Of a stretch of 64,000 bases of DNA, positions 1 to 64,000 are shown one piece after another. Origin of the DNA: Undaria pinnatifida (Eukaryota > Sar > Phaeophyceae > Laminariales > Alariaceae). The stretch covers positions 1,746,936 through 1,810,935 of the forward strand of contig JABAKD010000020.1 of NCBI GenBank assembly GCA_012845835.1. Direction: 5' to 3'. The translations under genes and the position numbers were made by a program. The notes under the pieces were generated by a model. It made no database searches. It was not told the DNA's origin and was given only the letters and a program-made list of their open reading frames with translations. Within the stretch, counting starts at the first letter, position 1. Each line of letters begins with the position of its first letter.

Positions 1-1713
1 CTCCCAGGTACGAAGTGTAATGTGATTAAGGTTGGATGGAGAAGCGGACTTTATTCTAGGATTTTTCGGCCTCAAAAGCACGGACGTGGCCAAACCCATC
101 TGCAGAGGTATTATACTTAAGTCTTGAGGGTTGAGGGTCCAAAACAGATAAAAGAGAGTTTCGATCCTATAGGCAGAGGTTAGGGCGTCACGAAAAAAAT
201 CCATGTTCCACCACCAGGTTCCACGTGCACTACCATAACTTTAGAGTCTAGACTACCAGGTAGTCTTTTTTCTCCGGATTCGGGCCTCTGGGATTGGGGG
301 GGGGGGAGGGTCAGGCCCACCCAAAGACGCATGCTTTATACGATAGAAGTAGCAGTTTTCGTCCGAAATGGTGTCTGAATGGCATGATCCTCGTTGTGTA
401 CCTAGTGGCCATGGGATTTTTCATCCGGTGGTACGTATATAGACAACAATGACTGGTTGTTGTGGTGCACCTCTAGACTATATCGTAGCACGCGTCTAAA
501 ATCAAGCGATTCTATGAACGAGGGACGGTTGATATCTACCCCCTCCCCCACGAACACAACATGGCGATTCGCGTCGAAACCGGACCACGATATACTGCCC
601 TCGTCCAGCCGTCGTTGGAGGGCTGAGTACCCCACCTCATAACCAATCGGTGCCCGGAAATTTGGTGCATTTTTAGGTGACAGTGTACATGACTAAAAAA
701 CGGTTCTTGCTTTGAAGCCCACAGAGTAATCACGCCTGCAACAGGAATTGCCGGAGTTCGTGATTTTTAGTACAAGCCCCAGACGGACAGTCAGACAGCT
801 TGGAGGCTTATAGCTGACACCCAAGCTAGGGAAAACTCCTATTGATAAGGAAAAACAAGAAACATGTTTTTTGAAACTGCTGTTGTACCAGTGTTATACT
901 GGTAGGTCGCAAGATCGATCTAAAATGACGACGTCCTCCGCGGACGATGGTCACAAGTCAGGAGGGCTCGAGCGCTCAAGGTAAAGGTACAGTTTGCAGC
1001 AGTATTCCTCCATCACGTACGAATATGGGTACTATATTGAAGGCATATTACTGCTGGTGACGCACAACTAGTGCACCATTGTGAAACACCAAAAAACTTT
1101 CATAAAAAACGGCATCATAATGTACGCCAAGACACAAGAGCCGTAAAACACAAAACTGTAACCAAATTAGCCTATGATCTACCTTGTGCTCACATCAAAG
1201 TGACCTACTCGCATTTTTGCGTTTTCCGCGACAACGAAGCAAAAAATCGAAGAAAGGGATTTTTACATTTACACTACAGTTGTGTTGCATCCCGGGGATT
1301 CGAACTCCGAACTTCTGCCATGCAGCTACGTCAGGCTCGTATTATACAAAAAACAAAACAATACCACCCACTACTAGAGGGGTGGTAAAATAATGGCCAT
1401 CGTGACACGTCTGATTTACTGCGGCCCTGGCGTTTAGAGCGTGGCGTGGGATTTTCAACATTAAAGGCGTGGATGCAGGGCCAAATCCATTGACCCGAAC
1501 AAATAAGACTACTACTCGTGCGCATGAGCCCGCATAACCCAAGTACACGGTAAAACCACAACGAACGCCCGCACTCCCACCGATATATCATTCGTGCTAT
1601 TTATTGCCAGATATTACAATTATGAGACAGAGCAGCACAGCTTGCAACCAAAACAGGTACCTGATATTATACGTATTTGTACCGTAGCTATTACAACGGG
1701 AAGACAGCAACGC
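1..1713. other. Gene-poor stretch
   Basis: No reading frame here shows a recognisable domain or a convincing splice pattern. A G run lies near 297-307. A dispersed repeat lies at 323-443 and is listed separately. On the minus strand around 1255-1325 there is a GTTCGAATCC B-box-like word, but no complete tRNA fold. Confidence 0.4.
323..443 (+). repeat. Dispersed repeat, copy 1 (copy 2 inverted at 56.6 kb)
   Basis: About 105 bases, in two blocks of roughly 41 and 63, are essentially identical to the reverse complement of 56564-56737. The distant copy carries about 52 extra bases between the blocks, including a T-run. The second block can be read as a short hydrophobic peptide starting MILVVYLVAMGFF in both copies, but no longer protein is supported. 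The very high identity against a diverged background suggests a recent mobile origin. Confidence 0.65.
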
Positions 1714-2322
1714 TCAAGCATCGTCAGAACTTTCCCCGTTGACGTAATTATCGTCGTCCTCGCTAGGCTCGTCGTCGTCCTCTTCTTCCGATTCCTGCAT
1801 AGCGTCATCCGAACGATGGGGACACTCTTCAAAGTCGTGTCCCACTTCGTTGCACCCTTGGCATTGCAATGCCACCTCCTCCTCCTCCTCCTCCTCCTCC
1901 TCCTCCTCCTCTTCCTCCTCTTCCTCCTCCTCCTCCTGGCCCCCCTTGTCAGCTCTGACACCAGATTTGGACAAGGCAAAAGCCCCTCGGTCCGATGCCT
2001 GTCGATTGCTATCTCGAGGGTGAGCACCATTCCCAACGGCCTGCGCGCGCCCAACGAGCGTACGTCCAGCCTCAACACCGGCTGGGTTTGACAGCACCTC
2101 CGCTGACGAAGACGACGCTTTGGGTATTTTATTGCTTGCTCGTTTGTCTGCCGGGGCTCCCGCCGCCCCCGCCTTCCTCGCCGCCATCCCCGCTGCCACC
2201 GCCGCTGCCGCCGCCGCTGCCGCCGCCGCTGCCGCTGTCGTTGCTGCCGTTGCCGCTGTCGCCTGTTCATGTACTTTCTGTTTTCTTTCCTCCCATCGTC
2301 TTCGGTGCACTGAACCTGCCTG
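1714..2322 (-). CDS. CCHC zinc-knuckle protein, last exon
   Basis: This open frame ends in a zinc knuckle of exact spacing C-x2-C-x4-H-x4-C (CQGCNEVGHDFEEC, coded near 1822-1865), followed by an acidic Ser/Glu/Asp tail and the stop at 1714. Such knuckles bind single-stranded nucleic acid in RNA-processing factors and in retroelement Gag. Upstream of the knuckle are a poly-Glu tract (GAG repeats, 1876-1941) and a poly-Ala tract (GCC repeats, about 2180-2245). A plausible acceptor (CAG) gives an exon start at 2322. The frame stays open further upstream, but there it runs through low-complexity GATGC-rich DNA and is not credible. No protease or RT domain adjoins it, so I favour a host protein, though a Gag remnant is possible. 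The 5' exons were not found. Confidence 0.45.
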   Translation of the reverse strand, partial: QAGSVHRRRWEERKQKVHEQATAATAATTAAAAAAAAAAAAVAAGMAARKAGAAGAPADKRASNKIPKASSSSAEVLSNPAGVEAGRTLVGRAQAVGNGAHPRDSNRQASDRGAFALSKSGVRADKGGQEEEEEEEEEEEEEEEEEEEEVALQCQGCNEVGHDFEECPHRSDDAMQESEEEDDDEPSEDDDNYVNGESSDDA

Positions 2323-2394
2323 CTGTGCGGTCGAAAAGGACGTCGTGCACAACCACAGCCGGGAGGAGAAAGGACGTGGTAATGGATACGATGC

Positions 2395-2525
2395 GGGGCG
2401 GTGAGATGCGATCCGATACGATGCAGTGCGATGAGGCACAATGCAGCACAATGCAGCGCGATGCGGTGCGATGTGCGATGCTGTGCGATGCGATACCATG
2501 TGGTAAGATGCAAAACCACGCAATA
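2395..2525. repeat. GATGC-rich simple repeat
   Basis: Imperfect short repeats of the type GCGATGCGGT, GATGCGATAC and AATGCAGC run for about 130 bp. They keep several frames open by chance, which explains the long spurious reading frames through this point. Confidence 0.7.
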
Positions 2526-2814
2526 TAAGAAAGCAGTACGCAAACAAGGGGTGAGCTGTTAAATGCTCCCCGCTGAGCTCGAAGCAAAGGCGTTCGGAAC
2601 CGCTTAAGAAGTATGTATAACTAGACCAGGACGGCGCCACACCATAACCGTGCGGGAAAATGGAAAATGGACAAAAGCTCCATCTCTTACAACAGCTTCC
2701 GCAGATCAACACATCGCGTAAAGTAACAGTAGTAGAATTCAAAGGTGTGCGCGGTACAGTACGTACCGAGGCGTACCGGTGGTATATACCGCCGGTATTA
2801 CCGGTACCGAACAC

Positions 2815-3240
2815 TTCGGTAAGTTCGGTACGGCATCAATACCGGTACCAGAAACTTCGGTAAGTTCGGTACGACATCAATACCGGTACCGGAAACACGG
2901 TAAGTTCGGTACGACATCGATACCGGTACCGGCGGTGCCGGTACAGACTTTCGTACCGGTACCGGACATTTCGGTAAGTTCGGTACGTTATCAATACCGG
3001 TACCGGAAACTTCGGTAAGTTCGGTACGACATCATTACCGGTACCGGACACTTCGGTAAGTTCGGTACGACATCAATACGAGTACCGGTACCGGACACTT
3101 CGGTAAGTTCGGCACATCAATAACGGTACCGGCGGTACCGGTATGCACGTATGTACCGGAGCCGGTACCGGTATCGGTACAACATTGACACTGGTACCGG
3201 ACACTTCGGTAAGATCGGCACAACATCAACCCGGTACCGG
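2815..3240 (+). repeat. Left subterminal array of hAT-1
   Basis: About eight degenerate copies of a roughly 42-bp unit. Each unit has the form CTTCGGTAAGTTCGGTACG, then ACATCAATA, then CCGGTACCGG. The perfect palindrome CCGGTACCGG recurs throughout. In hAT elements short repeats near the ends are usually transposase binding sites; that role is inferred here. Confidence 0.8.
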
Positions 3241-3393
3241 ACACCTCGGTACGTTTGGCACGACATCACCCGATTCCACCACATTGTGACGTCGTTCCTT
3301 GGAGCTTTGACTCCAGGCAGCACTCCAAGCCACACACACCCCGGTCCCCAAGAATCTTCCAGCACGCTCGGTATACCGAGACTCTGAGCACGC

Positions 3394-3810
3394 ATGAGCA
3401 ACGGTGCAGATTCCCAGAATCAGGTCGCCTCCAACAGTTATGCCACCGCTTCTGATGGCGGGTCATCTTCGCCAGCTCCCACACACACCAGCGCCGGCGG
3501 CAGAAGTTATCGACGCGGACGCGAAAACAAAAGCCGTGCTGGGGATTTTGCCTGCTCCGCGTACAACTCGGTCACGGGAGAAGTGTACGAGTTGCCGGCG
3601 GAGACAGTCAAAGCCGTCGATGGTTTCCCGGTGCCGGCCGGTTTTCGGAGGGAAGGGACGCGTGAAGCCTCGTTTATGGACTCGATTGGCGTGTACGTCA
3701 AAACGACCGACGAGAAAACGGCGCCCTCTGCTGATAATCCAAAGGGTGTACCTTACCTTTTGAACAGCATACGATATAAAGACAAATATCAAATAAAAGA
3801 AGAATATTGA
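3394..3810 (+). CDS. 138-aa open frame inside hAT-1, function unknown
   Basis: An ATG-initiated frame lies exactly between the two repeat arrays. The first 45 or so residues are Ser/Gly/Asn-rich and basic; the middle (from about residue 48) reads like a folded segment (AYNSVTGEVYELPAETVKAV), and the C-terminus is Lys/Tyr-rich (KDKYQIKEEY). No BED zinc finger or hAT dimerisation motif is visible, so I cannot call it a transposase. It could be the N-terminal exon of the parent element's protein or a captured host fragment. The balanced composition argues against pure noise. Confidence 0.4.
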   Translation: MSNGADSQNQVASNSYATASDGGSSSPAPTHTSAGGRSYRRGRENKSRAGDFACSAYNSVTGEVYELPAETVKAVDGFPVPAGFRREGTREASFMDSIGVYVKTTDEKTAPSADNPKGVPYLLNSIRYKDKYQIKEEY

Positions 3811-4009
3811 AAATAAACAACCAATTAAAATTCACGTCAAATTTATACCTCAGCGGGTACCCCCACCCAATACCGAATTTGCTCTACATGTACCACCAGT
3901 TTATGTCCAGTTATATACCTAAGCGCAAGTGTGCGCCGGTACCTCGCCGGCGGTATATGACGCCGGTACTACCGGTATATGTATTCAAATGTGTGCCGGT
4001 ACCGGTACC

Positions 4010-4400
4010 TTTTTCTGTACCGGTACCGGACCCTTCGGTAAGTTGGGTACGACATCGATACCGGTATCGAAAACTTTGGTGAGTTCCGTACGATATCAAT
4101 ACCGACACCGGACATTTCGGTAAGTTCGGTACGATATCAATACCGACACCGGAAACTTCGGTAAGTTGGGTACGGCATCAATACCGGTACCGGAAACTTC
4201 GGTAAGTTCGGTACGACATCAATACCGGTACCGGCGGTACCGGTGCATAATTTACCGGTGCCGGATACTTCGTTAAGTTCGGTACACCTCCAATACCGGT
4301 ATCGGACACGTCGGTCAGTCCGGTACGACGTCAATACCGGTACCGGACACGTCGGTAAGTTCGGTACGACATCTATACCGGTACCGACCCGGTACCGTAC
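4010..4400 (+). repeat. Right subterminal array of hAT-1
   Basis: About eight more copies of the same 42-bp unit, in the same orientation as the left array instead of mirrored. Units are more diverged than on the left (variants GTTGGGTAC, TTCCGTAC, TCCGGTAC). Confidence 0.8.
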
Positions 4401-4429
4401 CGAACACACCCTTGGTAGAATTAACCAGG

Positions 4430-6526
4430 CTAAAATTCAAACAAACACCATACGCAGAGACCGACCTGCGACACGATGGATGAGATGAGCATGTCGAGCT
4501 TGGGGCAGTCCCGGGGATTCCGTTCAGACGAATGAAATTTCCTCAAGCACTCGGGGCACCTGGTGCACGAGCCGCAGAGGAAGCCCACCACGTCGTAAGC
4601 GGTATGCATGGAATTTTGTGAGTTGCCCAAGAACGGCTGCAAGCGATTCGCTTCAAGCAAAGCGGCTAATACGCACCGGAGGCACACTGACTGTGACCTA
4701 TCCGAAGAAGAGAGCGGTTTCCACAAACAAAAACAGCGTGGGGTGCGCAACATCTCGTCAGGTATAGCGCCATGTGACCGCCGAAATAACGGGGTAACAA
4801 GCAATCGATCAGGGGAAATAATATTACACACATTTTCGCGTCATCCGATTCCACCCGCGTAAACAGCTACCTGGTACCTGGTACTTGATTGCTGGCCAGG
4901 TCTCCCGACAAAGCCACACCAAGGCAAAAATGGAAAAATGTAAAGTATCAAAGATAGCCCACGCCGCACGACAAACACTGGGGCTCACGTGGTACCCTTT
5001 TTCTCCACGTGGTCGACCCAGCACAGCCGGCAGAAACTGTGAGAGCACGGCAACACGCAGACGTTCAGCAGGGGTTCCGAGCACAGCGCGCATGCAGCCA
5101 TCTGGAGCATGTCTAGCATCGCAGCTGGCGCGCCTTCTCTCTTCACCACGCCAACAACGCCCGCCTCCTCTTGCACGGTGCCCTGCGTATCCCCACCCAC
5201 CCGGTTTATTCTCGCCCGCAACGTGTCAGGGCTTTCTCCCCGCGTTGAACTCTCTTCAACTGCGCCATTAGCGGCTGTGTTTTCCCCTCGGCCGCTCCTA
5301 GAGATTGCGCACAGGGTGCTCACTGCGTTCGCCGTGTCTGCGCGGAAAAGTTTGGGAGCTTTTGTTCCGTTCGATGAGGAGGGCTGTCCTTCCTCCTGCC
5401 ACCAAGAATCGGTGTCGGGGTGGCACGCTCTGTTTTCCCTAACCTTCTGCCGTAGCGCTGTAGGCGGCTCGGGAGCCGTGTGTATCGACTGGCGTCTTTT
5501 GTGCGTTTCCGCGGGAGGGGACTCGGCCTCGTCGTACACGAACCTATATCTAGTGGGGATGGTGCGAAAGTGGTGTTTGTGTCATGATGAAGCGGCAAAG
5601 AGGTACAGTAGTACATCGTACGATTGATACTGTTGTTACAGTAGTATCTCGTACTATAAATACCGTGGCAGTAGAATATAACATTATTTATAGTAATACT
5701 GTTACAGCAGCATCTAGCGCTGTTGACAATGTTACAGCAGTATCTCGACACTAGTTTCTCGTGCTACAAAATACTGTTGATGCTGTCACCACAGGTAACC
5801 GTACTACCGGAATCCGATGCACCAGTACGCATATCGCACTCTTCAAAACGTTCCAGCGGCATCTGTGGCTATTCTATCCGGGCCCTGTGCCGGGTGGCGC
5901 CAACGAACAAACAAGGACAAGCACCTGATATGGCTGCCACTGCCGTCAAATCTAGCGCCGACCAGAATGTCGGCCGCACCGCCGAACTGCACGATATCAT
6001 AGTGGGCAAGGGCCTGCTCCAGGATCTTGATATCGTTCACAAACACCCCGTTCGTAGAGTTCTTCATCGGGATAGAGCAAGCGTACATGCAGACATGGAA
6101 AGCGACGAGAGCGGCGGCGCGCAAAACCAAAATTCGGTGACAGCCTCGATTTATCCAGACTACCACCACTCCCGATGCACGCGTTGGGGCACTTGTTGAA
6201 GCGAACGCTAACGCTCCACAAGGTGGCGTTTCCGAAATCCAGCAGTAGAATACCAGGTATAGAACGTAACGGCAACAATCCAGCTGTGACAAGAACATGA
6301 AACCGTAGGCACACGATTTCAACGCAAACACAGCTCCGTCTCGGCAGAGGCACACGCAAAACACGGAAGGTTCGAAGCGATTACCAGGTCTCGAAGAATG
6401 AACGTCGTGTGGCCCCCTCCGTCCGTTCTCAAGACAACCTCGGCGTGCTTTCTGGATATAGACTTGTTGGGCGTCACATCCAGGACGACGTGCACCAGCT
6501 TAGAGCTTCGGCCGATAGTAGTCGAC
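4430..6526 (-). CDS. FHA-RING E3 ubiquitin ligase-like protein, four exons, 5' end missing
   Basis: Exons (minus strand, 5' to 3') are 6526-6385, 6061-5925, 5543-4989 and 4559-4430; all junctions are GT-AG and the phases agree. Exons 1-2 encode a forkhead-associated domain with the phosphothreonine-binding residues in place: IGRSS, SISRKH and, across the junction, DLNSTNGVFVN. Exon 3 begins with a low-complexity linker and then half a C3HC4 RING (CALC, then CSHSFCRLC). Joining exon 4 restores CPEC eleven residues after CRLC, the canonical RING spacing. FHA plus RING is the architecture of RNF8, CHFR and yeast Dma1/2, ubiquitin ligases acting in DNA-damage signalling and mitotic checkpoints, so a nuclear or spindle-pole role is likely by family. 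The protein may stop at 4430 or splice again at GTCGGT (4465). The N-terminal exon upstream of 6526 was not identified. Confidence 0.8.
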
Positions 6527-8869
6527 CTGCAGCTCGCATCAGTCAAACGCCACATCACCGCAACAATCAAAAACAAGGGCAGCGAAAGTGCAGAGGCCTT
6601 TAGATTTGGAAATAAAAATGCACAATTTCCGACCAGTTTCGCCCAAAAAAAGTGGGTGCAGTTCTAAAAGGCTCAACCTTCGTCCTATTAGAAAGCCCCG
6701 GAGATCAATGCTGACGACGTCGGGTGTTTCTAACAAAATAACGTGATAATTCAATAGAGTAGCCCAACAGGTAGGTTTTCTAACTAGCATTTGAATGGAG
6801 TCAAAGGTGGTACTGGTCGGCGCACTCGCGAACTATTCTCGAGATGTGTCTACAGCATCGCTCGCCAATTGGAGCACTCGAAACAGAACCGGGCCTGGCC
6901 GTCTCCCTGTCATACTTTACGCCGTACGCACTGCTGCGGCGTAAAGGTGGATTTTCCCTACTAGTGCAGTTTGTGTGCTGCAATGCGCTGGTGTTATGTA
7001 CCTAACGCTATCCAAAGCCACGACATGGTGCCGGTTCTTCCACAGCAGGTGCCTAAACGACTGCGCTCCGTGGCACCCGATGGTGTACATCACCGGCGTG
7101 TGGAGACAAGTTTTCATTTGATGTGTACCACCTTGGACAATAATGTAACTATCGCTTGGATGTAAATACTAAATATTAAATGGTACTTACATTTCCGTCC
7201 ATATTTCGTGTGTTGCAACGCTTCGAAAACCGGTATAAAGCACACCCTGCTTAACATGCAATGCCGAGCACATACAGTCCAATGATGCTCGGCATCGGAA
7301 TGTTATTCTGCTGGATCGTACTCGTACTAAAGCGACGCCAGAGCAGAGCCCCACCAGGCCACCTCGCATGTTAAATCCCATAGGAAGTATTACGGATGAT
7401 TGCGCCACGACAAACACGCCACCACCAGCTGAAAACCGTTGCACGGTCTGAAACGTTGAAGTGTCACGCACATCCGTAAAAGTGCGCAGCGAGCAAACTC
7501 CCACAGCAGTTCTACATGATGCTGCCTATTAATAGCAGCTGACTATTAGAGTACTCTGGAGCTCATTATGCAGTACAGCCAGTACACCAACATCAAAACT
7601 GATTTATAGCTATGACACTACGAGTAGAATAGCCCCTACAGAGCAGGGCAGCAACTGCAATAGGAGGGCCTGCTGTTTGATCCGAGTCGCAGCCTGACCC
7701 GTAGACTCCTACCAGTGCACCAGACAAACACAGAGTTTTGACAAATGTGATATAAGTCGCCATGTTGACAGGTTCACCTGGATAACTCGATAACCCTAGG
7801 GATGGAACCCTTTGCGGTTTCCATGGACTGGACAAGCTCCAGCCTAGCCGTGTCGGTCCAACGAGTGGAGCACCCTGCTGGCATCATGGTATCATATGTG
7901 AAGGTTCCAAACGCAAATCAATTGTCATTGGTGTAAAGCAAAACATCAGCAGCAGTAAGAAATCCCCGAACGGTCGAACGCCAAACGGGGTTGACAGAGC
8001 CAATACAGAATAACGTAAGTGCTTCGAACAAGATCGCGCAAGACGGTGTTCACTACGTGCCGCGATGTTATAACGCGACACGAGACACATCATCCGCTAT
8101 GACAAGAACCATACCATACCATATTACCCCAAGCCCCAAGGCCCAAGACGAAGTACATGTACGTTACGTACGAAGGATAGATCATAGATACAACAATTAT
8201 AGTGTTCGTCGTGTGCCCTGAGCGCTCCTCAGCTTTTCTTGAACGTTTTGTTGGCGTTTTTTGTGCTAGCGCGCGATGAAGTTTACCCCTCGGTTCGAAA
8301 CTCCCTCATGGTGCTCGCCGACTCTGACTGTACAGACTGCGCCTGGGGTGGCCTCGGCCGTGCTCTTGCCGTGTCGCGGTGGGGCGTGCTGTACTCATTC
8401 TGGGGGGATAGGGGCGGACTGATTTTTGTTCCGATCCCGTCTACCCTCTACACGATACCGCCTCATTATCACTCAACGCGTAATAACCCCACACCCTCAC
8501 GCAGCTCTCTTCGCGGCGTAGGTCAGCCTGCAATATGTTTCATTGCTGGACCTCAAGGGTGTGGTTATGTCTTCCCTCGTCGTGCCCCACCGTGCTCCCG
8601 TGCCCCGACTGCTGTGCCGCGGGTGGCCTCCGGCGTGCGTGCGCTGTGCTACTGCTGCTGCCGCTGCTCTGCTGCTACGTACTGCTGCTGTGCTGTTCTG
8701 CTGCTACTGCTGCTCATGTCCGCTATATGTTTTAGCTGCTTAACCCCGTGAGTATAGTGGTGTAACCCGACTCATCTCGGTGGTGTGTCTTTGCATCCCA
8801 AAACTGAAAGGCGAGATTCATCTGCTTCGGAACTGTACCGTTTCGCAATTGGCAATTGGCGTCTCGGCG
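6527..8869. other. No supported gene
   Basis: The 5' exon of the FHA-RING gene probably lies somewhere here, but no candidate joins in the required phase. A CTG/CTA-rich stretch (about 8650-8715) creates Cys/Leu-rich spurious frames. Nothing else stands out. Confidence 0.3.
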
Positions 8870-10100
8870 GGGTCTCCTGCCAGAGTAGTTTTCGCATGGG
8901 AAACGGCCATAATGGGTACACCCCCGGGTTTTTCGGTCATTTGGGGGTATAGGGAAAGCACTCCTGCGGAAGGTGCCCGCGCTTGCCCCAAACTGCCTAA
9001 AACTCAATAATGACGCGCTGGTAAGGCACCCACAGCCCATGCCGAGCACGCAAATCGTTTTTTCTTCTTTTTTCGGGCAAAGTATTGGGGCTCACGGGGC
9101 CGCAACGTAGGAGGGGGCTAAACCATCTCTCCTTTTGACTTAAACTTGGGGGGGTATGCCCCCACCAATCTATCGAATTTATGTACTATCCCCCCTTCAC
9201 CACATTTTCCCCCTTCTGCGTCGCGGCCCTCGTTGCTAATGGCAATGCAATGGTTGAACAAAAAAGTTTCCAAACTTTATTTTTACATTTTTGAGCACTG
9301 TTTCCTCTCCGCGCTATCCTCGCCTACCGTACGGGTAGCAAGGCGGGTTCCAACTGCAGGTAGCGCTGCAACAGCTGGGCTCCGTCAGTTGTCGTAAGAG
9401 ATTGCCATAACGTCGCTGTGGGGAAACAACGATACTTCCATTTTTCTGGCTCTTTATTTGTCAAGCGGCCCAATTTGTCAAATTTCATCAAGCTGCGGTC
9501 AGCGTCGTTCAAAAACCACAATTTCCCCCCGGTCTCGAGACAGAGATAACGCACCACCAGGCCTCTTCGCTCCGGACAAGGACACATGAATGTACGTGAC
9601 AGCGCCGAAGAGTGCATGTTTACCCATGCTCTAGGGCGCGAGAGGTTGCCCGCGTTGTCGTGTGGTCTTCCGTCCAATCCGCTTAAACTTCATTTTTTCG
9701 TCCGGTGGGAGACGATCGAGATTCTTGTCTCTGTCTCCCACACACCATCCGCCAAATGTGCTGTTAACAGCAGCCTGGTTGGCACTCGCCACACATCACC
9801 TGCGGTAGTGCGGCACCGTACACCAAAAGATGGGTCGGAGCCCCTAACGAGCTCGCCACGTGCAGATTCACGACGCTGTCCTTGAATTCGTCGAACGAAG
9901 TGCGTGAAGGACACGAAATCTCGCCGCTTCAATTTCAAGATCTGCTTGATAATTTCTCAAATAGATGTTGCCCATAATCACCGCCACCATATTTACTTTT
10001 GAAAATTGCAAAGTTGAAAGAAAAACTAAACAATCGGGCCCATAAACAATCGTTCAGGAAAAGTTCGGCTTCCATGATATCTTCGAAAATTAAACTTGAC
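8870..10100 (-). repeat. Left arm of a long inverted duplication
   Basis: The reverse complement of this arm aligns along its length with 10174-11160, including the blocks around 9010-9080, 9470-9720, 9780-9930 and 9990-10090. The arms are clearly diverged, and the left one has about 200-250 extra bases near 9100-9350. Read outward from the centre on the minus strand, the arm contains protein-like but broken frames, for example a segment with LWARLFSFSFNFAIF beginning near 10078. I do not recognise the family. Confidence 0.7.
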
Positions 10101-10173
10101 AAAAACATCGGCTTGCGATTAGCAACGGTCTTGGGCCGGTGCTAATGGAAAGCCAAAAGTTGGAAAAAAAAAA

Positions 10174-11160
10174 AAATGAAGTTTCCATTTTCGCAGATCC
10201 CAGCCAAACTTTGCCTGGACGGTCGCCTATGGGCCCAATTTTGTAGAATTGCTTTTTGGAACTTTCCAGTTTTCCGGAAAAAAAGGATTTCTCGCGGCGA
10301 TCTCGGCCAACATCGGCTTGAGAATTTCTCAAGCAGATCTTGGATGAGACGCGGTGTGATTTCGCGTGCTCGACACAGTTCGTTCGACGAAATCAACGAC
10401 AGCGTCGTGAAATCTGAACGTGGCGAACTCGTCCGGGGTTCCGACCCTCTCTTGGTGTACAGTGCTCACTCTTCGGTCGTGATGTGTGGCGGGCGCCGGC
10501 CAGGCTTCTGTTAAAAACACATTTGGCGGCTGGTGCGTAGAAAACTGAGACAAGAACTCTCTATCGTCTCTCAACGGGCAAAAAACAGAAATTTGAGCGG
10601 ATTGGACGAAAGACCACAGGACAAGCAAATCCCTTACGCCCTAGGCACGGATCAAGATGAACTCTTCAACGCTGGCTCCTACACTCATGTGACTTTGTCC
10701 GGAACGAGGAGTGATCGTGGTTTTTTAATGTCGAGATCGAAGGTCAATCGTGTTTGGTGGACAATGATGATCGAAGCTTGATGAAAAGTTGACAAATTGA
10801 CCAGTTGGCCGCATGACCAACAAGAGCCAGAAAAATACCAGGTAATTTCAATCGTTTTTTCCTCATAGCGACGATGCTTGTTATCTTTCAGCAAACAATT
10901 CCAAAAGCAAGTTTGGAAACTTTTGGGTCAAAGTACGAATCGGCTTTCCATCAGCACCAGCCTTGTTAGCCCCAATACCGTGCCCGAAAAACAAAAAAAA
11001 CGGTGTGCGTATTCGGCATGGGCTGCGGGTGTCTTGCCAGCGCGTCAGAAATGGATTTAGGCAGTTCGGGGTGAGCGCGGGCACGTTCCGCGGGCGTGTT
11101 TTCCGTATTCACCCAAACGCCCGAAAAAAACGCGGGTACACTCTTTCGACCTCTTCCCTT
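10174..11160 (+). repeat. Right arm of a long inverted duplication
   Basis: This is the plus-strand counterpart of 8870-10100, separated from it by only about 73 bp. A frame starts at ATG 10176 and runs 112 codons (LWAQFCRIAFWNFPVF, later SFDEINDSVVK). Further outward the similarity to the left arm continues through stops and frame changes, so both copies look like head-to-head pseudogenes. The combined arrangement could fold into a hairpin of about 1 kb. Confidence 0.7.
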
Positions 11161-13173
11161 TCCGTATCGTGCGTACCTGTACGCTATACTGCTGCTGCTG
11201 TGCGTGCTGCACCAACGTAATTGACGGCGCTTCGTACCGTCGATTGACTCGATCTACTGCTGCTCAGCTGCTTTGTATCCGAAATCTGTATACACAGTAG
11301 TACGCACGCCAAGCGTACGAGAGTATTCGTCGTACTGCCGTGCTGCTGCTGTACGATCGGGCCATGCGTTGTCATGCTGGGTGGCAGATTGCGGATGGCA
11401 GTATTCGCTTTTCCTTGTGTTTGCAGTGTTTTCTTTCTCTTCACTCTCAGAAGATTTTGTTTTTATGCGCCCCTTGGCAATACTGTCGCACTATCAATTC
11501 CGGCCTGCAGTTGATTACCGGTACGCCCTCAAGCCATTTCGGGAATTCGCGGAGCCGCAGTCGGGCGTAAGCCCGCCGCGGCAAGCCCCCTTTTATTTTC
11601 TAGTTCTATTTGAAAACGAACAGCAACACACAGAGCGCAGCGAGCAGCTGTCCCACTAGTATCCCTACAGCCCGCAGCAGCAGTACAGCAGAGAGCTGTA
11701 CGCTGCGAATACAACAAAAACACGATGCGCATTGGAGCTACAGCACTTAGTGTAGACCATCGCAGCACTACTGTTCGCAGTAAGAAACCTTAGTTTCTCT
11801 CTGATAAGAGTTGTGAGTGTAAAGCCCGCAGGTGTCAAGCACCCGACACATGCGGCAGAAGTCTCACTTTTGAAATCGGCAACAACAAAGAAATGACAGT
11901 CCCAGATTGACACACATAAGGGATTGCCAACCTAGCATCAAACGCTAAAGAGTACAGTAGCTTACCATTTGCTGCCATGATCCGGGAGTTAGCTCCTAGC
12001 ACCGAGTACAGAAGCTGGCGATCCGAGGTCCCACGGAGGGCTATCACCATCACGGTGTCGGTGTTATAAAGATATAGAAGCTTTGCAACATAGGGGGAAA
12101 ATTGAAGTCTAGATCTAATTCCGCCGCACATCTGTCCTGCCGGTGCCGTAGCCAGCCAGGAATGCGATAGACGCAGCCCAGCGACCAAACTCTGATGCTA
12201 ATCGTACACAAAGGCTATCGAAGTGCTCGGGTTCAACAAGCAATGCACACACAAAGCACAAAGTAGACGCGACCTACATGCGGTCCCACTTGATGGGGCA
12301 TACTGACGGTGTCCGTTGTGTACGCCGAGAAGTATCGTACCAGTCAGGTATCATACTTGTAGGTGATACATGCACGCACGCAGACACTCACGATCTCGCA
12401 AACGACACATCCACACACCCACACCTTCACCCGTCAAGCGTGTACCATCTGACCAGCTATGAACCCAGGCTACACGAGCACCACACTGGCACGCATATGT
12501 ACCTAGCACCTCGTTGACCCGCATAATACACGCGTACATGATACCTCATGACCCATTGATACCTGAATGACGAACTCACGGATAGAATAATATAATTAAT
12601 ACTCCGGAGTACAAGGGCTTCGCTCGCGGGCGGCTGGGCGCCGCCCGCTACGCTTGCGGAAGGAGGAATGGACATCCAGTAGAAAGGCGGAAAAGAAGCA
12701 CAAATGGCGCAACTGGCGACTTGAAAATGCCAAGAGGTCCATATATAGTACAACGGTACAGGATAGAGACGATTATGATTATGAGTTTGTTATCATCCAT
12801 TCGCCCAGTCCATGATGGGCACGTCGGAGGACTTGCTTTGCATATCCTTCCACCTCTCAGGTAGCACCTAGCTAGGTCCTGTACACTTATTAATAGCTCT
12901 CTCTGAGTCGATCATCAATAATAAATTATCGCAGTGCATAAACACCAGGCACGCGCTTGTCAAGGATAGAGACAGGAAAACTACAACTTAAGATGTAAAG
13001 GAGCGCAGTGCCAAAAAAAACATGCTGGAAGCAGGAACTTGAACGCACACACCGCAAACATGTGAAGTACATTTGTATTCCTGAAAGACGAAGAGCACGC
13101 ATTTAGGCATAGTTCTCAAAAAACGATGCTGGTATAATAAACCACAACTTAACGTTCTATAAAGAACGTGCTG
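11161..13173. other. No supported gene
   Basis: Frames here are short and without domain signal. A GC-rich hairpin-like segment lies near 12610-12660 (GCGGGCGGC and GCCGCCCGC). A similar motif with comparable surroundings recurs near 55490-55520, so it may be part of a small dispersed repeat. Confidence 0.3.
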
Positions 13174-13720
13174 TCAACATTGCTTCCGAAGGAGCATGCA
13201 GGCTTGCTTGGACCCTTCCTCCTCAGCGGAGGTACCCAGCACCTTGCACTCTTGTTTTTTGTCGATGATCTTGTGGATCTGTCCACAAACGTTGAAGCAT
13301 GGCGGGAGAACGTCGATAAGTATGTGTAAAAAAGTATTCGTACTTCTCTCCAGCAGACGTCGTAACCATCTAAATTATTGGAGCTCCTTTCGTTGTTAAT
13401 AATTGTTGTGGTATTGTTGTACTTGCTCTTGGTACTTGGAAAAAGAGCCGCACTTCATAGACTATATCCGCACGCCATCCCCTAGTCTTGAGCAAGAGAC
13501 ATGGATGTCTCGACTCGTGACACACAGGACGCAAGATAAGAGTAGAACGTACCTCGATGTCGAACGCCCTCGTGGCACCGTGGGAATGGAATGCGGGATG
13601 TATGTCGAGCAAGTGGTCGCCTGCCTTCTTCAGGAGGTCACCGACCTTGATGTCACCGGTGCACTTCGTGTTTATGTCCTCGCCGACTTGGCGGCCCTCG
13701 GCGGCTGCTTCGCAGGGCTT
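13174..13720 (-). CDS. Unrecognised protein, last two exons
   Basis: Exon 13720-13553 (56 codons) is flanked by CAG acceptor and GTACGT donor. Exon 13347-13174 (57 codons plus stop) follows in the same phase. The first encodes a polar, helical-looking segment (KPCEAAAEGRQVGEDI, later DLLKKAGDHLLDIHPAFHSH). The second has a short hydrophobic start and six cysteines (PCFNVCGQ, QECKV, QACMLL, final KQC). The spaced cysteines could form disulfides in a secreted or ER protein, but I do not recognise a family. Upstream exons were not found. The exon structure is convincing; the function is unknown. Confidence 0.55.
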
Positions 13721-14209
13721 CTGCAAACGACAACAACGGATGGGAATACCTTGCGTTCAGTGAATGTTCAAAATAGTAAGGCCACGTAGCTGTCGTCGAT
13801 TTCCAAAGTTGGAAAGGAAGTCGTACAATTTAACACTGTTGTAATGAAAGCGGTCGTTTATGGGCAAAGCCCTGCCTGGTACCACAACGTTGCTAACACC
13901 TATGAAACCACCACTGGAACAGGAACGAACGGGATTCACAGTCGCAACTGGTAAGCGTAAGCCCCGGTATACTGCTATATAAGGCCTACCGGCGGAATAC
14001 CGACAACGAAGGGTAAGAGACAGTACCTGCTGTATATATTGTTCGGTACTACTCTATTACTGCTGCTATCAACACTATTACGACCGACGTGTACTGCGAT
14101 TCCTGAAGAGGTTGCGCACCCTACTTGTACTCGTTAATACAAAGAGTTCATGTGGTTGTATGAAAAATGAGTAACAGTAGTAGTACACCGCGTCACTACA
14201 TGAACAACT

Positions 14210-14795
14210 CGCTAACCCCAATCACGGGACTGCTCTCCAGCATCACCCAGGTTAACTTCAGCTTCTGTTTACTGCTATATATCAACCTCCAGTGTGTACT
14301 GCGACTGGTGCTGAGGTATCATGCTGCTGTGTTATTTATCACTGCATGGACCATTTTTACAACCCTGGCTGACCCCCGTGATGAGACTTGCCCGTTTTCA
14401 TTGCGTCTTACATGTATAGATACCACGTAGTCGTAGTCGTACATCCAAAACGTGTGTTTATATCACAGCACAAGGCGTCACTGCATGGACCACTTGTTCA
14501 ACCCCCGCTTACCCCGATGACGGGACTGCCCCGTACTCGTAGTCGTACATACATGAAGTGTGTTTGGCTGTACGTATGAAAAAGAAATCGCATCAAACAG
14601 CGTCACTGCATAGGTCTACTCGTAGACCTGAGTACTTGTACAATTCCCGCTTATACCCCGATGACGGGACTGCCCCGTACACGTACTCGTACATGCAAAA
14701 GTGTGTTTGTACGCATGAAAAAGGAATCACAGCACACAACTGCGTAGACAACTAGTACAACATGCTTACCCCGACGACGGGACTGCCCTCCGTGA
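14210..14795. repeat. Degenerate tandem repeat, about 115-145 bp period
   Basis: The word CGATGACGGGACTGCC or close variants recurs near 14216, 14370, 14511, 14655 and 14769. It is followed each time by CGTAC-rich sequence and, in most copies, a GTGTGTTT word. Copies are only partly alike, so the array is old. Confidence 0.65.
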
Positions 14796-14824
14796 CCACC
14801 AAGGCGAACTTGAGTTTGTTCAGG

Positions 14825-15136
14825 CTACGCGTCCCCAAGCACAGCTTCCACACCTTGTGGTAGTTCGACCACGCTGGTGTAGCACACACATGCTACAGCA
14901 GACGTTGCAGACAGGCACACAAGGTCAAACTCACGTTTCGTCAAGCTCTCAGCTCCTTCGTTAGGGACGCCGATCGAAGGTGAATCACAGGTGTCCGCGT
15001 CACACCAGTCACACACACGAGGGTTGTCGCCGCTTCCCCAGTGCTTCTTGTTAAGGTTATGAAAAGCTTGGCACGTGGAAGGCTCGTCACTCCTGCAGGT
15101 GTCGCAGACAGCGTACTGGAGGAACTCCTGTTTTTC
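14825..15136 (-). CDS. Cys-rich (putative zinc-binding) protein, terminal exon
   Basis: A TAG acceptor gives an exon starting at 15136 that is open for 103 codons to the stop at 14825. Paired cysteines occur as VCDTC, STCQAFH, VCDWC and ADTC within about 45 residues, which fits a zinc-binding module. The remainder is not distinctive. An adjoining upstream frame (15327 to about 15140) is Gly/Ser-rich and has WPCPSKGC, which could be the preceding exon, but no well-formed donor in the right phase was found. Possible identities include a transposon-derived or a host zinc-finger protein. Confidence 0.35.
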   Translation of the reverse strand, partial: EKQEFLQYAVCDTCRSDEPSTCQAFHNLNKKHWGSGDNPRVCDWCDADTCDSPSIGVPNEGAESLTKREFDLVCLSATSAVACVCYTSVVELPQGVEAVLGDA

Positions 15137-15329
15137 CTATTTCGTGCGATGAGGAAGCCGTCACAACCCTTGCTCGGGCACGGCCAATCAGGATTGCCAG
15201 AAGAAGCTGAGTCCCGTTCTTGCCCGACCAGCTTCCACACGCCTGATCCTGAACCTCCACCACCCCCACTGTTGGCGGAGCCTCCTCCCGCACTAGCCTT
15301 GGTCCGCTTCGCAAATTTCAACTTCAAAT

Positions 15330-17215
15330 TGTTATTGCCGATCCGGCAAATTTCAAATTCAAATTGTTTGCAGCCGTCAACGGCAATTCCCTCCCAACAG
15401 CCAGCAATTGGCCAACTTCAAAAGTAAAAGTACAAAAAGAAGTTGCTGAAAAAGCAAAATGAAAATATCAGAGCAAGCAGTAAAGATGAGAGAATGAGAG
15501 CTAAGTAAGAATGAGACTAGGGAAAGCAAGGAAGGCAAGGAACTTCGGGACGGTTCTTTTCCCCAGCAACTAATTTTCTTTTCGGCAATTACGGGCTGAG
15601 AAGGGCTAAGAGGGGGGAGGATATGCCGAGCGAGACGTCCGAGGGGGGCGAGGTCTAGGTATATAGCTTTATTATAAAAATTAAAATACACTCCAGCTGT
15701 GAGATCGAATATGCGGCGCGATCACGAACGATTCACGCAGTTCACTCTTCGTTTCGCGTCTCGGGAACGGGAAAAAGTACGTGTAACGTGTACCTGGTAA
15801 CGTGTAAAACGTGAAACCCGTACCAGGTAACGCGTACGATTGCGAGTCTACGAGCTTAACGACGCATATACGTAACGATTGGCTATCTGACGACGAAGAG
15901 CTCATGACTCACGGCTCGCGACTCATTGTTTCACCAGGAAGCGATGGCACTGTGACTGTCAGTCGTACGTACACGTTGATTGACCTTGAGGGCGTCTCAA
16001 CCCGCATTATAGATTCCCGCCCTTCACCCTACACCCTCGCAGCTTATGAACAGGATATATCAAGATACCTAGAGGCATTGTGATCAGGAAACAGTTTCCG
16101 CTGTAAGAAGTTGAAAGAGTCGTTCATGTCACGCTGACGTTATCATATATATGTGTACACCGGTACACAACAATACTACACGTTACGAGTAGTTGGGGTG
16201 TACGAGAAATAGCGGCACGCTCACGCTCCCCCTGGTACACCCTGGAACTGGAAGGCAAACAACTCCAAAGCCGTATAACATGATATGATATCACACAATT
16301 TGTTGAAGTATTAATAGTATATATCGTCAATCCAATAACCTCGGCGAATGGTGAAACCGACGCGGAACGAACCGTCCGTGGCGGTTGGGTCGAGAACCTG
16401 GAACCCACACACAGGAGGCAGGATGAATGTAAAATATTATCAGCTTTCGGCGCACGTATTAATTGGATATTCATGCGCTCTTTATACCCTCCTGCCGACT
16501 CTGGGTTGACCTCCGGGGAATTGCCCATGCTATATCGAGATCTGGTGGCACCCCCCCTCCACGGGTACGACGGCGCGTGCGCGCGCGGGGAGGGGTGCTC
16601 ATTTCGTGCATAGCTGCCATAGACCCTCGCATGCCTACAATCGCCACGCCGGGTTTCACCGCCGGCCAGGCAGACGCCGCGTGCACCACGAACGAAGCAC
16701 CGTGAGGCGTTCGGCGATTTGTACGAAGGATGAGATACACCCTACTAAGAAGAACAGTTTGTAAGGCGCACTCCCGCTTGCCGGGATGGGAGGACTGCCA
16801 ACCTCTGAGGTACAAGGGCTGTGCCTGGAGTCCTTTCTGCGCCAGCATTTACGCCATCGAGAGCGTCGGAGTGCCATTGGCCCCTTCTGCTGCTGCTGTG
16901 AGGGGTTTTGAATAAAATATGAGGGTGTTATGATGAGAAACTTGCCAAATATTTCCGAAAACTTGTCAAAAATGTGCCGTGTTTCGCGTTAGAAAGATTT
17001 GTCGCCTTTTTTGGAAAGCGTCGCCGATTTTTTTTTGCCAAAATAGCAAGTTTTTGGAAATTTCGTTTGGTCGTTAGAAACGACTCATATGATAGCTTTC
17101 TTTCATACTGATGACGCGGCTTCAAACGTTTTTGTTTTCGTTTTCTGGTGTGGTCACTTTTTCTTCACAGAGACAGCAATGAGGATAATCCGTAACTAAC
17201 TGCCTCGTGGGTTAA
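15330..17215. other. No supported gene
   Basis: A 90-codon open frame at 15811-16083 (plus) has reasonable composition but no recognised motif. The segment around 16615-16740 resembles 26300-26460, so it is part of a dispersed repeat. Confidence 0.3.
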
Positions 17216-17479
17216 TGTTGATTGGTCTCTAGAGGTGTACACGCGGCTGGCGCGGGAAGGCGTGGTGGTGACTCAAGACGGTGAAACAGAATTCTCTTAT
17301 ATTCAGCCGTCGAGCGACAGCTGGTGGCGATTCATGCAAAGAAGCAATCAGCGAAATAAACTTCCCATTTCTTCCGCTGAGTGTCCCCTTAGGCCTTATA
17401 CATAAAATCCTTTATCAATACATGGAACTCCCTCACATAAAATGAATCCTAACCGCCGTGTTCATGAGGATAACCAACA
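17216..17479 (-). repeat. 3' LTR of the copia element
   Basis: 264 bp, related to 21117-21384 over its whole length with scattered substitutions and small indels. The minus-strand sequence just upstream is purine-rich (GAGGAGAGGGGA). Confidence 0.85.
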
Positions 17480-18047
17480 TCCCCTCTCCTCATTATACAC
17501 GGCGAACACACTGATATCCGCCCTGCTCTGTGTATGACAAGGCACGACATCGCAGGGTTGATATATCGCAATATCATAACCAACGCAAATCAATCTCAGA
17601 CCAAATTCGAAAACCAAAAACGCAATATGAAAGGTCAAATCGTCCACTCAAAAATCAAACACCTCTCAAATCAAACCCTCAAATTCTTAAACTAAACAAC
17701 AACAGCCTTGCACACTAGAAACATCAAATACTCTCGAAAATAATTGCCTTGCCAGGAAAAACTTCATTTTCTTCGGATTTATGACTCAGATAAACTCTCT
17801 GATTGTCCCCAGTTTTCTGAAAATACCAGTATTCAGTATATGACCTAGCTGAATCAGGAAAAACCCAACTCTTTATTTATACGAAAATGAAAGCAACTCC
17901 AGAAACTTCGCATGCTGCACGACGAACCACACGTATATAGCAGCGGGACATTTTCAACTACTTAAAAACTCAATCTCGAATAACCAAATATCTCTCCGAA
18001 AAACTGACGATTAAAATCCGTACTCTGAAATCAATATATCACTACCC

Positions 18048-21024
18048 TCACCCCGAAAAAAGCATCAAATGTTCATCAGAAAATCCCGGTGATAACAAAA
18101 ACAACCTGTAATCGAGCGACTTTGTCAAGACGTCTGCATATTGATCATCCGACTCGACATGGGTAATCACAAACTCCCTGTTTGTTAGATGCCATCTCTC
18201 AGCGTTGACAGGTCTTATATGGACGGACGTGGGACAAGCAAGACTCCCAGATGTTCACACAAATCTCATTTATATTATCGAACCTCCGGAACCGTCGAGC
18301 TTGACTCGGTCTCATATGGAGCAAAACTACGAGTGACAACTCATGGCTAATCATGCAGGAAATTATCCGACCAAATAGCCCCCTTACACCTCATACATGA
18401 ATCCCGTACCAATATATCAAACTCCCCGATATAACATGGATCATAACCGTCGTGTTCATGAGGACAACCAACACTCCCCCATAAAAATAAGTTCCCGCAA
18501 AAAATGGTGTCGCACGTCGATGTGCTTCGAGCTCGACGTGCACACTGGGTTTTGTGCCAGGTTCTTCACCCCCCCATTTCTCTCGAAAACGACGATGCAC
18601 ATCGTACCAAACCCCGGAAAAATAAAAATCTACACATACCGCAAGAACATCGCCTTCTTAATGGTGTCTGCCAGTGCTACATACTCGGCCTCAGTGGTCG
18701 AGAGCGTGACACATGTACGGGTTCTCAAAAACCAGCACACACATGCGCCCGCACACATTATAGCACCACCTGAAACTGACCTCCTGTCAGCGGCTTTGCT
18801 AGCATAGTCAGCATCTGTAAACGCTACCAGCTCAAGCCCACTACCCTTCTGGAATGTAATACCGATTTCACGCGTAGAAAATACATACTCTACAATACAA
18901 ATCGCTGTCCTCCAGTGCACCTCCCTAGGCTGATTCGCGTATCTTGCTACCACTCTCACCGCGTTCGCAATATCCGGTCGTGTTTGGTTCGCAAGCCACA
19001 TCAAGCACCCCACCAACTCGCGAAAAGGCCAATCGCCCACGGGTTCATTCTCGTCGAACTCCTCGAGCTTCAGACCAGACCAGTTGAAAGCGGGGTATTC
19101 CTCCCAGAACTAACATCAAACCTCGCCGCCGTGTTTTCAGAGAAAGCTTGTTGCGAATTTTTCAAAGTACCAGCATCCCAATCCCTCTAAAAACGACAAC
19201 CAGCATACCACCGCAACTCGCCCAGATTGTTGATAGAAACAAGGCGATTCAGATCTTCATGAAACTGGTCGCATCTAGCCTTAAGCCCTACCGTAAAAGT
19301 ATCATCTACATGAACTACTGTTACTATGGAAACGGAGCCCGACTCGATCAATTACAAGACACACGCATCAGCGAAGCCCTGCTCAAATCCAAGATTGTTA
19401 ATGTGGGTGATAATATGGTGGTGCCACGACCTCGACGCTTGCTTCAAGCCGTAAAAACTGCGGTTCAACCTGACTGTCTTACCGGACAATTGCCGCAACC
19501 AGGGGGTAATCGCAAAAAAACATCATCTTCCAGACTTGACTGAACGAATGTTTGATCGGCATCAAAATGACACAACTCCAAACCCAACCCGCACGCAATA
19601 GCACCCAACAAACGAAAACAAGACGCAGCGGGCGTCGGGGCAAAAGTCTGAAAAAAATCACCGCCTTCACGCTGCTTAAAGCCTCGCGCCATCAGTCTCG
19701 CCTTCGCTCGAACCACATAGCCATGCCCGTTGGGCTTCCAGGCGAACACTCATTTCGCCGAGATGACGTTCAGCCCGTCTGGTTGCTACATCTCCCCAAG
19801 CGTCCCCGCGCTCGCCAGTCCACGGTACTCCTTGTCCATCGCCCGCCTCCAAACAGCCGAATACTCATCCGCACACGCTTCAGCATACTAATTCGGCGTT
19901 GAAAGCTCGCTCACCGGGCGTGTGGGAAGGGGGAGATTATCGAGCGGCGGAGCTTGGTGAAAAACACGTGACCTATGCTTTATCTTGCTGCCATTAACGA
20001 CAGCAGCCCATGCCCCGCAGCTTCTCGGTGCCGCGCAGTCTCCCCCATAGTCCTGCCTAGCTGCACATCGTCACCATCCGGTTCCGCCGCAGCCTTTCGG
20101 TGTCGCACTGCCTCCCCCTTGGTCCTGCCCCGCTGCACACCGTCATCCTCCGGGCCGGGTTGTAACTACCCAACCCCCGGGCAGCACGCCTTGAAAGCTG
20201 TTGTTGCCGTGGCTGCTGCGGCGGCAACGGCGGTGACGATGACGGCGGCTGTGACGGCGACGGTGACTGCAGCGGCGGTGGCAGCGGCGGCGGCAGCGAC
20301 GGTGGAGACGACGGTTGCGGCGGCAACATCGAAGACGGTGGCGGTGGTTCATACCGGGCTCTGGGGTCTCCCAAAGGCTCCGGCGTACCCGGGGAAGGCG
20401 GCGGTGACGGTGACGGCGGAGAGCTCTTGTTCTCCGGAGGTAGTACCCCCACAAACGGTTTTCTCGGGTGCTCCCAAGTAACGTCGCAGGAGTATGACGT
20501 CCGTCCAGACATCAACTGAACCTACCAACCATTATCTCCTTCTGAGTGTGTCTCTGTTCCAATTCCTCCTGTGACACATTCATGTCACCTACCATAACCG
20601 GGTTATAGGTTGCCTTGAGGACGTAGAGACAACTAATCGACGACGAAAACGTCTGAAACTTGCCACGCCAGATTCCGAAGTCTGCCTCTATGTTATCAAA
20701 ATTGGGGAGTCTTAGTTGCGTTAAATTCGGACGGAACAGAGAAAGTTGCGACGTGCCCGTTTGGGTTGCCAGCCCAGATGTTGGCACAGCAGGAGACGAT
20801 GTAGAATCCCTCGCCGGTGTTTCTCCGCTTCTCCCCCCACCGGCCCCCCTTGCTACCTCAGCTTGCAGTGCCTCCATCTCGGCATGTAGCTTCTGCTCCT
20901 CCACTCTCCGTCGCAGGACCTCTATATCTCATTTTGTCTCTTGTATCTCTCCCTCTCTTCTCTCTCTCTGCTCTCGCTCTCTTGATCTCTGCTAACACGC
21001 TCGCCTCAATGTTTCGACCATCGT
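18048..21024 (-). pseudogene. copia gag-pol remnant
   Basis: The frame starts MSDHDGRN at 21024 and is soon broken by a frame change and a stop. Gag continues to about 20512. At about 20500 the reading jumps directly to the integrase C-terminus (VTWEHPRKPFVGVLP) followed by a Pro/Ser linker, so protease and the integrase catalytic core are deleted. Reverse transcriptase survives at 19749-19465 (ARLMARGFKQREGGDFF, HFDADQTFVQSSLEDDVF). RNase H survives at about 19040-18500 (TDADYASKAADRRS, LSTTEAEYVAL, SSKHIDVRHHFLREL). The last pol residues (ITHVESDDQYADVLTKSL) reappear at about 18165-18110, beyond an inserted LTR. Several frameshifts make the element inactive. Confidence 0.85.
18203..18473 (-). 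mobile_element. Solo LTR nested in copia pol
   Basis: About 270 bp related to, but more diverged than, the two LTRs of the host element. It interrupts pol between HHFLREL and WHLTNREFVITHVES. Flanks are CTCAG and CTCCC, a possible decayed 5-bp duplication. One LTR alone is the usual product of recombination between the LTRs of a former insertion. Confidence 0.7.
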
Positions 21025-21116
21025 GATCTGACATATTTGTTTTTTTTCCACCTCTGTAGGCTGGCCTTGGCTGCGCTTATCAATAGAAGATGAACCGGCT
21101 GAAACTCACTAGTGTG

Positions 21117-21384
21117 TGTTGATTGGCTTCTAAAGGTGTACACGCAGCTGGCGCGGGACGGCGTGGTGGTGACTCAAGACGGTGACACAGAACTGTCGCT
21201 CTTGTATTATTCAGTCGTCGAGTGACAGCTCGTGGTGATTCATGCAAGGGAGCAATCGGCGAAGTAAACCTTCCATTCCTTCCGCTGAGTGTCCCCTTAT
21301 ACCTTATGCATAAATCCCTAATCAATACTTGGAACTCCCTCAAACAATGGATCCTAACCGCCGTGTTCATGAGGACAATCAACA
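21117..21384 (-). repeat. 5' LTR of the copia element
   Basis: 268 bp, partner of 17216-17479. The element's gag starts about 90 bp inside it on the minus strand. Confidence 0.85.
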
Positions 21385-21639
21385 GTTACTTACCATATGT
21401 GCACACTACGTGGTATCATCCCTTGTGCGAAGTTTAGGTTATCTATCCCGCGCAATAAGATCTAACTCAACCACCATTTCGGTTACCGCCCAAACATAAA
21501 AACGAGAAAAAAATTACGATACCCTGGTGGTCTCGTAGCTCGTGTAGTGAGAGGCGTGTCTCACAGCGTCGTTGGAGGGGGGAGAGGCATACTCGTTTGT
21601 TGCTTGTCTTAATCGTCTGACCATTGACCATGCACCCCT

Positions 21640-22011
21640 TTCGAGCTGGGTGGGAGGAATTCTACCTGAAAGGCGTTATTGAAGATGTCAACCTCAGGGA
21701 GAGCGCTGCTCTTCAATCCCCTCCCCGCGGAATCGACATGTGCCACCGTTGCTGATTTGGAATTTTCAATATGACAGTTACTTATCAGTTTCGTGCCGCT
21801 TCGGGCTATTGAACTATTATTCGGTACCTAGTAGTACCTGGCTGGCGTTCTTGGTGGTAGCACTGCTGTAAGCTCTCGCTTAGGAGCTTACTCTTCTCGG
21901 AGGTCTCACGCATAAGTTCTCTTCTCGACTTGCCTCTACCCTGTGGGTGGAAGACGTAATACAATGACTTGAAACCTACCCCGCTTGGAGCTAACGAAAA
22001 CTCTAGAGCCG
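21640..22011. repeat. Direct repeat, empty copy
   Basis: About 370 bp similar to 23405-23586 joined to 25606-25790. It contains the uninterrupted target sequence CGGTACCTAGTAG near 21824, exactly where the other copy carries the 2-kb chromodomain element. The pair probably are terminal repeats of an older retroelement whose interior is 22012-23404. Confidence 0.75.
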
Positions 22012-23404
22012 AACCGATTCGGTCTAGCCTCAAGGGGGATCTACGGTTCAGCAGTATTGGAACTGGGCCATGCTCTCGTCGAAGCTTGGTGGGGCAGGAA
22101 GGGCCGTGTTTGAGGAGCCAGTATTTTGGGAGACCAGCGGCTATGATACGAGCAGCAAGGCACAAGGAGGAGTCCGGTGGGGAGAAGGAGGGAGTCACCG
22201 CTGGTATGGCAGGGAGAGATGCTATTAATAGTAGGCGATATATTTGCGGTTAGGGTGGAGACCCGCAGATGGTATCATCTAAGATTCGTTGTCGATAGTA
22301 TACGTTTTTCGCCTGGTAGTTTGAAGCGTGTTTTCATGTTCAAATCAAACAGTCTTTGTAAATCCGAAAAACTTATAGTGTTTTTCTGGTGTAGGCAGGA
22401 CCAGAAGGGGACTGGTGGAGCTGATATACATACGATGACGATTTGGGGAAAAGGGCACGTAGGTGCATATTGAGAGGTGTACTGATTTGATACGTGGTAT
22501 TGGTGGTGGCACTGTTTGTACCGAATTTTGCGGGTATCTGTTGTTTTTGGCAGTGATCCTCTGATTGATTGCAAAATGAAGGAGGGTAAGAATATTCATG
22601 ATTGATCGGTTGTTCTACCAACAGTATCATTTTGCGAATGCTTGCTCGCAATGGAGAAGTGAAACATGAAATGATTTTGCGATGATCGAATAGTTTTCAT
22701 GGCCGGGAGGGTTTGGGCTGTTCGTGTCGACAGTTTGGCGACATGTTGTGGTTTATTTATTCGATTATTTGGAGCTGTAGCGAACAAAAGCCAAAAATGG
22801 GATATTTTTGGTTTTGTGATGGTTTGCAACTGACCAATATTTCGATTAATTAAGCTTGTTGGCGAGGATTGGTTTATAGGTTTTGCTGGTATCTCTTGTT
22901 TGTGTTTGCCTACATGTGTTGACGAGATGGGATGGGTATCCTTGTGACCGTACAGTACAGGACATACTGGTCTCAAAATGTTAGAGGAGATGCAAAGTGA
23001 TGGTTAGTCATTGAGTTACTGATCGATGTTGTTTTGCCGAACTTGATGGCAGATTGCAATCTCGTTTGGGAATTCGAATAATGATATATTTTGAGAACTT
23101 GAGTTAATTCACAGGCAAGTTATTTTGCATTTGTTTTGCAATAATGAAAACGGGGTGGCTTGGGGATGGTCAGATACTCTTTGTGTCAGGGAGAGCGTAG
23201 GCTAATTTTCACGTTGGATAAATTCTGTGTTTGTGGACAAGGATTTATGCTATATTGTTTTACCGGTATGCTCCGTGTATCTATGGCGGTAGTAGGAGAC
23301 AACGAGAGACGTTGACCTCGCAATCTCTGGCATTTTATCTGTCACATTAGTTTTTTTTCCTTGAAGGCGCGGCTGTTGTAATCTCTTCCTGTGATTACAA
23401 GAGC
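22012..23404. other. Interior between the older direct repeats
   Basis: AT-richer DNA lies between the two direct repeats. Frames are short and no gag, RT or integrase motif is visible, so any element here is non-autonomous or unrecognisable. Confidence 0.35.
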
Positions 23405-23586
23405 TGTTGTTGTAGGTGGGAGGATGGAAGAGGTTTTCGCTCATGAGGATGAGTTTTCTCTTGCCATTTTTGGTGTTTTAGGTGACGGAATTGAGTCCAT
23501 CGGGAGGTTGTTGATTTTGATCTTTCAGTATGATAGTTACTTCTCAGTTTCGTGCCGCTTCGGGCTATTGGGTTATTATTGGGTAC
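23405..23586. repeat. Direct repeat, occupied copy, left part
   Basis: Matches 21640-21826. It ends at GTAC, where the chromodomain element is inserted; the match resumes at about 25606. Confidence 0.7.
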
Positions 23587-23855
23587 TGTTAAGATACGGC
23601 CTCGAAAGGCCTGTAGATATCCGAATTTGAGATCATTTGGATGGGTTTCGTATGATAAGGTTGGCGGTTTATATTCGGGGAAGTTAGGAATTAGATCGGA
23701 GGCACGCGCCTCCGATCTCAGAAGCTATCCCGGGCTCTGGTGGAAACGAATAAAGCTACATCTCTACGAAGGAACGAAAGTGAGTACTCTCCGAAGACCT
23801 GCTCAATTGGCAGACCTGCAGGGGGCACTCTGTGTCCCCCACCTTTAATTTAACA
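23587..23855 (+). repeat. 5' LTR of the chromodomain element
   Basis: 269 bp; contains an internal perfect hairpin (GATCGGAGGC and GCCTCCGATC around 23694-23717). Confidence 0.9.
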
Positions 23856-24458
23856 AGTGGCGTCGTCGAGCTTGATGTGCTATTGTGGCAGCGTTCTTCC
23901 GGTTTCTCCGATTTTTTTTTCGTAGCGACGGTACGGGGGCGAGGTGGCGTCATCGCGGTGCTATACAAGACGCATTGGGCGGGACTCTCCGAACCGTCCT
24001 GGGAGCGGGAAATGGACCTTCACCTCTCCCGCTCCAACATCTTGCGTTATTGGGCCGGAACCCCGGACCAGCACCGCCAAACCAACCGCCTTTACCGCCG
24101 AATGCGGATCGGGGCGGCACAGCGTGAGCTCTCCCGCAACAACGGGGAACGTTTCCTAGCGCCGGGCTACGCCTGTGTTCCCCGCGCCGATTGGCTCCGT
24201 CGCTACCACGACACAGTACTCCCTAAGGGAGCCCACTTTTGGTACAAGGGAGACGATGGTTTATGGTGGCTAGGAAAAATCAGCGCGAGCACTACCGAGG
24301 ACAAGGTATATCTGGTCCGCTTTCTGGACGACCCGGGACCGATTAAACTCCCTCTTCCCCCGGCGCGCTACACGACTTCAACGGGAGCCGTACGAGGCTC
24401 TTGGTGCTTGCAAGTTCACATCGCCAGTGCGTTTCCTCGGGGATCCAACGTAACGTAG
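23856..24458 (+). CDS. Chromodomain-containing C-terminal Pol fragment
   Basis: The frame is open from inside the left LTR to a stop at 24456-24458, about 200 codons after the LTR. The first in-frame ATG is at 24013. Residues about 30-70 (VLYKTHWAGLSEPSWERE, then ILRYWAG) match the chromodomain pattern of an aromatic strand, W-x-GL, and W-E followed by a helix. In chromovirus integrases such a domain is thought to tether integration to modified histones. A second block (GAHFWYKGDDGLWWLGKI, then YLVRFLDDPGP) looks like a small Tudor/SH3-type barrel. There are no internal stops, unusual for a fragment. Whether it is translated without an early ATG is unclear. Confidence 0.65.
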   Translation, partial: SGVVELDVLLWQRSSGFSDFFFVATVRGRGGVIAVLYKTHWAGLSEPSWEREMDLHLSRSNILRYWAGTPDQHRQTNRLYRRMRIGAAQRELSRNNGERFLAPGYACVPRADWLRRYHDTVLPKGAHFWYKGDDGLWWLGKISASTTEDKVYLVRFLDDPGPIKLPLPPARYTTSTGAVRGSWCLQVHIASAFPRGSNVT

Positions 24459-25340
24459 ACGAATCTCGAGGCGCGGCCGTGGCCAGTTGACTTCCAAGCC
24501 ACCACCGCTTCTCGATAGTTCTTCATTTTTTTGAGGTATGAGTCTTGCGTCTTTGTCTTTGGGTCGTTCGTAGTGTCCTGAGGGTCTTTGTCGAGTTTTG
24601 GGGCGGTTCTTTCCATTTTTTTTTCTGTCCTGCCGACCCCCCTGCTCAGTGCCGGGTCAGGGTTCGGGTAAAACGCCACTATCTGAGGCGCAGGGCTGTC
24701 GCCTTTTTGTCATTGTTCAATTTCGCCCTGCCGACGCCCTCCTCAGCCCAGAGCCGGGGGGCGACCAGTGTACGGGTCTGTGTGTCATCTTTTATGTTTT
24801 GTGTGTTGTATTTGTTCTGAATTTTTTTTGTCTAAACACTTCCTCCCCTAGCGGGGCTGTAGGTGTTGACACCTTCCATCCCGGGTATTCGTCGTTTCCT
24901 CGTCTAACCCCCCGCCTTGCCGATGGCCCGCGGGAGGTTTTTCGCATGACTTCTCCCTTGTGTTAGCGCCTGTGTTCCCCTCCATATCGACGAGGGCTCG
25001 CCTCGCCATAGTACCTTTTCTGTGATTGGTTTACCGTAGAGCCTTTCCTGCCCCCCCCGCCACACCCGCGGCATGCGGCAGGTTCTAGAGCCTTTTCTGC
25101 CCCCCCCGCCACACCGGCGGCATGCGGCAGGCTTTTGATGGGTGACTACTGCCTTGCTGTAGGGTCTGCTTTTCTTTCTACTGCTTTTCTTCGCGTGTTC
25201 CTGGCTCCATAGCCAGACGGTTAGAGGTGTGGGAGTGGGGTTTGAGGAGCCGCATCTTCGACTCATGGTCTAGTTCGTAGAACCGGAGTTTCCCCGAATC
25301 TCCCATATTTCTGCATATGCGACTCATCAGGGTGGGCTAG
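24459..25340. other. Non-coding interior of the chromodomain element
   Basis: No conserved frame. A tandem pair of about 54 bp at 25047-25135 contains a C8 run and the palindromic GCATGC flanked by GCC/GGC, able to form small hairpins. Confidence 0.5.
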
Positions 25341-25609
25341 TGTTAAGATACGGCCTCGAAAGGCCTGTAGGTATCCGAATTTGAGATCATTTGGATGGGT
25401 TTCGTATGATAAGGTTGGCGGTTTATATTCGGGGAAGTTAGGAATTAGATCGGAGGCACGCGCCTCCGATCTCAGAAGCTATCCCGGGCTCTGGTGGAAA
25501 CGAATAAAGCTACATCTCTACGAAGGAACGAAAGTGAGTACTCTCCGAAGACCTGCTCAATTGGCAGACCTGCAGGGGGCACTCTGTGTCCCCCACCTTT
25601 AATTTAACA
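25341..25609 (+). repeat. 3' LTR of the chromodomain element
   Basis: 269 bp, 268 identical to the 5' LTR. Confidence 0.9.
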
Positions 25610-25790
25610 GTACCTAGTAGTACCTGGCTGGTGTTCTTGGTGGTAAACTGCTGTGAGCTCTCGCTTAGGAGCTCACTCTTCTTGGAGGTCTTACGCATGA
25701 GTTCTCTTCTCGACTTGCCTCTACGCTGTGGTTGGGAGACGTAATACAATGACTTGAAACCCACCCCGCTTGGAGCTAACGAACGACCGT
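25606..25790. repeat. Direct repeat, occupied copy, right part
   Basis: Matches 21823-22011, completing the copy interrupted by the chromodomain element. Confidence 0.75.
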
Positions 25791-25859
25791 GTCCAGCTAC
25801 ATAGGGCTAAGTCTAACTCCACACACATAAACGGGAAACGAAAGGAAAGGAAACGACTT

Positions 25860-27290
25860 AAAGTTGAGGGTGTCGCAAAATCCAGGTATTCCACGTGGGA
25901 GTACAACAGGTGAACTGTAGCTTAGGTAGCTCAACGTGCAAGGCATCATTTGGCGTGGGGTCCAATGGGGAGCGAAACGATCTGAACGTCGACATGTCCA
26001 CAAAACCCTGGTGTTCGAGTGTCGGGGTATCTCAGGTAACCCAACAAAAAGGGAACCACCTGCTGCGGGGTCTAAATTGGAAACGAAACCGCCTGAAACA
26101 AGGGGTGTTCGCAAAATCGGGGTGTTCGGGGGGTGGTGAGGGGTTGGGTAGCTCAACGCACAGGTCACTGGTACCATCTGACGTGGGGTTCAAATGGGCA
26201 ATGGAATGATGAAATGACTCTAAATTGGGATTGTGCGCGAAGTCCAGGTGTTCGGGGGGAGGGGAGGGGGCATTCGTCGTATCGTGCATGGCCGTAGTCC
26301 TTAAGATCATAGACCCTCGCGTTCTTACCACACCGGGACAGAGCAAGTCGGATCTTCACTGACCAGAGACATGCAACTTTTCGTTCACCAAACGCGAAGC
26401 GACGTGAGGTGTTCGTCGAGTCGCATGAAGGGTGAACTGATCCTACTGTGAACCGTTTTGTGAATTGAACTTCTGCACCTTATGCGAGGTTCTTGCATAT
26501 GTAGATCGCGTTCTTACCACACCGGGACAGAGCAAGTCGGATCTTCACTGACCAGAGACATGCAAATTTTCGTTCACCAAACGCGAAGCGACGTGAGGTG
26601 TTCGTCGAGTCGCATGAAGGGTGAACTGATCCTACTTAGAACCGTTTTGTGAGTCGAACTTCTGCACCTTATGCGAGGTTCTTGCATATGTAGACTATAT
26701 GGCAGCGCCGAGCATGATTTCATCCATTTTCCGGTCGTGGCTAATTCCAGACAGAGCACCAGGGCACCAAGCAACTGCCTGCGTGGTTTCTAACCAGTTA
26801 CACACTACGTGAATACCATGGTTCCCCTTGTGCGGAGATAAATTCTCCACCCTGCCCAATATGACCCAACTCGACCCCTCATGTCGTTCACCGCCACAAC
26901 AAAATCAGTGAAAACTAAAATGCCTTGCCCTGGTTGTCTAGCTCGCGTAACGAGCGTTGTGTTTCACCGCGTCGTTGCCAACCGACGCCAACCCCAGCAG
27001 CGCAGCAGCAATAGCAGCCGCGCGCGGGGGGTGGCGGGGTCAAGAGTCTCAACGCGAAGAGCACCATTCGGCGTGGGGTCCATACGAGAAACGATACGAA
27101 TCTGAATTAGAGGTGTCCACAAAATCCGGGTGGATGAGTGTGGGGGTATCTTCTGGCAGTGGGCCAATGCACAGGGCACAATCTGGCGTGGGGTTCAAAT
27201 GGGAAACGAAACGACTTATAATAATAAACGAGGGGTGTTGTAAAATTCCCGGGTGGGGGATATCACTTAAACTCAAGGCATAGGGAATCC
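25860..27290. repeat. Degenerate satellite-like array
   Basis: Related blocks recur near 25940, 26065, 26190, 27070 and 27185. Each carries GGCGTGGGGT, then AAATGGGAAACGAAACGA, and in most cases GGTGTTCGCAAAATC. Copies are 100-130 bp and poorly conserved. The array is interrupted by the 189-bp tandem pair. Confidence 0.6.
26317..26694. repeat. 189-bp tandem duplication
   Basis: Two adjacent units (26317-26505 and 26506-26694) differ at only a few bases. A more diverged relative lies at about 16615-16740. Confidence 0.85.
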
Positions 27291-27674
27291 AAGAAGCCGA
27301 GAGTTGGATAAGAGGGCGAGTGGTATTTTTGTCATGTGTCCCTCTAGCTGTCGATGTCCGTCGCGGTATGCGCCTCGATCGTTTGGGATTTTAAGAGGAG
27401 AAAAAAGCATGAGTCCAGTTGTGAGATTGGTTCGACATCTAAAACAGACAGAAACAGAAGGGAAAACCAACAAAATGACACGTACTAGTTAGAGGTATCA
27501 GACTTACGTTTTTTTAGTTGAAAACTTGAAGCCTAGAAATGCGCATAATAACGCAACAAATATCCCATTTTACAAGTGCAAGGACAACCCAACGACCAAG
27601 CCTACGGTATTGTAGTGTCATTGTATTAATAGTATGTTGTGATATACCCCTTTTTTCACTGCCGCCGTGTTTTC

Positions 27675-27900
27675 ACGATCATACCATCATATCATACTAC
27701 TATCATAACCATACTATCACATCATACTATCATACTACACTATCATATCAAACTATAATATCAAACTAGCATATCATACTATTATATCATACTATCATAT
27801 CATACTATTAATATCATATCGTACTATCACACTATCATACTATCATATCATACTATTATTAATAATAGCATATCATACTATCATATCATACTCGCACGAG
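27675..27900. repeat. AT-rich microsatellite
   Basis: Irregular repeats of ATCATATCATACTATC-type words over about 220 bp. Confidence 0.85.
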
Positions 27901-30540
27901 TGACTCTGTACCTCTCACAGGGACAAAAATACTTTAGACTAGGCGTTTTACTTTGGCGCAGCACGTAGCTTACTATTTCATTGTGCGCGGGTTCATCTCG
28001 TGAAATTAAAACAGCACGAGGCCGCAAAACGAACATGGAGGTCACTCTCACGCGCGTGACCCCAAGACACGGCGAAACAAGCCCCAAAAAACAGCATAAA
28101 CCCCTCCTCCTGCCGTACGCAACCAACCTTGGTCCAATTTCACTAATTCCACGTGTTTGTCTCAAAGGGTTGACCCCTTCTGGAACCAAGAAAAGGACGA
28201 CGAGTGTTGAGTACGGTCTTATCAAGCACCTATTTAAGACGCGTGCTACAATCTATTAGCGAGAGTAAGCACTTTTTGGCTAAACTATTTTCTTCATGGT
28301 GGGTCGGTCTTCTTAGCGCGCGCAGAATCGTCCAAATTTGGTCATTTTTCGTGCAAATTAGGCATCCCACGGTAGGGTTTGCAGTTGTTGGAGTAACTAA
28401 TAATGTACCTGTCCGATTGAGCTCCACAAGTAAGTGAGGAACTACCGGTTAGTCATTGATCAAGTCGTTTCACGAGTACATATTGTTTTAGGACTATGGC
28501 ATAGAAGCTTGGTCGGTTTGTGCGAACTAATAATGCCTTCGAAATAATCTTTTTGGTGATATATTGAGCTCCTCATGTGAGGACCTCAGGCACCGATGCT
28601 GCACCTCGCTACCGTGGAATGGCTCAGACATTTTTCTTCGTTGTATACCCAGGCCATGGAATTGTTCCTTGGGTAGAAGCACTTCAATTTGTTCCCCAAA
28701 ATCAGTTTGGGGTTAAGAAAGGTATAGACCTCATCAAGTGAGGAGTTGTATTAGAAAAAAAACAGTGAGGTCACCTCTGCCGAAGCAAGCGACTTTTTAA
28801 ACAGCAACAATAACAACAGCAGTGCGTGTGGAACAGCAGGGTTGACCACAGCATCACAATGCTTGGCGCGTGTCGCACGGCTCTCCTTGTATTGGGGTGC
28901 GGAACACACACCCCTACCCAAGCGGTCCCGGCTACTCCGTGTGGCCGAATTGGTGTAATCGTCATATTTCTTCGATATGTTTCACGTTTTCCTTTCAAGC
29001 CTCGAAAAGCTTTCAGAAATACACCCACGTTTGTGGGGAAAACTCACGTGGGGTTCGCTAGAGTACGGTCATTTTGGCAGTTCTGCGGGGATTTTACCGC
29101 GTCGTGCAGGGCAAGACGTCGACGCCTTTCGGTGCGTGTCGACACGTGCTTAGAGGCGGAGCAACCAGGAACACTAGAGTAGAGCTGCAGGCGCTCTGAG
29201 CACTGCTTCCATACAGCTTCCTGCTCGCTCAGCATTGCAGCTTGAGGTGTGGTCACCGTCATTGCCCGACATCTCAACCCACCAGGTCAATGCCAAGCAC
29301 CTGTAACCATGTCTTTATCCCCACAACATGCAGAACGGTGTATAAAACTACTGTACACAGTGTAGTACAAGGGTGTGTTTAGTATTTAGAAGGGCATACA
29401 CCAGGGATACCTCGGTAAATATTCTCTAGTGCCACCAAAACTCGACCATGAGGTTAGATATCCGTATGCCCAAGCGAATACGTACACTACTTCGCAGGAT
29501 TGAAATAGTGCCAGTGTAGGGTTTACAACGCGCACATGTTACGTGTATCAAATAAACCCTTTGTATGCCTTACCAGTTGTTTGACGCGATCACAATATGC
29601 TCGTATTAATAAAGCCCAAATGAAACGCACCGCGACATTACCAAATATCCTACCAGGTACAAAACAAATCTTATCTTCAGTAGGACGTACCCTATCACAC
29701 GTTCTGCCCCTCTGCCCCCCGCGTGCCATGGAGCACCACGCACCTTAACGGGATCAATTCGTTGCCATGGCGTTTGCCTTATTACTGGCAGACCCGACCG
29801 ACCCGGCAATAGCATAGTGTGCGCGGCTACCTGGTGCCCGGGCACGTGACAATAGACAAAGCGCACATCGTAAACACATTTAACTACACGAGTACTCCTA
29901 TATGAGCTCTTAGAGCAGGAGCAATACTGGTTCTACTGGTCTATTAATCATTGAATACTAATAGACTCCCCATTTTCAAAATAATAAACTCCCCCCGTAA
30001 TAATATCATGTGGACCCAATCATCTCCCGGGATGAGTTGCTTGTTGTGATCACATATAAAAAATATAAATGCTGCGGCTGCTGCTGCTGTGCCGTTGTGC
30101 TCTGCGCAAACTCGCCGACATCCTCATGTCCCAAGCCTACGCAGTGCAAAAAAACAACGGGAAGCGCGACTGCCTGGCATACCATTACCGTAGTCGTTCG
30201 CTGAGCCCATCCTAGCGCAAGTCCTTGTCTACGGAAGGCAGCGTTTATTTGCGACAATTTTGCAAAGGTCCACATCTCCTGCTGGGCGACGAGGACATAC
30301 CGCTTTGCTGTGCGTAATTGTGCTCGCGAACTCCTGAACGACTGGCCCCACACCTCAGGGACATGGTCAAAACATGGTCAACAACGACTACCGCTCACGT
30401 GTGCGTCCGCGTGCCTCGTATCCGGCGCGCTCCTTCGGCGACCCCTTTAGTCCACCTCCACACAAGTCTAAACCAGTCGTACTTGTAAAAAAAGTACAGC
30501 TATCCTACGGCGCTGTACTCTACCCACACCAACACGACCA
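27901..30540. other. No supported gene
   Basis: Downstream flank of the PPR gene. A minus-strand frame starting at about 29262 (MTVTTPQAAMLSEQEAVW) has protein-like composition for about 30 codons but no splice support. Nothing else is convincing. Confidence 0.3.
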
Positions 30541-33500
30541 TCACTGCTCCTGTGGCAATGATGTCTCCTCGTCCTCGCCCTCGTCCCCCTCCTCATCCAC
30601 CTCGCCCTCCTTCTCTTCCCCCACCCCCTCCCCTTGCAATCTTGCATGCTCGCCTTCTCCCCCCCGTTGCGAAACGCTTCGCTTCACGAGCCGGGAGGGG
30701 TCGACGCAATTCTGGAGCATGCGCTTCTCCTGCTCTGCCTCGGGCTGCAGCCCCACCCTGCCCATCATGTCCACCATAATAATGGACGATTCGTAATCGC
30801 CGGCGGCAATGCACACCTGTTGCACAATCGGACACACGAGGGTTTCACGCAGGACCAAAACATGTTACATTCCGCTTGCTGTTTTTCGTTTGCATGACAC
30901 GTCACTCGTTGGATCGAGCTAAGGCGGCCATAACACGGCGAGGCGAGGGTTTCACCCACGCGTCAAACCGTGTACCAGCTATGTGCACCAACGCCAATAG
31001 GTGGCATCATCATGATGCCACGGACGTTCGTTCATTGGTTTCACCCAACACCAGGACAGCCTTCCGACTTTTTCTCGCGCGTGTGAAAAATACTAATAGT
31101 AGCATTCAGCATTCGCGCCGGCGAAAAGTGTTGCATCTACATCGCACACGGCTAAAAACATTAAACACCGGACCACGCAAGCGATGATTACGCTTGGAGG
31201 GTAAGGGTTGGAATCGCTGCGTCATCGAAAAACAAACGGAGGGAGAGCAAACCTAAACCTTCATCGCCGCGACGATTCCACACCATCCGACAACAAACGG
31301 TCTCCCGCGTTATCCCACGCGTTGTCGAGCGCTTTTGCCTACAAACTTCACGAATCGATCGTCCGATCCACTCAACCCCACCAACCCAAGCCGAAGCTGC
31401 GAGTACCTTCTCACAACAAAAACAAACGTCAGACAAGGCACCAAACCTTGGCCCCGCATTATATGCCACAACCAAATACCTGGTGTGCTACTAATAGAAG
31501 ACCACTCATTTTCGGCGCGTCAGGGCCTCTTTTGGGCGGAGTGCGGGCGCGGTCAGTTAAGGAGGCAACTGAAGTCAGTCTTGTGGCACATGTCGTAGTT
31601 TCAGTGTAAGAGGCGGTCGGTCAAGAGGTCAAACCGCGGTCTCCTAGCATACATGGCCACAAAACAAAGACGGCAATGGATTGAGGCGCATCCCACCTCT
31701 AGAGCCCTGGCGTACATCTTAGAGGCGACCTTTAAATCAAGCTCTTCATTGAGGCGGAGCACTTCCAGGGCGATGTGGGACTGGTCGGTGCACGCGCGGA
31801 GAGCATCCTGGAGATGTCCCTGCTCAATCTTCACCTGCGCATCGTGGTATGTGCACCGGAATACGATTTCATGCGAGAGGAAAACAAAAGAAATGTTCAA
31901 AACGCAGACATGCCTCCGCTGGTATTGCGAAGACGGCATTAAAACTGTCTACTATTTGCTGTTTCCCATTGGCGAACACACCCCAACGAATCGAATGGCC
32001 GATGAATTAAAAAACACACTGAAAAGGGCGGGAGCTGGAGAAAAGTTGCGAAGACATCAGGTGGGATGAAAAAAAGCAACAACACAGTATTTTTTAAACG
32101 TGGCCGGCTTTTCACACCCCGTCACCGCTACAATAGCACAAACATAATACAACGCGTCATTTGTCATTTGCACCGCGTGTGTACCGTGGGCATTCTCTTG
32201 TTCTCTCGACGTTGAACAGGAAACACCGAACCAATGTCGACGAAAGACCTTCGGAAAATTCGACACGACTAAAAAAAGCCCCACAAAGGGAGCGAATCAA
32301 CTGCATTATCATACGAGTACTGCGTGAAACAGCATCAAAACGAGGAAATACCCCTAAAATCGCCATACGACCCCAATACTACTCGCACACGATTAGTAGG
32401 AGCCGAATCGAAAACAAACAACCCACCTAAAGAATAAGCCCAATAGCACACCACATGAAACAGTAACGAAAAGCGGCACTTACCTCAAAATCTCGCATTT
32501 CGTCCAGAACCCACGCCGCCCTCTCGGCGTCTTTCGCCTCGGCGAACGCTTCGAGGAGAGCCTTGAACGTTACCTGCCATGGTCCGCAATGAATACAATC
32601 ACACGCACAGCACGGTCTCCTTACGATGTTGCCTTTCAACATGCATGGAGATACGAACGACAACCACAGCATGGCCTCCTTAGCATGGCCTGCTTATGGT
32701 GATGATCTCACCGTACCATAGCTTTCGAACGTTGCAGGACGCGTTTTTTATAACTGACAAAAGTATCTTCAGTATATCCAAGTGAATTTTCCCCAAGGAC
32801 GTCAACGCAGTCATGTTCTTACAACAGCCGAGGTAGGCCCTTGCCTTCCCGCATGTCAAACAGCGGCAAGAGCCACCACCACCATTTTGTTTTTCTAGAC
32901 AGGAGCTCTCGAACCTTTTCAAAAACAAGCCTTCATATAGACGCTGAAACCGGTTCAAAACACAACGGTCGCAAGGATATGCTTTCACTCTCTAGAAAAT
33001 CGGTTGTGTGGCCGAGAAGGCGGAAAACAGAAAACGGAAAAAAGGGGTGTTGATGCTGCTGCGGCCGCCGCTCCTACGTCGAGTGAGCAACACACCGCGT
33101 AACCATCTAAGATAGCTGCTGTTGCTGCTGCCACCGCTCCTCTATTGAAAAAAAGTGAAACACCGCGAAATCGTCGGATATTCTTGACACAGGGTGGGAG
33201 GTGGCAAAATCCCACCGCACCGTGTCGACAAACTGAGTGCCGCAAAATAGTTTCTACCTTGGAAGGAGCGATACAGAGTCTGAGCGATTCACTGTAGACG
33301 AAAACGGCCTCCTCCTTCTTGCCGCACCGCGCGCACGTGCGAATAACCGTGGCGTATCCCTCCGCGTTAGCAGGCATGCCAGCCGCCTCCATCTCGTCCA
33401 GCAGGGCTATCGACAATGTGTGATCTCTAAGGTGCATGCACGCATGCAGAGCGCCTGCGTAGGAGTACTGTGCAGGCAGGGAGCAAAGCCGCAAGCAGGG

Positions 33501-36500
33501 GAACGGGGCATAGCGGTCGGAAATGCGCCACCTGTATAGGTGAGGCGACTACAGAAATGTACCACCAGTATTTTTGCGCAGAGCACTGTCGCTTCTGCTG
33601 TGCCGCGGCCTCGCATGCATCACTGAACCCGGGGAAAAACGTTATTTAAAGATGGCCGCATCGCCAACACTCGTATTATTGTTTTAAGCCGGAACACGCC
33701 AGCGGGTTTCGCGTGTTTAATTCCAAGCCGGCTCAGGTTAGGCAGGCGAATCCATTGTAATTACAGTTGATTGATATTTTTTATCTTCTTCGTTTTCTGT
33801 CTTACCTTTCTGGCCTAGAGCGACCTGTAAATCTGGGATTATAGTATTTCGTCTCGGCCTCGGACCGGGATCCGTTGAACCCCAATCTCGGGGCCGAAAA
33901 CGTCGCTTTCTCGCCCGCTCTCTCCGCGGGTCGAGTTCCCCGACTTCGCCGGGCCTGTTCCCGCGTGCCTTATCTTGAGGCCACGCGCCGCCGTCAAGCG
34001 CCGCGACCCCGAACTGACCTCTTTTGGGCAGATCTTGCGGAAAAGCTCGCTGCTGAGGGAGATATTTGTTCGGACTGTTGTGGGTCCGGGAACGAGCTCG
34101 CGACAAGGAAGCACAAGGAACATTCTGTCTGGATCGTCATAAGATTCGAGATCTGGAGTTAATGGGTCAATTCTTATGGAAGATTTACGGGTGCACTCCC
34201 CGCCGAGGGGGGGGGGACTCCCAAGATTGGTTCTCGAGCGGGTGTAGAAGCGAACGATCCTGTTTCGCTGAGTCTTGACTTAACTGGGGCTGCTGCGATT
34301 CGCTTTGTCCCCGGGTGTGACGTATGATATTTTAAAATATTCGACCGCTCCACTTTGACTGTGCTGTTGCGTTGTGGAGATCTTTGCTGTTGTGCTGTGC
34401 TGCGCTATCATTAGGTTCTCGAGCGGTGTCTCTGCTGCGCGTGTTCGTCCTTCTTAATTATGCCGACATCGAACCTACAATATACCGCAAGGGTACTTGC
34501 TTGACAGTCCCGTTGAATACGAGCGTATGTGTTTATCGTGTAGTATGATACAGTATCTCAAAAGACTGCTGACTGATCAAAGCTACGCTGCCAGCTCGTA
34601 ATACCTACTATGATACTGTAAGCACAATCTGCTGTGCACGTGAGTACTCACTACTACTTCTGTCGTTTACGAGTAGCTACGCTGCGATCTGCCTTTGAGG
34701 CCATCATTCGTGTGCCAGGGGCTACTCGCTATACAGATCTCCGCTTCTACCGACTGTTGTACCACATGAAAATTGTGCTACGACAGCGCAGCAGCTTTGG
34801 AGCACTATCGTTAGATCGGTATTGACTAAGCGCTAAATAAGTACGTGAGCGGAGCTGTCCTGGACTACTCTCTCCGTGTTACCCAGCAGCGACTAGGTGA
34901 TACTCACTACCGCCGTACTACGTGTCGTTTGGGTTGTGCCAGGCTGCGCCGAGTTGGTTAGAGCGAGCCCAGAGTTCTGGACCCTCGCCCGTATTCGCGT
35001 CTCGCTGCATAGATAGCGCGGCACGTGCGAGAACTCGGTATAACTATGCTTGATATTCGAGAGTCGTTATACTGAAGTTAATGTACAACGCACTCTCTCC
35101 CACAGAAGAAACCTAGCCAGTTAGTATTCATGTTTCTTGAGAGCTGTCCTGTACTCTTAAATCGTGCTCGTTCATACGACAGTATCGTACGTAGTGGAAG
35201 CAAGCGTGACTCTGGATTTCTCGAACGGTTTGTGGTCGTCAGGGGACGTCCTGCGTGCATCCCCTCCGGCTCTGGGTAACATGCACCTCCCTTTCTTATT
35301 TTACTCAGGTCACCAAGCGGTGACCATCTCGGGCTCGGGCACTCGAGCGGTGTTCACCCTGAGCCGCGTGTCCAGTCATCGTCGACCATACGTAAAACAC
35401 GCATCTCCATGAGGTTGTCCATAAAACGAACCAGGTTCGTGAACCGGTGGGTAGTTGTTTTCTTGTGTTGGCACAACAATGTTCATAATAATCAAGTAAA
35501 TGATCTTACCCCTGCCCAAAAAATGTAGGCACTCGCGAGATTTGAATACACGACACAGAGGTCATCAACGCGCCCACTCTGTATCTTCAACACGCAAGCT
35601 CTAAACCAACATTCACAAACACCCAAACCAGCCAATTGATAGCACATACAGCAGAGTATCGGCCCTCTCTCAAGGAACCTGAAATCCGGCTCTAGGCTAG
35701 CATCCTTTTTCTGGCGGAGCAAGAAGGGAGTAGGTTTCGTACAAGTTCCTGCAGAAGGCAAGTGCCTAGGCTACATCCTTGAAATTATTTTTGTAACTTC
35801 CTTTCAAGTCTACTTTCTATGAGCGGGCCGATACTACTGTAGCTTCACGGGGGCCTTACCCCCCCCCAACAAAAAAAAGTCGACCGCCTTCCCACGTTGC
35901 CATCAACGTTCCTACAAATAGTTTTTATCTCATCGTTAGGTTTGAAGTGGGTAAAAAAACCATTGACACCGTAACCACAGCAAACGACGCTCCCGGAGAA
36001 AACAATATCAGGTCGAGACAAATACTGGGGGAAGAGGGTGAAAAAGGGATAACACCATAACCACTTTGAACTACGCTCCTGCCGAAGAACTAATAGGTCA
36101 TCGTACATACACATACTGACCCCCAGTATGTATCTCGACCTGTTCGTGTTTTCTCCAGGAGCGTCGTTCGAAGTGTTTACGGTGTTTAGCGTGTTTTTGC
36201 CCACTTCAAGTCGAACAATAAGATGAAAATGCTGTCGACGCACATTAGTGACAACCGTGGGTCGAGGGCCGGCTTGTGTTTGGGGGGGGTAAGGCCCCCG
36301 TGAAGCTACAGCAGTATCGGCCCGCCCACAAAAAATAGACTTTGAGGAAGAAAAAGAGGTACTGCGAGTACTGTCAAGAGTTTGAGCATTGATTGATCAG
36401 GTACCATGGTATATACTGCTGAGGCGTCCTCCGATCGGGATAGCACTTTCTGGCTAAAGTATTCCAACCGACGGCGTTCCGTGGTCTGGCTTGACGAATC

Positions 36501-39500
36501 GCACTTTCACATTTCATGGGTTTTTTTTGGGCCTGGTCCTACAAGAGATGGGGGATCATTCCGATGACATACAGCTGCGCTCAGTAGCTTTCCATATCTG
36601 CTGTTAGTATACAATTGGCTCGCGTATTTGTTGGGATATGGCGGCTCGAGTGCAGTGAAGTTCCTTCTGAGGCGACGGTCAACAAGCTACTGTGAGTGCC
36701 CTGAAAAAAAAGAGTGCCCTCAAACAACGGTGGCTTCATAATTTTGTACCGGTAGGATCCCTACACCCGCCTGCACGAAAACTACCTTATGTTTGGGGAT
36801 TTCCGACACCTGCCGTGAAAAACCGGGGATGGTATACAGACATCCCCTGGTTACCTAACCCTTTGTTTTTTTACGTGCCTACACTACACGTGATCATTGT
36901 TTTCTGCATCTGAAACTCGACTACGACCCCTACACCGTCTTGCACAATAACTACCATATATTTAGGGATTTCAGAAACTACCGTGTATTTGGGGACCGAC
37001 TGGAATATTTTTTTTTTACCCGAGAGGGAGAACCAACGAGTGACTCTTAGGAACAGCAGTGAGACTGACAAGGAATCTAAGAAACGAGCTTTAGGTCTCC
37101 ACACACATGCCGCAACCAGGCGGGGTTACTACCCTTCCGTGAGTGAATGTGATCGACGATATTATCTCGGCGAAAAATCGCAAGCTTTACCTGGTCGCGC
37201 TTGATGTTTCTCTCCTGCATGAGCTTAAAAACCGACAGCGCTTCGTCCGGATGCTCCGCCCGTACACAACCGGCGATAAGCGTGTTGTACGTCATCAGCC
37301 CTGGGAGTACACCGGCCTCGTGCATCTCCTCAAAAATTTCGATGGCCTCCTGAGGGGTATGGAAAGAACGGCGTGTTCAAGGCAGGAGAAGCAACAGCAG
37401 AAAGAGGACGATTCAAGCCAGCAGCAGAGGAGGGCGCAAGCAAGATAAGCGGCGGGTTAAGCACACCCCGGAGCATAGGTGCCTGCGCAGCAACGAAATA
37501 TCGCCGAAATAAACCGAGAGTTTATTACCGCGTTGTTCACGTACGTCTCCAATGGCTTTGATAACGATCGAGGACAACTTTGCTTCTCGGTCGGTACAAC
37601 AGTGTAACCAGGTCCGTGACAACAAGGAATGGGAACTACCCGGGCCCCTGAGCCTGTGATGACAGCGTTGCATACGCTCAACCTGCAACACAGAGACCAC
37701 TCCCCTCCCTAGACATACAATCCACCGTCCGTTGGGAAACCCATCCCTCCTCCCCGAGGAAATCCATCCGCCATTCCCTACAAAACTAATAGTTCTTTCC
37801 CTAGGAGCCACGATTGTTATTAGCACGCACGGTTGACGCACAACAGTACAAAACCAAAGCATATCTACGCGTTCTTTTACAACTTGCACACGCCCCTATC
37901 GCAGGCAGGCACAGCAGAACACCATCACGGCCATCAATCATCCCACCGACCTCCCAGAGCGAGCTGTGGCCGAGGGCGCTGATGACGGAGTTGTAGGAGA
38001 ATGCGTCTGGCACAATGTTCGCTTCTCTCGCCTGTCGCAGCAGCCGCACCGCTGCGTTGGCGTCGCTAAGCTTGTCGCAGGCAGCGATGGCGGTGTTGTA
38101 CGACACCTGGAGCCGCGGTGCGCAATGGGCAGGGAGTACATAAACAACGGAAGTAAAATGAAAAAACAAAGATAGCTCTATACACAATGAACGAATAATG
38201 TTGTGCATCTGTACACTGTCGGAAGAAAAATAAGACCACGAAAGGGCCGATCATGGTGCGGGTGACAACAGCGGCTGACTACCTTCCATGCCAAGGCAAG
38301 GCTCAACCTTCCCTCGTCTGCGCGAACCACGATACGAATCGCTCGGTATGGTGGTCGGGAGAGAAAGACGCTTCGCGTACGGATACGAAACGCACTGCTG
38401 AAGTGCAACATGCGTCGTGCTACAATGTACCAGGTAGCAACGAACGCGCTGCTCTAGCGTGTTGCAGCTGACAAGCCATGGCGGGAGGCTGCGCAGTAAA
38501 CTGGCAAAAAAAAAATACCACTATGGACGAAATGTAAGGACGGTTTAGGTATTCGTATGTGCACCCAAACGTCCTTACACGTCCGGGTGATAGAATGATA
38601 CATACATCATGATACCTTTCTAGAAAAAATTGAGCGGCAGGTGCATCACGCAGCTTGCAAAGATGAGTACTTACTTAAATTTGTCGAACTCGCAGCTAAC
38701 TGTGTTAAAATGTTGAAATAATAGAGTGTTTGCGAAAATACGTTTCTAAAAATTTACTTGCCTTCCGCTAAAAAAAGTGAATTGCCTTCCCACCGAGTTT
38801 TTGGTGTGTTTGCGCTAGCGGTAAACAAAATCCTGCAGGCGACGCCTCCGAAATTTAGTAGGGAAACGGGGATGTGCGCGATTGTAATATACGTACGAGT
38901 ACAGCAGCAGCAGCAGTACGAGTACTCGTAGTATTATACGATATACGAGTACTCGTTGTACGTACTCCAGTCTCGAGCCTCTCGTTTCAGGTGCAGCAGT
39001 ACCTGGAACACGGTACATGCAAGCACCCAACAGACTACAAATCAGAGGTATGGCGGTCTGTCTCGCGCGTAAAAAACTCCTTGTGAGCAGGGACTACCTC
39101 ATTACACGTGCTACAAGCAGAGCAACGCCTTCCTCATGCGACGGAAGGGAAGGCGAAGCGCAGTTTCCCCATGGAACGTGGACCTGTTATTAATAATTGC
39201 GAAGAACCACCCTGCGAAGAATCCGCAGTGAACGCAGCGGTTTAGGGCAGAGGAGTTTCCCCTCCTCTGCCCTAAACCGAAAGTCATGCCACGCTTCAGT
39301 CGCGGTGATGTTGGAGAAGCGCGGTGGCTGCTGTCGCACAGATGGACCGATACGAGTCCTATCTTGCCAGATGCGGCACACGATAGCCGCAATCAAGGCG
39401 CGTGGTGTCGCTCTCTGCGTTGAGGCTCCTCTCCGCGTGCGTGCGTTCGACTCCGCCAGCTGCGAGAAGTTCACCACAGCTTGCAGCAAGCGCTGAACCC

Positions 39501-42500
39501 TTGGTCACGGACGCAGAGGGCAGCAACAGACGGTTCATCACCGGCCTGCTGCATATTTCTGATGTTACGCCTGCGCGTCGTGCTCAGGGTACTACCCTCT
39601 CAATCCTCCGTGCGTTCGTATTAGTAGCTTGTGTTGTGTCGTGACAACAGCGTGGTGCTTCAAACTGGTCCTGCTTAGGGCGCTATAGACCCTTGCAGAG
39701 GCGTTCTGCCTCGGACAAATGCTCGGTGTGTTGTAGGCCAATGAAACAGAGAGACAAAATTTACCGTAACTTTTGATCAAAACCTACCTTCGACAAAGTA
39801 CATTTTTGCCTTTTTTTCAAAAATTTACCGCAAATATTGCCTTCGGGACAATTTTTGAAGAAGTAAATTTCTAAAAACGTACTTTCGCAAACACTCTATT
39901 TTTGAACAATATATCAATACATTGTATAGCGAACCCCCAGCTGGTGATGGATTGATTGCTCACCACGTCCCTCGGGATGCCGTCCCTCTCCATCTCCTTA
40001 AAGATCTCTAACGCCGTGTTGGGCTGACGCGCTTGCACGCTGACAGCCATGAGGGAGTTCATGCAGTACGTGTTAGGTGGTACACCGGCTTGCTTCATCA
40101 GCTCGATTGCCTGGCGATGGGGCGGTAAGAAGACGTATAGCGTGCAGCGCGGCAGTATCTTAGATCATAGGACGGCAAGGGAGTGGCGAGCGTGTCCACT
40201 TCACAGCAACAACCCTACAGTAACCTGAGTTCGAAACAAGGCCTTCCACGGTGTATACCGCTGTTCTACTGTATACAGTCTTTAGCATGTAGACTATAAC
40301 GAACACGAAAACAAAAACATGAACAAACAACAGCCTCCAGAGCGAGCTGCAGTGTTTGTTGGTAGGAAACGGCCGGGCACTCACCCCGAACCCTCGCTCG
40401 ACGCTTGAGTCGGAGCCATCCCGGGTAGTTGCGATAAGGCTGGAGAACGTCATCGCATCCGGCTGAACGCCCGCTTTGAGCTATCGCAGAGGGAGGTCGA
40501 GTCGTCGCGAAAAAGAAACGCGCAGTGGCGAGCGCACAGCAGAGAGACGAAGCTGAGGCAATTTGACGACTAATTAAACACCGAGGCACTTTCACGCGAC
40601 AAGAGTGCGTCTGCAGCAGAGACGGAACGGAGGCACTGTCGACCAAAGAATAATCGAGACAATTTGACGTGACAGGGGCAGTCTGCAATAGCTGTGGACG
40701 ATCCAGGCTTGAGGGCACGCGCCGGTCATCACGCCGTCTATCCGTTCGCCAAGCAGACTTTGCCCACTGGGTGAACGTCGGTACCCAGGCACATGACTTC
40801 TGGCGAAACCCGGCCGGAAACGAAACACGATATACACGAATGTATACCCCTGAAACGCGTGAGGGATGAGTTAACGACAACTGGCGTCTAAAACCCTTCT
40901 TCGTTGACGCTCATGCTTGACGCTCGTGCGGCGCCGGGCCGTCTGTTACTAGGATTGATGCTCTCTTTTAGAGCAAGGAAAGCGCGGTCCTGAGTGAGTC
41001 CTGTGGGGGATCAAAACGAAATCGGACTGCATGCACCCAAAGCGCCACCTTCTCCAGCCCCATTTGCCCTTTGCCGGCTTGGGGTTCTCGCCCCACTTAA
41101 TGCTTCACTCAATGCTTCTCCCTACACGTAGGTGTCACGGCAAGCCACCTTGCCATTTGATAGATGTTTCATGTTTGGCTGTGTCGTTGTTGTTGCTTTT
41201 GTGTTCTCAATAAAAGACACTACCACAAGAACAAAATGCGGTCAACTATGGTGCACCAGCTATACAAGAGCACTCTGACCAAGCTCACCATGTCTTTGTA
41301 GTACCCTAGCGCCCTATCGTACCCACGGCTCGATGTGCACCCGGATATCAGAGCGTTGTACGCGCAAAGGGTAGTATCAAGCCCTTCAGTCAGCAACATC
41401 TCCGATGCCATGTGATGCTGATAAAATGTCACAGGGCAGAAAACACATCAATCACAGCGACAGGGTGAGGACAGCAGCACAGCACACTATACACTTTGCC
41501 ACTGCAAGGCCGACTGCGCGGAGTGGAGCAAGTTCCCAATTCTTACAGCGGCCAAGCGAGTTTTCAACACGACTCAAAAACAGCCAAAAAACAGCGGCAT
41601 CGGTACAGCTACCGCCAGAACCGAAGGAAACCGACCGAATTTTTCGGGAAAACCCGAAAAGTAGGCCATCTTCATGTTCGGGTCAAAACCCTCAACAACC
41701 CGAAGGTCTAGAGTCGAAAAGTCAATACACCCGAAGCATGCCTTCATGCGTGTCGAAAACCGATATAAAAACAACGTTCAGCGCGATTGTCTTATTCTCT
41801 CACCTGCTTGGCCTTGGACATCTCGGACAGGATACATGTGAATGTCACTTCGTTGGGTGCCACGCCGTAAGCACGCATGAGTTGCAGCAGCTGCGAAGCC
41901 ATGACCCACCGCCGCGACTTAGAGGCAGCGTTTACAAGGTTCGTCATGAACCGGACGTTTGTAGAGACACCCATGGATCGCGCCTTGAACCGTCAACGTC
42001 AGTGGGACAGACAGACAGATAGACAGGCAGACAGGCAGACAGGCAAACAGAGAGGCAGAGAGGCAGAGACAAAGAGACAGACAGACAGGAAGACAGACAG
42101 ACAGGAAGACGCACACAGACAAGCAGACAGACAAGACAGACAGCAAGACAGACAGGCAAGACAGACAGCAAGACAGACAGGCAAGACAGACAGGCAAGAC
42201 AGACAGGCAAGACACACAGACAGGCAGACGTGTAGAACAGGCAGAGAGACAGGCAAAAGAGATGGGGAGGGGGCGTTAGCTTGAGGACCGCTGGTGAGTT
42301 CCTGTCTGCCCTGCGAGCGCAGAACGAAACAAAAACAGCCCCAAGAAGTTGTTTTCCTACCGCTAGAGTTGCTCCATGACGGCCGCGAGCCGGTCAGCGT
42401 TTCGACTATAACTAAATTCTGCGTGTGTGACAGATTTTCAATCGTTGCAGCGACTGACGTGCTTAACCTAATGCGCCTTGCGCAAAAACCATTTCAGTTA

Positions 42501-42759
42501 TCATATGCGAAGGTTTCGCCGCCCCTCTGCAAAACCACACGCTCACCGTGTCGCACACGTTCGTCACGAGGTGGATATCGCAGTGTCGGCTGCTGGCCAT
42601 GCCGAGGTTCGCGAACTGGTAGCTCGTCAGCTGTTCTGGGTTATGCAGGTAGTGGACCACACTTTGTCGGACCAGCGCAGGGTCTACGGTGCGAGAGTTG
42701 AGCTCGCTGAAGCTCACAATCTTCTGCTTCGTCCTTGAGCCGTTCCTCCTCGTGTCTCC
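30541..42759 (-). CDS. Pentatricopeptide-repeat (PPR) protein, eleven exons
   Basis: Exons (5' to 3') are 42759-42547, 41983-41804, 41417-41289, 40480-40385, 40110-39964, 38106-37951, 37349-37191, 33467-33258, 32573-32484, 31834-31697 and 30816-30541. All are flanked by GT-AG and every junction is phase 0. Joining them restores PPR motifs across the splice sites, for example ERDGIPRDV/VSYNTAIAAC and YYKDM/LKAGVQPDAMTF. Roughly eight to ten 35-residue helical hairpins are visible (such as ALEIFKEMERDG, YNTLIAGCVRAEHPDEALSVFKLMQE). P-type PPR proteins bind specific RNAs in mitochondria or plastids and act in processing, stability or translation. The last exon adds an acidic Glu/Gly tail (EEGDEGEDEE). 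About 597 residues are accounted for. The organelle-targeting N-terminus was not found: the exon beginning at 42759 has an acceptor, so at least one more exon lies upstream. Confidence 0.85.
33650..34300. other. GC-rich insertion in a PPR intron
   Basis: Within the 3.7-kb seventh intron, 33840-34110 is GC-rich with a minus-strand frame rich in Arg, Gly and Pro (MSRARSRTHNSPNKYL). No family is recognised; it could be part of a retroelement gag or a non-coding repeat. Confidence 0.3.
35797..36350. mobile_element. Foldback-like element in a PPR intron
   Basis: Two inverted arms of about 200 bp (about 35797-36010 and 36130-36350) share blocks such as GGGCCGATACT, GTAGCTTCACGGGGGCC and the C/G runs that follow. 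About 120 bp separates them. No coding capacity and no clear target duplication. It lies in the intron between 37191 and 33467. Confidence 0.7.
38722..39898. mobile_element. TIR element with TA flanks in a PPR intron
   Basis: Terminal inverted repeats of about 38 bp (starting GAGTGTTTGCGAAAATACG on the left and GAGTGTTTGCGAAAGTACG read in from the right) are flanked by TA on both sides. TA flanks suggest Tc1/mariner, although no DDE transposase is visible in the 1.2-kb interior. It makes up most of the intron between 39964 and 38106. Confidence 0.7.
39238..39279. repeat. Perfect 18-bp palindrome with 6-nt loop
   Basis: CGGTTTAGGGCAGAGGAG at 39238-39255 is exactly mirrored at 39262-39279. It lies near the middle of the TIR element at 38722-39898 and would form a very stable hairpin in the PPR pre-mRNA. 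Confidence 0.9.
42005..42285. repeat. (GACA)n/(TGTC)n microsatellite next to a splice acceptor
   Basis: About 280 bp of GACA/GGCA tetranucleotides. On the transcribed minus strand it is a long CTGT pyrimidine-rich tract that ends about 20 bp before the acceptor of the PPR exon at 41983. Confidence 0.9.
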
Positions 42760-45258
42760 CTGATGTTTGCGCACCCTTTGGCCCATACCAAAGCTGGTCT
42801 CTGTTGCGAGGAACGCGGGGGCACCACATTGTTCTAGTGAAACGGGGTTTCAAGCCGGTGATTAGTCGGTGATTGGCTGACAGCACCACTTGGCCAACAA
42901 ATGCAGCTTATGGACGGCGAGTTAGATGCCAGTCTCATGTTTGAGCCGCCATGTATGCGGCGGTTTATGTAACAGTAGTTTCTGGTGAGTGAAGTCATGT
43001 ATCACAAGTCTGGCGGGGTTTGTCGTGCCCCTGTGCTGTGAGCGTCTCAAGCGCGAGTCTCGCGGCTTCAAACCAAAAAGAGGCCAACCCCAAACAAAAA
43101 ACAACCCCCTTCAGCCACCGCGGTACCGTCGTTGCGGGAACATAACCTCCGTAAGGAGTCTGGCGCGTAAAGCGCAAAGTGCAATGAAGTTGAAACGGTT
43201 TCGAGCGTATCAGCAGCAGGGGCACCTGTTGAAGTTGGATTTCGCTCCAGTCCATCCACCGACCGCGTACTCGACCACGCTGGAGCTCTCTCTAGCGTCG
43301 CCGTGTGTGTCGTCGGCCGCTCGTCATTCATTCCGTTTGGAGGAAGCGATTCTCTGCGCGCACAAGCAAGTTAGGTGCTTCGGTGTTAGGTGTGACCGAA
43401 GAACCAACGGAGAGCTACAGCAAGCAAAATCATCGAGTCAGCGGTTTGGTCCACCACGGGTGTTGTTGTTGTTCTCACATAAACTCGCATAATCAAATCC
43501 GTGGTCACAGGACAGGCTCCAGTCACTCTGGAGCTGAGGAATACCCTAGGGAAAAAACACAAACAAAACCAAAGGTGGTACACGCATGTAGACTATCACA
43601 GCTGACGCAAGTCATGCCCCCATCAAGAACATATAAAAGTGAAATCGGAAGTGGGTGTATTCATCCGTGTATCGCCCTATATTGCTTTTGTATACCATGG
43701 AAACTGCGGGAACTTGACGTAAGAGACTGTCCGGTATATGGTGTACTGCTAGGTGCTATGGTTCTCTGCGCACGAGTACGTACTCTTACAATCGAATTGC
43801 AGCGAGAGGGTGGCCTTGTAATTAGCGACGTGTAATCCAATACCCTCAAGCGAGACGAATCAGCAACGTCGAAATCGCATAGCGCTTCCACGGCGTGCTC
43901 GCATTCTGACGCTACTTCCTTCCCAATGGGAAATGAGTCACAGGATAAAAGCTCGGAACGATTTATGGTGCACAATGAGTACAAGTAACTCGAATTTATG
44001 GTTATGTACGTGCAAGACACATGATGAGCACATGAGCATTGAACAAAGCCGCGAGCGAAGCTGCTGTGCTGCTCCTTTGTGCGTGATGAGAGGGAAAACG
44101 ACGACGTACGCAATTTTTTCTCCAAATGCACTCACTCAATTATTTTATTCATGTTTTACCAAAGTTTTGCTCAACAGCAGTTCTTGCAGCAAACCAGAAC
44201 CAACCACGTCCTTCAAGACATAGCCCCGGGGTGACCAACGCTGACAAAAGCAAGCACAGGTTGAGGTCAACTGCAGCCGCTTGCTACCTTAGCGGGGTTC
44301 GAGATTGCCTTTGCTTTCTTAGCGAAGCCCATCTACCTGCGCCTGGTGCAGACGGTAGTAACATTTGCGTACGCGTCGTAGAAGATGCCAGTTTACGCCG
44401 GGAGATGACTCAACATGAAACCAAGGCCCACCTAGAAATCACTCGTTCTTCCCCAGCACCAGTCGATGGAGCCAAGGTCGCGCCCCGCGTTCGAAGCACC
44501 TTTCTCCGGCCCTCGCCCCTCCCTCCGCTTCTTCGCGGCCCCTCGCCCGGAGCAGCTGATCTTGTCGGCCCGACGCGACTCGCGGAAGCGACGCCTACTG
44601 CAACCCCGCCAAACGCTTCAGCGACTCTAGATCGATCCGCCACTAACAGCACCGCGAGGATCCCATGACGTCTGCAGAGTCCTCTACCTGGGTTGAGGTG
44701 TGATATGGTGCTCGCGAGCAGCCTCCGGCGCACAACGCGCCTTGGTGAGAAGTATCGTGTGAGCTGCTGATTATCCACATGATGCTTCGAAGACATGTCC
44801 ACGAACTGGTGCTGGTGCTAGTGCTGTACCAATTACCTAGTCCGTACTGCACGGCGGTATTCCGACTATAACCCGACGGAGACCCGACGATCACCACGCT
44901 CTCACAAGCAGCGCGATCGACGGTGGAAGGACGCAACCGTACGTAGCTACCGTGGTTTACGACAGAGGCGGGCGCGTGGTGCCAGAACGAGAGCAACGCT
45001 CTGAGAACAGCGATACCACGCATGTTTTGGCGTTTATTGATGTCGGGGTTGCACTCGAAATATCCCCTGGTTTGAAAACCCTTTTGCTGCTTGCATTGAT
45101 TGACAGGTGTCCTGTAGCGGGTACTAACGGCGTTCGGCTCTCCGTGCTTGTACCTCTGCTGGGTGGTTATGAGGGCCTGCATGTTGGCCCCGAAATATCG
45201 ATCAACCGGAGGATCGAAAGCACTGCTTAGACGACGAAACACGCTAGGTTCGGCAAGC
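42760..45258. other. Region between the PPR and ferredoxin genes
   Basis: The two genes are transcribed away from each other, so both promoters and the missing PPR 5' exon(s) should be here. Minus-strand frames near 43331-43070 and 44700-44410 have plausible composition but no confirmed junction. A dispersed repeat occupies about 43485-43660. Confidence 0.35.
43485..43665 (+). repeat. Dispersed repeat, copy 1
   Basis: Similar along its length to 52912-53090, sharing GTCACAGGACAGGCTCCA, ATCACAGCTGA-like and AATATAAAAGTGAA words. The two copies are in the same orientation, 9.4 kb apart. Confidence 0.75.
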
Positions 45259-48200
45259 ATGAGGATGCGCGGAGCGCTCCTGTTGGCCATGGTAGTTCAA
45301 TCGCGAGCCTTCGTGGTTGCTCCTTCTGCTCGAGTTCGTCTCGGAACATCCCATCCGCGAGCAAGCACCTCTGCAACAGCGATGGCGTACGACGTCAAAT
45401 ACTCACCAAACAGATGGAGAGATGACGCAGATGATATCGAGCCTGGCTTCGGAGGCATCTGGCCCGGTGATCCCGACGCCAAAACCCACAAGGCGAGAGA
45501 TCCAACCGCTGCGCTTTCCCTTCAAGTGTTCATGTTTGACATGCTGTTTACCTGTTCATGATGTGTTAGCCGGTACCAGGTACGTACATGATACACTCTG
45601 GTTACATGTCGCCACCAAGCACCAAACCACAGCCGATGTATCACAAATTACTGCAGGGGCGGTAGGTTGTGGTGCATGCAAGCCGCAGCGTGTGCCAACG
45701 GGAGTCAAAGCTAGGGCTGGGATGGAACAAGCGCGCAGTCTTTGTCGTGACAATGGCTACGGCTTTGTCCAGCGTCACGAAAATGGTTCAGCATTGTGTG
45801 TTGTCTTCACTTTGATTGAACCGTTATTTCTACCCAACGACACCATCCATCAGTACATCAGTACACCCAGCGTTCGTGCCGATTCTTGATCCTAGAGGGA
45901 GATACAAATTCTGTGGTCACCCGCTGTGAGACAGAGTAAAGCAAACAGTCGCAATTTATCGAGGTAAAGAAAGTAAAATGCTAGCGTACCGGGCACAAGA
46001 ACACAAACAACCAAACAAGCTAGACCACACCATAAAAACAAGAAAAATGAATATTTTCGTGAAGCCGCAGCGTGTGCCAAAGGGAGTCAAAGCTACGGCT
46101 GTAGTCTAATGGAACAAGCGCGCAGCCAATGTCGTGACAATGGCTTCTCGGCTTTGTCCAGCGTCACAAAAATGGTTCAGCGTTGTGTGTGTGTTGTCTT
46201 CACTTTGATTGAACCGTTCTTTCTACCCAACGACACCATCCATCAGAACATCAGTACACCCAGCGTTCGTGCCGATTCTTGATCCTAGAGGGAGATACAA
46301 ATTCTGTGGTCACACACTCACACACCACTGCTGTGAGACAGCAGTAGTGAGGCAAACAGCAGTCGCAATTTTTCCCCATCCGCCGGAGGATGAAAAGACA
46401 AAAAAAAAAAAAAGTCGCAATCTATCAAGGTAAAGAAAGTAAAATGCTTCGTAGCGTAGCTGGGCACAACACAAACAACCAAACAAGTTAGACCTACTCG
46501 TACTACTATGGAAATTTTTTGAGCGATTATTTCATTATTTCTGGCGATTATTTTTGTACCAGGTACTAGTTTTGAGGCTCCAGAAATAAGGGGCGTCCAT
46601 TATAGCGTCTGATTTTCGGAAAGTGGTTTTATGTTGAATTGGTCGGTCTTGTTTTGCCGTTTGCCTTTTTTTTTGAAAATCTGGCACGTACACTGTCGCC
46701 CGCGACGTTAGGTCACCACCGCCTGTGCTGCTGTCTGCTGCCGTGCTGCTGCTGTGCTGCTGCTGTGGTGCTGCTGTGGTGGTTTTCATGGTGGTGGTGG
46801 TGCTGCTGTCACGTTTGTGTGAGGACGAAGCTCTGTCTCACACACGACAAGCGCGGTGTGCTGTCGTATGTGTCACAGTGATTCTTTGTTGTGGGTGATG
46901 GGTGACGTGTACAGCAGACAGGTATCGTACCAGGTACAGAATAGGCAGTGGTGACATGTGATACTTGGTACGAGGTAGCAAGAGTATCCAAAAGTCAAAT
47001 AATCCCAGTTCTGAGAGGTTGGAAGAGCTGTTATTCTGGGCTCAGAAATCACCAGATCCGCTGATTTCTGGCCTCGAATATTTCTGAACCCAGAAATAAC
47101 GATAATTTCTGGTCCCATAGTGGATGGTTTTTATTTTTGGCGTCGGAGATCCCTGTAATAATCGCTGAAAATATTTCCCATAATAGTTGACTTACACCTT
47201 ATTTTTTTGTCTTGTATACAATATGGATAATTGTGTAAGGCTGACTCTTACAGGAGACGAAACCGGAAAACAGAACTGGCATGCACTTCTGTTTTTTGTT
47301 TGGCCCAGATTCTTATATCGCGTTTCGTCTTTTGCAATTTTTCAATTCTTGTAAAATATTATTACGAGCACGGTGTCTCGTGCATGCCGGGGTTTCGTTT
47401 GCGTTGGGAGGGCGTGAGGGAGGGAGTAAGGGGTGCGGAACCTCGTCCGAATTGAGTTAGCTTCTCATGTTCCTTCGACGTACGTATGCATGATGCTCCA
47501 ATTTATCAAGGTAAAGCAATTGAAATTCTAGCGTACCGGGTACGAGTACACAACCAAACTAGCCAGACCATAGAAATTTGAAAATTACGTTAGGGCCCAG
47601 ATTTAGGGCCCAGATTAACGAAGACCACGGAAAATCGCAATTCGATTTCTTTTTTGTTAATTGATGAAAAATACACGAAAAATTCAACTCTGGTTCTTAT
47701 CAAGGAACGGCGTAGTGCGTTCTAGAATTTAAAAAACGCAAAACGGTCGACGAACACCCGTGGGCAACGACCGAGGCCCTGGAGCGCCGCGACCAGCGGT
47801 AGATTGGGTTTGCCGGCAGCGGCTAGGAGGCTATGGCCCTAGGCGTCTCTTGGATGGGCCGGTGCCACCCCGCTGCCCGACATGGGCAGCAGCGACGGGG
47901 ATATAGCAGTCGAAGGCGAAGTCGTGATGTGACAGTTGGTCGTGTAACTTTCGAGGTGCAGGGCGACGAAAAACTGGGTTTGCGGCGGTCTCGACTGTTT
48001 TCGAGGCGTCGCAGGCGGCCTAGGCTGTGCCAAGGGCCTTTGGAGGCCGCGCTGCGCTGCTCCGGTGGTCCTACCCCTCGCAATGGTGGCTTCTCGCCCT
48101 TCAATCAGCCGACGAAATGGCACCAATTCGCGTGGCCGGCTTCGGTTACATAGAACATGCCATGCCTAGGTGCACAAACTCCCCAAATTGAATTATTTTC

Positions 48201-51200
48201 GACTAAATTCGACCACATATATTTTTTTTTCAACTTTTTTATTGAATTTGATTTTGCGTAGTAATGCTGAGAATGCCGACTTGGTGATTCATTTTTTGAC
48301 CAATCAGATGCAAATTACATTAAGTTAAAAGAAATAAAAATCGAATTCATATTTGGCAAGTTCCTCGTTAATTCGGGCCCTTAACGAAGAGCACGGAAAA
48401 TCGTAATTAGTTTTCTTTTTTGTTTTTACGTTCATGAAAAATACGCGAAAAATTAAACTCTGCTTCTTATCAAGGAACGGCGTAGTGCGTTTTAGAATTT
48501 AAAAAACGCAAAACGGTCGACGAACATCCGTGGGCAACGACCGAGGCGAGCGTTGGCTCGCGTCCTGCCCGGAGCGCCGCGGCTAGCGGTAGATTGGGTT
48601 TGCCGGCAGCGGCTAGGAGGCTATGGCTCTAGGCGTCTCTTGGATGGGCTGGTGCCACCCCACTGCCCGACATGGGCAGCAGCGATTGGGATATAGCGGT
48701 CGAAGTTCTGAGCGAAGTCGTGATGTGGTAGTTGGTCGTGTTACTTTCGAGGTGCAGGGCGACGAAAAACTGGGTTTGCGGCGGTTTCGACTGTTTTCGA
48801 GGCGTCGCAGGCGGTCTACGTTGTGCTAAGGACCTTTGGAGGCCGCGCTGCGGCTGCTCCGGTGGTCCTACCTCTCGCAATGGTGGCTTCTCGCCCTTCA
48901 AACAGCCGACGACATGGCACCAATTCGCGTGGCCGGCTTCGGTTACATAGAACATGCCATGCCTAGGTGCACAAACTCCCCAAATTGAATTATTTTCGAC
49001 TGCATTCTACTAAATAAGTATTTTTTTTACTTCCTTGTTGAATTTGATTTTTCGTAATATTCTGAAAATGCCTCCTCGGTGATTCATATTTTTACCAATC
49101 TGATGCAAACTTAATTCACTTCTAAAAAAGAACATCGAATTTCAATTTGGCAAGTTCCTCGCTAATTCGGGCCCTTATGATATTTTGAACATTGATATTT
49201 TATATAAATTGGTTCAGGATTATCGATCATTGTGTGAGGCTGACTCTTATGGGAGACGAAACCGGAAAACAGAATTGGTATGATATGCACTTCTGTTTTT
49301 CGTTTGGCCCAGGTTCGCATATCGATTTTCGTTTTGCAATCTTATGGTGTTTCGTGCTTCGTGCATGCCAGGGTTTCGTTTTACTTTCACTTGCGAGGAC
49401 GTTGGAGGGAGGGAGTAAGGGATACCTCCGAAAGGAATTGGCTCCCCATGTTCCTTAGACGTATGTATGATCCTCAGGCTTGTCAATCTGCTGGAGCATC
49501 AAGGCAAGGACCAACCGCAGGCACTGCAATGTAGTAGCCCGTGCGCTGGTTAGAGCGGCGCGTGCGCTTGTGCTTGTGTCCGTTTTCGGCTCCCTTATCC
49601 CCTGCGTCTTCGCGTGTCGCTTTGTGTGGCACACACAAGCAAGCAGCAGCAAGCAGCTGTTGGCGTTGCAGAGAGCTCAAGCACACAACGACAGCAGCAG
49701 CCAAGAGCATGCGGTGTAGCCGATGGCTCGCCATCACCGGAGTCTTGAATCCCCAGCTACCGCTATATGCCGCAATGCCGTGTCCGACACTGGAGAGTAG
49801 ATACCGAGAGAGTATGATATGATGTACGGGTGGTGTGGCCCGGCGCGTTATGCCTCCCGTGTTGGGCGCAAAACCTCAGTTTCGTTCGGGTTTTGGAACC
49901 GTACAGAACTGGTGCCTGGTTTCGTCTGGCCAGGGCGTTTCCGTTCGAAGTACCTCGTACAGATTTTTTTTTCGAGATTTCTGTTTTTGTTTAATCGACA
50001 TGAGTCGATTAATCGGAAATGGCAAAACATTCCTCCTCGATCTCTCTACAAACCGTGTTCTGTTTTCCGGTTTCGTCTCCCATAAGAGTCAGCCGAAGCT
50101 TGAAACGTAGATAATCTGAATGAATATACCTTTGGAAGGCATCTTTGATCAGGGTATACATACAGGCGTCCCCTGTGGAGTAGTAGGTGAATTTCGCGAA
50201 TCTCGTCTCACCACAGTCAAATGTGAGTTCAAATCCTTCCGAGAGCATACTCGTGCGTTGTAGGGACTTCGTCTTGCGTAAGAATCCAGGGCCTTCCCCG
50301 GGGTTTTTCCCGCGGGATTGTACGTGGTTCGTGCAAAATGCGAAATCCCGTATACCGTGTCCCGTGGTCCCGTGATAAATGCAAAACCCCGTATTCCGTA
50401 TGACGTGTCCCGTGATAAATGGGAAATCCCGTATCCCGTATCCGGTGGTCCCGTGCAAAAAGCAGAATCCCGTTCCCGCACAAACGCGACCCGCGCAAAT
50501 ACTCAAAAGCCCGGTCCCGCATAAACAAATCCCGCGACAAAGTTAAAATCCCGCATTCCGTAAATAAAAGAACGAGGAATCCCGACGTTTGTCCAGCTCG
50601 CTCTCCCGCGAAGGACAGACTAATGCGATATACACGGAATTGCCAAGTCACCGGTTCAATTGTCAGGTCAAAAGCTTTTTTTTTCCGTTTTTTTTTCGAA
50701 CCATTTACGTCCAATCCTGGTGTGAGTCCCCCTCGCGCCCTAACATAACGCCGCGAAAACACCAAAGAAACCCTCTTTTGTGTTTCAAGTTTAAAGGGCT
50801 GAGAGAGGTCCGAGCGCGGAGCAGACGGCATACACCCGGCCCTGACCGACATAGCATGAACACTAACGAGGCTGTTGCTAGCGAGGTAGCAGCGCCTGCT
50901 GCCAGCGAGGCATCAGCGCCTGCTGCGGGCCAAGAGTCCGTTGGTGTCGGGCTTGCAGGACCTGATGGTCTTCCTGTGGCCAAACCTGCCGGCTCGGCTG
51001 CTGCAGGAGTACAGGTTGGCACACTACCAAGCTCCAAGACGTTGCGCTCGTCAAAATCCTGTCGACTCCCGTCGTGGCCGCATCCCGCACGGGGAGTCCC
51101 GCCGTGGCCGGATCCCGTACAAAAACATCGTTCAGGCCCGTGGTTGCCGGATCCCGTACAAACAGAATATTGCGGTCCCGTGCTTGCCGGATCCCGTAGA

Positions 51201-54200
51201 AAATTTACCGTTCAAATCCCGCGGCAACGCGGGATTTGGTCCCGAGGCCAAAAACCGGTCCCGGGAAAGGCCCTGTAAAATTTGACGAGCGGAAAGCGCC
51301 CGAGCGTGAGTTAGCAAAATTCAAAATTCGATGAAAATCGACGGTTAAAAAAGTTTAAAAGCGAGAATGGTGGAATGCTGAACCCTATGCGCAACAAAAC
51401 TGAAGGCATGTACCGGGGGGAAGGGAAGATGCCTGTGACAATGGCTTGTCCAGAAGATCGCCGAGAGTAAAATTTCTTACGGGTTGAGCTGGGGAGTAAA
51501 ATAGTTCCAGGTATGAGAGAGCGAGTTAGTGGAGATGAACTGTCATTGAGGAGAGGGGTAAGGGTAAGGCGGGTAGGAGACAAGCAAAGCATACACGGCA
51601 CACGGCAGCGTACATATGCGGGCATCCATGTTTCCATTATTGTTTTTATCGTTCAACCGCGGGCGGTGCTATGTATGATGAACAGCATGGCTGGGTGCTG
51701 GTTGGGGCAGATGAGGTTGACATACATGTCCAGCCAAGATACAGATCAAAGGATGCGATCCCCCTTTGCGATGATACTGGGAGGGGTCCTATTTCGGCGC
51801 ACAGTCACGTCCTTGGTCCTGCTATAAAATATGCGACGCCCCTCTTGCACGCCCCCCTTCGTCTGATTACGTATGCCAGGCACGTGAGTACTCGTATCAT
51901 ACCGGTGTGGAGTGTACCGGGTATGCTAGATTTCTTACTTGAGATAGGCTGTGTCGTACACTAACTTCAGTATAACAGTTCTCGAGTTTCTTTTTCTCCC
52001 GTAATTTTTACGCTAGGTTTCTCGCGGGGACGTTCTTAGGGGCCAGTTTTAACGATTTAAGAAACATCCATTTTAGGAAAATAAATAAATCTCATTTGGA
52101 TTTGATTGGTCAAGACACGCAACACCATTAAATAATCCGATTTCGGGGTAGTTGAAGTTTGAATCGAACGAAGAAAATGAAAAGTCTCGAAATGCTTTTG
52201 GGGGGGGAAATCCAAATCCAATTTGGGAGTTGGCTGAACTTGACGTGGCATGCTTGCGGCAGGACAACAGACCCGGGGCAGCCTGGCGTGATTTTTGGCC
52301 GCATCGACCACCACAATCAACGCGATAAAACGCGAACCTCAACGAGAGGCGACCGAGGCAAGAGCCGCGCCCACGCCTGCAGACCATAGAACATCGTACT
52401 CCGGCGGTGGCGCCTCAAAAACTACCATGGCGGCCGCGATCCCATTTTTTTCACCAGCTGGCTTTGCCAAACGGCACGAAAACAGACCCAACGAGCCAAA
52501 AACACGAGTATTCAATCAAGAGTTCGATAGCTTCATCGCCGTCGTTGCTCCGCGCGCGGCGTGTTGAGGCTCCCTCCACCCACCCAAGAGACACTGGGGG
52601 TGATGGCTTCCTAGCCTGGGCCGCCAACAGAAAGGAGAGGCTTGTGGCGGCGCTCACGCGACGACGCAAGCCGTCGCTCTTGTCTACTCTCGTCGGTGGT
52701 CATCAGCAGGGCGTTGTGTGACTTGCTGCGTTATTTCGATTTCCCACGTATTTGCAGAACAATGCGCCCTTTCCCCGATAAGAAGTAACTCAGTTTTTTT
52801 CGCGAAATCAAATCCGAATTGCATTATGTTTTTCCTAATTAGTTTTCTTTTTAGTCGTTAAACCTGACCCTTATGGGAGGGCCTGTAGCGTTTTTGTTGT
52901 TCTTCTTGCATTAAGTCGCATAATCAAGTCCGTTGTCACAGGACAGGCTCCATCACTCTGGAGTGGAACAATACCCCGCGCAAAACAAAACAAACCAAAA
53001 ATGATACCGGTACACGTGTACCAGGCGTATCATAGCTGAAGCAAGCCGTACATCCGCCAAAGAATATAAAAGTGAAGTCGAAAGTCAGCGTACATACGCA
53101 ACAGGTCCATACTGGTACATACGTTTCAAGACTCGCAGCTGAAACCGACTACACTCATGCCACCCAAGAAACCATACCAATGCATGGCCCGTCTAGGAAG
53201 AATGTATGACGTTTTCCCCAAATCATGTGGGAATTGATTGCGAGTGACTGACTTACCCCCTGGTCCTAATGAAAACACCGTTGGAAAGCTCTGTTCCAGG
53301 CGGAGGTTTCGATTGGAGCGTTTTTTTTTGTTTTTTTTTCCGCGATCCGCGCGAAAATCGCGATTTCGTCCAGATTTTGTGAGATTTTCCCTAGTTTTAT
53401 TTTGTCGAGTGTGGGGTCCATATGTATATATATATATATTGATACCGGTTTTAAACAGATCTCGCCGAGGCGCTCACAACAACCGAACTAATGTCTGGAT
53501 TCGCCTGTTACTTATCGAGAAGGGGCATAAAAGGTTCTCCGGACAGCGCTCAGTGCATAGTTTTTTGGGGAGTACTGGAACAATAGATTGTAACAAACTC
53601 GCCGGATTCGGGCGAATTGAACCTGCACCCGAGACCGTGTTTTTTTTGTTTTGAAGAAAACATTATTTAAGCGAGATATCGCCTGCCGAAGTTTCCGCTG
53701 GTGTAAACAGCCACACACCACCCGCAACACCACCGGGCGGCGATGTTGGTTGGTATTTATTGGTGTCTCTCTGTTGGTGGTGGTAATGATCTAGTGCTTT
53801 TGCATGTGATTACGAGACGAAAGTTTACGATTGCGGAGTAATTTTGTTAAATTCGGGTCAATTATTAGCCGTGTCGGGGTAATTTTTGCCGAAATGTGGC
53901 CAATTCCGCTTCTTTTTTTTTCAACACCGGACTTCGATTTCTCTCGACCCAGCGATTCGAGCCAGCTTTGTTTCACGTGTCAACCCTCAAAATTGAGCGA
54001 GAACAAGTGGGGGTCATGCCTTGACAATTTTTGCCCGGGCGGACCATACAAATCCGAGAAGAATGAAAAAAAAAAAATGCTAAGGATAAAATAAAAGAAA
54101 GAGAGAAAGAGAAAACGGAGCAAGGGTAATATTAGGTACGAAGTAAGTTACGTAGACTCGCTTGCAGGGGAGGGTGTAGCGAGCCGTGGTAAGGCAAAGC

Positions 54201-57200
54201 TACACAACGCTACGAAAAATAATTAAAGCGCGTCCGATCTAAGCAAACCAAATGAAATAAGACAACCACGCATATGTATGTACTTTGAAGTACGACAACT
54301 GTGACCACGGCTTGTCCAGAAGGTCGCTGACAATAAAACCTCTCAACAGGTGCGAGTTGAGGTGGAGAGTAAGCGTGATGTTAAAACAAAGGTAGTAAGT
54401 GAATACGTACGAGCTCGCCTGCTGGGGCGGGGTGGCAAAACAATAGCAGCCAACCAAGCAGCCATCGCTTTAAATACGCATGCGCACGGAAGACCCAAGT
54501 TTATCTCCATCGGAAAAGAAACAGAGAAAATAAAAGGTGAGAAAAACAAGCAAGGAAAGGAAAGGAAAGGAAAAACACCATGGTAGCAGATCCTGGAAAC
54601 TGGCTGAAAACGGCATTGGGCACATAGATGGCGTTAAGTGCATAGATGACACTTGAAAGAGAACGTATTGTAGCAAGGCGCAGAAGTCCGGGCGGCCTTA
54701 CGCTAGCTACTTACGGCCATGGAAAGGCACATATATATCAACGAACGCTAGCTACTTACGGTCTTGGGAAGGCCCACGAATTTCAAGACGATGATGACCA
54801 GACCCAGACTTCAGTCTTTTGGGCAGCCCCCCCCCCCGCCGCGTATAGATGCCGACGTTGGGTGGCGCCTGCGGCCTTCGCGTGTCGCTCTGCAGCTGTA
54901 CGGCTCTCAGCGTCGTGCCATTTCCACATGAAAACCTGCTGCCCGAACTCGATGCGTCAAAACCATCTGCCGGCCTTCTGTACAGCCTTTCGCCACCCTT
55001 CGAAGTTCATGCCAAGTTCCGTCAAGCTTCCTCCAAGCGCACCGTCCAATCATTCTCTTGCCCCCCTGAGTATCCCTTACCCCCAACCGACTCCCCAGAC
55101 ACCACCCTCTGTGGCAGGCTGTCCTCTCCCGTACGTGCGACGAATCCCGCGTACATATCCTCCGCTTCCGCACTGTTGCCTCAATGCTCCCGGAGTCTGT
55201 CTTGGCAAGCGCGTCGGCGTACAAGAGGGTGTGGTCGTCGCGCTTCCGTTTCCGCCAGCCGAGGCATCGGAGGAGCATGGAGTGTAGTCATGTGCCGGTA
55301 CCCGATAGAGCAGTACCTGCGAGGCAGAGGCCCACCAGATACCGGGCATAAGTCTACTGGTCTGGGCATAAATCTACTGGTACACTAATGCCCTTGACAG
55401 AGTCTACCCAGCTACCTGCAATGCGGCAGACAGCAGTACTGTTGTTCTGTCTCGGGGTGATATTATAGTACGACGTACAAAGCGCTCTGCTCCGCGGGCG
55501 GCATTCGTCGCCCGCTATGATCGCTCAGGAAGAAAATAGAACCAACTATGTGAAGCGGACAATGATCCATGGTTGATTGCTGATTGCAGGGGGTGCAAAC
55601 TGGCGGCTTGAAAGTGCTTAGAGCCCCGGCGCCGCCCTCCAGGAAAACAACCCGGAGGCCACATGCACGAGCATTACCATATTTCTTGCGATGTTCTATA
55701 TCTCTCTCGAAGTCTTGCCTGCTCGTGTTACAGAGCTTTTGTCTTTCGTCTAGGACGACGAATCGGCACGGACATTCGTGGGTGTGCTGGTCTTCGATGG
55801 GTGGACTGAACATTTTAACGCACATAATAATGTGTTTCAAGCGCCAGCAAAGAGACGGCTGTTTGTGGTGACGTCAGTCGCACCTTAAGATATTCCAGAC
55901 GAAAAAAAGTATATTACGGCTAGACGCGATCCGTCACAGGCCTGAGTGTCAGCGGTATTTGGAAAAACCCAAATTAGTTATTGGTGGTTTACAACGCAAT
56001 ATTCAAAGGCAAGAACAAAGAGGCAACAAAGGAACAAATTGTGGCTCTGGGCAACACTTTCGCTCTTGTCTGGTTGCTTGCTTTGTTGCCATCTGGTCGA
56101 GGCGCACGCATTGCTGCATGTGCTTTGATGCTCTGTGTAGGGTTGATAGCAGGCTGTTCTGCTGCGCGTGCGGTAGCTAAATACTGTGGTTATCGGAGCT
56201 TGGTCTGTGCCTGCTGTGCGCAAAAGAAGCAGCTTCACAACGAAAAAAGCCGACAAGCCAGAAGAGAACAAAATACAGTCTATGCGTGGTCCATGGATCG
56301 AACCGGAAAAATATTTTCCTTGTCGGCAATTAAGAGCTGAGAGTAAGCCGAGAGGCCCGAAATTTGCCGAGTCAGGCCTACGGATGCACCGGCATTAGAG
56401 TAAGTGAGTCTGCAGTAGGCGTACATCCTGCATCCTATGTACCTGGCATAGACTACAGACGCGGGATACGGTAGAGGTTCACGGCCTTTTTTCTGAGATT
56501 CCTCAATTTGGGAGCTTAAGACATGTCCCTCCCAAAACCTGATTTGGAGAAAAATTATAAAAGTTCTATATACGTACCACCGGATGAAAAATCCCATGGC
56601 CACTAGGTACACAACGAGGATCATGCCAAAAAAAAAAAAATGTCGTATTTCCGACGATTTTGGGTTAAGGAGCTCCCCGTCATTCAGACACCATTTCGGA
56701 CGAAAACTGCTACTTCTATCGTATAGACATGCGTCTAAACTATTACCGCGTTTTAGCTGGTCGGTGTTACTCGCCCGATTCCTTACGCGGCGGCTGATAA
56801 CCTTTTCTTTGGTTTTCAAGACTTGTTTTTAGGTAGGGACGCTTGCGTTCCCCTTTTCGACCCCTTTTCGACTTGCGACACCCCCGGGGATTTCGAGCCA
56901 GCCTTTTCTCAAGAGGAAACTTGCACGATTATGACACTTGTTGCACAAAAAATAGAAATATTCCGAGTTGATGTGTCGTCATAGCGGAAAGGGACGCCAA
57001 CCCGCCAACAGCGAACGGTGGCGTTAGATCTGCACGTTGCGCCGCCGTCCCCGTGAACAACCAATGGCTCAACCGCTGGGTGTTTGTTGTAGCTGTTATT
57101 AGCGAGCTATACTGGAGGTTGATTCAGCATTCAGCGGCCTGCTTCCGGCCTATGCGCAGCCCGCCAAAGTACTGTTGGTGCTCGCGATCATCGTGCCGAG

Positions 57201-58755
57201 GTACCAGGGTAGTTATTGGTACAGTCCGATTTAGCCAGATTCTGATACGGCGGTTTTCGTCACAGGTGACGTTCATGAACAAGGCTGGTGAAACGGTTGC
57301 TTCAGTGGACGTGCCGGTGGATCGTTACATCTTCTTTGCGACCGAAGACGCTGACGTTGACCTTCCCATCGTCAACAAGAAGAGGATGTGCAGGAACGGG
57401 TGCTGCACCACGTGCGCGGTCAAGGTGTTGGAGGGAAAGGTGAGCGTTCTGAAAACCGTGCCATTCGCTGTTTACGAGCAGCGGGTGGAAATATTCCCTC
57501 AACACTGATGCTACTTTATTGTTGAGGCAGCACAACATCAGCATCAGCCGCGGGCGCATAGTAGACAATCTGAAGGGTTTCTACTCACTATCTACGTTGC
57601 TGTGCCGCGGACGAGCGCTACCTTCTGTCCGCAGGGGGAATAAAAGACCCGCAAGCAACCCAAGAAGACATGCACTGCGAGCAGTACGTAGAACGCAATT
57701 GCCCACATATATAATAGGTCGAAGGAATCACTCATCCTCTATTACACTGTCAGGGTTGCTTTGGATAGACAAAGGTTTGCCAGTGTCTTGGTGGAATTTA
57801 AGCCGTCGAAATGGCAGCATGTGGTGAAATAGTTCTGGGAGTGAATTCTTCGCTTCGTACGTTTCCGCAAGCAGGTAAAAACTGAGGGTGCGCTCGGGCT
57901 GCTGAAGGAGCTCAAGCAGGAAGGGTACGCCTTGACGTGCTGCTCCTACCCGAGGTCGGACCTTGTCGTGCAATTGCAGGAGGAAGATGATGTGAGCCTT
58001 TCAATGTGTCGGCCATCCTCTTGCGCTCATGAATGGACTGGTCCTGCGTCATATATGATGTCTGGTTTTGTCGCCCTAAATGCGGGCTATACGATTTCCG
58101 TGCGCAAAACAAGGCTGAATATCTTAGTCCTGTCGACCCTGGCGTTAGCAGGGGAGTCGCCGACCTATATCCTTCGCGAGGGTATACACACCCCGTAACA
58201 CGCGCAATCGAAGTATGGCACGCAGCTTGCAAAGCTGAGTTTTGATCAAAATCCTTTGTGGTCGATCTCACATCTGAAGTGTTTTTTTTTCATTTTCTTG
58301 AAAATATGTGATTTTGGGGCTTCATTTCGTCCCGCATCGTGTCTGTCCACTATAAGTTTGCAAAGTTTTCGTTCGGTCGTGCATGACGGACCAAGGCCCC
58401 CGCCGTTCTCGCTTGTGGCCCGTACGTGGAGGTGCTCGAGATGTGATTCTCTTTTTCTTTATGTCGCATATAGCGCGGAAACCCTGCCGCAACACCTGAT
58501 TGTCACCCAAGTACCGCGGACTGAACCTTCGGACCGATTAATACCCCTATGGTGATTCAGATTATAAGCTGTGCTCCTATATCCTCACCCGAACCTCAGT
58601 TTCGATTTATCCAGGTTTGGCGTTGGATTGTTTTTGACACCCTGACACCCTTTGTGTATGTTTCTTTTCCGCCGCAGGTGTACATGAAGCAATTCGGGGA
58701 CGACTTCGAGAGAGGAGGGGTAGAATGGGGGGGCTTTTTCCTCGACGAGGACTGA
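45259..58755 (+). CDS. Plastid 2Fe-2S ferredoxin of the FdC2 type, four exons
   Basis: Proposed exons are 45259-45492, 57266-57439, 57875-57991 and 58678-58755, giving 200 residues with phase-0 junctions. Exon 1 encodes a hydrophobic start, SRAFVVAP (the AFxP-type signal/transit junction of red-lineage plastids) and a linker ending PGDPDAKTHK. Exon 2 has the cluster ligands CRNGCCTTC (C-x4-C-x2-C), and exon 3 the fourth ligand in YALTCCSYPRSD. Exon 4 adds the tail VYMKQFGDDFERGGVEWGG. The EDDVYMKQFG...RG extension beyond a normal PetF C-terminus is diagnostic of ferredoxin C2, an electron carrier needed for normal photosynthesis in plants. Exons 2-4 are very secure. The link to exon 1 crosses about 11.8 kb and uses a GC donor (AAG/GCGAGA); a GT donor at about 45529 (CAA/GTGTTC), also phase 0, is the alternative. 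Confidence 0.8.
45677..46495. repeat. Tandem duplication of about 400 bp
   Basis: Units 45677-46068 and 46069-46495 share AAGCCGCAGCGTGTGCCAA at the start and the AAAGAAAGTAAAATGCT word near the end. The second has small insertions. A third partial relative of the tail lies near 47495-47570. Inside the first ferredoxin intron. Confidence 0.8.
46506..47183. mobile_element. Small TIR element with TA flanks
   Basis: The ends are CTATGGAAATTTTTTGAGCG and, inverted on the right, TTATGGGAAATATTTTCAGCG, with TA on both outer sides. The interior has a CTG-rich stretch and further inverted ATTTCTGG words, and no transposase. Confidence 0.6.
47600..49176. repeat. Tandem duplication of about 785 bp
   Basis: Two units (about 47600-48381 and 48382-49176) align from an AACGAAGA-CACGGAAAATCG start to a TTCGGGCCCTTA end. 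Both contain a GC-rich core with open frames on both strands (ending PMSGSGVAPAHPRDA on the minus strand) flanked by AT-rich DNA. Substitutions and small indels shorten the plus-strand frame in unit 2. No protein family is recognised. Confidence 0.85.
49222..50096. repeat. Inverted repeat pair with a third direct copy
   Basis: The word GGCTGACTCTTATGGGAGAC, followed by GAAACCGGAAAACAGAA, occurs at about 49240-49276 and inverted at about 50056-50092. A direct, slightly diverged copy is at about 47240-47276. The pair could be the ends of an 850-bp element, but no target duplication was found. Confidence 0.6.
50287..51275. mobile_element. hAT-like DNA transposon (hAT-2) with CCCGTAY repeats
   Basis: The ends are CAGGGCCTTCCCCGGGG and, inverted, CAGGGCCTTTCCCGGGA (15 of 17). 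CAGGG is a common hAT terminus. Flanking octamers TAAGAATC and TAAAATTT agree at six of eight positions, and the insertion splits a SINE, which confirms the boundaries. Many CCCGTA(T/C) words lie inside both ends (about 50340-50560 and 51060-51200). No full transposase is present. Confidence 0.75.
50857..51278 (+). CDS. Ala/Gly-rich frame inside hAT-2
   Basis: ATG at 50857 begins MNTNEAVASEVAAPAASEAS, low-complexity and Ala/Ser/Pro-rich, and the frame runs on into the CCCGTAY repeats. It may be the N-terminal remnant of the element's protein. The repetitive composition makes it weak. Confidence 0.2.
52912..53090 (+). repeat. Dispersed repeat, copy 2
   Basis: Partner of 43485-43665, same orientation. 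Within the ferredoxin intron. Confidence 0.75.
53091..54899. other. Intronic DNA without recognised features
   Basis: Part of the first ferredoxin intron. A short (TA)n lies near 53423-53440, a SINE-body relative near 54296-54400, and a duplicated CGCTAGCTACTTACGG word near 54701 and 54748. Confidence 0.4.
54905..55278 (-). pseudogene. LINE (non-LTR retrotransposon) ORF2 C-terminal fragment
   Basis: Read on the minus strand across two frameshifts, the segment gives CLGWRKRKRDDHTLLYADAL, SGSIEATVRKRR, then YAGFVARTGEDSLPQRV, GGKGYSGGQENDW and GWRKAVQKAGRWF. This ordered set of motifs is the C-terminal part, after the RT domain, of a LINE family common in algal and fungal genomes. In-frame stops and frameshifts show it is dead. 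It lies in the ferredoxin intron, antisense to the gene. Confidence 0.7.
56564..56737 (-). repeat. Dispersed repeat, copy 2 (copy 1 at 323-443)
   Basis: Inverted relative to copy 1 and with about 52 extra bases, including a poly-A/T run, between the two identical blocks. Confidence 0.65.
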
Positions 58756-60019
58756 AGACATATCGTGGCACACGTCGTGACACTGTCTATGGAGTGCAGT
58801 GCGGTAGATTCGAAGAAGTATCGCAGATACTCGTTGTATGATCCGATATCACTGGCGCTCGTATTATTGTACTTTGTCCTTTCCTTGATGATTTATGCCG
58901 GCCCGGCAATGGTTGTTGGTGGTCATCTCTACGTTGATCCGTTTATGCTTGGTTGTGAGACTAGCTCTTGAAGCTATGAGTTCGGTGGCCGCAAGCTGAA
59001 CCTGATATATTATCCCTGGTATGACCGATCGCAATAACGCAGGCCATAACACCGGACCAGCATATCACGAGTTCTAGAAAATCAGAGAAGGTCAAACTGA
59101 GGCGGCATGTACTACTTTAGACCGCCAGCCGTATGGCAGCGTTAGCGGAGCGTGTTTTATCAATGGCGGTAGATTCGAGGGGCATTTCAAACCATCTGCG
59201 CCGCGTAAGCTGCGATACCCGATATCGCATCATAGCGTTCGTTTTTGCTGGTGGTGATCCTCGCCCCCATGCGTTGTCTCCCTTGCTTGGCACATGATAA
59301 GTTTTTCGTCGATCAGTCTGCCCTACTGTAAACAGCAGACTAGATATACGAATAATATGTGCACAGATTAGCCACTACTCCCCCTTCCCCCCCCTTCCGA
59401 CCTCCGCAGTGGAAGCCTTGCTTTTGGTCGCAAACTAGGTTTCAACGTCCCCAGTTCTTATGTCATCTCGTGTCTATTTTTTGTGATCGGTCACGTGGCC
59501 GTTTTCGTCGCGGTTCTGTTCTCGCCCGAGGTATTATTATGTTCGCAGTTTTCGACAGATGGCTGTTGTTGTTGGTGTAATACACGTGTAAAGTAAGCTA
59601 GGTGGTGGTTTCTACTGATAAACGAACTCATCACATGGCTGTTTTTTTTCGCCGCGTCTGACCCACTTGATTGGTATCATTGTTCGACTGTGTTGTGTTA
59701 CAGAATTGTTTGTCTCTATATTTTTTTAAAAATGAAAAACGTCAGCTGTGAGCACGACAGATTGAGATGGTTGAAACGTTGCTCAGGTCTCAGGTCGTTC
59801 GTTGGTCTGCTTTGTCTTGTCCTGTGTAGTCGGAGGGCTTCCATCACACTGCTGTTGCGAGACATGTACCCATCGATTTCGGCCAGCCAGGCATCTACCG
59901 AAGTGGGTGGGCTTGCGCCAGCTTGTGGGACTTGTTTTGTCGCAAGCCGTCTCGAGTCGGCCTCGGTCGCCGTGATGAAGCGGTCTTGATGACCTTGCTA
60001 ATAACGCGTGTACCGTAAC

Positions 60020-60812
60020 TGACACAAGATATCACCCGTACATAAGAAACCACACCGCCCACAGGATATGACATCCCGGTGATAATTTTGGGCGTTTCTG
60101 ACAAATCATCGATTTATCACGCGGGGTACATGAGATAACACACCCCACCCAGTGGTATCGTAGTGTAGATTTATTTGTGGTTTGTGGCTTCGATTTTTGG
60201 TCGTGGTGTGTCTGCGTAAACTTTTTTTTTCTTTTTTGGTCATACCGATAGCGAGGTAGGTAGCAGCAGCCCACTTTTGTGTGAGGGCAGGGCGAATGGC
60301 GCAGCCACCGCCTCGTATCATATCGGGCGAGGTACCTTCGGTTTAAGTATATTTTATTTTTTTATGCTTCAATCCAAGCCCTATTTTGTTTGAAACTTTC
60401 TTCGGCGTTGAGGGAGTGGAGTCATCGCCGAGTTCATGTGCTAAGGAGTTTCGTCACCTAGGTTGGGCCCCTTTGTTTTACCACAACCCGGTATCACAGG
60501 TAGGTACCTACAGCAGGAGTGCGGGGCAGCTGCAAGTGTTCATGCAGGCATACCACACCCCTTCAAGTGTGCGGCTGCAGCGGTTCACTGTTGTTACACC
60601 CGCTTTTATCACACCCCCAAACACACCCTGTGGGTGTTCGGACGTCCTATCACACACCCTGGTTTATCACATCCCCCTTCGGCCCCCTGCAAGCAACACC
60701 TTATCACCCGGGGTACACAAGATATCACACCCCCCACAGGATACCACACCCGGTGATAGTATTTTTAAATTAATTCCAAAATGTTACCACCGGGGTGTGT
60801 TATCTTGTGTCA
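60020..60812. mobile_element. TIR element with TATCACACC subterminal repeats
   Basis: The ends are TGACACAAGATATCAC and, inverted, TGACACAAGATAACAC. They are flanked by GTAAC (60015-60019) and GTTAC (60813-60817), a possible 5-bp duplication. Inside both ends the word TATCAC(A)CC recurs many times on both strands. No transposase is seen. It lies between the ferredoxin and SufE genes. The superfamily is uncertain. Confidence 0.65.
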
Positions 60813-61484
60813 GTTACGTTATGAACGCGGCGGAATTCCATTTTTTTTCACGTCGAGCGCACGGCAAGGCGTACTGCAACAACACTGCAAGTATGACGCA
60901 ATCTTGCTTCGTTTACCATCATTTACCACTCCACTACGGGACCATAGCCCCCTCTCGGACGGTACTTAGCTGAAAGATCGCCCGAACGTGTCCTACACAT
61001 CCTCAACGTATAGTCTGTGGCCAACGGCGGGGGGGGTCGTTATTTGCTCTACGAGTCAGCGCCTTGATAAACGTCGACAATCGCGTGGGGGTGGGTGGTG
61101 GAGCATATAGTCTATATGACACGCGTGCATATAGACTGCACCAACAGGACATGGTCTGCAAACAATAAAGTCCATGATGCCGACGCCACTTTTTGAAGTT
61201 GTCACGACTCGAGGTGTTGCGCGGTGTTACAATTCCTGATCACTGGCGGGCACTACGAGCGATACCGTCGTTGTGTGTTCTGTGCATCGACTTGTTTATC
61301 GACTTGTTTCTTTGTCCTGAAAAATAAAATAAAAAACGCCTGGAAAACGCCTTAGCAGATCTCAGAAACCCATGCAATTTGAAGACATGACAGCACTGGT
61401 GTGCAGCATCAAGTTTGCGTCATCTTCTCTCTCCACGTGCCGTTGGCGCGAGCTCTCCACCATAGCCATCAGTGTGCCGTTGTG

Positions 61485-63461
61485 ATGTCAAGGGTTGCTT
61501 TGTTAGTGACTGCTCTGGCCACCGGCATCTGTTCGGTTGGCCAGGCGTTCGTCGCTCCAAATGCGATTTTGTTTCAAGGCGGTGGGTTTTCGCCTCGCAA
61601 CGCCCGTCATGGGCGACGCGCCTACCACATGTCCACGTCGACTGACCTCAAGGAGCTAGGGTTAACTCCAGAGCTGGAGCGATTGACGAATATGTTCAGG
61701 TCTTGTCCGAACAACAAAGTGCGGCAGATGCAGCTGCTGCACCTCGCGCAAATGGGAGATAAGTTGGACCCGTCACTCATGACAGAGGAGAACAAGGTTT
61801 TGGGGTGAGTGGTGGCCTTCCTACGCGAGCACATGTATCATGGGCACACAAGAACGTGTACTCGTGCGCTCTCCTACACGGCAGTTTGAAGGTTGGACTC
61901 AGAGGCGTTGTGGTGTACAGCAGTAGATTTACAGGCACCAGGTCCCGCGGGTTTTAGTGTGCGGTTTGTTTTGTTTGTTCAACCGTTCGTAAACAAGGGG
62001 TGATTTCGTGTCATGTCGCTCGAGCACCAGCTCACGTCATCCCACGAGGTCTCTTACCTGTAGCCAGCTTGCACAGCACGGCCCACACAGCAGCAGCACT
62101 AGAGTGCCATTCCGGAGCAGAGCTCAGAGGGTACCTGGCACCTGGCAAGGCGCTCTAACTACTGGCTGTTGCGCAGCTGGGTGCTTTGCTGTTGGCTGTT
62201 GGGGCATCTGTTGAGTCGTTGGCTTCGTGGAGCAAGCATAGGCTTGCTTGTCGCGTTGTAGTGCGTTGAGTCTCCAATGGAGATGCTTCTCGAACGTGAT
62301 AATCTTCAATGACGTAATTTTCTTTTGCAAGCACCACACACCAACACAACCCCCCATCGGTCATCGGTCGAGACACGTATCATATAATACCACTGGCCAC
62401 GACCAGGTAAAAAATAAGGTCCGCGTCAGGGAACGGGTGCAGCATTCCAGGTGTCGTCGAGTATATATATATACATGATCGACCGGTCGCCCCGGTGGCG
62501 TATCAGGTTATCTCGAGCCTGGTATAGGTCAGTTTCGTGAGTTCGAATCCCCCCGAGTGCATACACGTATAAATTCGTGCGGACTTTTTCTTGTGCACAA
62601 ATTGACTTGCGGAAAGTGCGAGAGCGTGAGTTAGCAACACTCGATGAGAAACCGACGAGCAGTGGGATTGCTGAACCCTATGCGCGATAAAAATTGAAGG
62701 CAAGAGCCGGGGGGAAGAAGGGACGACACCAGTGACCACGGCTTGTCCAGAAGCTGGAAAACACATGTTTGTGAAGCAAAAAAAAAAAAAAAAATGTGAA
62801 TAGCCCTCCACCTTCAGCAGCCGTTTCGTTTGTTTTTTTGCTGTGTGTTGGCTCGACCAGAGTACCCTTTCCTGCTGCGACGCTCTTATTTAATTTATTT
62901 CATTAACGTGAAAATTGTGAAACTGCTGTGTATTAACAACGATATCGTATGTTCAATTTACAAACACCATACGAGTCATAACTGAAATATAGATGTACCA
63001 CGCAGCTTGCAAAGTTGAGGTTCAACCATTCAATCGTCCGTACTCACAGCTGACGTTTTCAAATTTTTCCGTCAAAGAAAAAAAATAATAACGACAGCGA
63101 GGGCAAATCATCGAACTGCAGCGGCACTTGAAGAACATTTCCCCGAGAACTCGTATCGCCGACGTGTTGTATGTACTGTAGCCCACGCCTGTTGTCCACA
63201 AGACAATTTTTGTTGCGATTCACCGAGCCAATGCCTTGACCCCACCCCTGCATCGTTCAGGTGCCTCTCCACGGTGTACGTGGCGGCAGAGGTAAAGGCC
63301 GACGGTCTCGTTTACTTCCAGACGGATTCGGATGCCATGATCACCAAGGGCCTGGCTGGGCTACTTTCGATGGGGCTATCCGGCAACACCCCCGAGTCCA
63401 TCCAGACCGTCAAGCCGGAATTCATTAAGGTGGCGGGTCTTCACGCCAGCCTAACAGCAGG
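61485..63461 (+). CDS. sufE: Plastid SufE-type sulfur acceptor, first two exons
   Basis: Exon 1 is 61485-61804 and exon 2 is 63261-63461, joined in phase 2 by a GT-AG intron. The start gives MSRVALLVTALATGICSVGQ, a signal peptide, followed by AFVAP, the signal/transit junction motif of red-lineage plastids. The mature part begins at LKELGLTPELERLTNMF and continues KVRQMQLLHLAQMGDKLD. Across the junction comes NKVLGCLSTVYVAAEV, where the Cys is the SufE active-site residue that accepts persulfide sulfur from SufS for SUF Fe-S assembly. Exon 2 adds ITKGLAGLLSMGLSGNTPESI, the other SufE signature. The frame runs into a GTGCGT donor at 63462. The last part of SufE (usually a SxxNGF segment) is missing, so at least one exon lies beyond the window. 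The intron holds a SINE. Confidence 0.9.
62484..62796 (+). mobile_element. tRNA-derived SINE with poly(A) tail
   Basis: The head has Pol III-type A-box (about 62495-62508, GTGGCGTATCAGG) and B-box (GTTCGAATCC, 62541-62550) at tRNA-like spacing. The body contains GCGGAAAGTGCGAGAGCGTG and GGCTTGTCCAGAAG, shared with copies at 50.2-51.5 and 54.3 kb. It ends in A17 (62778-62794). It lies in the SufE intron, sense orientation. Confidence 0.75.
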
Positions 63462-64000
63462 GTGCGTTGCAGCCCGGGCAAGCCGCCGACATGTAGAGTG
63501 CGATTTTACTACCGTGGCCTTCCGCTGCCAGCCCTCTGATTGAAATACCAAGCAATGGGTGTGGTGTGGGGGTGTGGGCGTATCATATCACAATAGACAT
63601 ACAACGACATCCCAATTTTTAGCGTATTCATCGTCGCATCTCATCAATGGGCGCGGAATTCAGCGGATGTGGGAGGCACGATGCAGTTCGAAGATCTGTC
63701 TGCACGGTGCGCGGTGCCACGTTGTTGTCACGTACGTCTCAGGCACCCCCCCGCTGTTTTTCGGTCGACCCCGTGTTCTACCTCGAAAATCCCTAGGTAG
63801 CCCGCCTACGTAGCACGTTTTAGCGGCGTTTTTGTTGCGGGAGAGCGGGCTTCGGTGAAACCCTGCGGTCGGGTCGGTGGCTGTCGTTAGGTTTCAGACC
63901 AACATTGTCCCCAACCCGCTCCATGGCTGCGATCGTGCATCGATTCACACCGGTATATGTTTTTTTATTTGCTTGTTCCCGACGCAATGTGTGTTCTTGA
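63462..64000 (+). other. SufE second intron (continues past the window)
   Basis: Begins with the donor GTGCGT. I searched it for the expected SufE C-terminal exon and saw none that fits in phase 2. Confidence 0.5.

Follow-up and report, generated by a model that had tools for sequence, protein, structure and literature searches.

The window analysed here, the whole stretch of 64,000 nucleotides, contains a 2,023-bp LTR element that we regard, with a probability of roughly 0.93, as a recently inserted derivative of an abundant Ty3/Gypsy family, shortened by an internal deletion. The element has its ends in common with longer relatives, lacks their interior and carries a target-site duplication of its own. 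Its chromodomain-only appearance very likely reflects the point at which the deletion ended and not a selected design; the window copy is ordinary, and the parent family is what is unusual. The features on which the argument draws are as follows.

21748..21998, + strand: paralogous repeat in which the site is empty, GTAC occurring once at 21824-21827 (alignment within the window)
23583..23586, + strand: target-site duplication GTAC, left copy (GTAC outside the LTR; empty-site paralog)
23587..23855, + strand: 5' LTR of 269 nt, TGTTAA...TTAACA (LTR pair comparison)
23832..24458, + strand: open frame of 208 codons, reading through LTR and leader into the tail end of a Gypsy polyprotein, its C-terminus shifted (homology)
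23856..23928, + strand: 5' leader kept from the parent family (genome matches at 100%)
23858..23868, + strand: primer-binding-site-like stretch TGGCGTCGTCG, 2 nt past the LTR (TGGCGTCG(A/T)CG is common to 11 compared copies)
23928..23929, + strand: deletion junction, leader to pol tail (genome searches, copy comparison)
23931..24014, + strand: incomplete chromodomain remnant, first strand missing (homology, model)
24168..24419, + strand: putative Tudor/SH3-like barrel, ORF residues 113-196 (AlphaFold2 model)
24459..25340, + strand: 3' untranslated part (95.5-99% identity in 20 relatives), including a 49-nt tandem duplication at 25037-25131
25329..25340, + strand: polypurine-tract-like AGGGTGGGCTAG, abutting the 3' LTR (comparison with derivatives)
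25341..25609, + strand: 3' LTR (LTR pair comparison)
25610..25613, + strand: target-site duplication GTAC, right copy (GTAC outside the LTR)

A young insertion and a paralogous empty site

The two LTRs, each 269 nt long, differ at one base, and GTAC abuts both on the outer side; the TG...CA termini and the short target duplication are those expected of Ty3/Gypsy elements. The repeat at 21748-21998 is 86% identical to the left flank over 80 nt and 93% identical to the right flank over 175 nt, and when the two flanks are joined without the insert they align to this repeat unbroken at the GTAC site. The single base difference and the empty site near 21.82 kb, both of which an earlier note on this DNA had described, are therefore confirmed. 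Its claim of a recent insertion also holds, although the divergence of 1/269 (0.37%) has a Poisson 95% interval of about 0.01-2.1%, and the event is young but loosely dated. Among the best 40 of 1543 candidates scored in the genome, at least 40 full-length matches to the LTR stand at 99-100% identity, the window's own two among them, and one other place (C27:5920907) scores equal to the window 3' LTR.

A family this repetitive invites the suspicion that the short element is an assembly collapse or misjoin. We find that scarcely credible: the target duplications and the empty-site paralog fit a clean insertion, the window LTRs are not identical to each other, and similar derivatives elsewhere have duplications of their own.

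A deletion junction seen once in the host genome

Searching the genome (511,146,479 bases in 68 contigs) with the whole element returned 47 matches when the best 40 of 3544 candidates were scored, and only the window copy covers positions 1-2032. Of the 46 others, 35 begin at element position 346-348 and reach the element's end; identity is 89% in one of these and 95-99% in the remaining 34. A 155-nt query spanning the junction found its full match at one of 40 scored places, the window copy itself; at the other 39 only the tail side matches (82 nt at 100%). A multi-copy non-autonomous family would have one deletion form at several places, and here the form was found at 1 of 40. The deletion form of the window apparently is private, although a second copy of the junction is conceivable, only the best 40 places having been scored in each search. 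The leader by contrast is common property, its 73 nt being 100% identical at 33 of 40 places, the window included (best 40 of 380 first-look candidates).

In the 20 copies fetched by means of the tail, what stands before it is pol sequence, near-identical over 60 nt in 19 and diverged at its upstream end in L018, and the leader of L013 runs on beyond the point where the window copy jumps to the tail. Two database proteins, P0121 and P0157, have the leader peptide in common with the window and then diverge, and ORF residues 1-42 used as a protein query gave one match among three candidates, without the junction. Seven leader/tail pairs lying on one strand are, by coordinates alone, 11.4-13.8 kb apart, from which we infer that the window deletion is probably about 11-14 kb; the junction itself is seen directly.

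A long relative would thus have lost about 11-14 kb between leader position 73 and the last ~175 pol codons, and the LTRs, the primer-binding-site-like stretch, the polypurine tract and the 3' untranslated part would have been retained. Autonomous relatives presumably supplied the proteins that copied the RNA of the derivative and integrated it. Mobilisation in trans of this kind is suggested by LTRs that are 99-100% identical, common ends, the 4-bp duplication and siblings that are equally young.

Long relatives encode the missing enzymes

A long relative, L010, has TCTG duplications, LTRs with 0 differences in 269 and a frame that stays open for 2,473 codons. Scanned in three pieces, the frame contains NADAR on the N-terminal side (PF08719, E 4.7e-50), RVT_1, RT_RNaseH, Integrase_H2C2 and rve, and no gag family matches at E 0.01. 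The order of RT, RNase H and then integrase is that of Ty3/Gypsy elements and is absent from the window copy, in which the sole counterpart (internal nt 73-588) is to residues 643-814 of the third piece. The earlier note had stated that all enzymes are gone and that the element is non-autonomous, and both statements agree with these data. It had also proposed to look for an autonomous parent with the same LTR: longer relatives bear a nearly identical LTR, and L010 has RT and integrase domains. A further copy, L011, matches all three L010 pieces in order, with an interrupted frame and TTTG duplications.

In the relatives, the tail lies downstream of integrase within one polyprotein. Some longer protein homologues have an upstream stretch with NWTGPYK, a motif characteristic of the C-terminal end of Gypsy integrase. 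In L010 and its relatives P0083 and P0098, one polyprotein frame seems to combine NADAR, RT, RNase H and integrase with a chromodomain-like stretch that lacks the full aromatic cage and with a Tudor-like barrel. The structure model of A2, one of the longer relatives, proved too poor to use (mean pLDDT 42.9). Proteins containing the LTR frame have varied flanks (130 matches among 131 candidates, from ENA sources), and the 3' untranslated end of the window lies upstream in 5 of the 120 such proteins listed (P0130, P0151, P0184, P0221 and P0225).

A distant relative, L001 (JALZVY010000008.1), is filed as a Phycisphaera MAG and has a Gypsy tail and an integrase-like frame beside bacterial-looking genes. 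Its tail lies downstream of this frame (rve, E 1.2e-4, below the Pfam cut-off). The contig is probably chimeric or contaminated; the literature searched yielded no mention of the record, and a search of viral contigs found no relatives.

The open frame contains the end of a polyprotein

The 208-codon frame includes the C-terminal part of a polyprotein of the Ty3/Gypsy type. Of 871 candidate proteins, 737 are homologous at an E-value of 0.01 or less; the 120 listed and used below were chosen by similarity to the window protein. The frame opens with GTG inside the 5' LTR. Its in-frame ATGs, at 24012 and 24102, both lie downstream of the chromodomain remnant, and a 16-codon frame begins at 23875, ahead of the first. 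The description of the coding part as open for about 200 codons is accurate in extent, but the start is a GTG in the LTR and the length is unremarkable, as a stop-to-stop run of 200 codons also arises in 44 of 500 sequences obtained by dinucleotide shuffling of the internal region. We rejected frame length as evidence of coding for this reason, and the reality of the frame rests on homology.

The chromodomain and barrel motifs said to be kept fare differently from each other. Homology to the polyprotein begins at VRGRGG, past the first chromodomain strand, and the window protein has no match to Pfam Chromo and a sub-threshold one to Pfam Agenet (E 0.026); Pfam Chromo is matched by 4 of 40 relatives. 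Counting, among the 120 listed homologues, the matches that reach each column, cage position 1 is aromatic in 1 of 41 (leucine in 37), position 2 is tryptophan in 67 of 74, and position 3 is aromatic in 3 of 74, each time phenylalanine (leucine in 63). As judged from these columns, the chromodomain-like stretch does not have the three cage aromatics of a methyl-lysine reader. The barrel, by contrast, is supported by the AlphaFold2 model of the window protein, in which pLDDT block means are 77-91 over residues 101-200 and residues 1-65 fall below 50. The C-terminus is shifted out of frame, unlike that of the 20 other copies compared.

The tail protein differs from the family majority in 3 of 170 columns, a closeness that leans towards the window because the 120 listed homologues were picked by likeness to it. 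At the nucleotide level, the tail differs from the majority of 20 same-genome copies at 3 positions over about 500 nt. Although a tail near the majority could reflect selection, the youth of the copy explains it as well. Between the window and 17 same-genome copies free of stops (165 codons), 1-7 differences are silent and 2-8 fall in changed codons, which is not enough for a judgement; L013, L014 and L018 were omitted from this comparison on account of their stops. These three, of the 20 copies examined, have a common stop at tail codon 112, within the barrel. Measured against the distant relative L001, the tail gives dN 0.122 and dS 1.167 (NG86, 130 codons). We rejected this ratio as a sign of selection on the window frame; it reflects selection on longer ancestors.

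The earlier note put forward, as inference, that the putative chromatin-targeting module provides targeting in trans; on that reading a chromatin reader would have been kept for its usefulness. In its favour, the frame is open, the tail protein lies close to the family majority and the barrel gives a good model. Even so, we consider it very unlikely. The chromodomain remnant has no ATG before it and lacks its first strand, the C-terminus has been shifted, the junction occurs at one of 40 scored places, integrase, which precedes the tail in the polyprotein of the relatives, is absent from the window copy, and siblings have inserted with a stopped tail (L013) or with none (L033, L035 and L036). 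The window frame, we infer, makes no targeting protein. A barrel-only protein might instead be made from ATG 24012 and interfere with or redirect the integration of autonomous relatives; this is a far-fetched prospect, but if true, a deletion derivative would encode a protein that regulates its own family in trans. We read the tail instead as a passenger, most likely left by the accident of where the deletion ended, and the frame persists because the deletion presumably stopped there and the copy is young.

The copy count proposed in the earlier note gives a divided answer: related elements are many, but the deletion form of the window appears at one of 40 scored places. The outcomes that it regarded as contrary to its reading, a single occurrence without relatives or decayed frames in other copies, are half present, in that the form was seen once amid many relatives and the tail is stopped in 3 of 20 copies.

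Some sibling derivatives dispense with the tail

In seven of the 20 fetched copies, another LTR lies upstream at a distance of no more than 8 kb. The LTR pairs of these seven derivatives are 97.4-100% identical, and matching 4-bp duplications flank all but L022. Their retained pol sequence reaches into RT in L024, L027 and L029 and into integrase in L013 and L015, and is shorter in L022 and L014. L013 has identical LTRs and CAAG duplications together with its stop inside the barrel. In L024 and L027, identity to L010 is only 42-72% over the 5' parts and rises to about 95% from integrase piece residues 57-58, so that both look mosaic; this pattern suggests recombination between Gypsy subfamilies, and some of the longer copies may not be simple deletions.

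Searches with the LTR or the whole element yielded five more derivatives (L033-L037), all with 4-bp duplications. L033 (G000:C30:13954417-13955102) consists of two LTRs with 0 differences in 269 around 148 nt, flanked by GCAC duplications; the first 20 nt of this interior follow the 5' LTR, and the other 128 are the closing stretch of the 3' untranslated part. With only a primer site and a polypurine tract between identical LTRs, this copy is TRIM-like. The other four have LTR pairs that are 98.5-99.6% identical. L035 (GGAG) and L036 (CTAC) begin past the end of the tail frame, whereas L034 (CACG) and L037 (GTAT) keep only its later part. L037 (G000:C32:8300930-8303121) also contains an inverted LTR end with a leader piece (about 156 nt, 99%).

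These copies bear on whether the tail was kept for a cis-acting signal in the RNA (packaging, dimerisation or 3' end formation), with deeper deletions being lost. All seven paired-LTR derivatives among the fetched copies do keep the tail and the 3' part, but the 20 copies were chosen by the tail, which builds the pattern in and makes them uninformative on preferential retention. Since L033, L035 and L036 inserted without the tail, with target duplications and LTR pairs that are 98.5-100% identical, and L033 made do with 20 nt at one end and 128 nt at the other, the tail is not needed in cis, and we judge a cis-acting role unlikely.

Leader, primer site and 3' end

The 11 nt of the primer-binding-site-like stretch are common, save one A/T change, to the window and to a tRNA-Ser copy behind the LTR of L014. 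ARAGORN places this tRNA-Ser(CGA) directly behind the L014 5' LTR, and the complete sequence stands there in antisense (L014:7411-7494, - strand), as if this deletion derivative had taken up a copy of its entire primer tRNA. After the start of the primer site, 13 of 15 compared copies continue with GGCAG, as in the L014 tRNA-Ser (L010, L011, L014, L015, L022, L024, L027, L029, L033, L034, L035, L036 and L037), and their sequences part ways after it, as though the primer site copied from the tRNA had anchored rearrangements. In the window copy and L013 the leader is an alternative one that is frequent in the genome. At the other end, AGGGTGGGCTAG is unchanged in 6 of the 7 derivatives shown, has one substitution in L027 and is present in L033 too.

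Elsewhere in the window

Rfam at gathering scores and ARAGORN returned no match and no tRNA, respectively, in the window, and a Pfam scan of two other window ORFs found nothing. A 1.46-kb imperfect palindrome at 9411-10873 is 72% identical to its own reverse complement, and 35806-36342 behaves alike. The window further contains two arrays of 41-bp units, rich in TACCGGTACCGG, at 2799-3269 and 4018-4386, a 189-bp tandem duplication at 26317-26694 (97%) and a direct repeat of about 0.8 kb at 47603-49177 (87%).

Comparison with known systems

No description of a chromodomain-only LTR derivative turned up in the literature searched, which is no proof of absence. Several partial counterparts are known. 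Non-autonomous LTR elements of wheat that are cross-mobilised, namely RLG_Quinta with RLG_Cereba (PMC11302176) and RLG_Sabrina (PMC9744471), resemble the window element in having the ends and LTRs of autonomous partners and no RT or integrase of their own. They are families, some of which have a GAG, whereas the window junction was found once and the element keeps the opposite, 3' end of pol. TRIMs (PMC4717578, PMC3532108) are similarly short, with LTRs, a primer site and a polypurine tract; unlike these very short elements with no coding part, the window element measures 2,023 bp and has more than 500 nt of pol-derived sequence, including the frame.

The Chronos elements of oomycetes are treated in PMC5348765. 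Among chromodomain elements, ECR-1 is a centromeric Gypsy of Ectocarpus (PMC11541908). Both ECR-1 and the relatives described here have a C-terminal chromodomain behind integrase and 4-bp target duplications, but ECR-1 is reported to have all three cage aromatics (PMC11541908), whereas only the tryptophan column is regularly aromatic here.

A further close counterpart is an Ectocarpus Gypsy lineage, represented by Gypsy-12_Ec32, that has an N-terminal NADAR and a C-terminal chromodomain (PMC12477816). As in that lineage, L010 has NADAR at the N-terminal side of pol, followed by RT, RNase H and integrase, and a chromodomain-like stretch stands at the C-terminal end in both. In the part of that source available, a Tudor domain is reported from a separate lineage, Gypsy-10_Ec32 (PMC12477816); the relatives here, unlike Gypsy-12_Ec32, have a putative Tudor-like barrel after the chromodomain-like stretch, and no enzyme is left in the window copy. 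By domain order, the long relatives fit the Ectocarpus NADAR lineage, which would point to a brown-algal host. The wider family, in which NADAR is combined with chromodomain-like and Tudor-like parts and very young copies stand beside a deletion series within one genome, makes a useful test bed.
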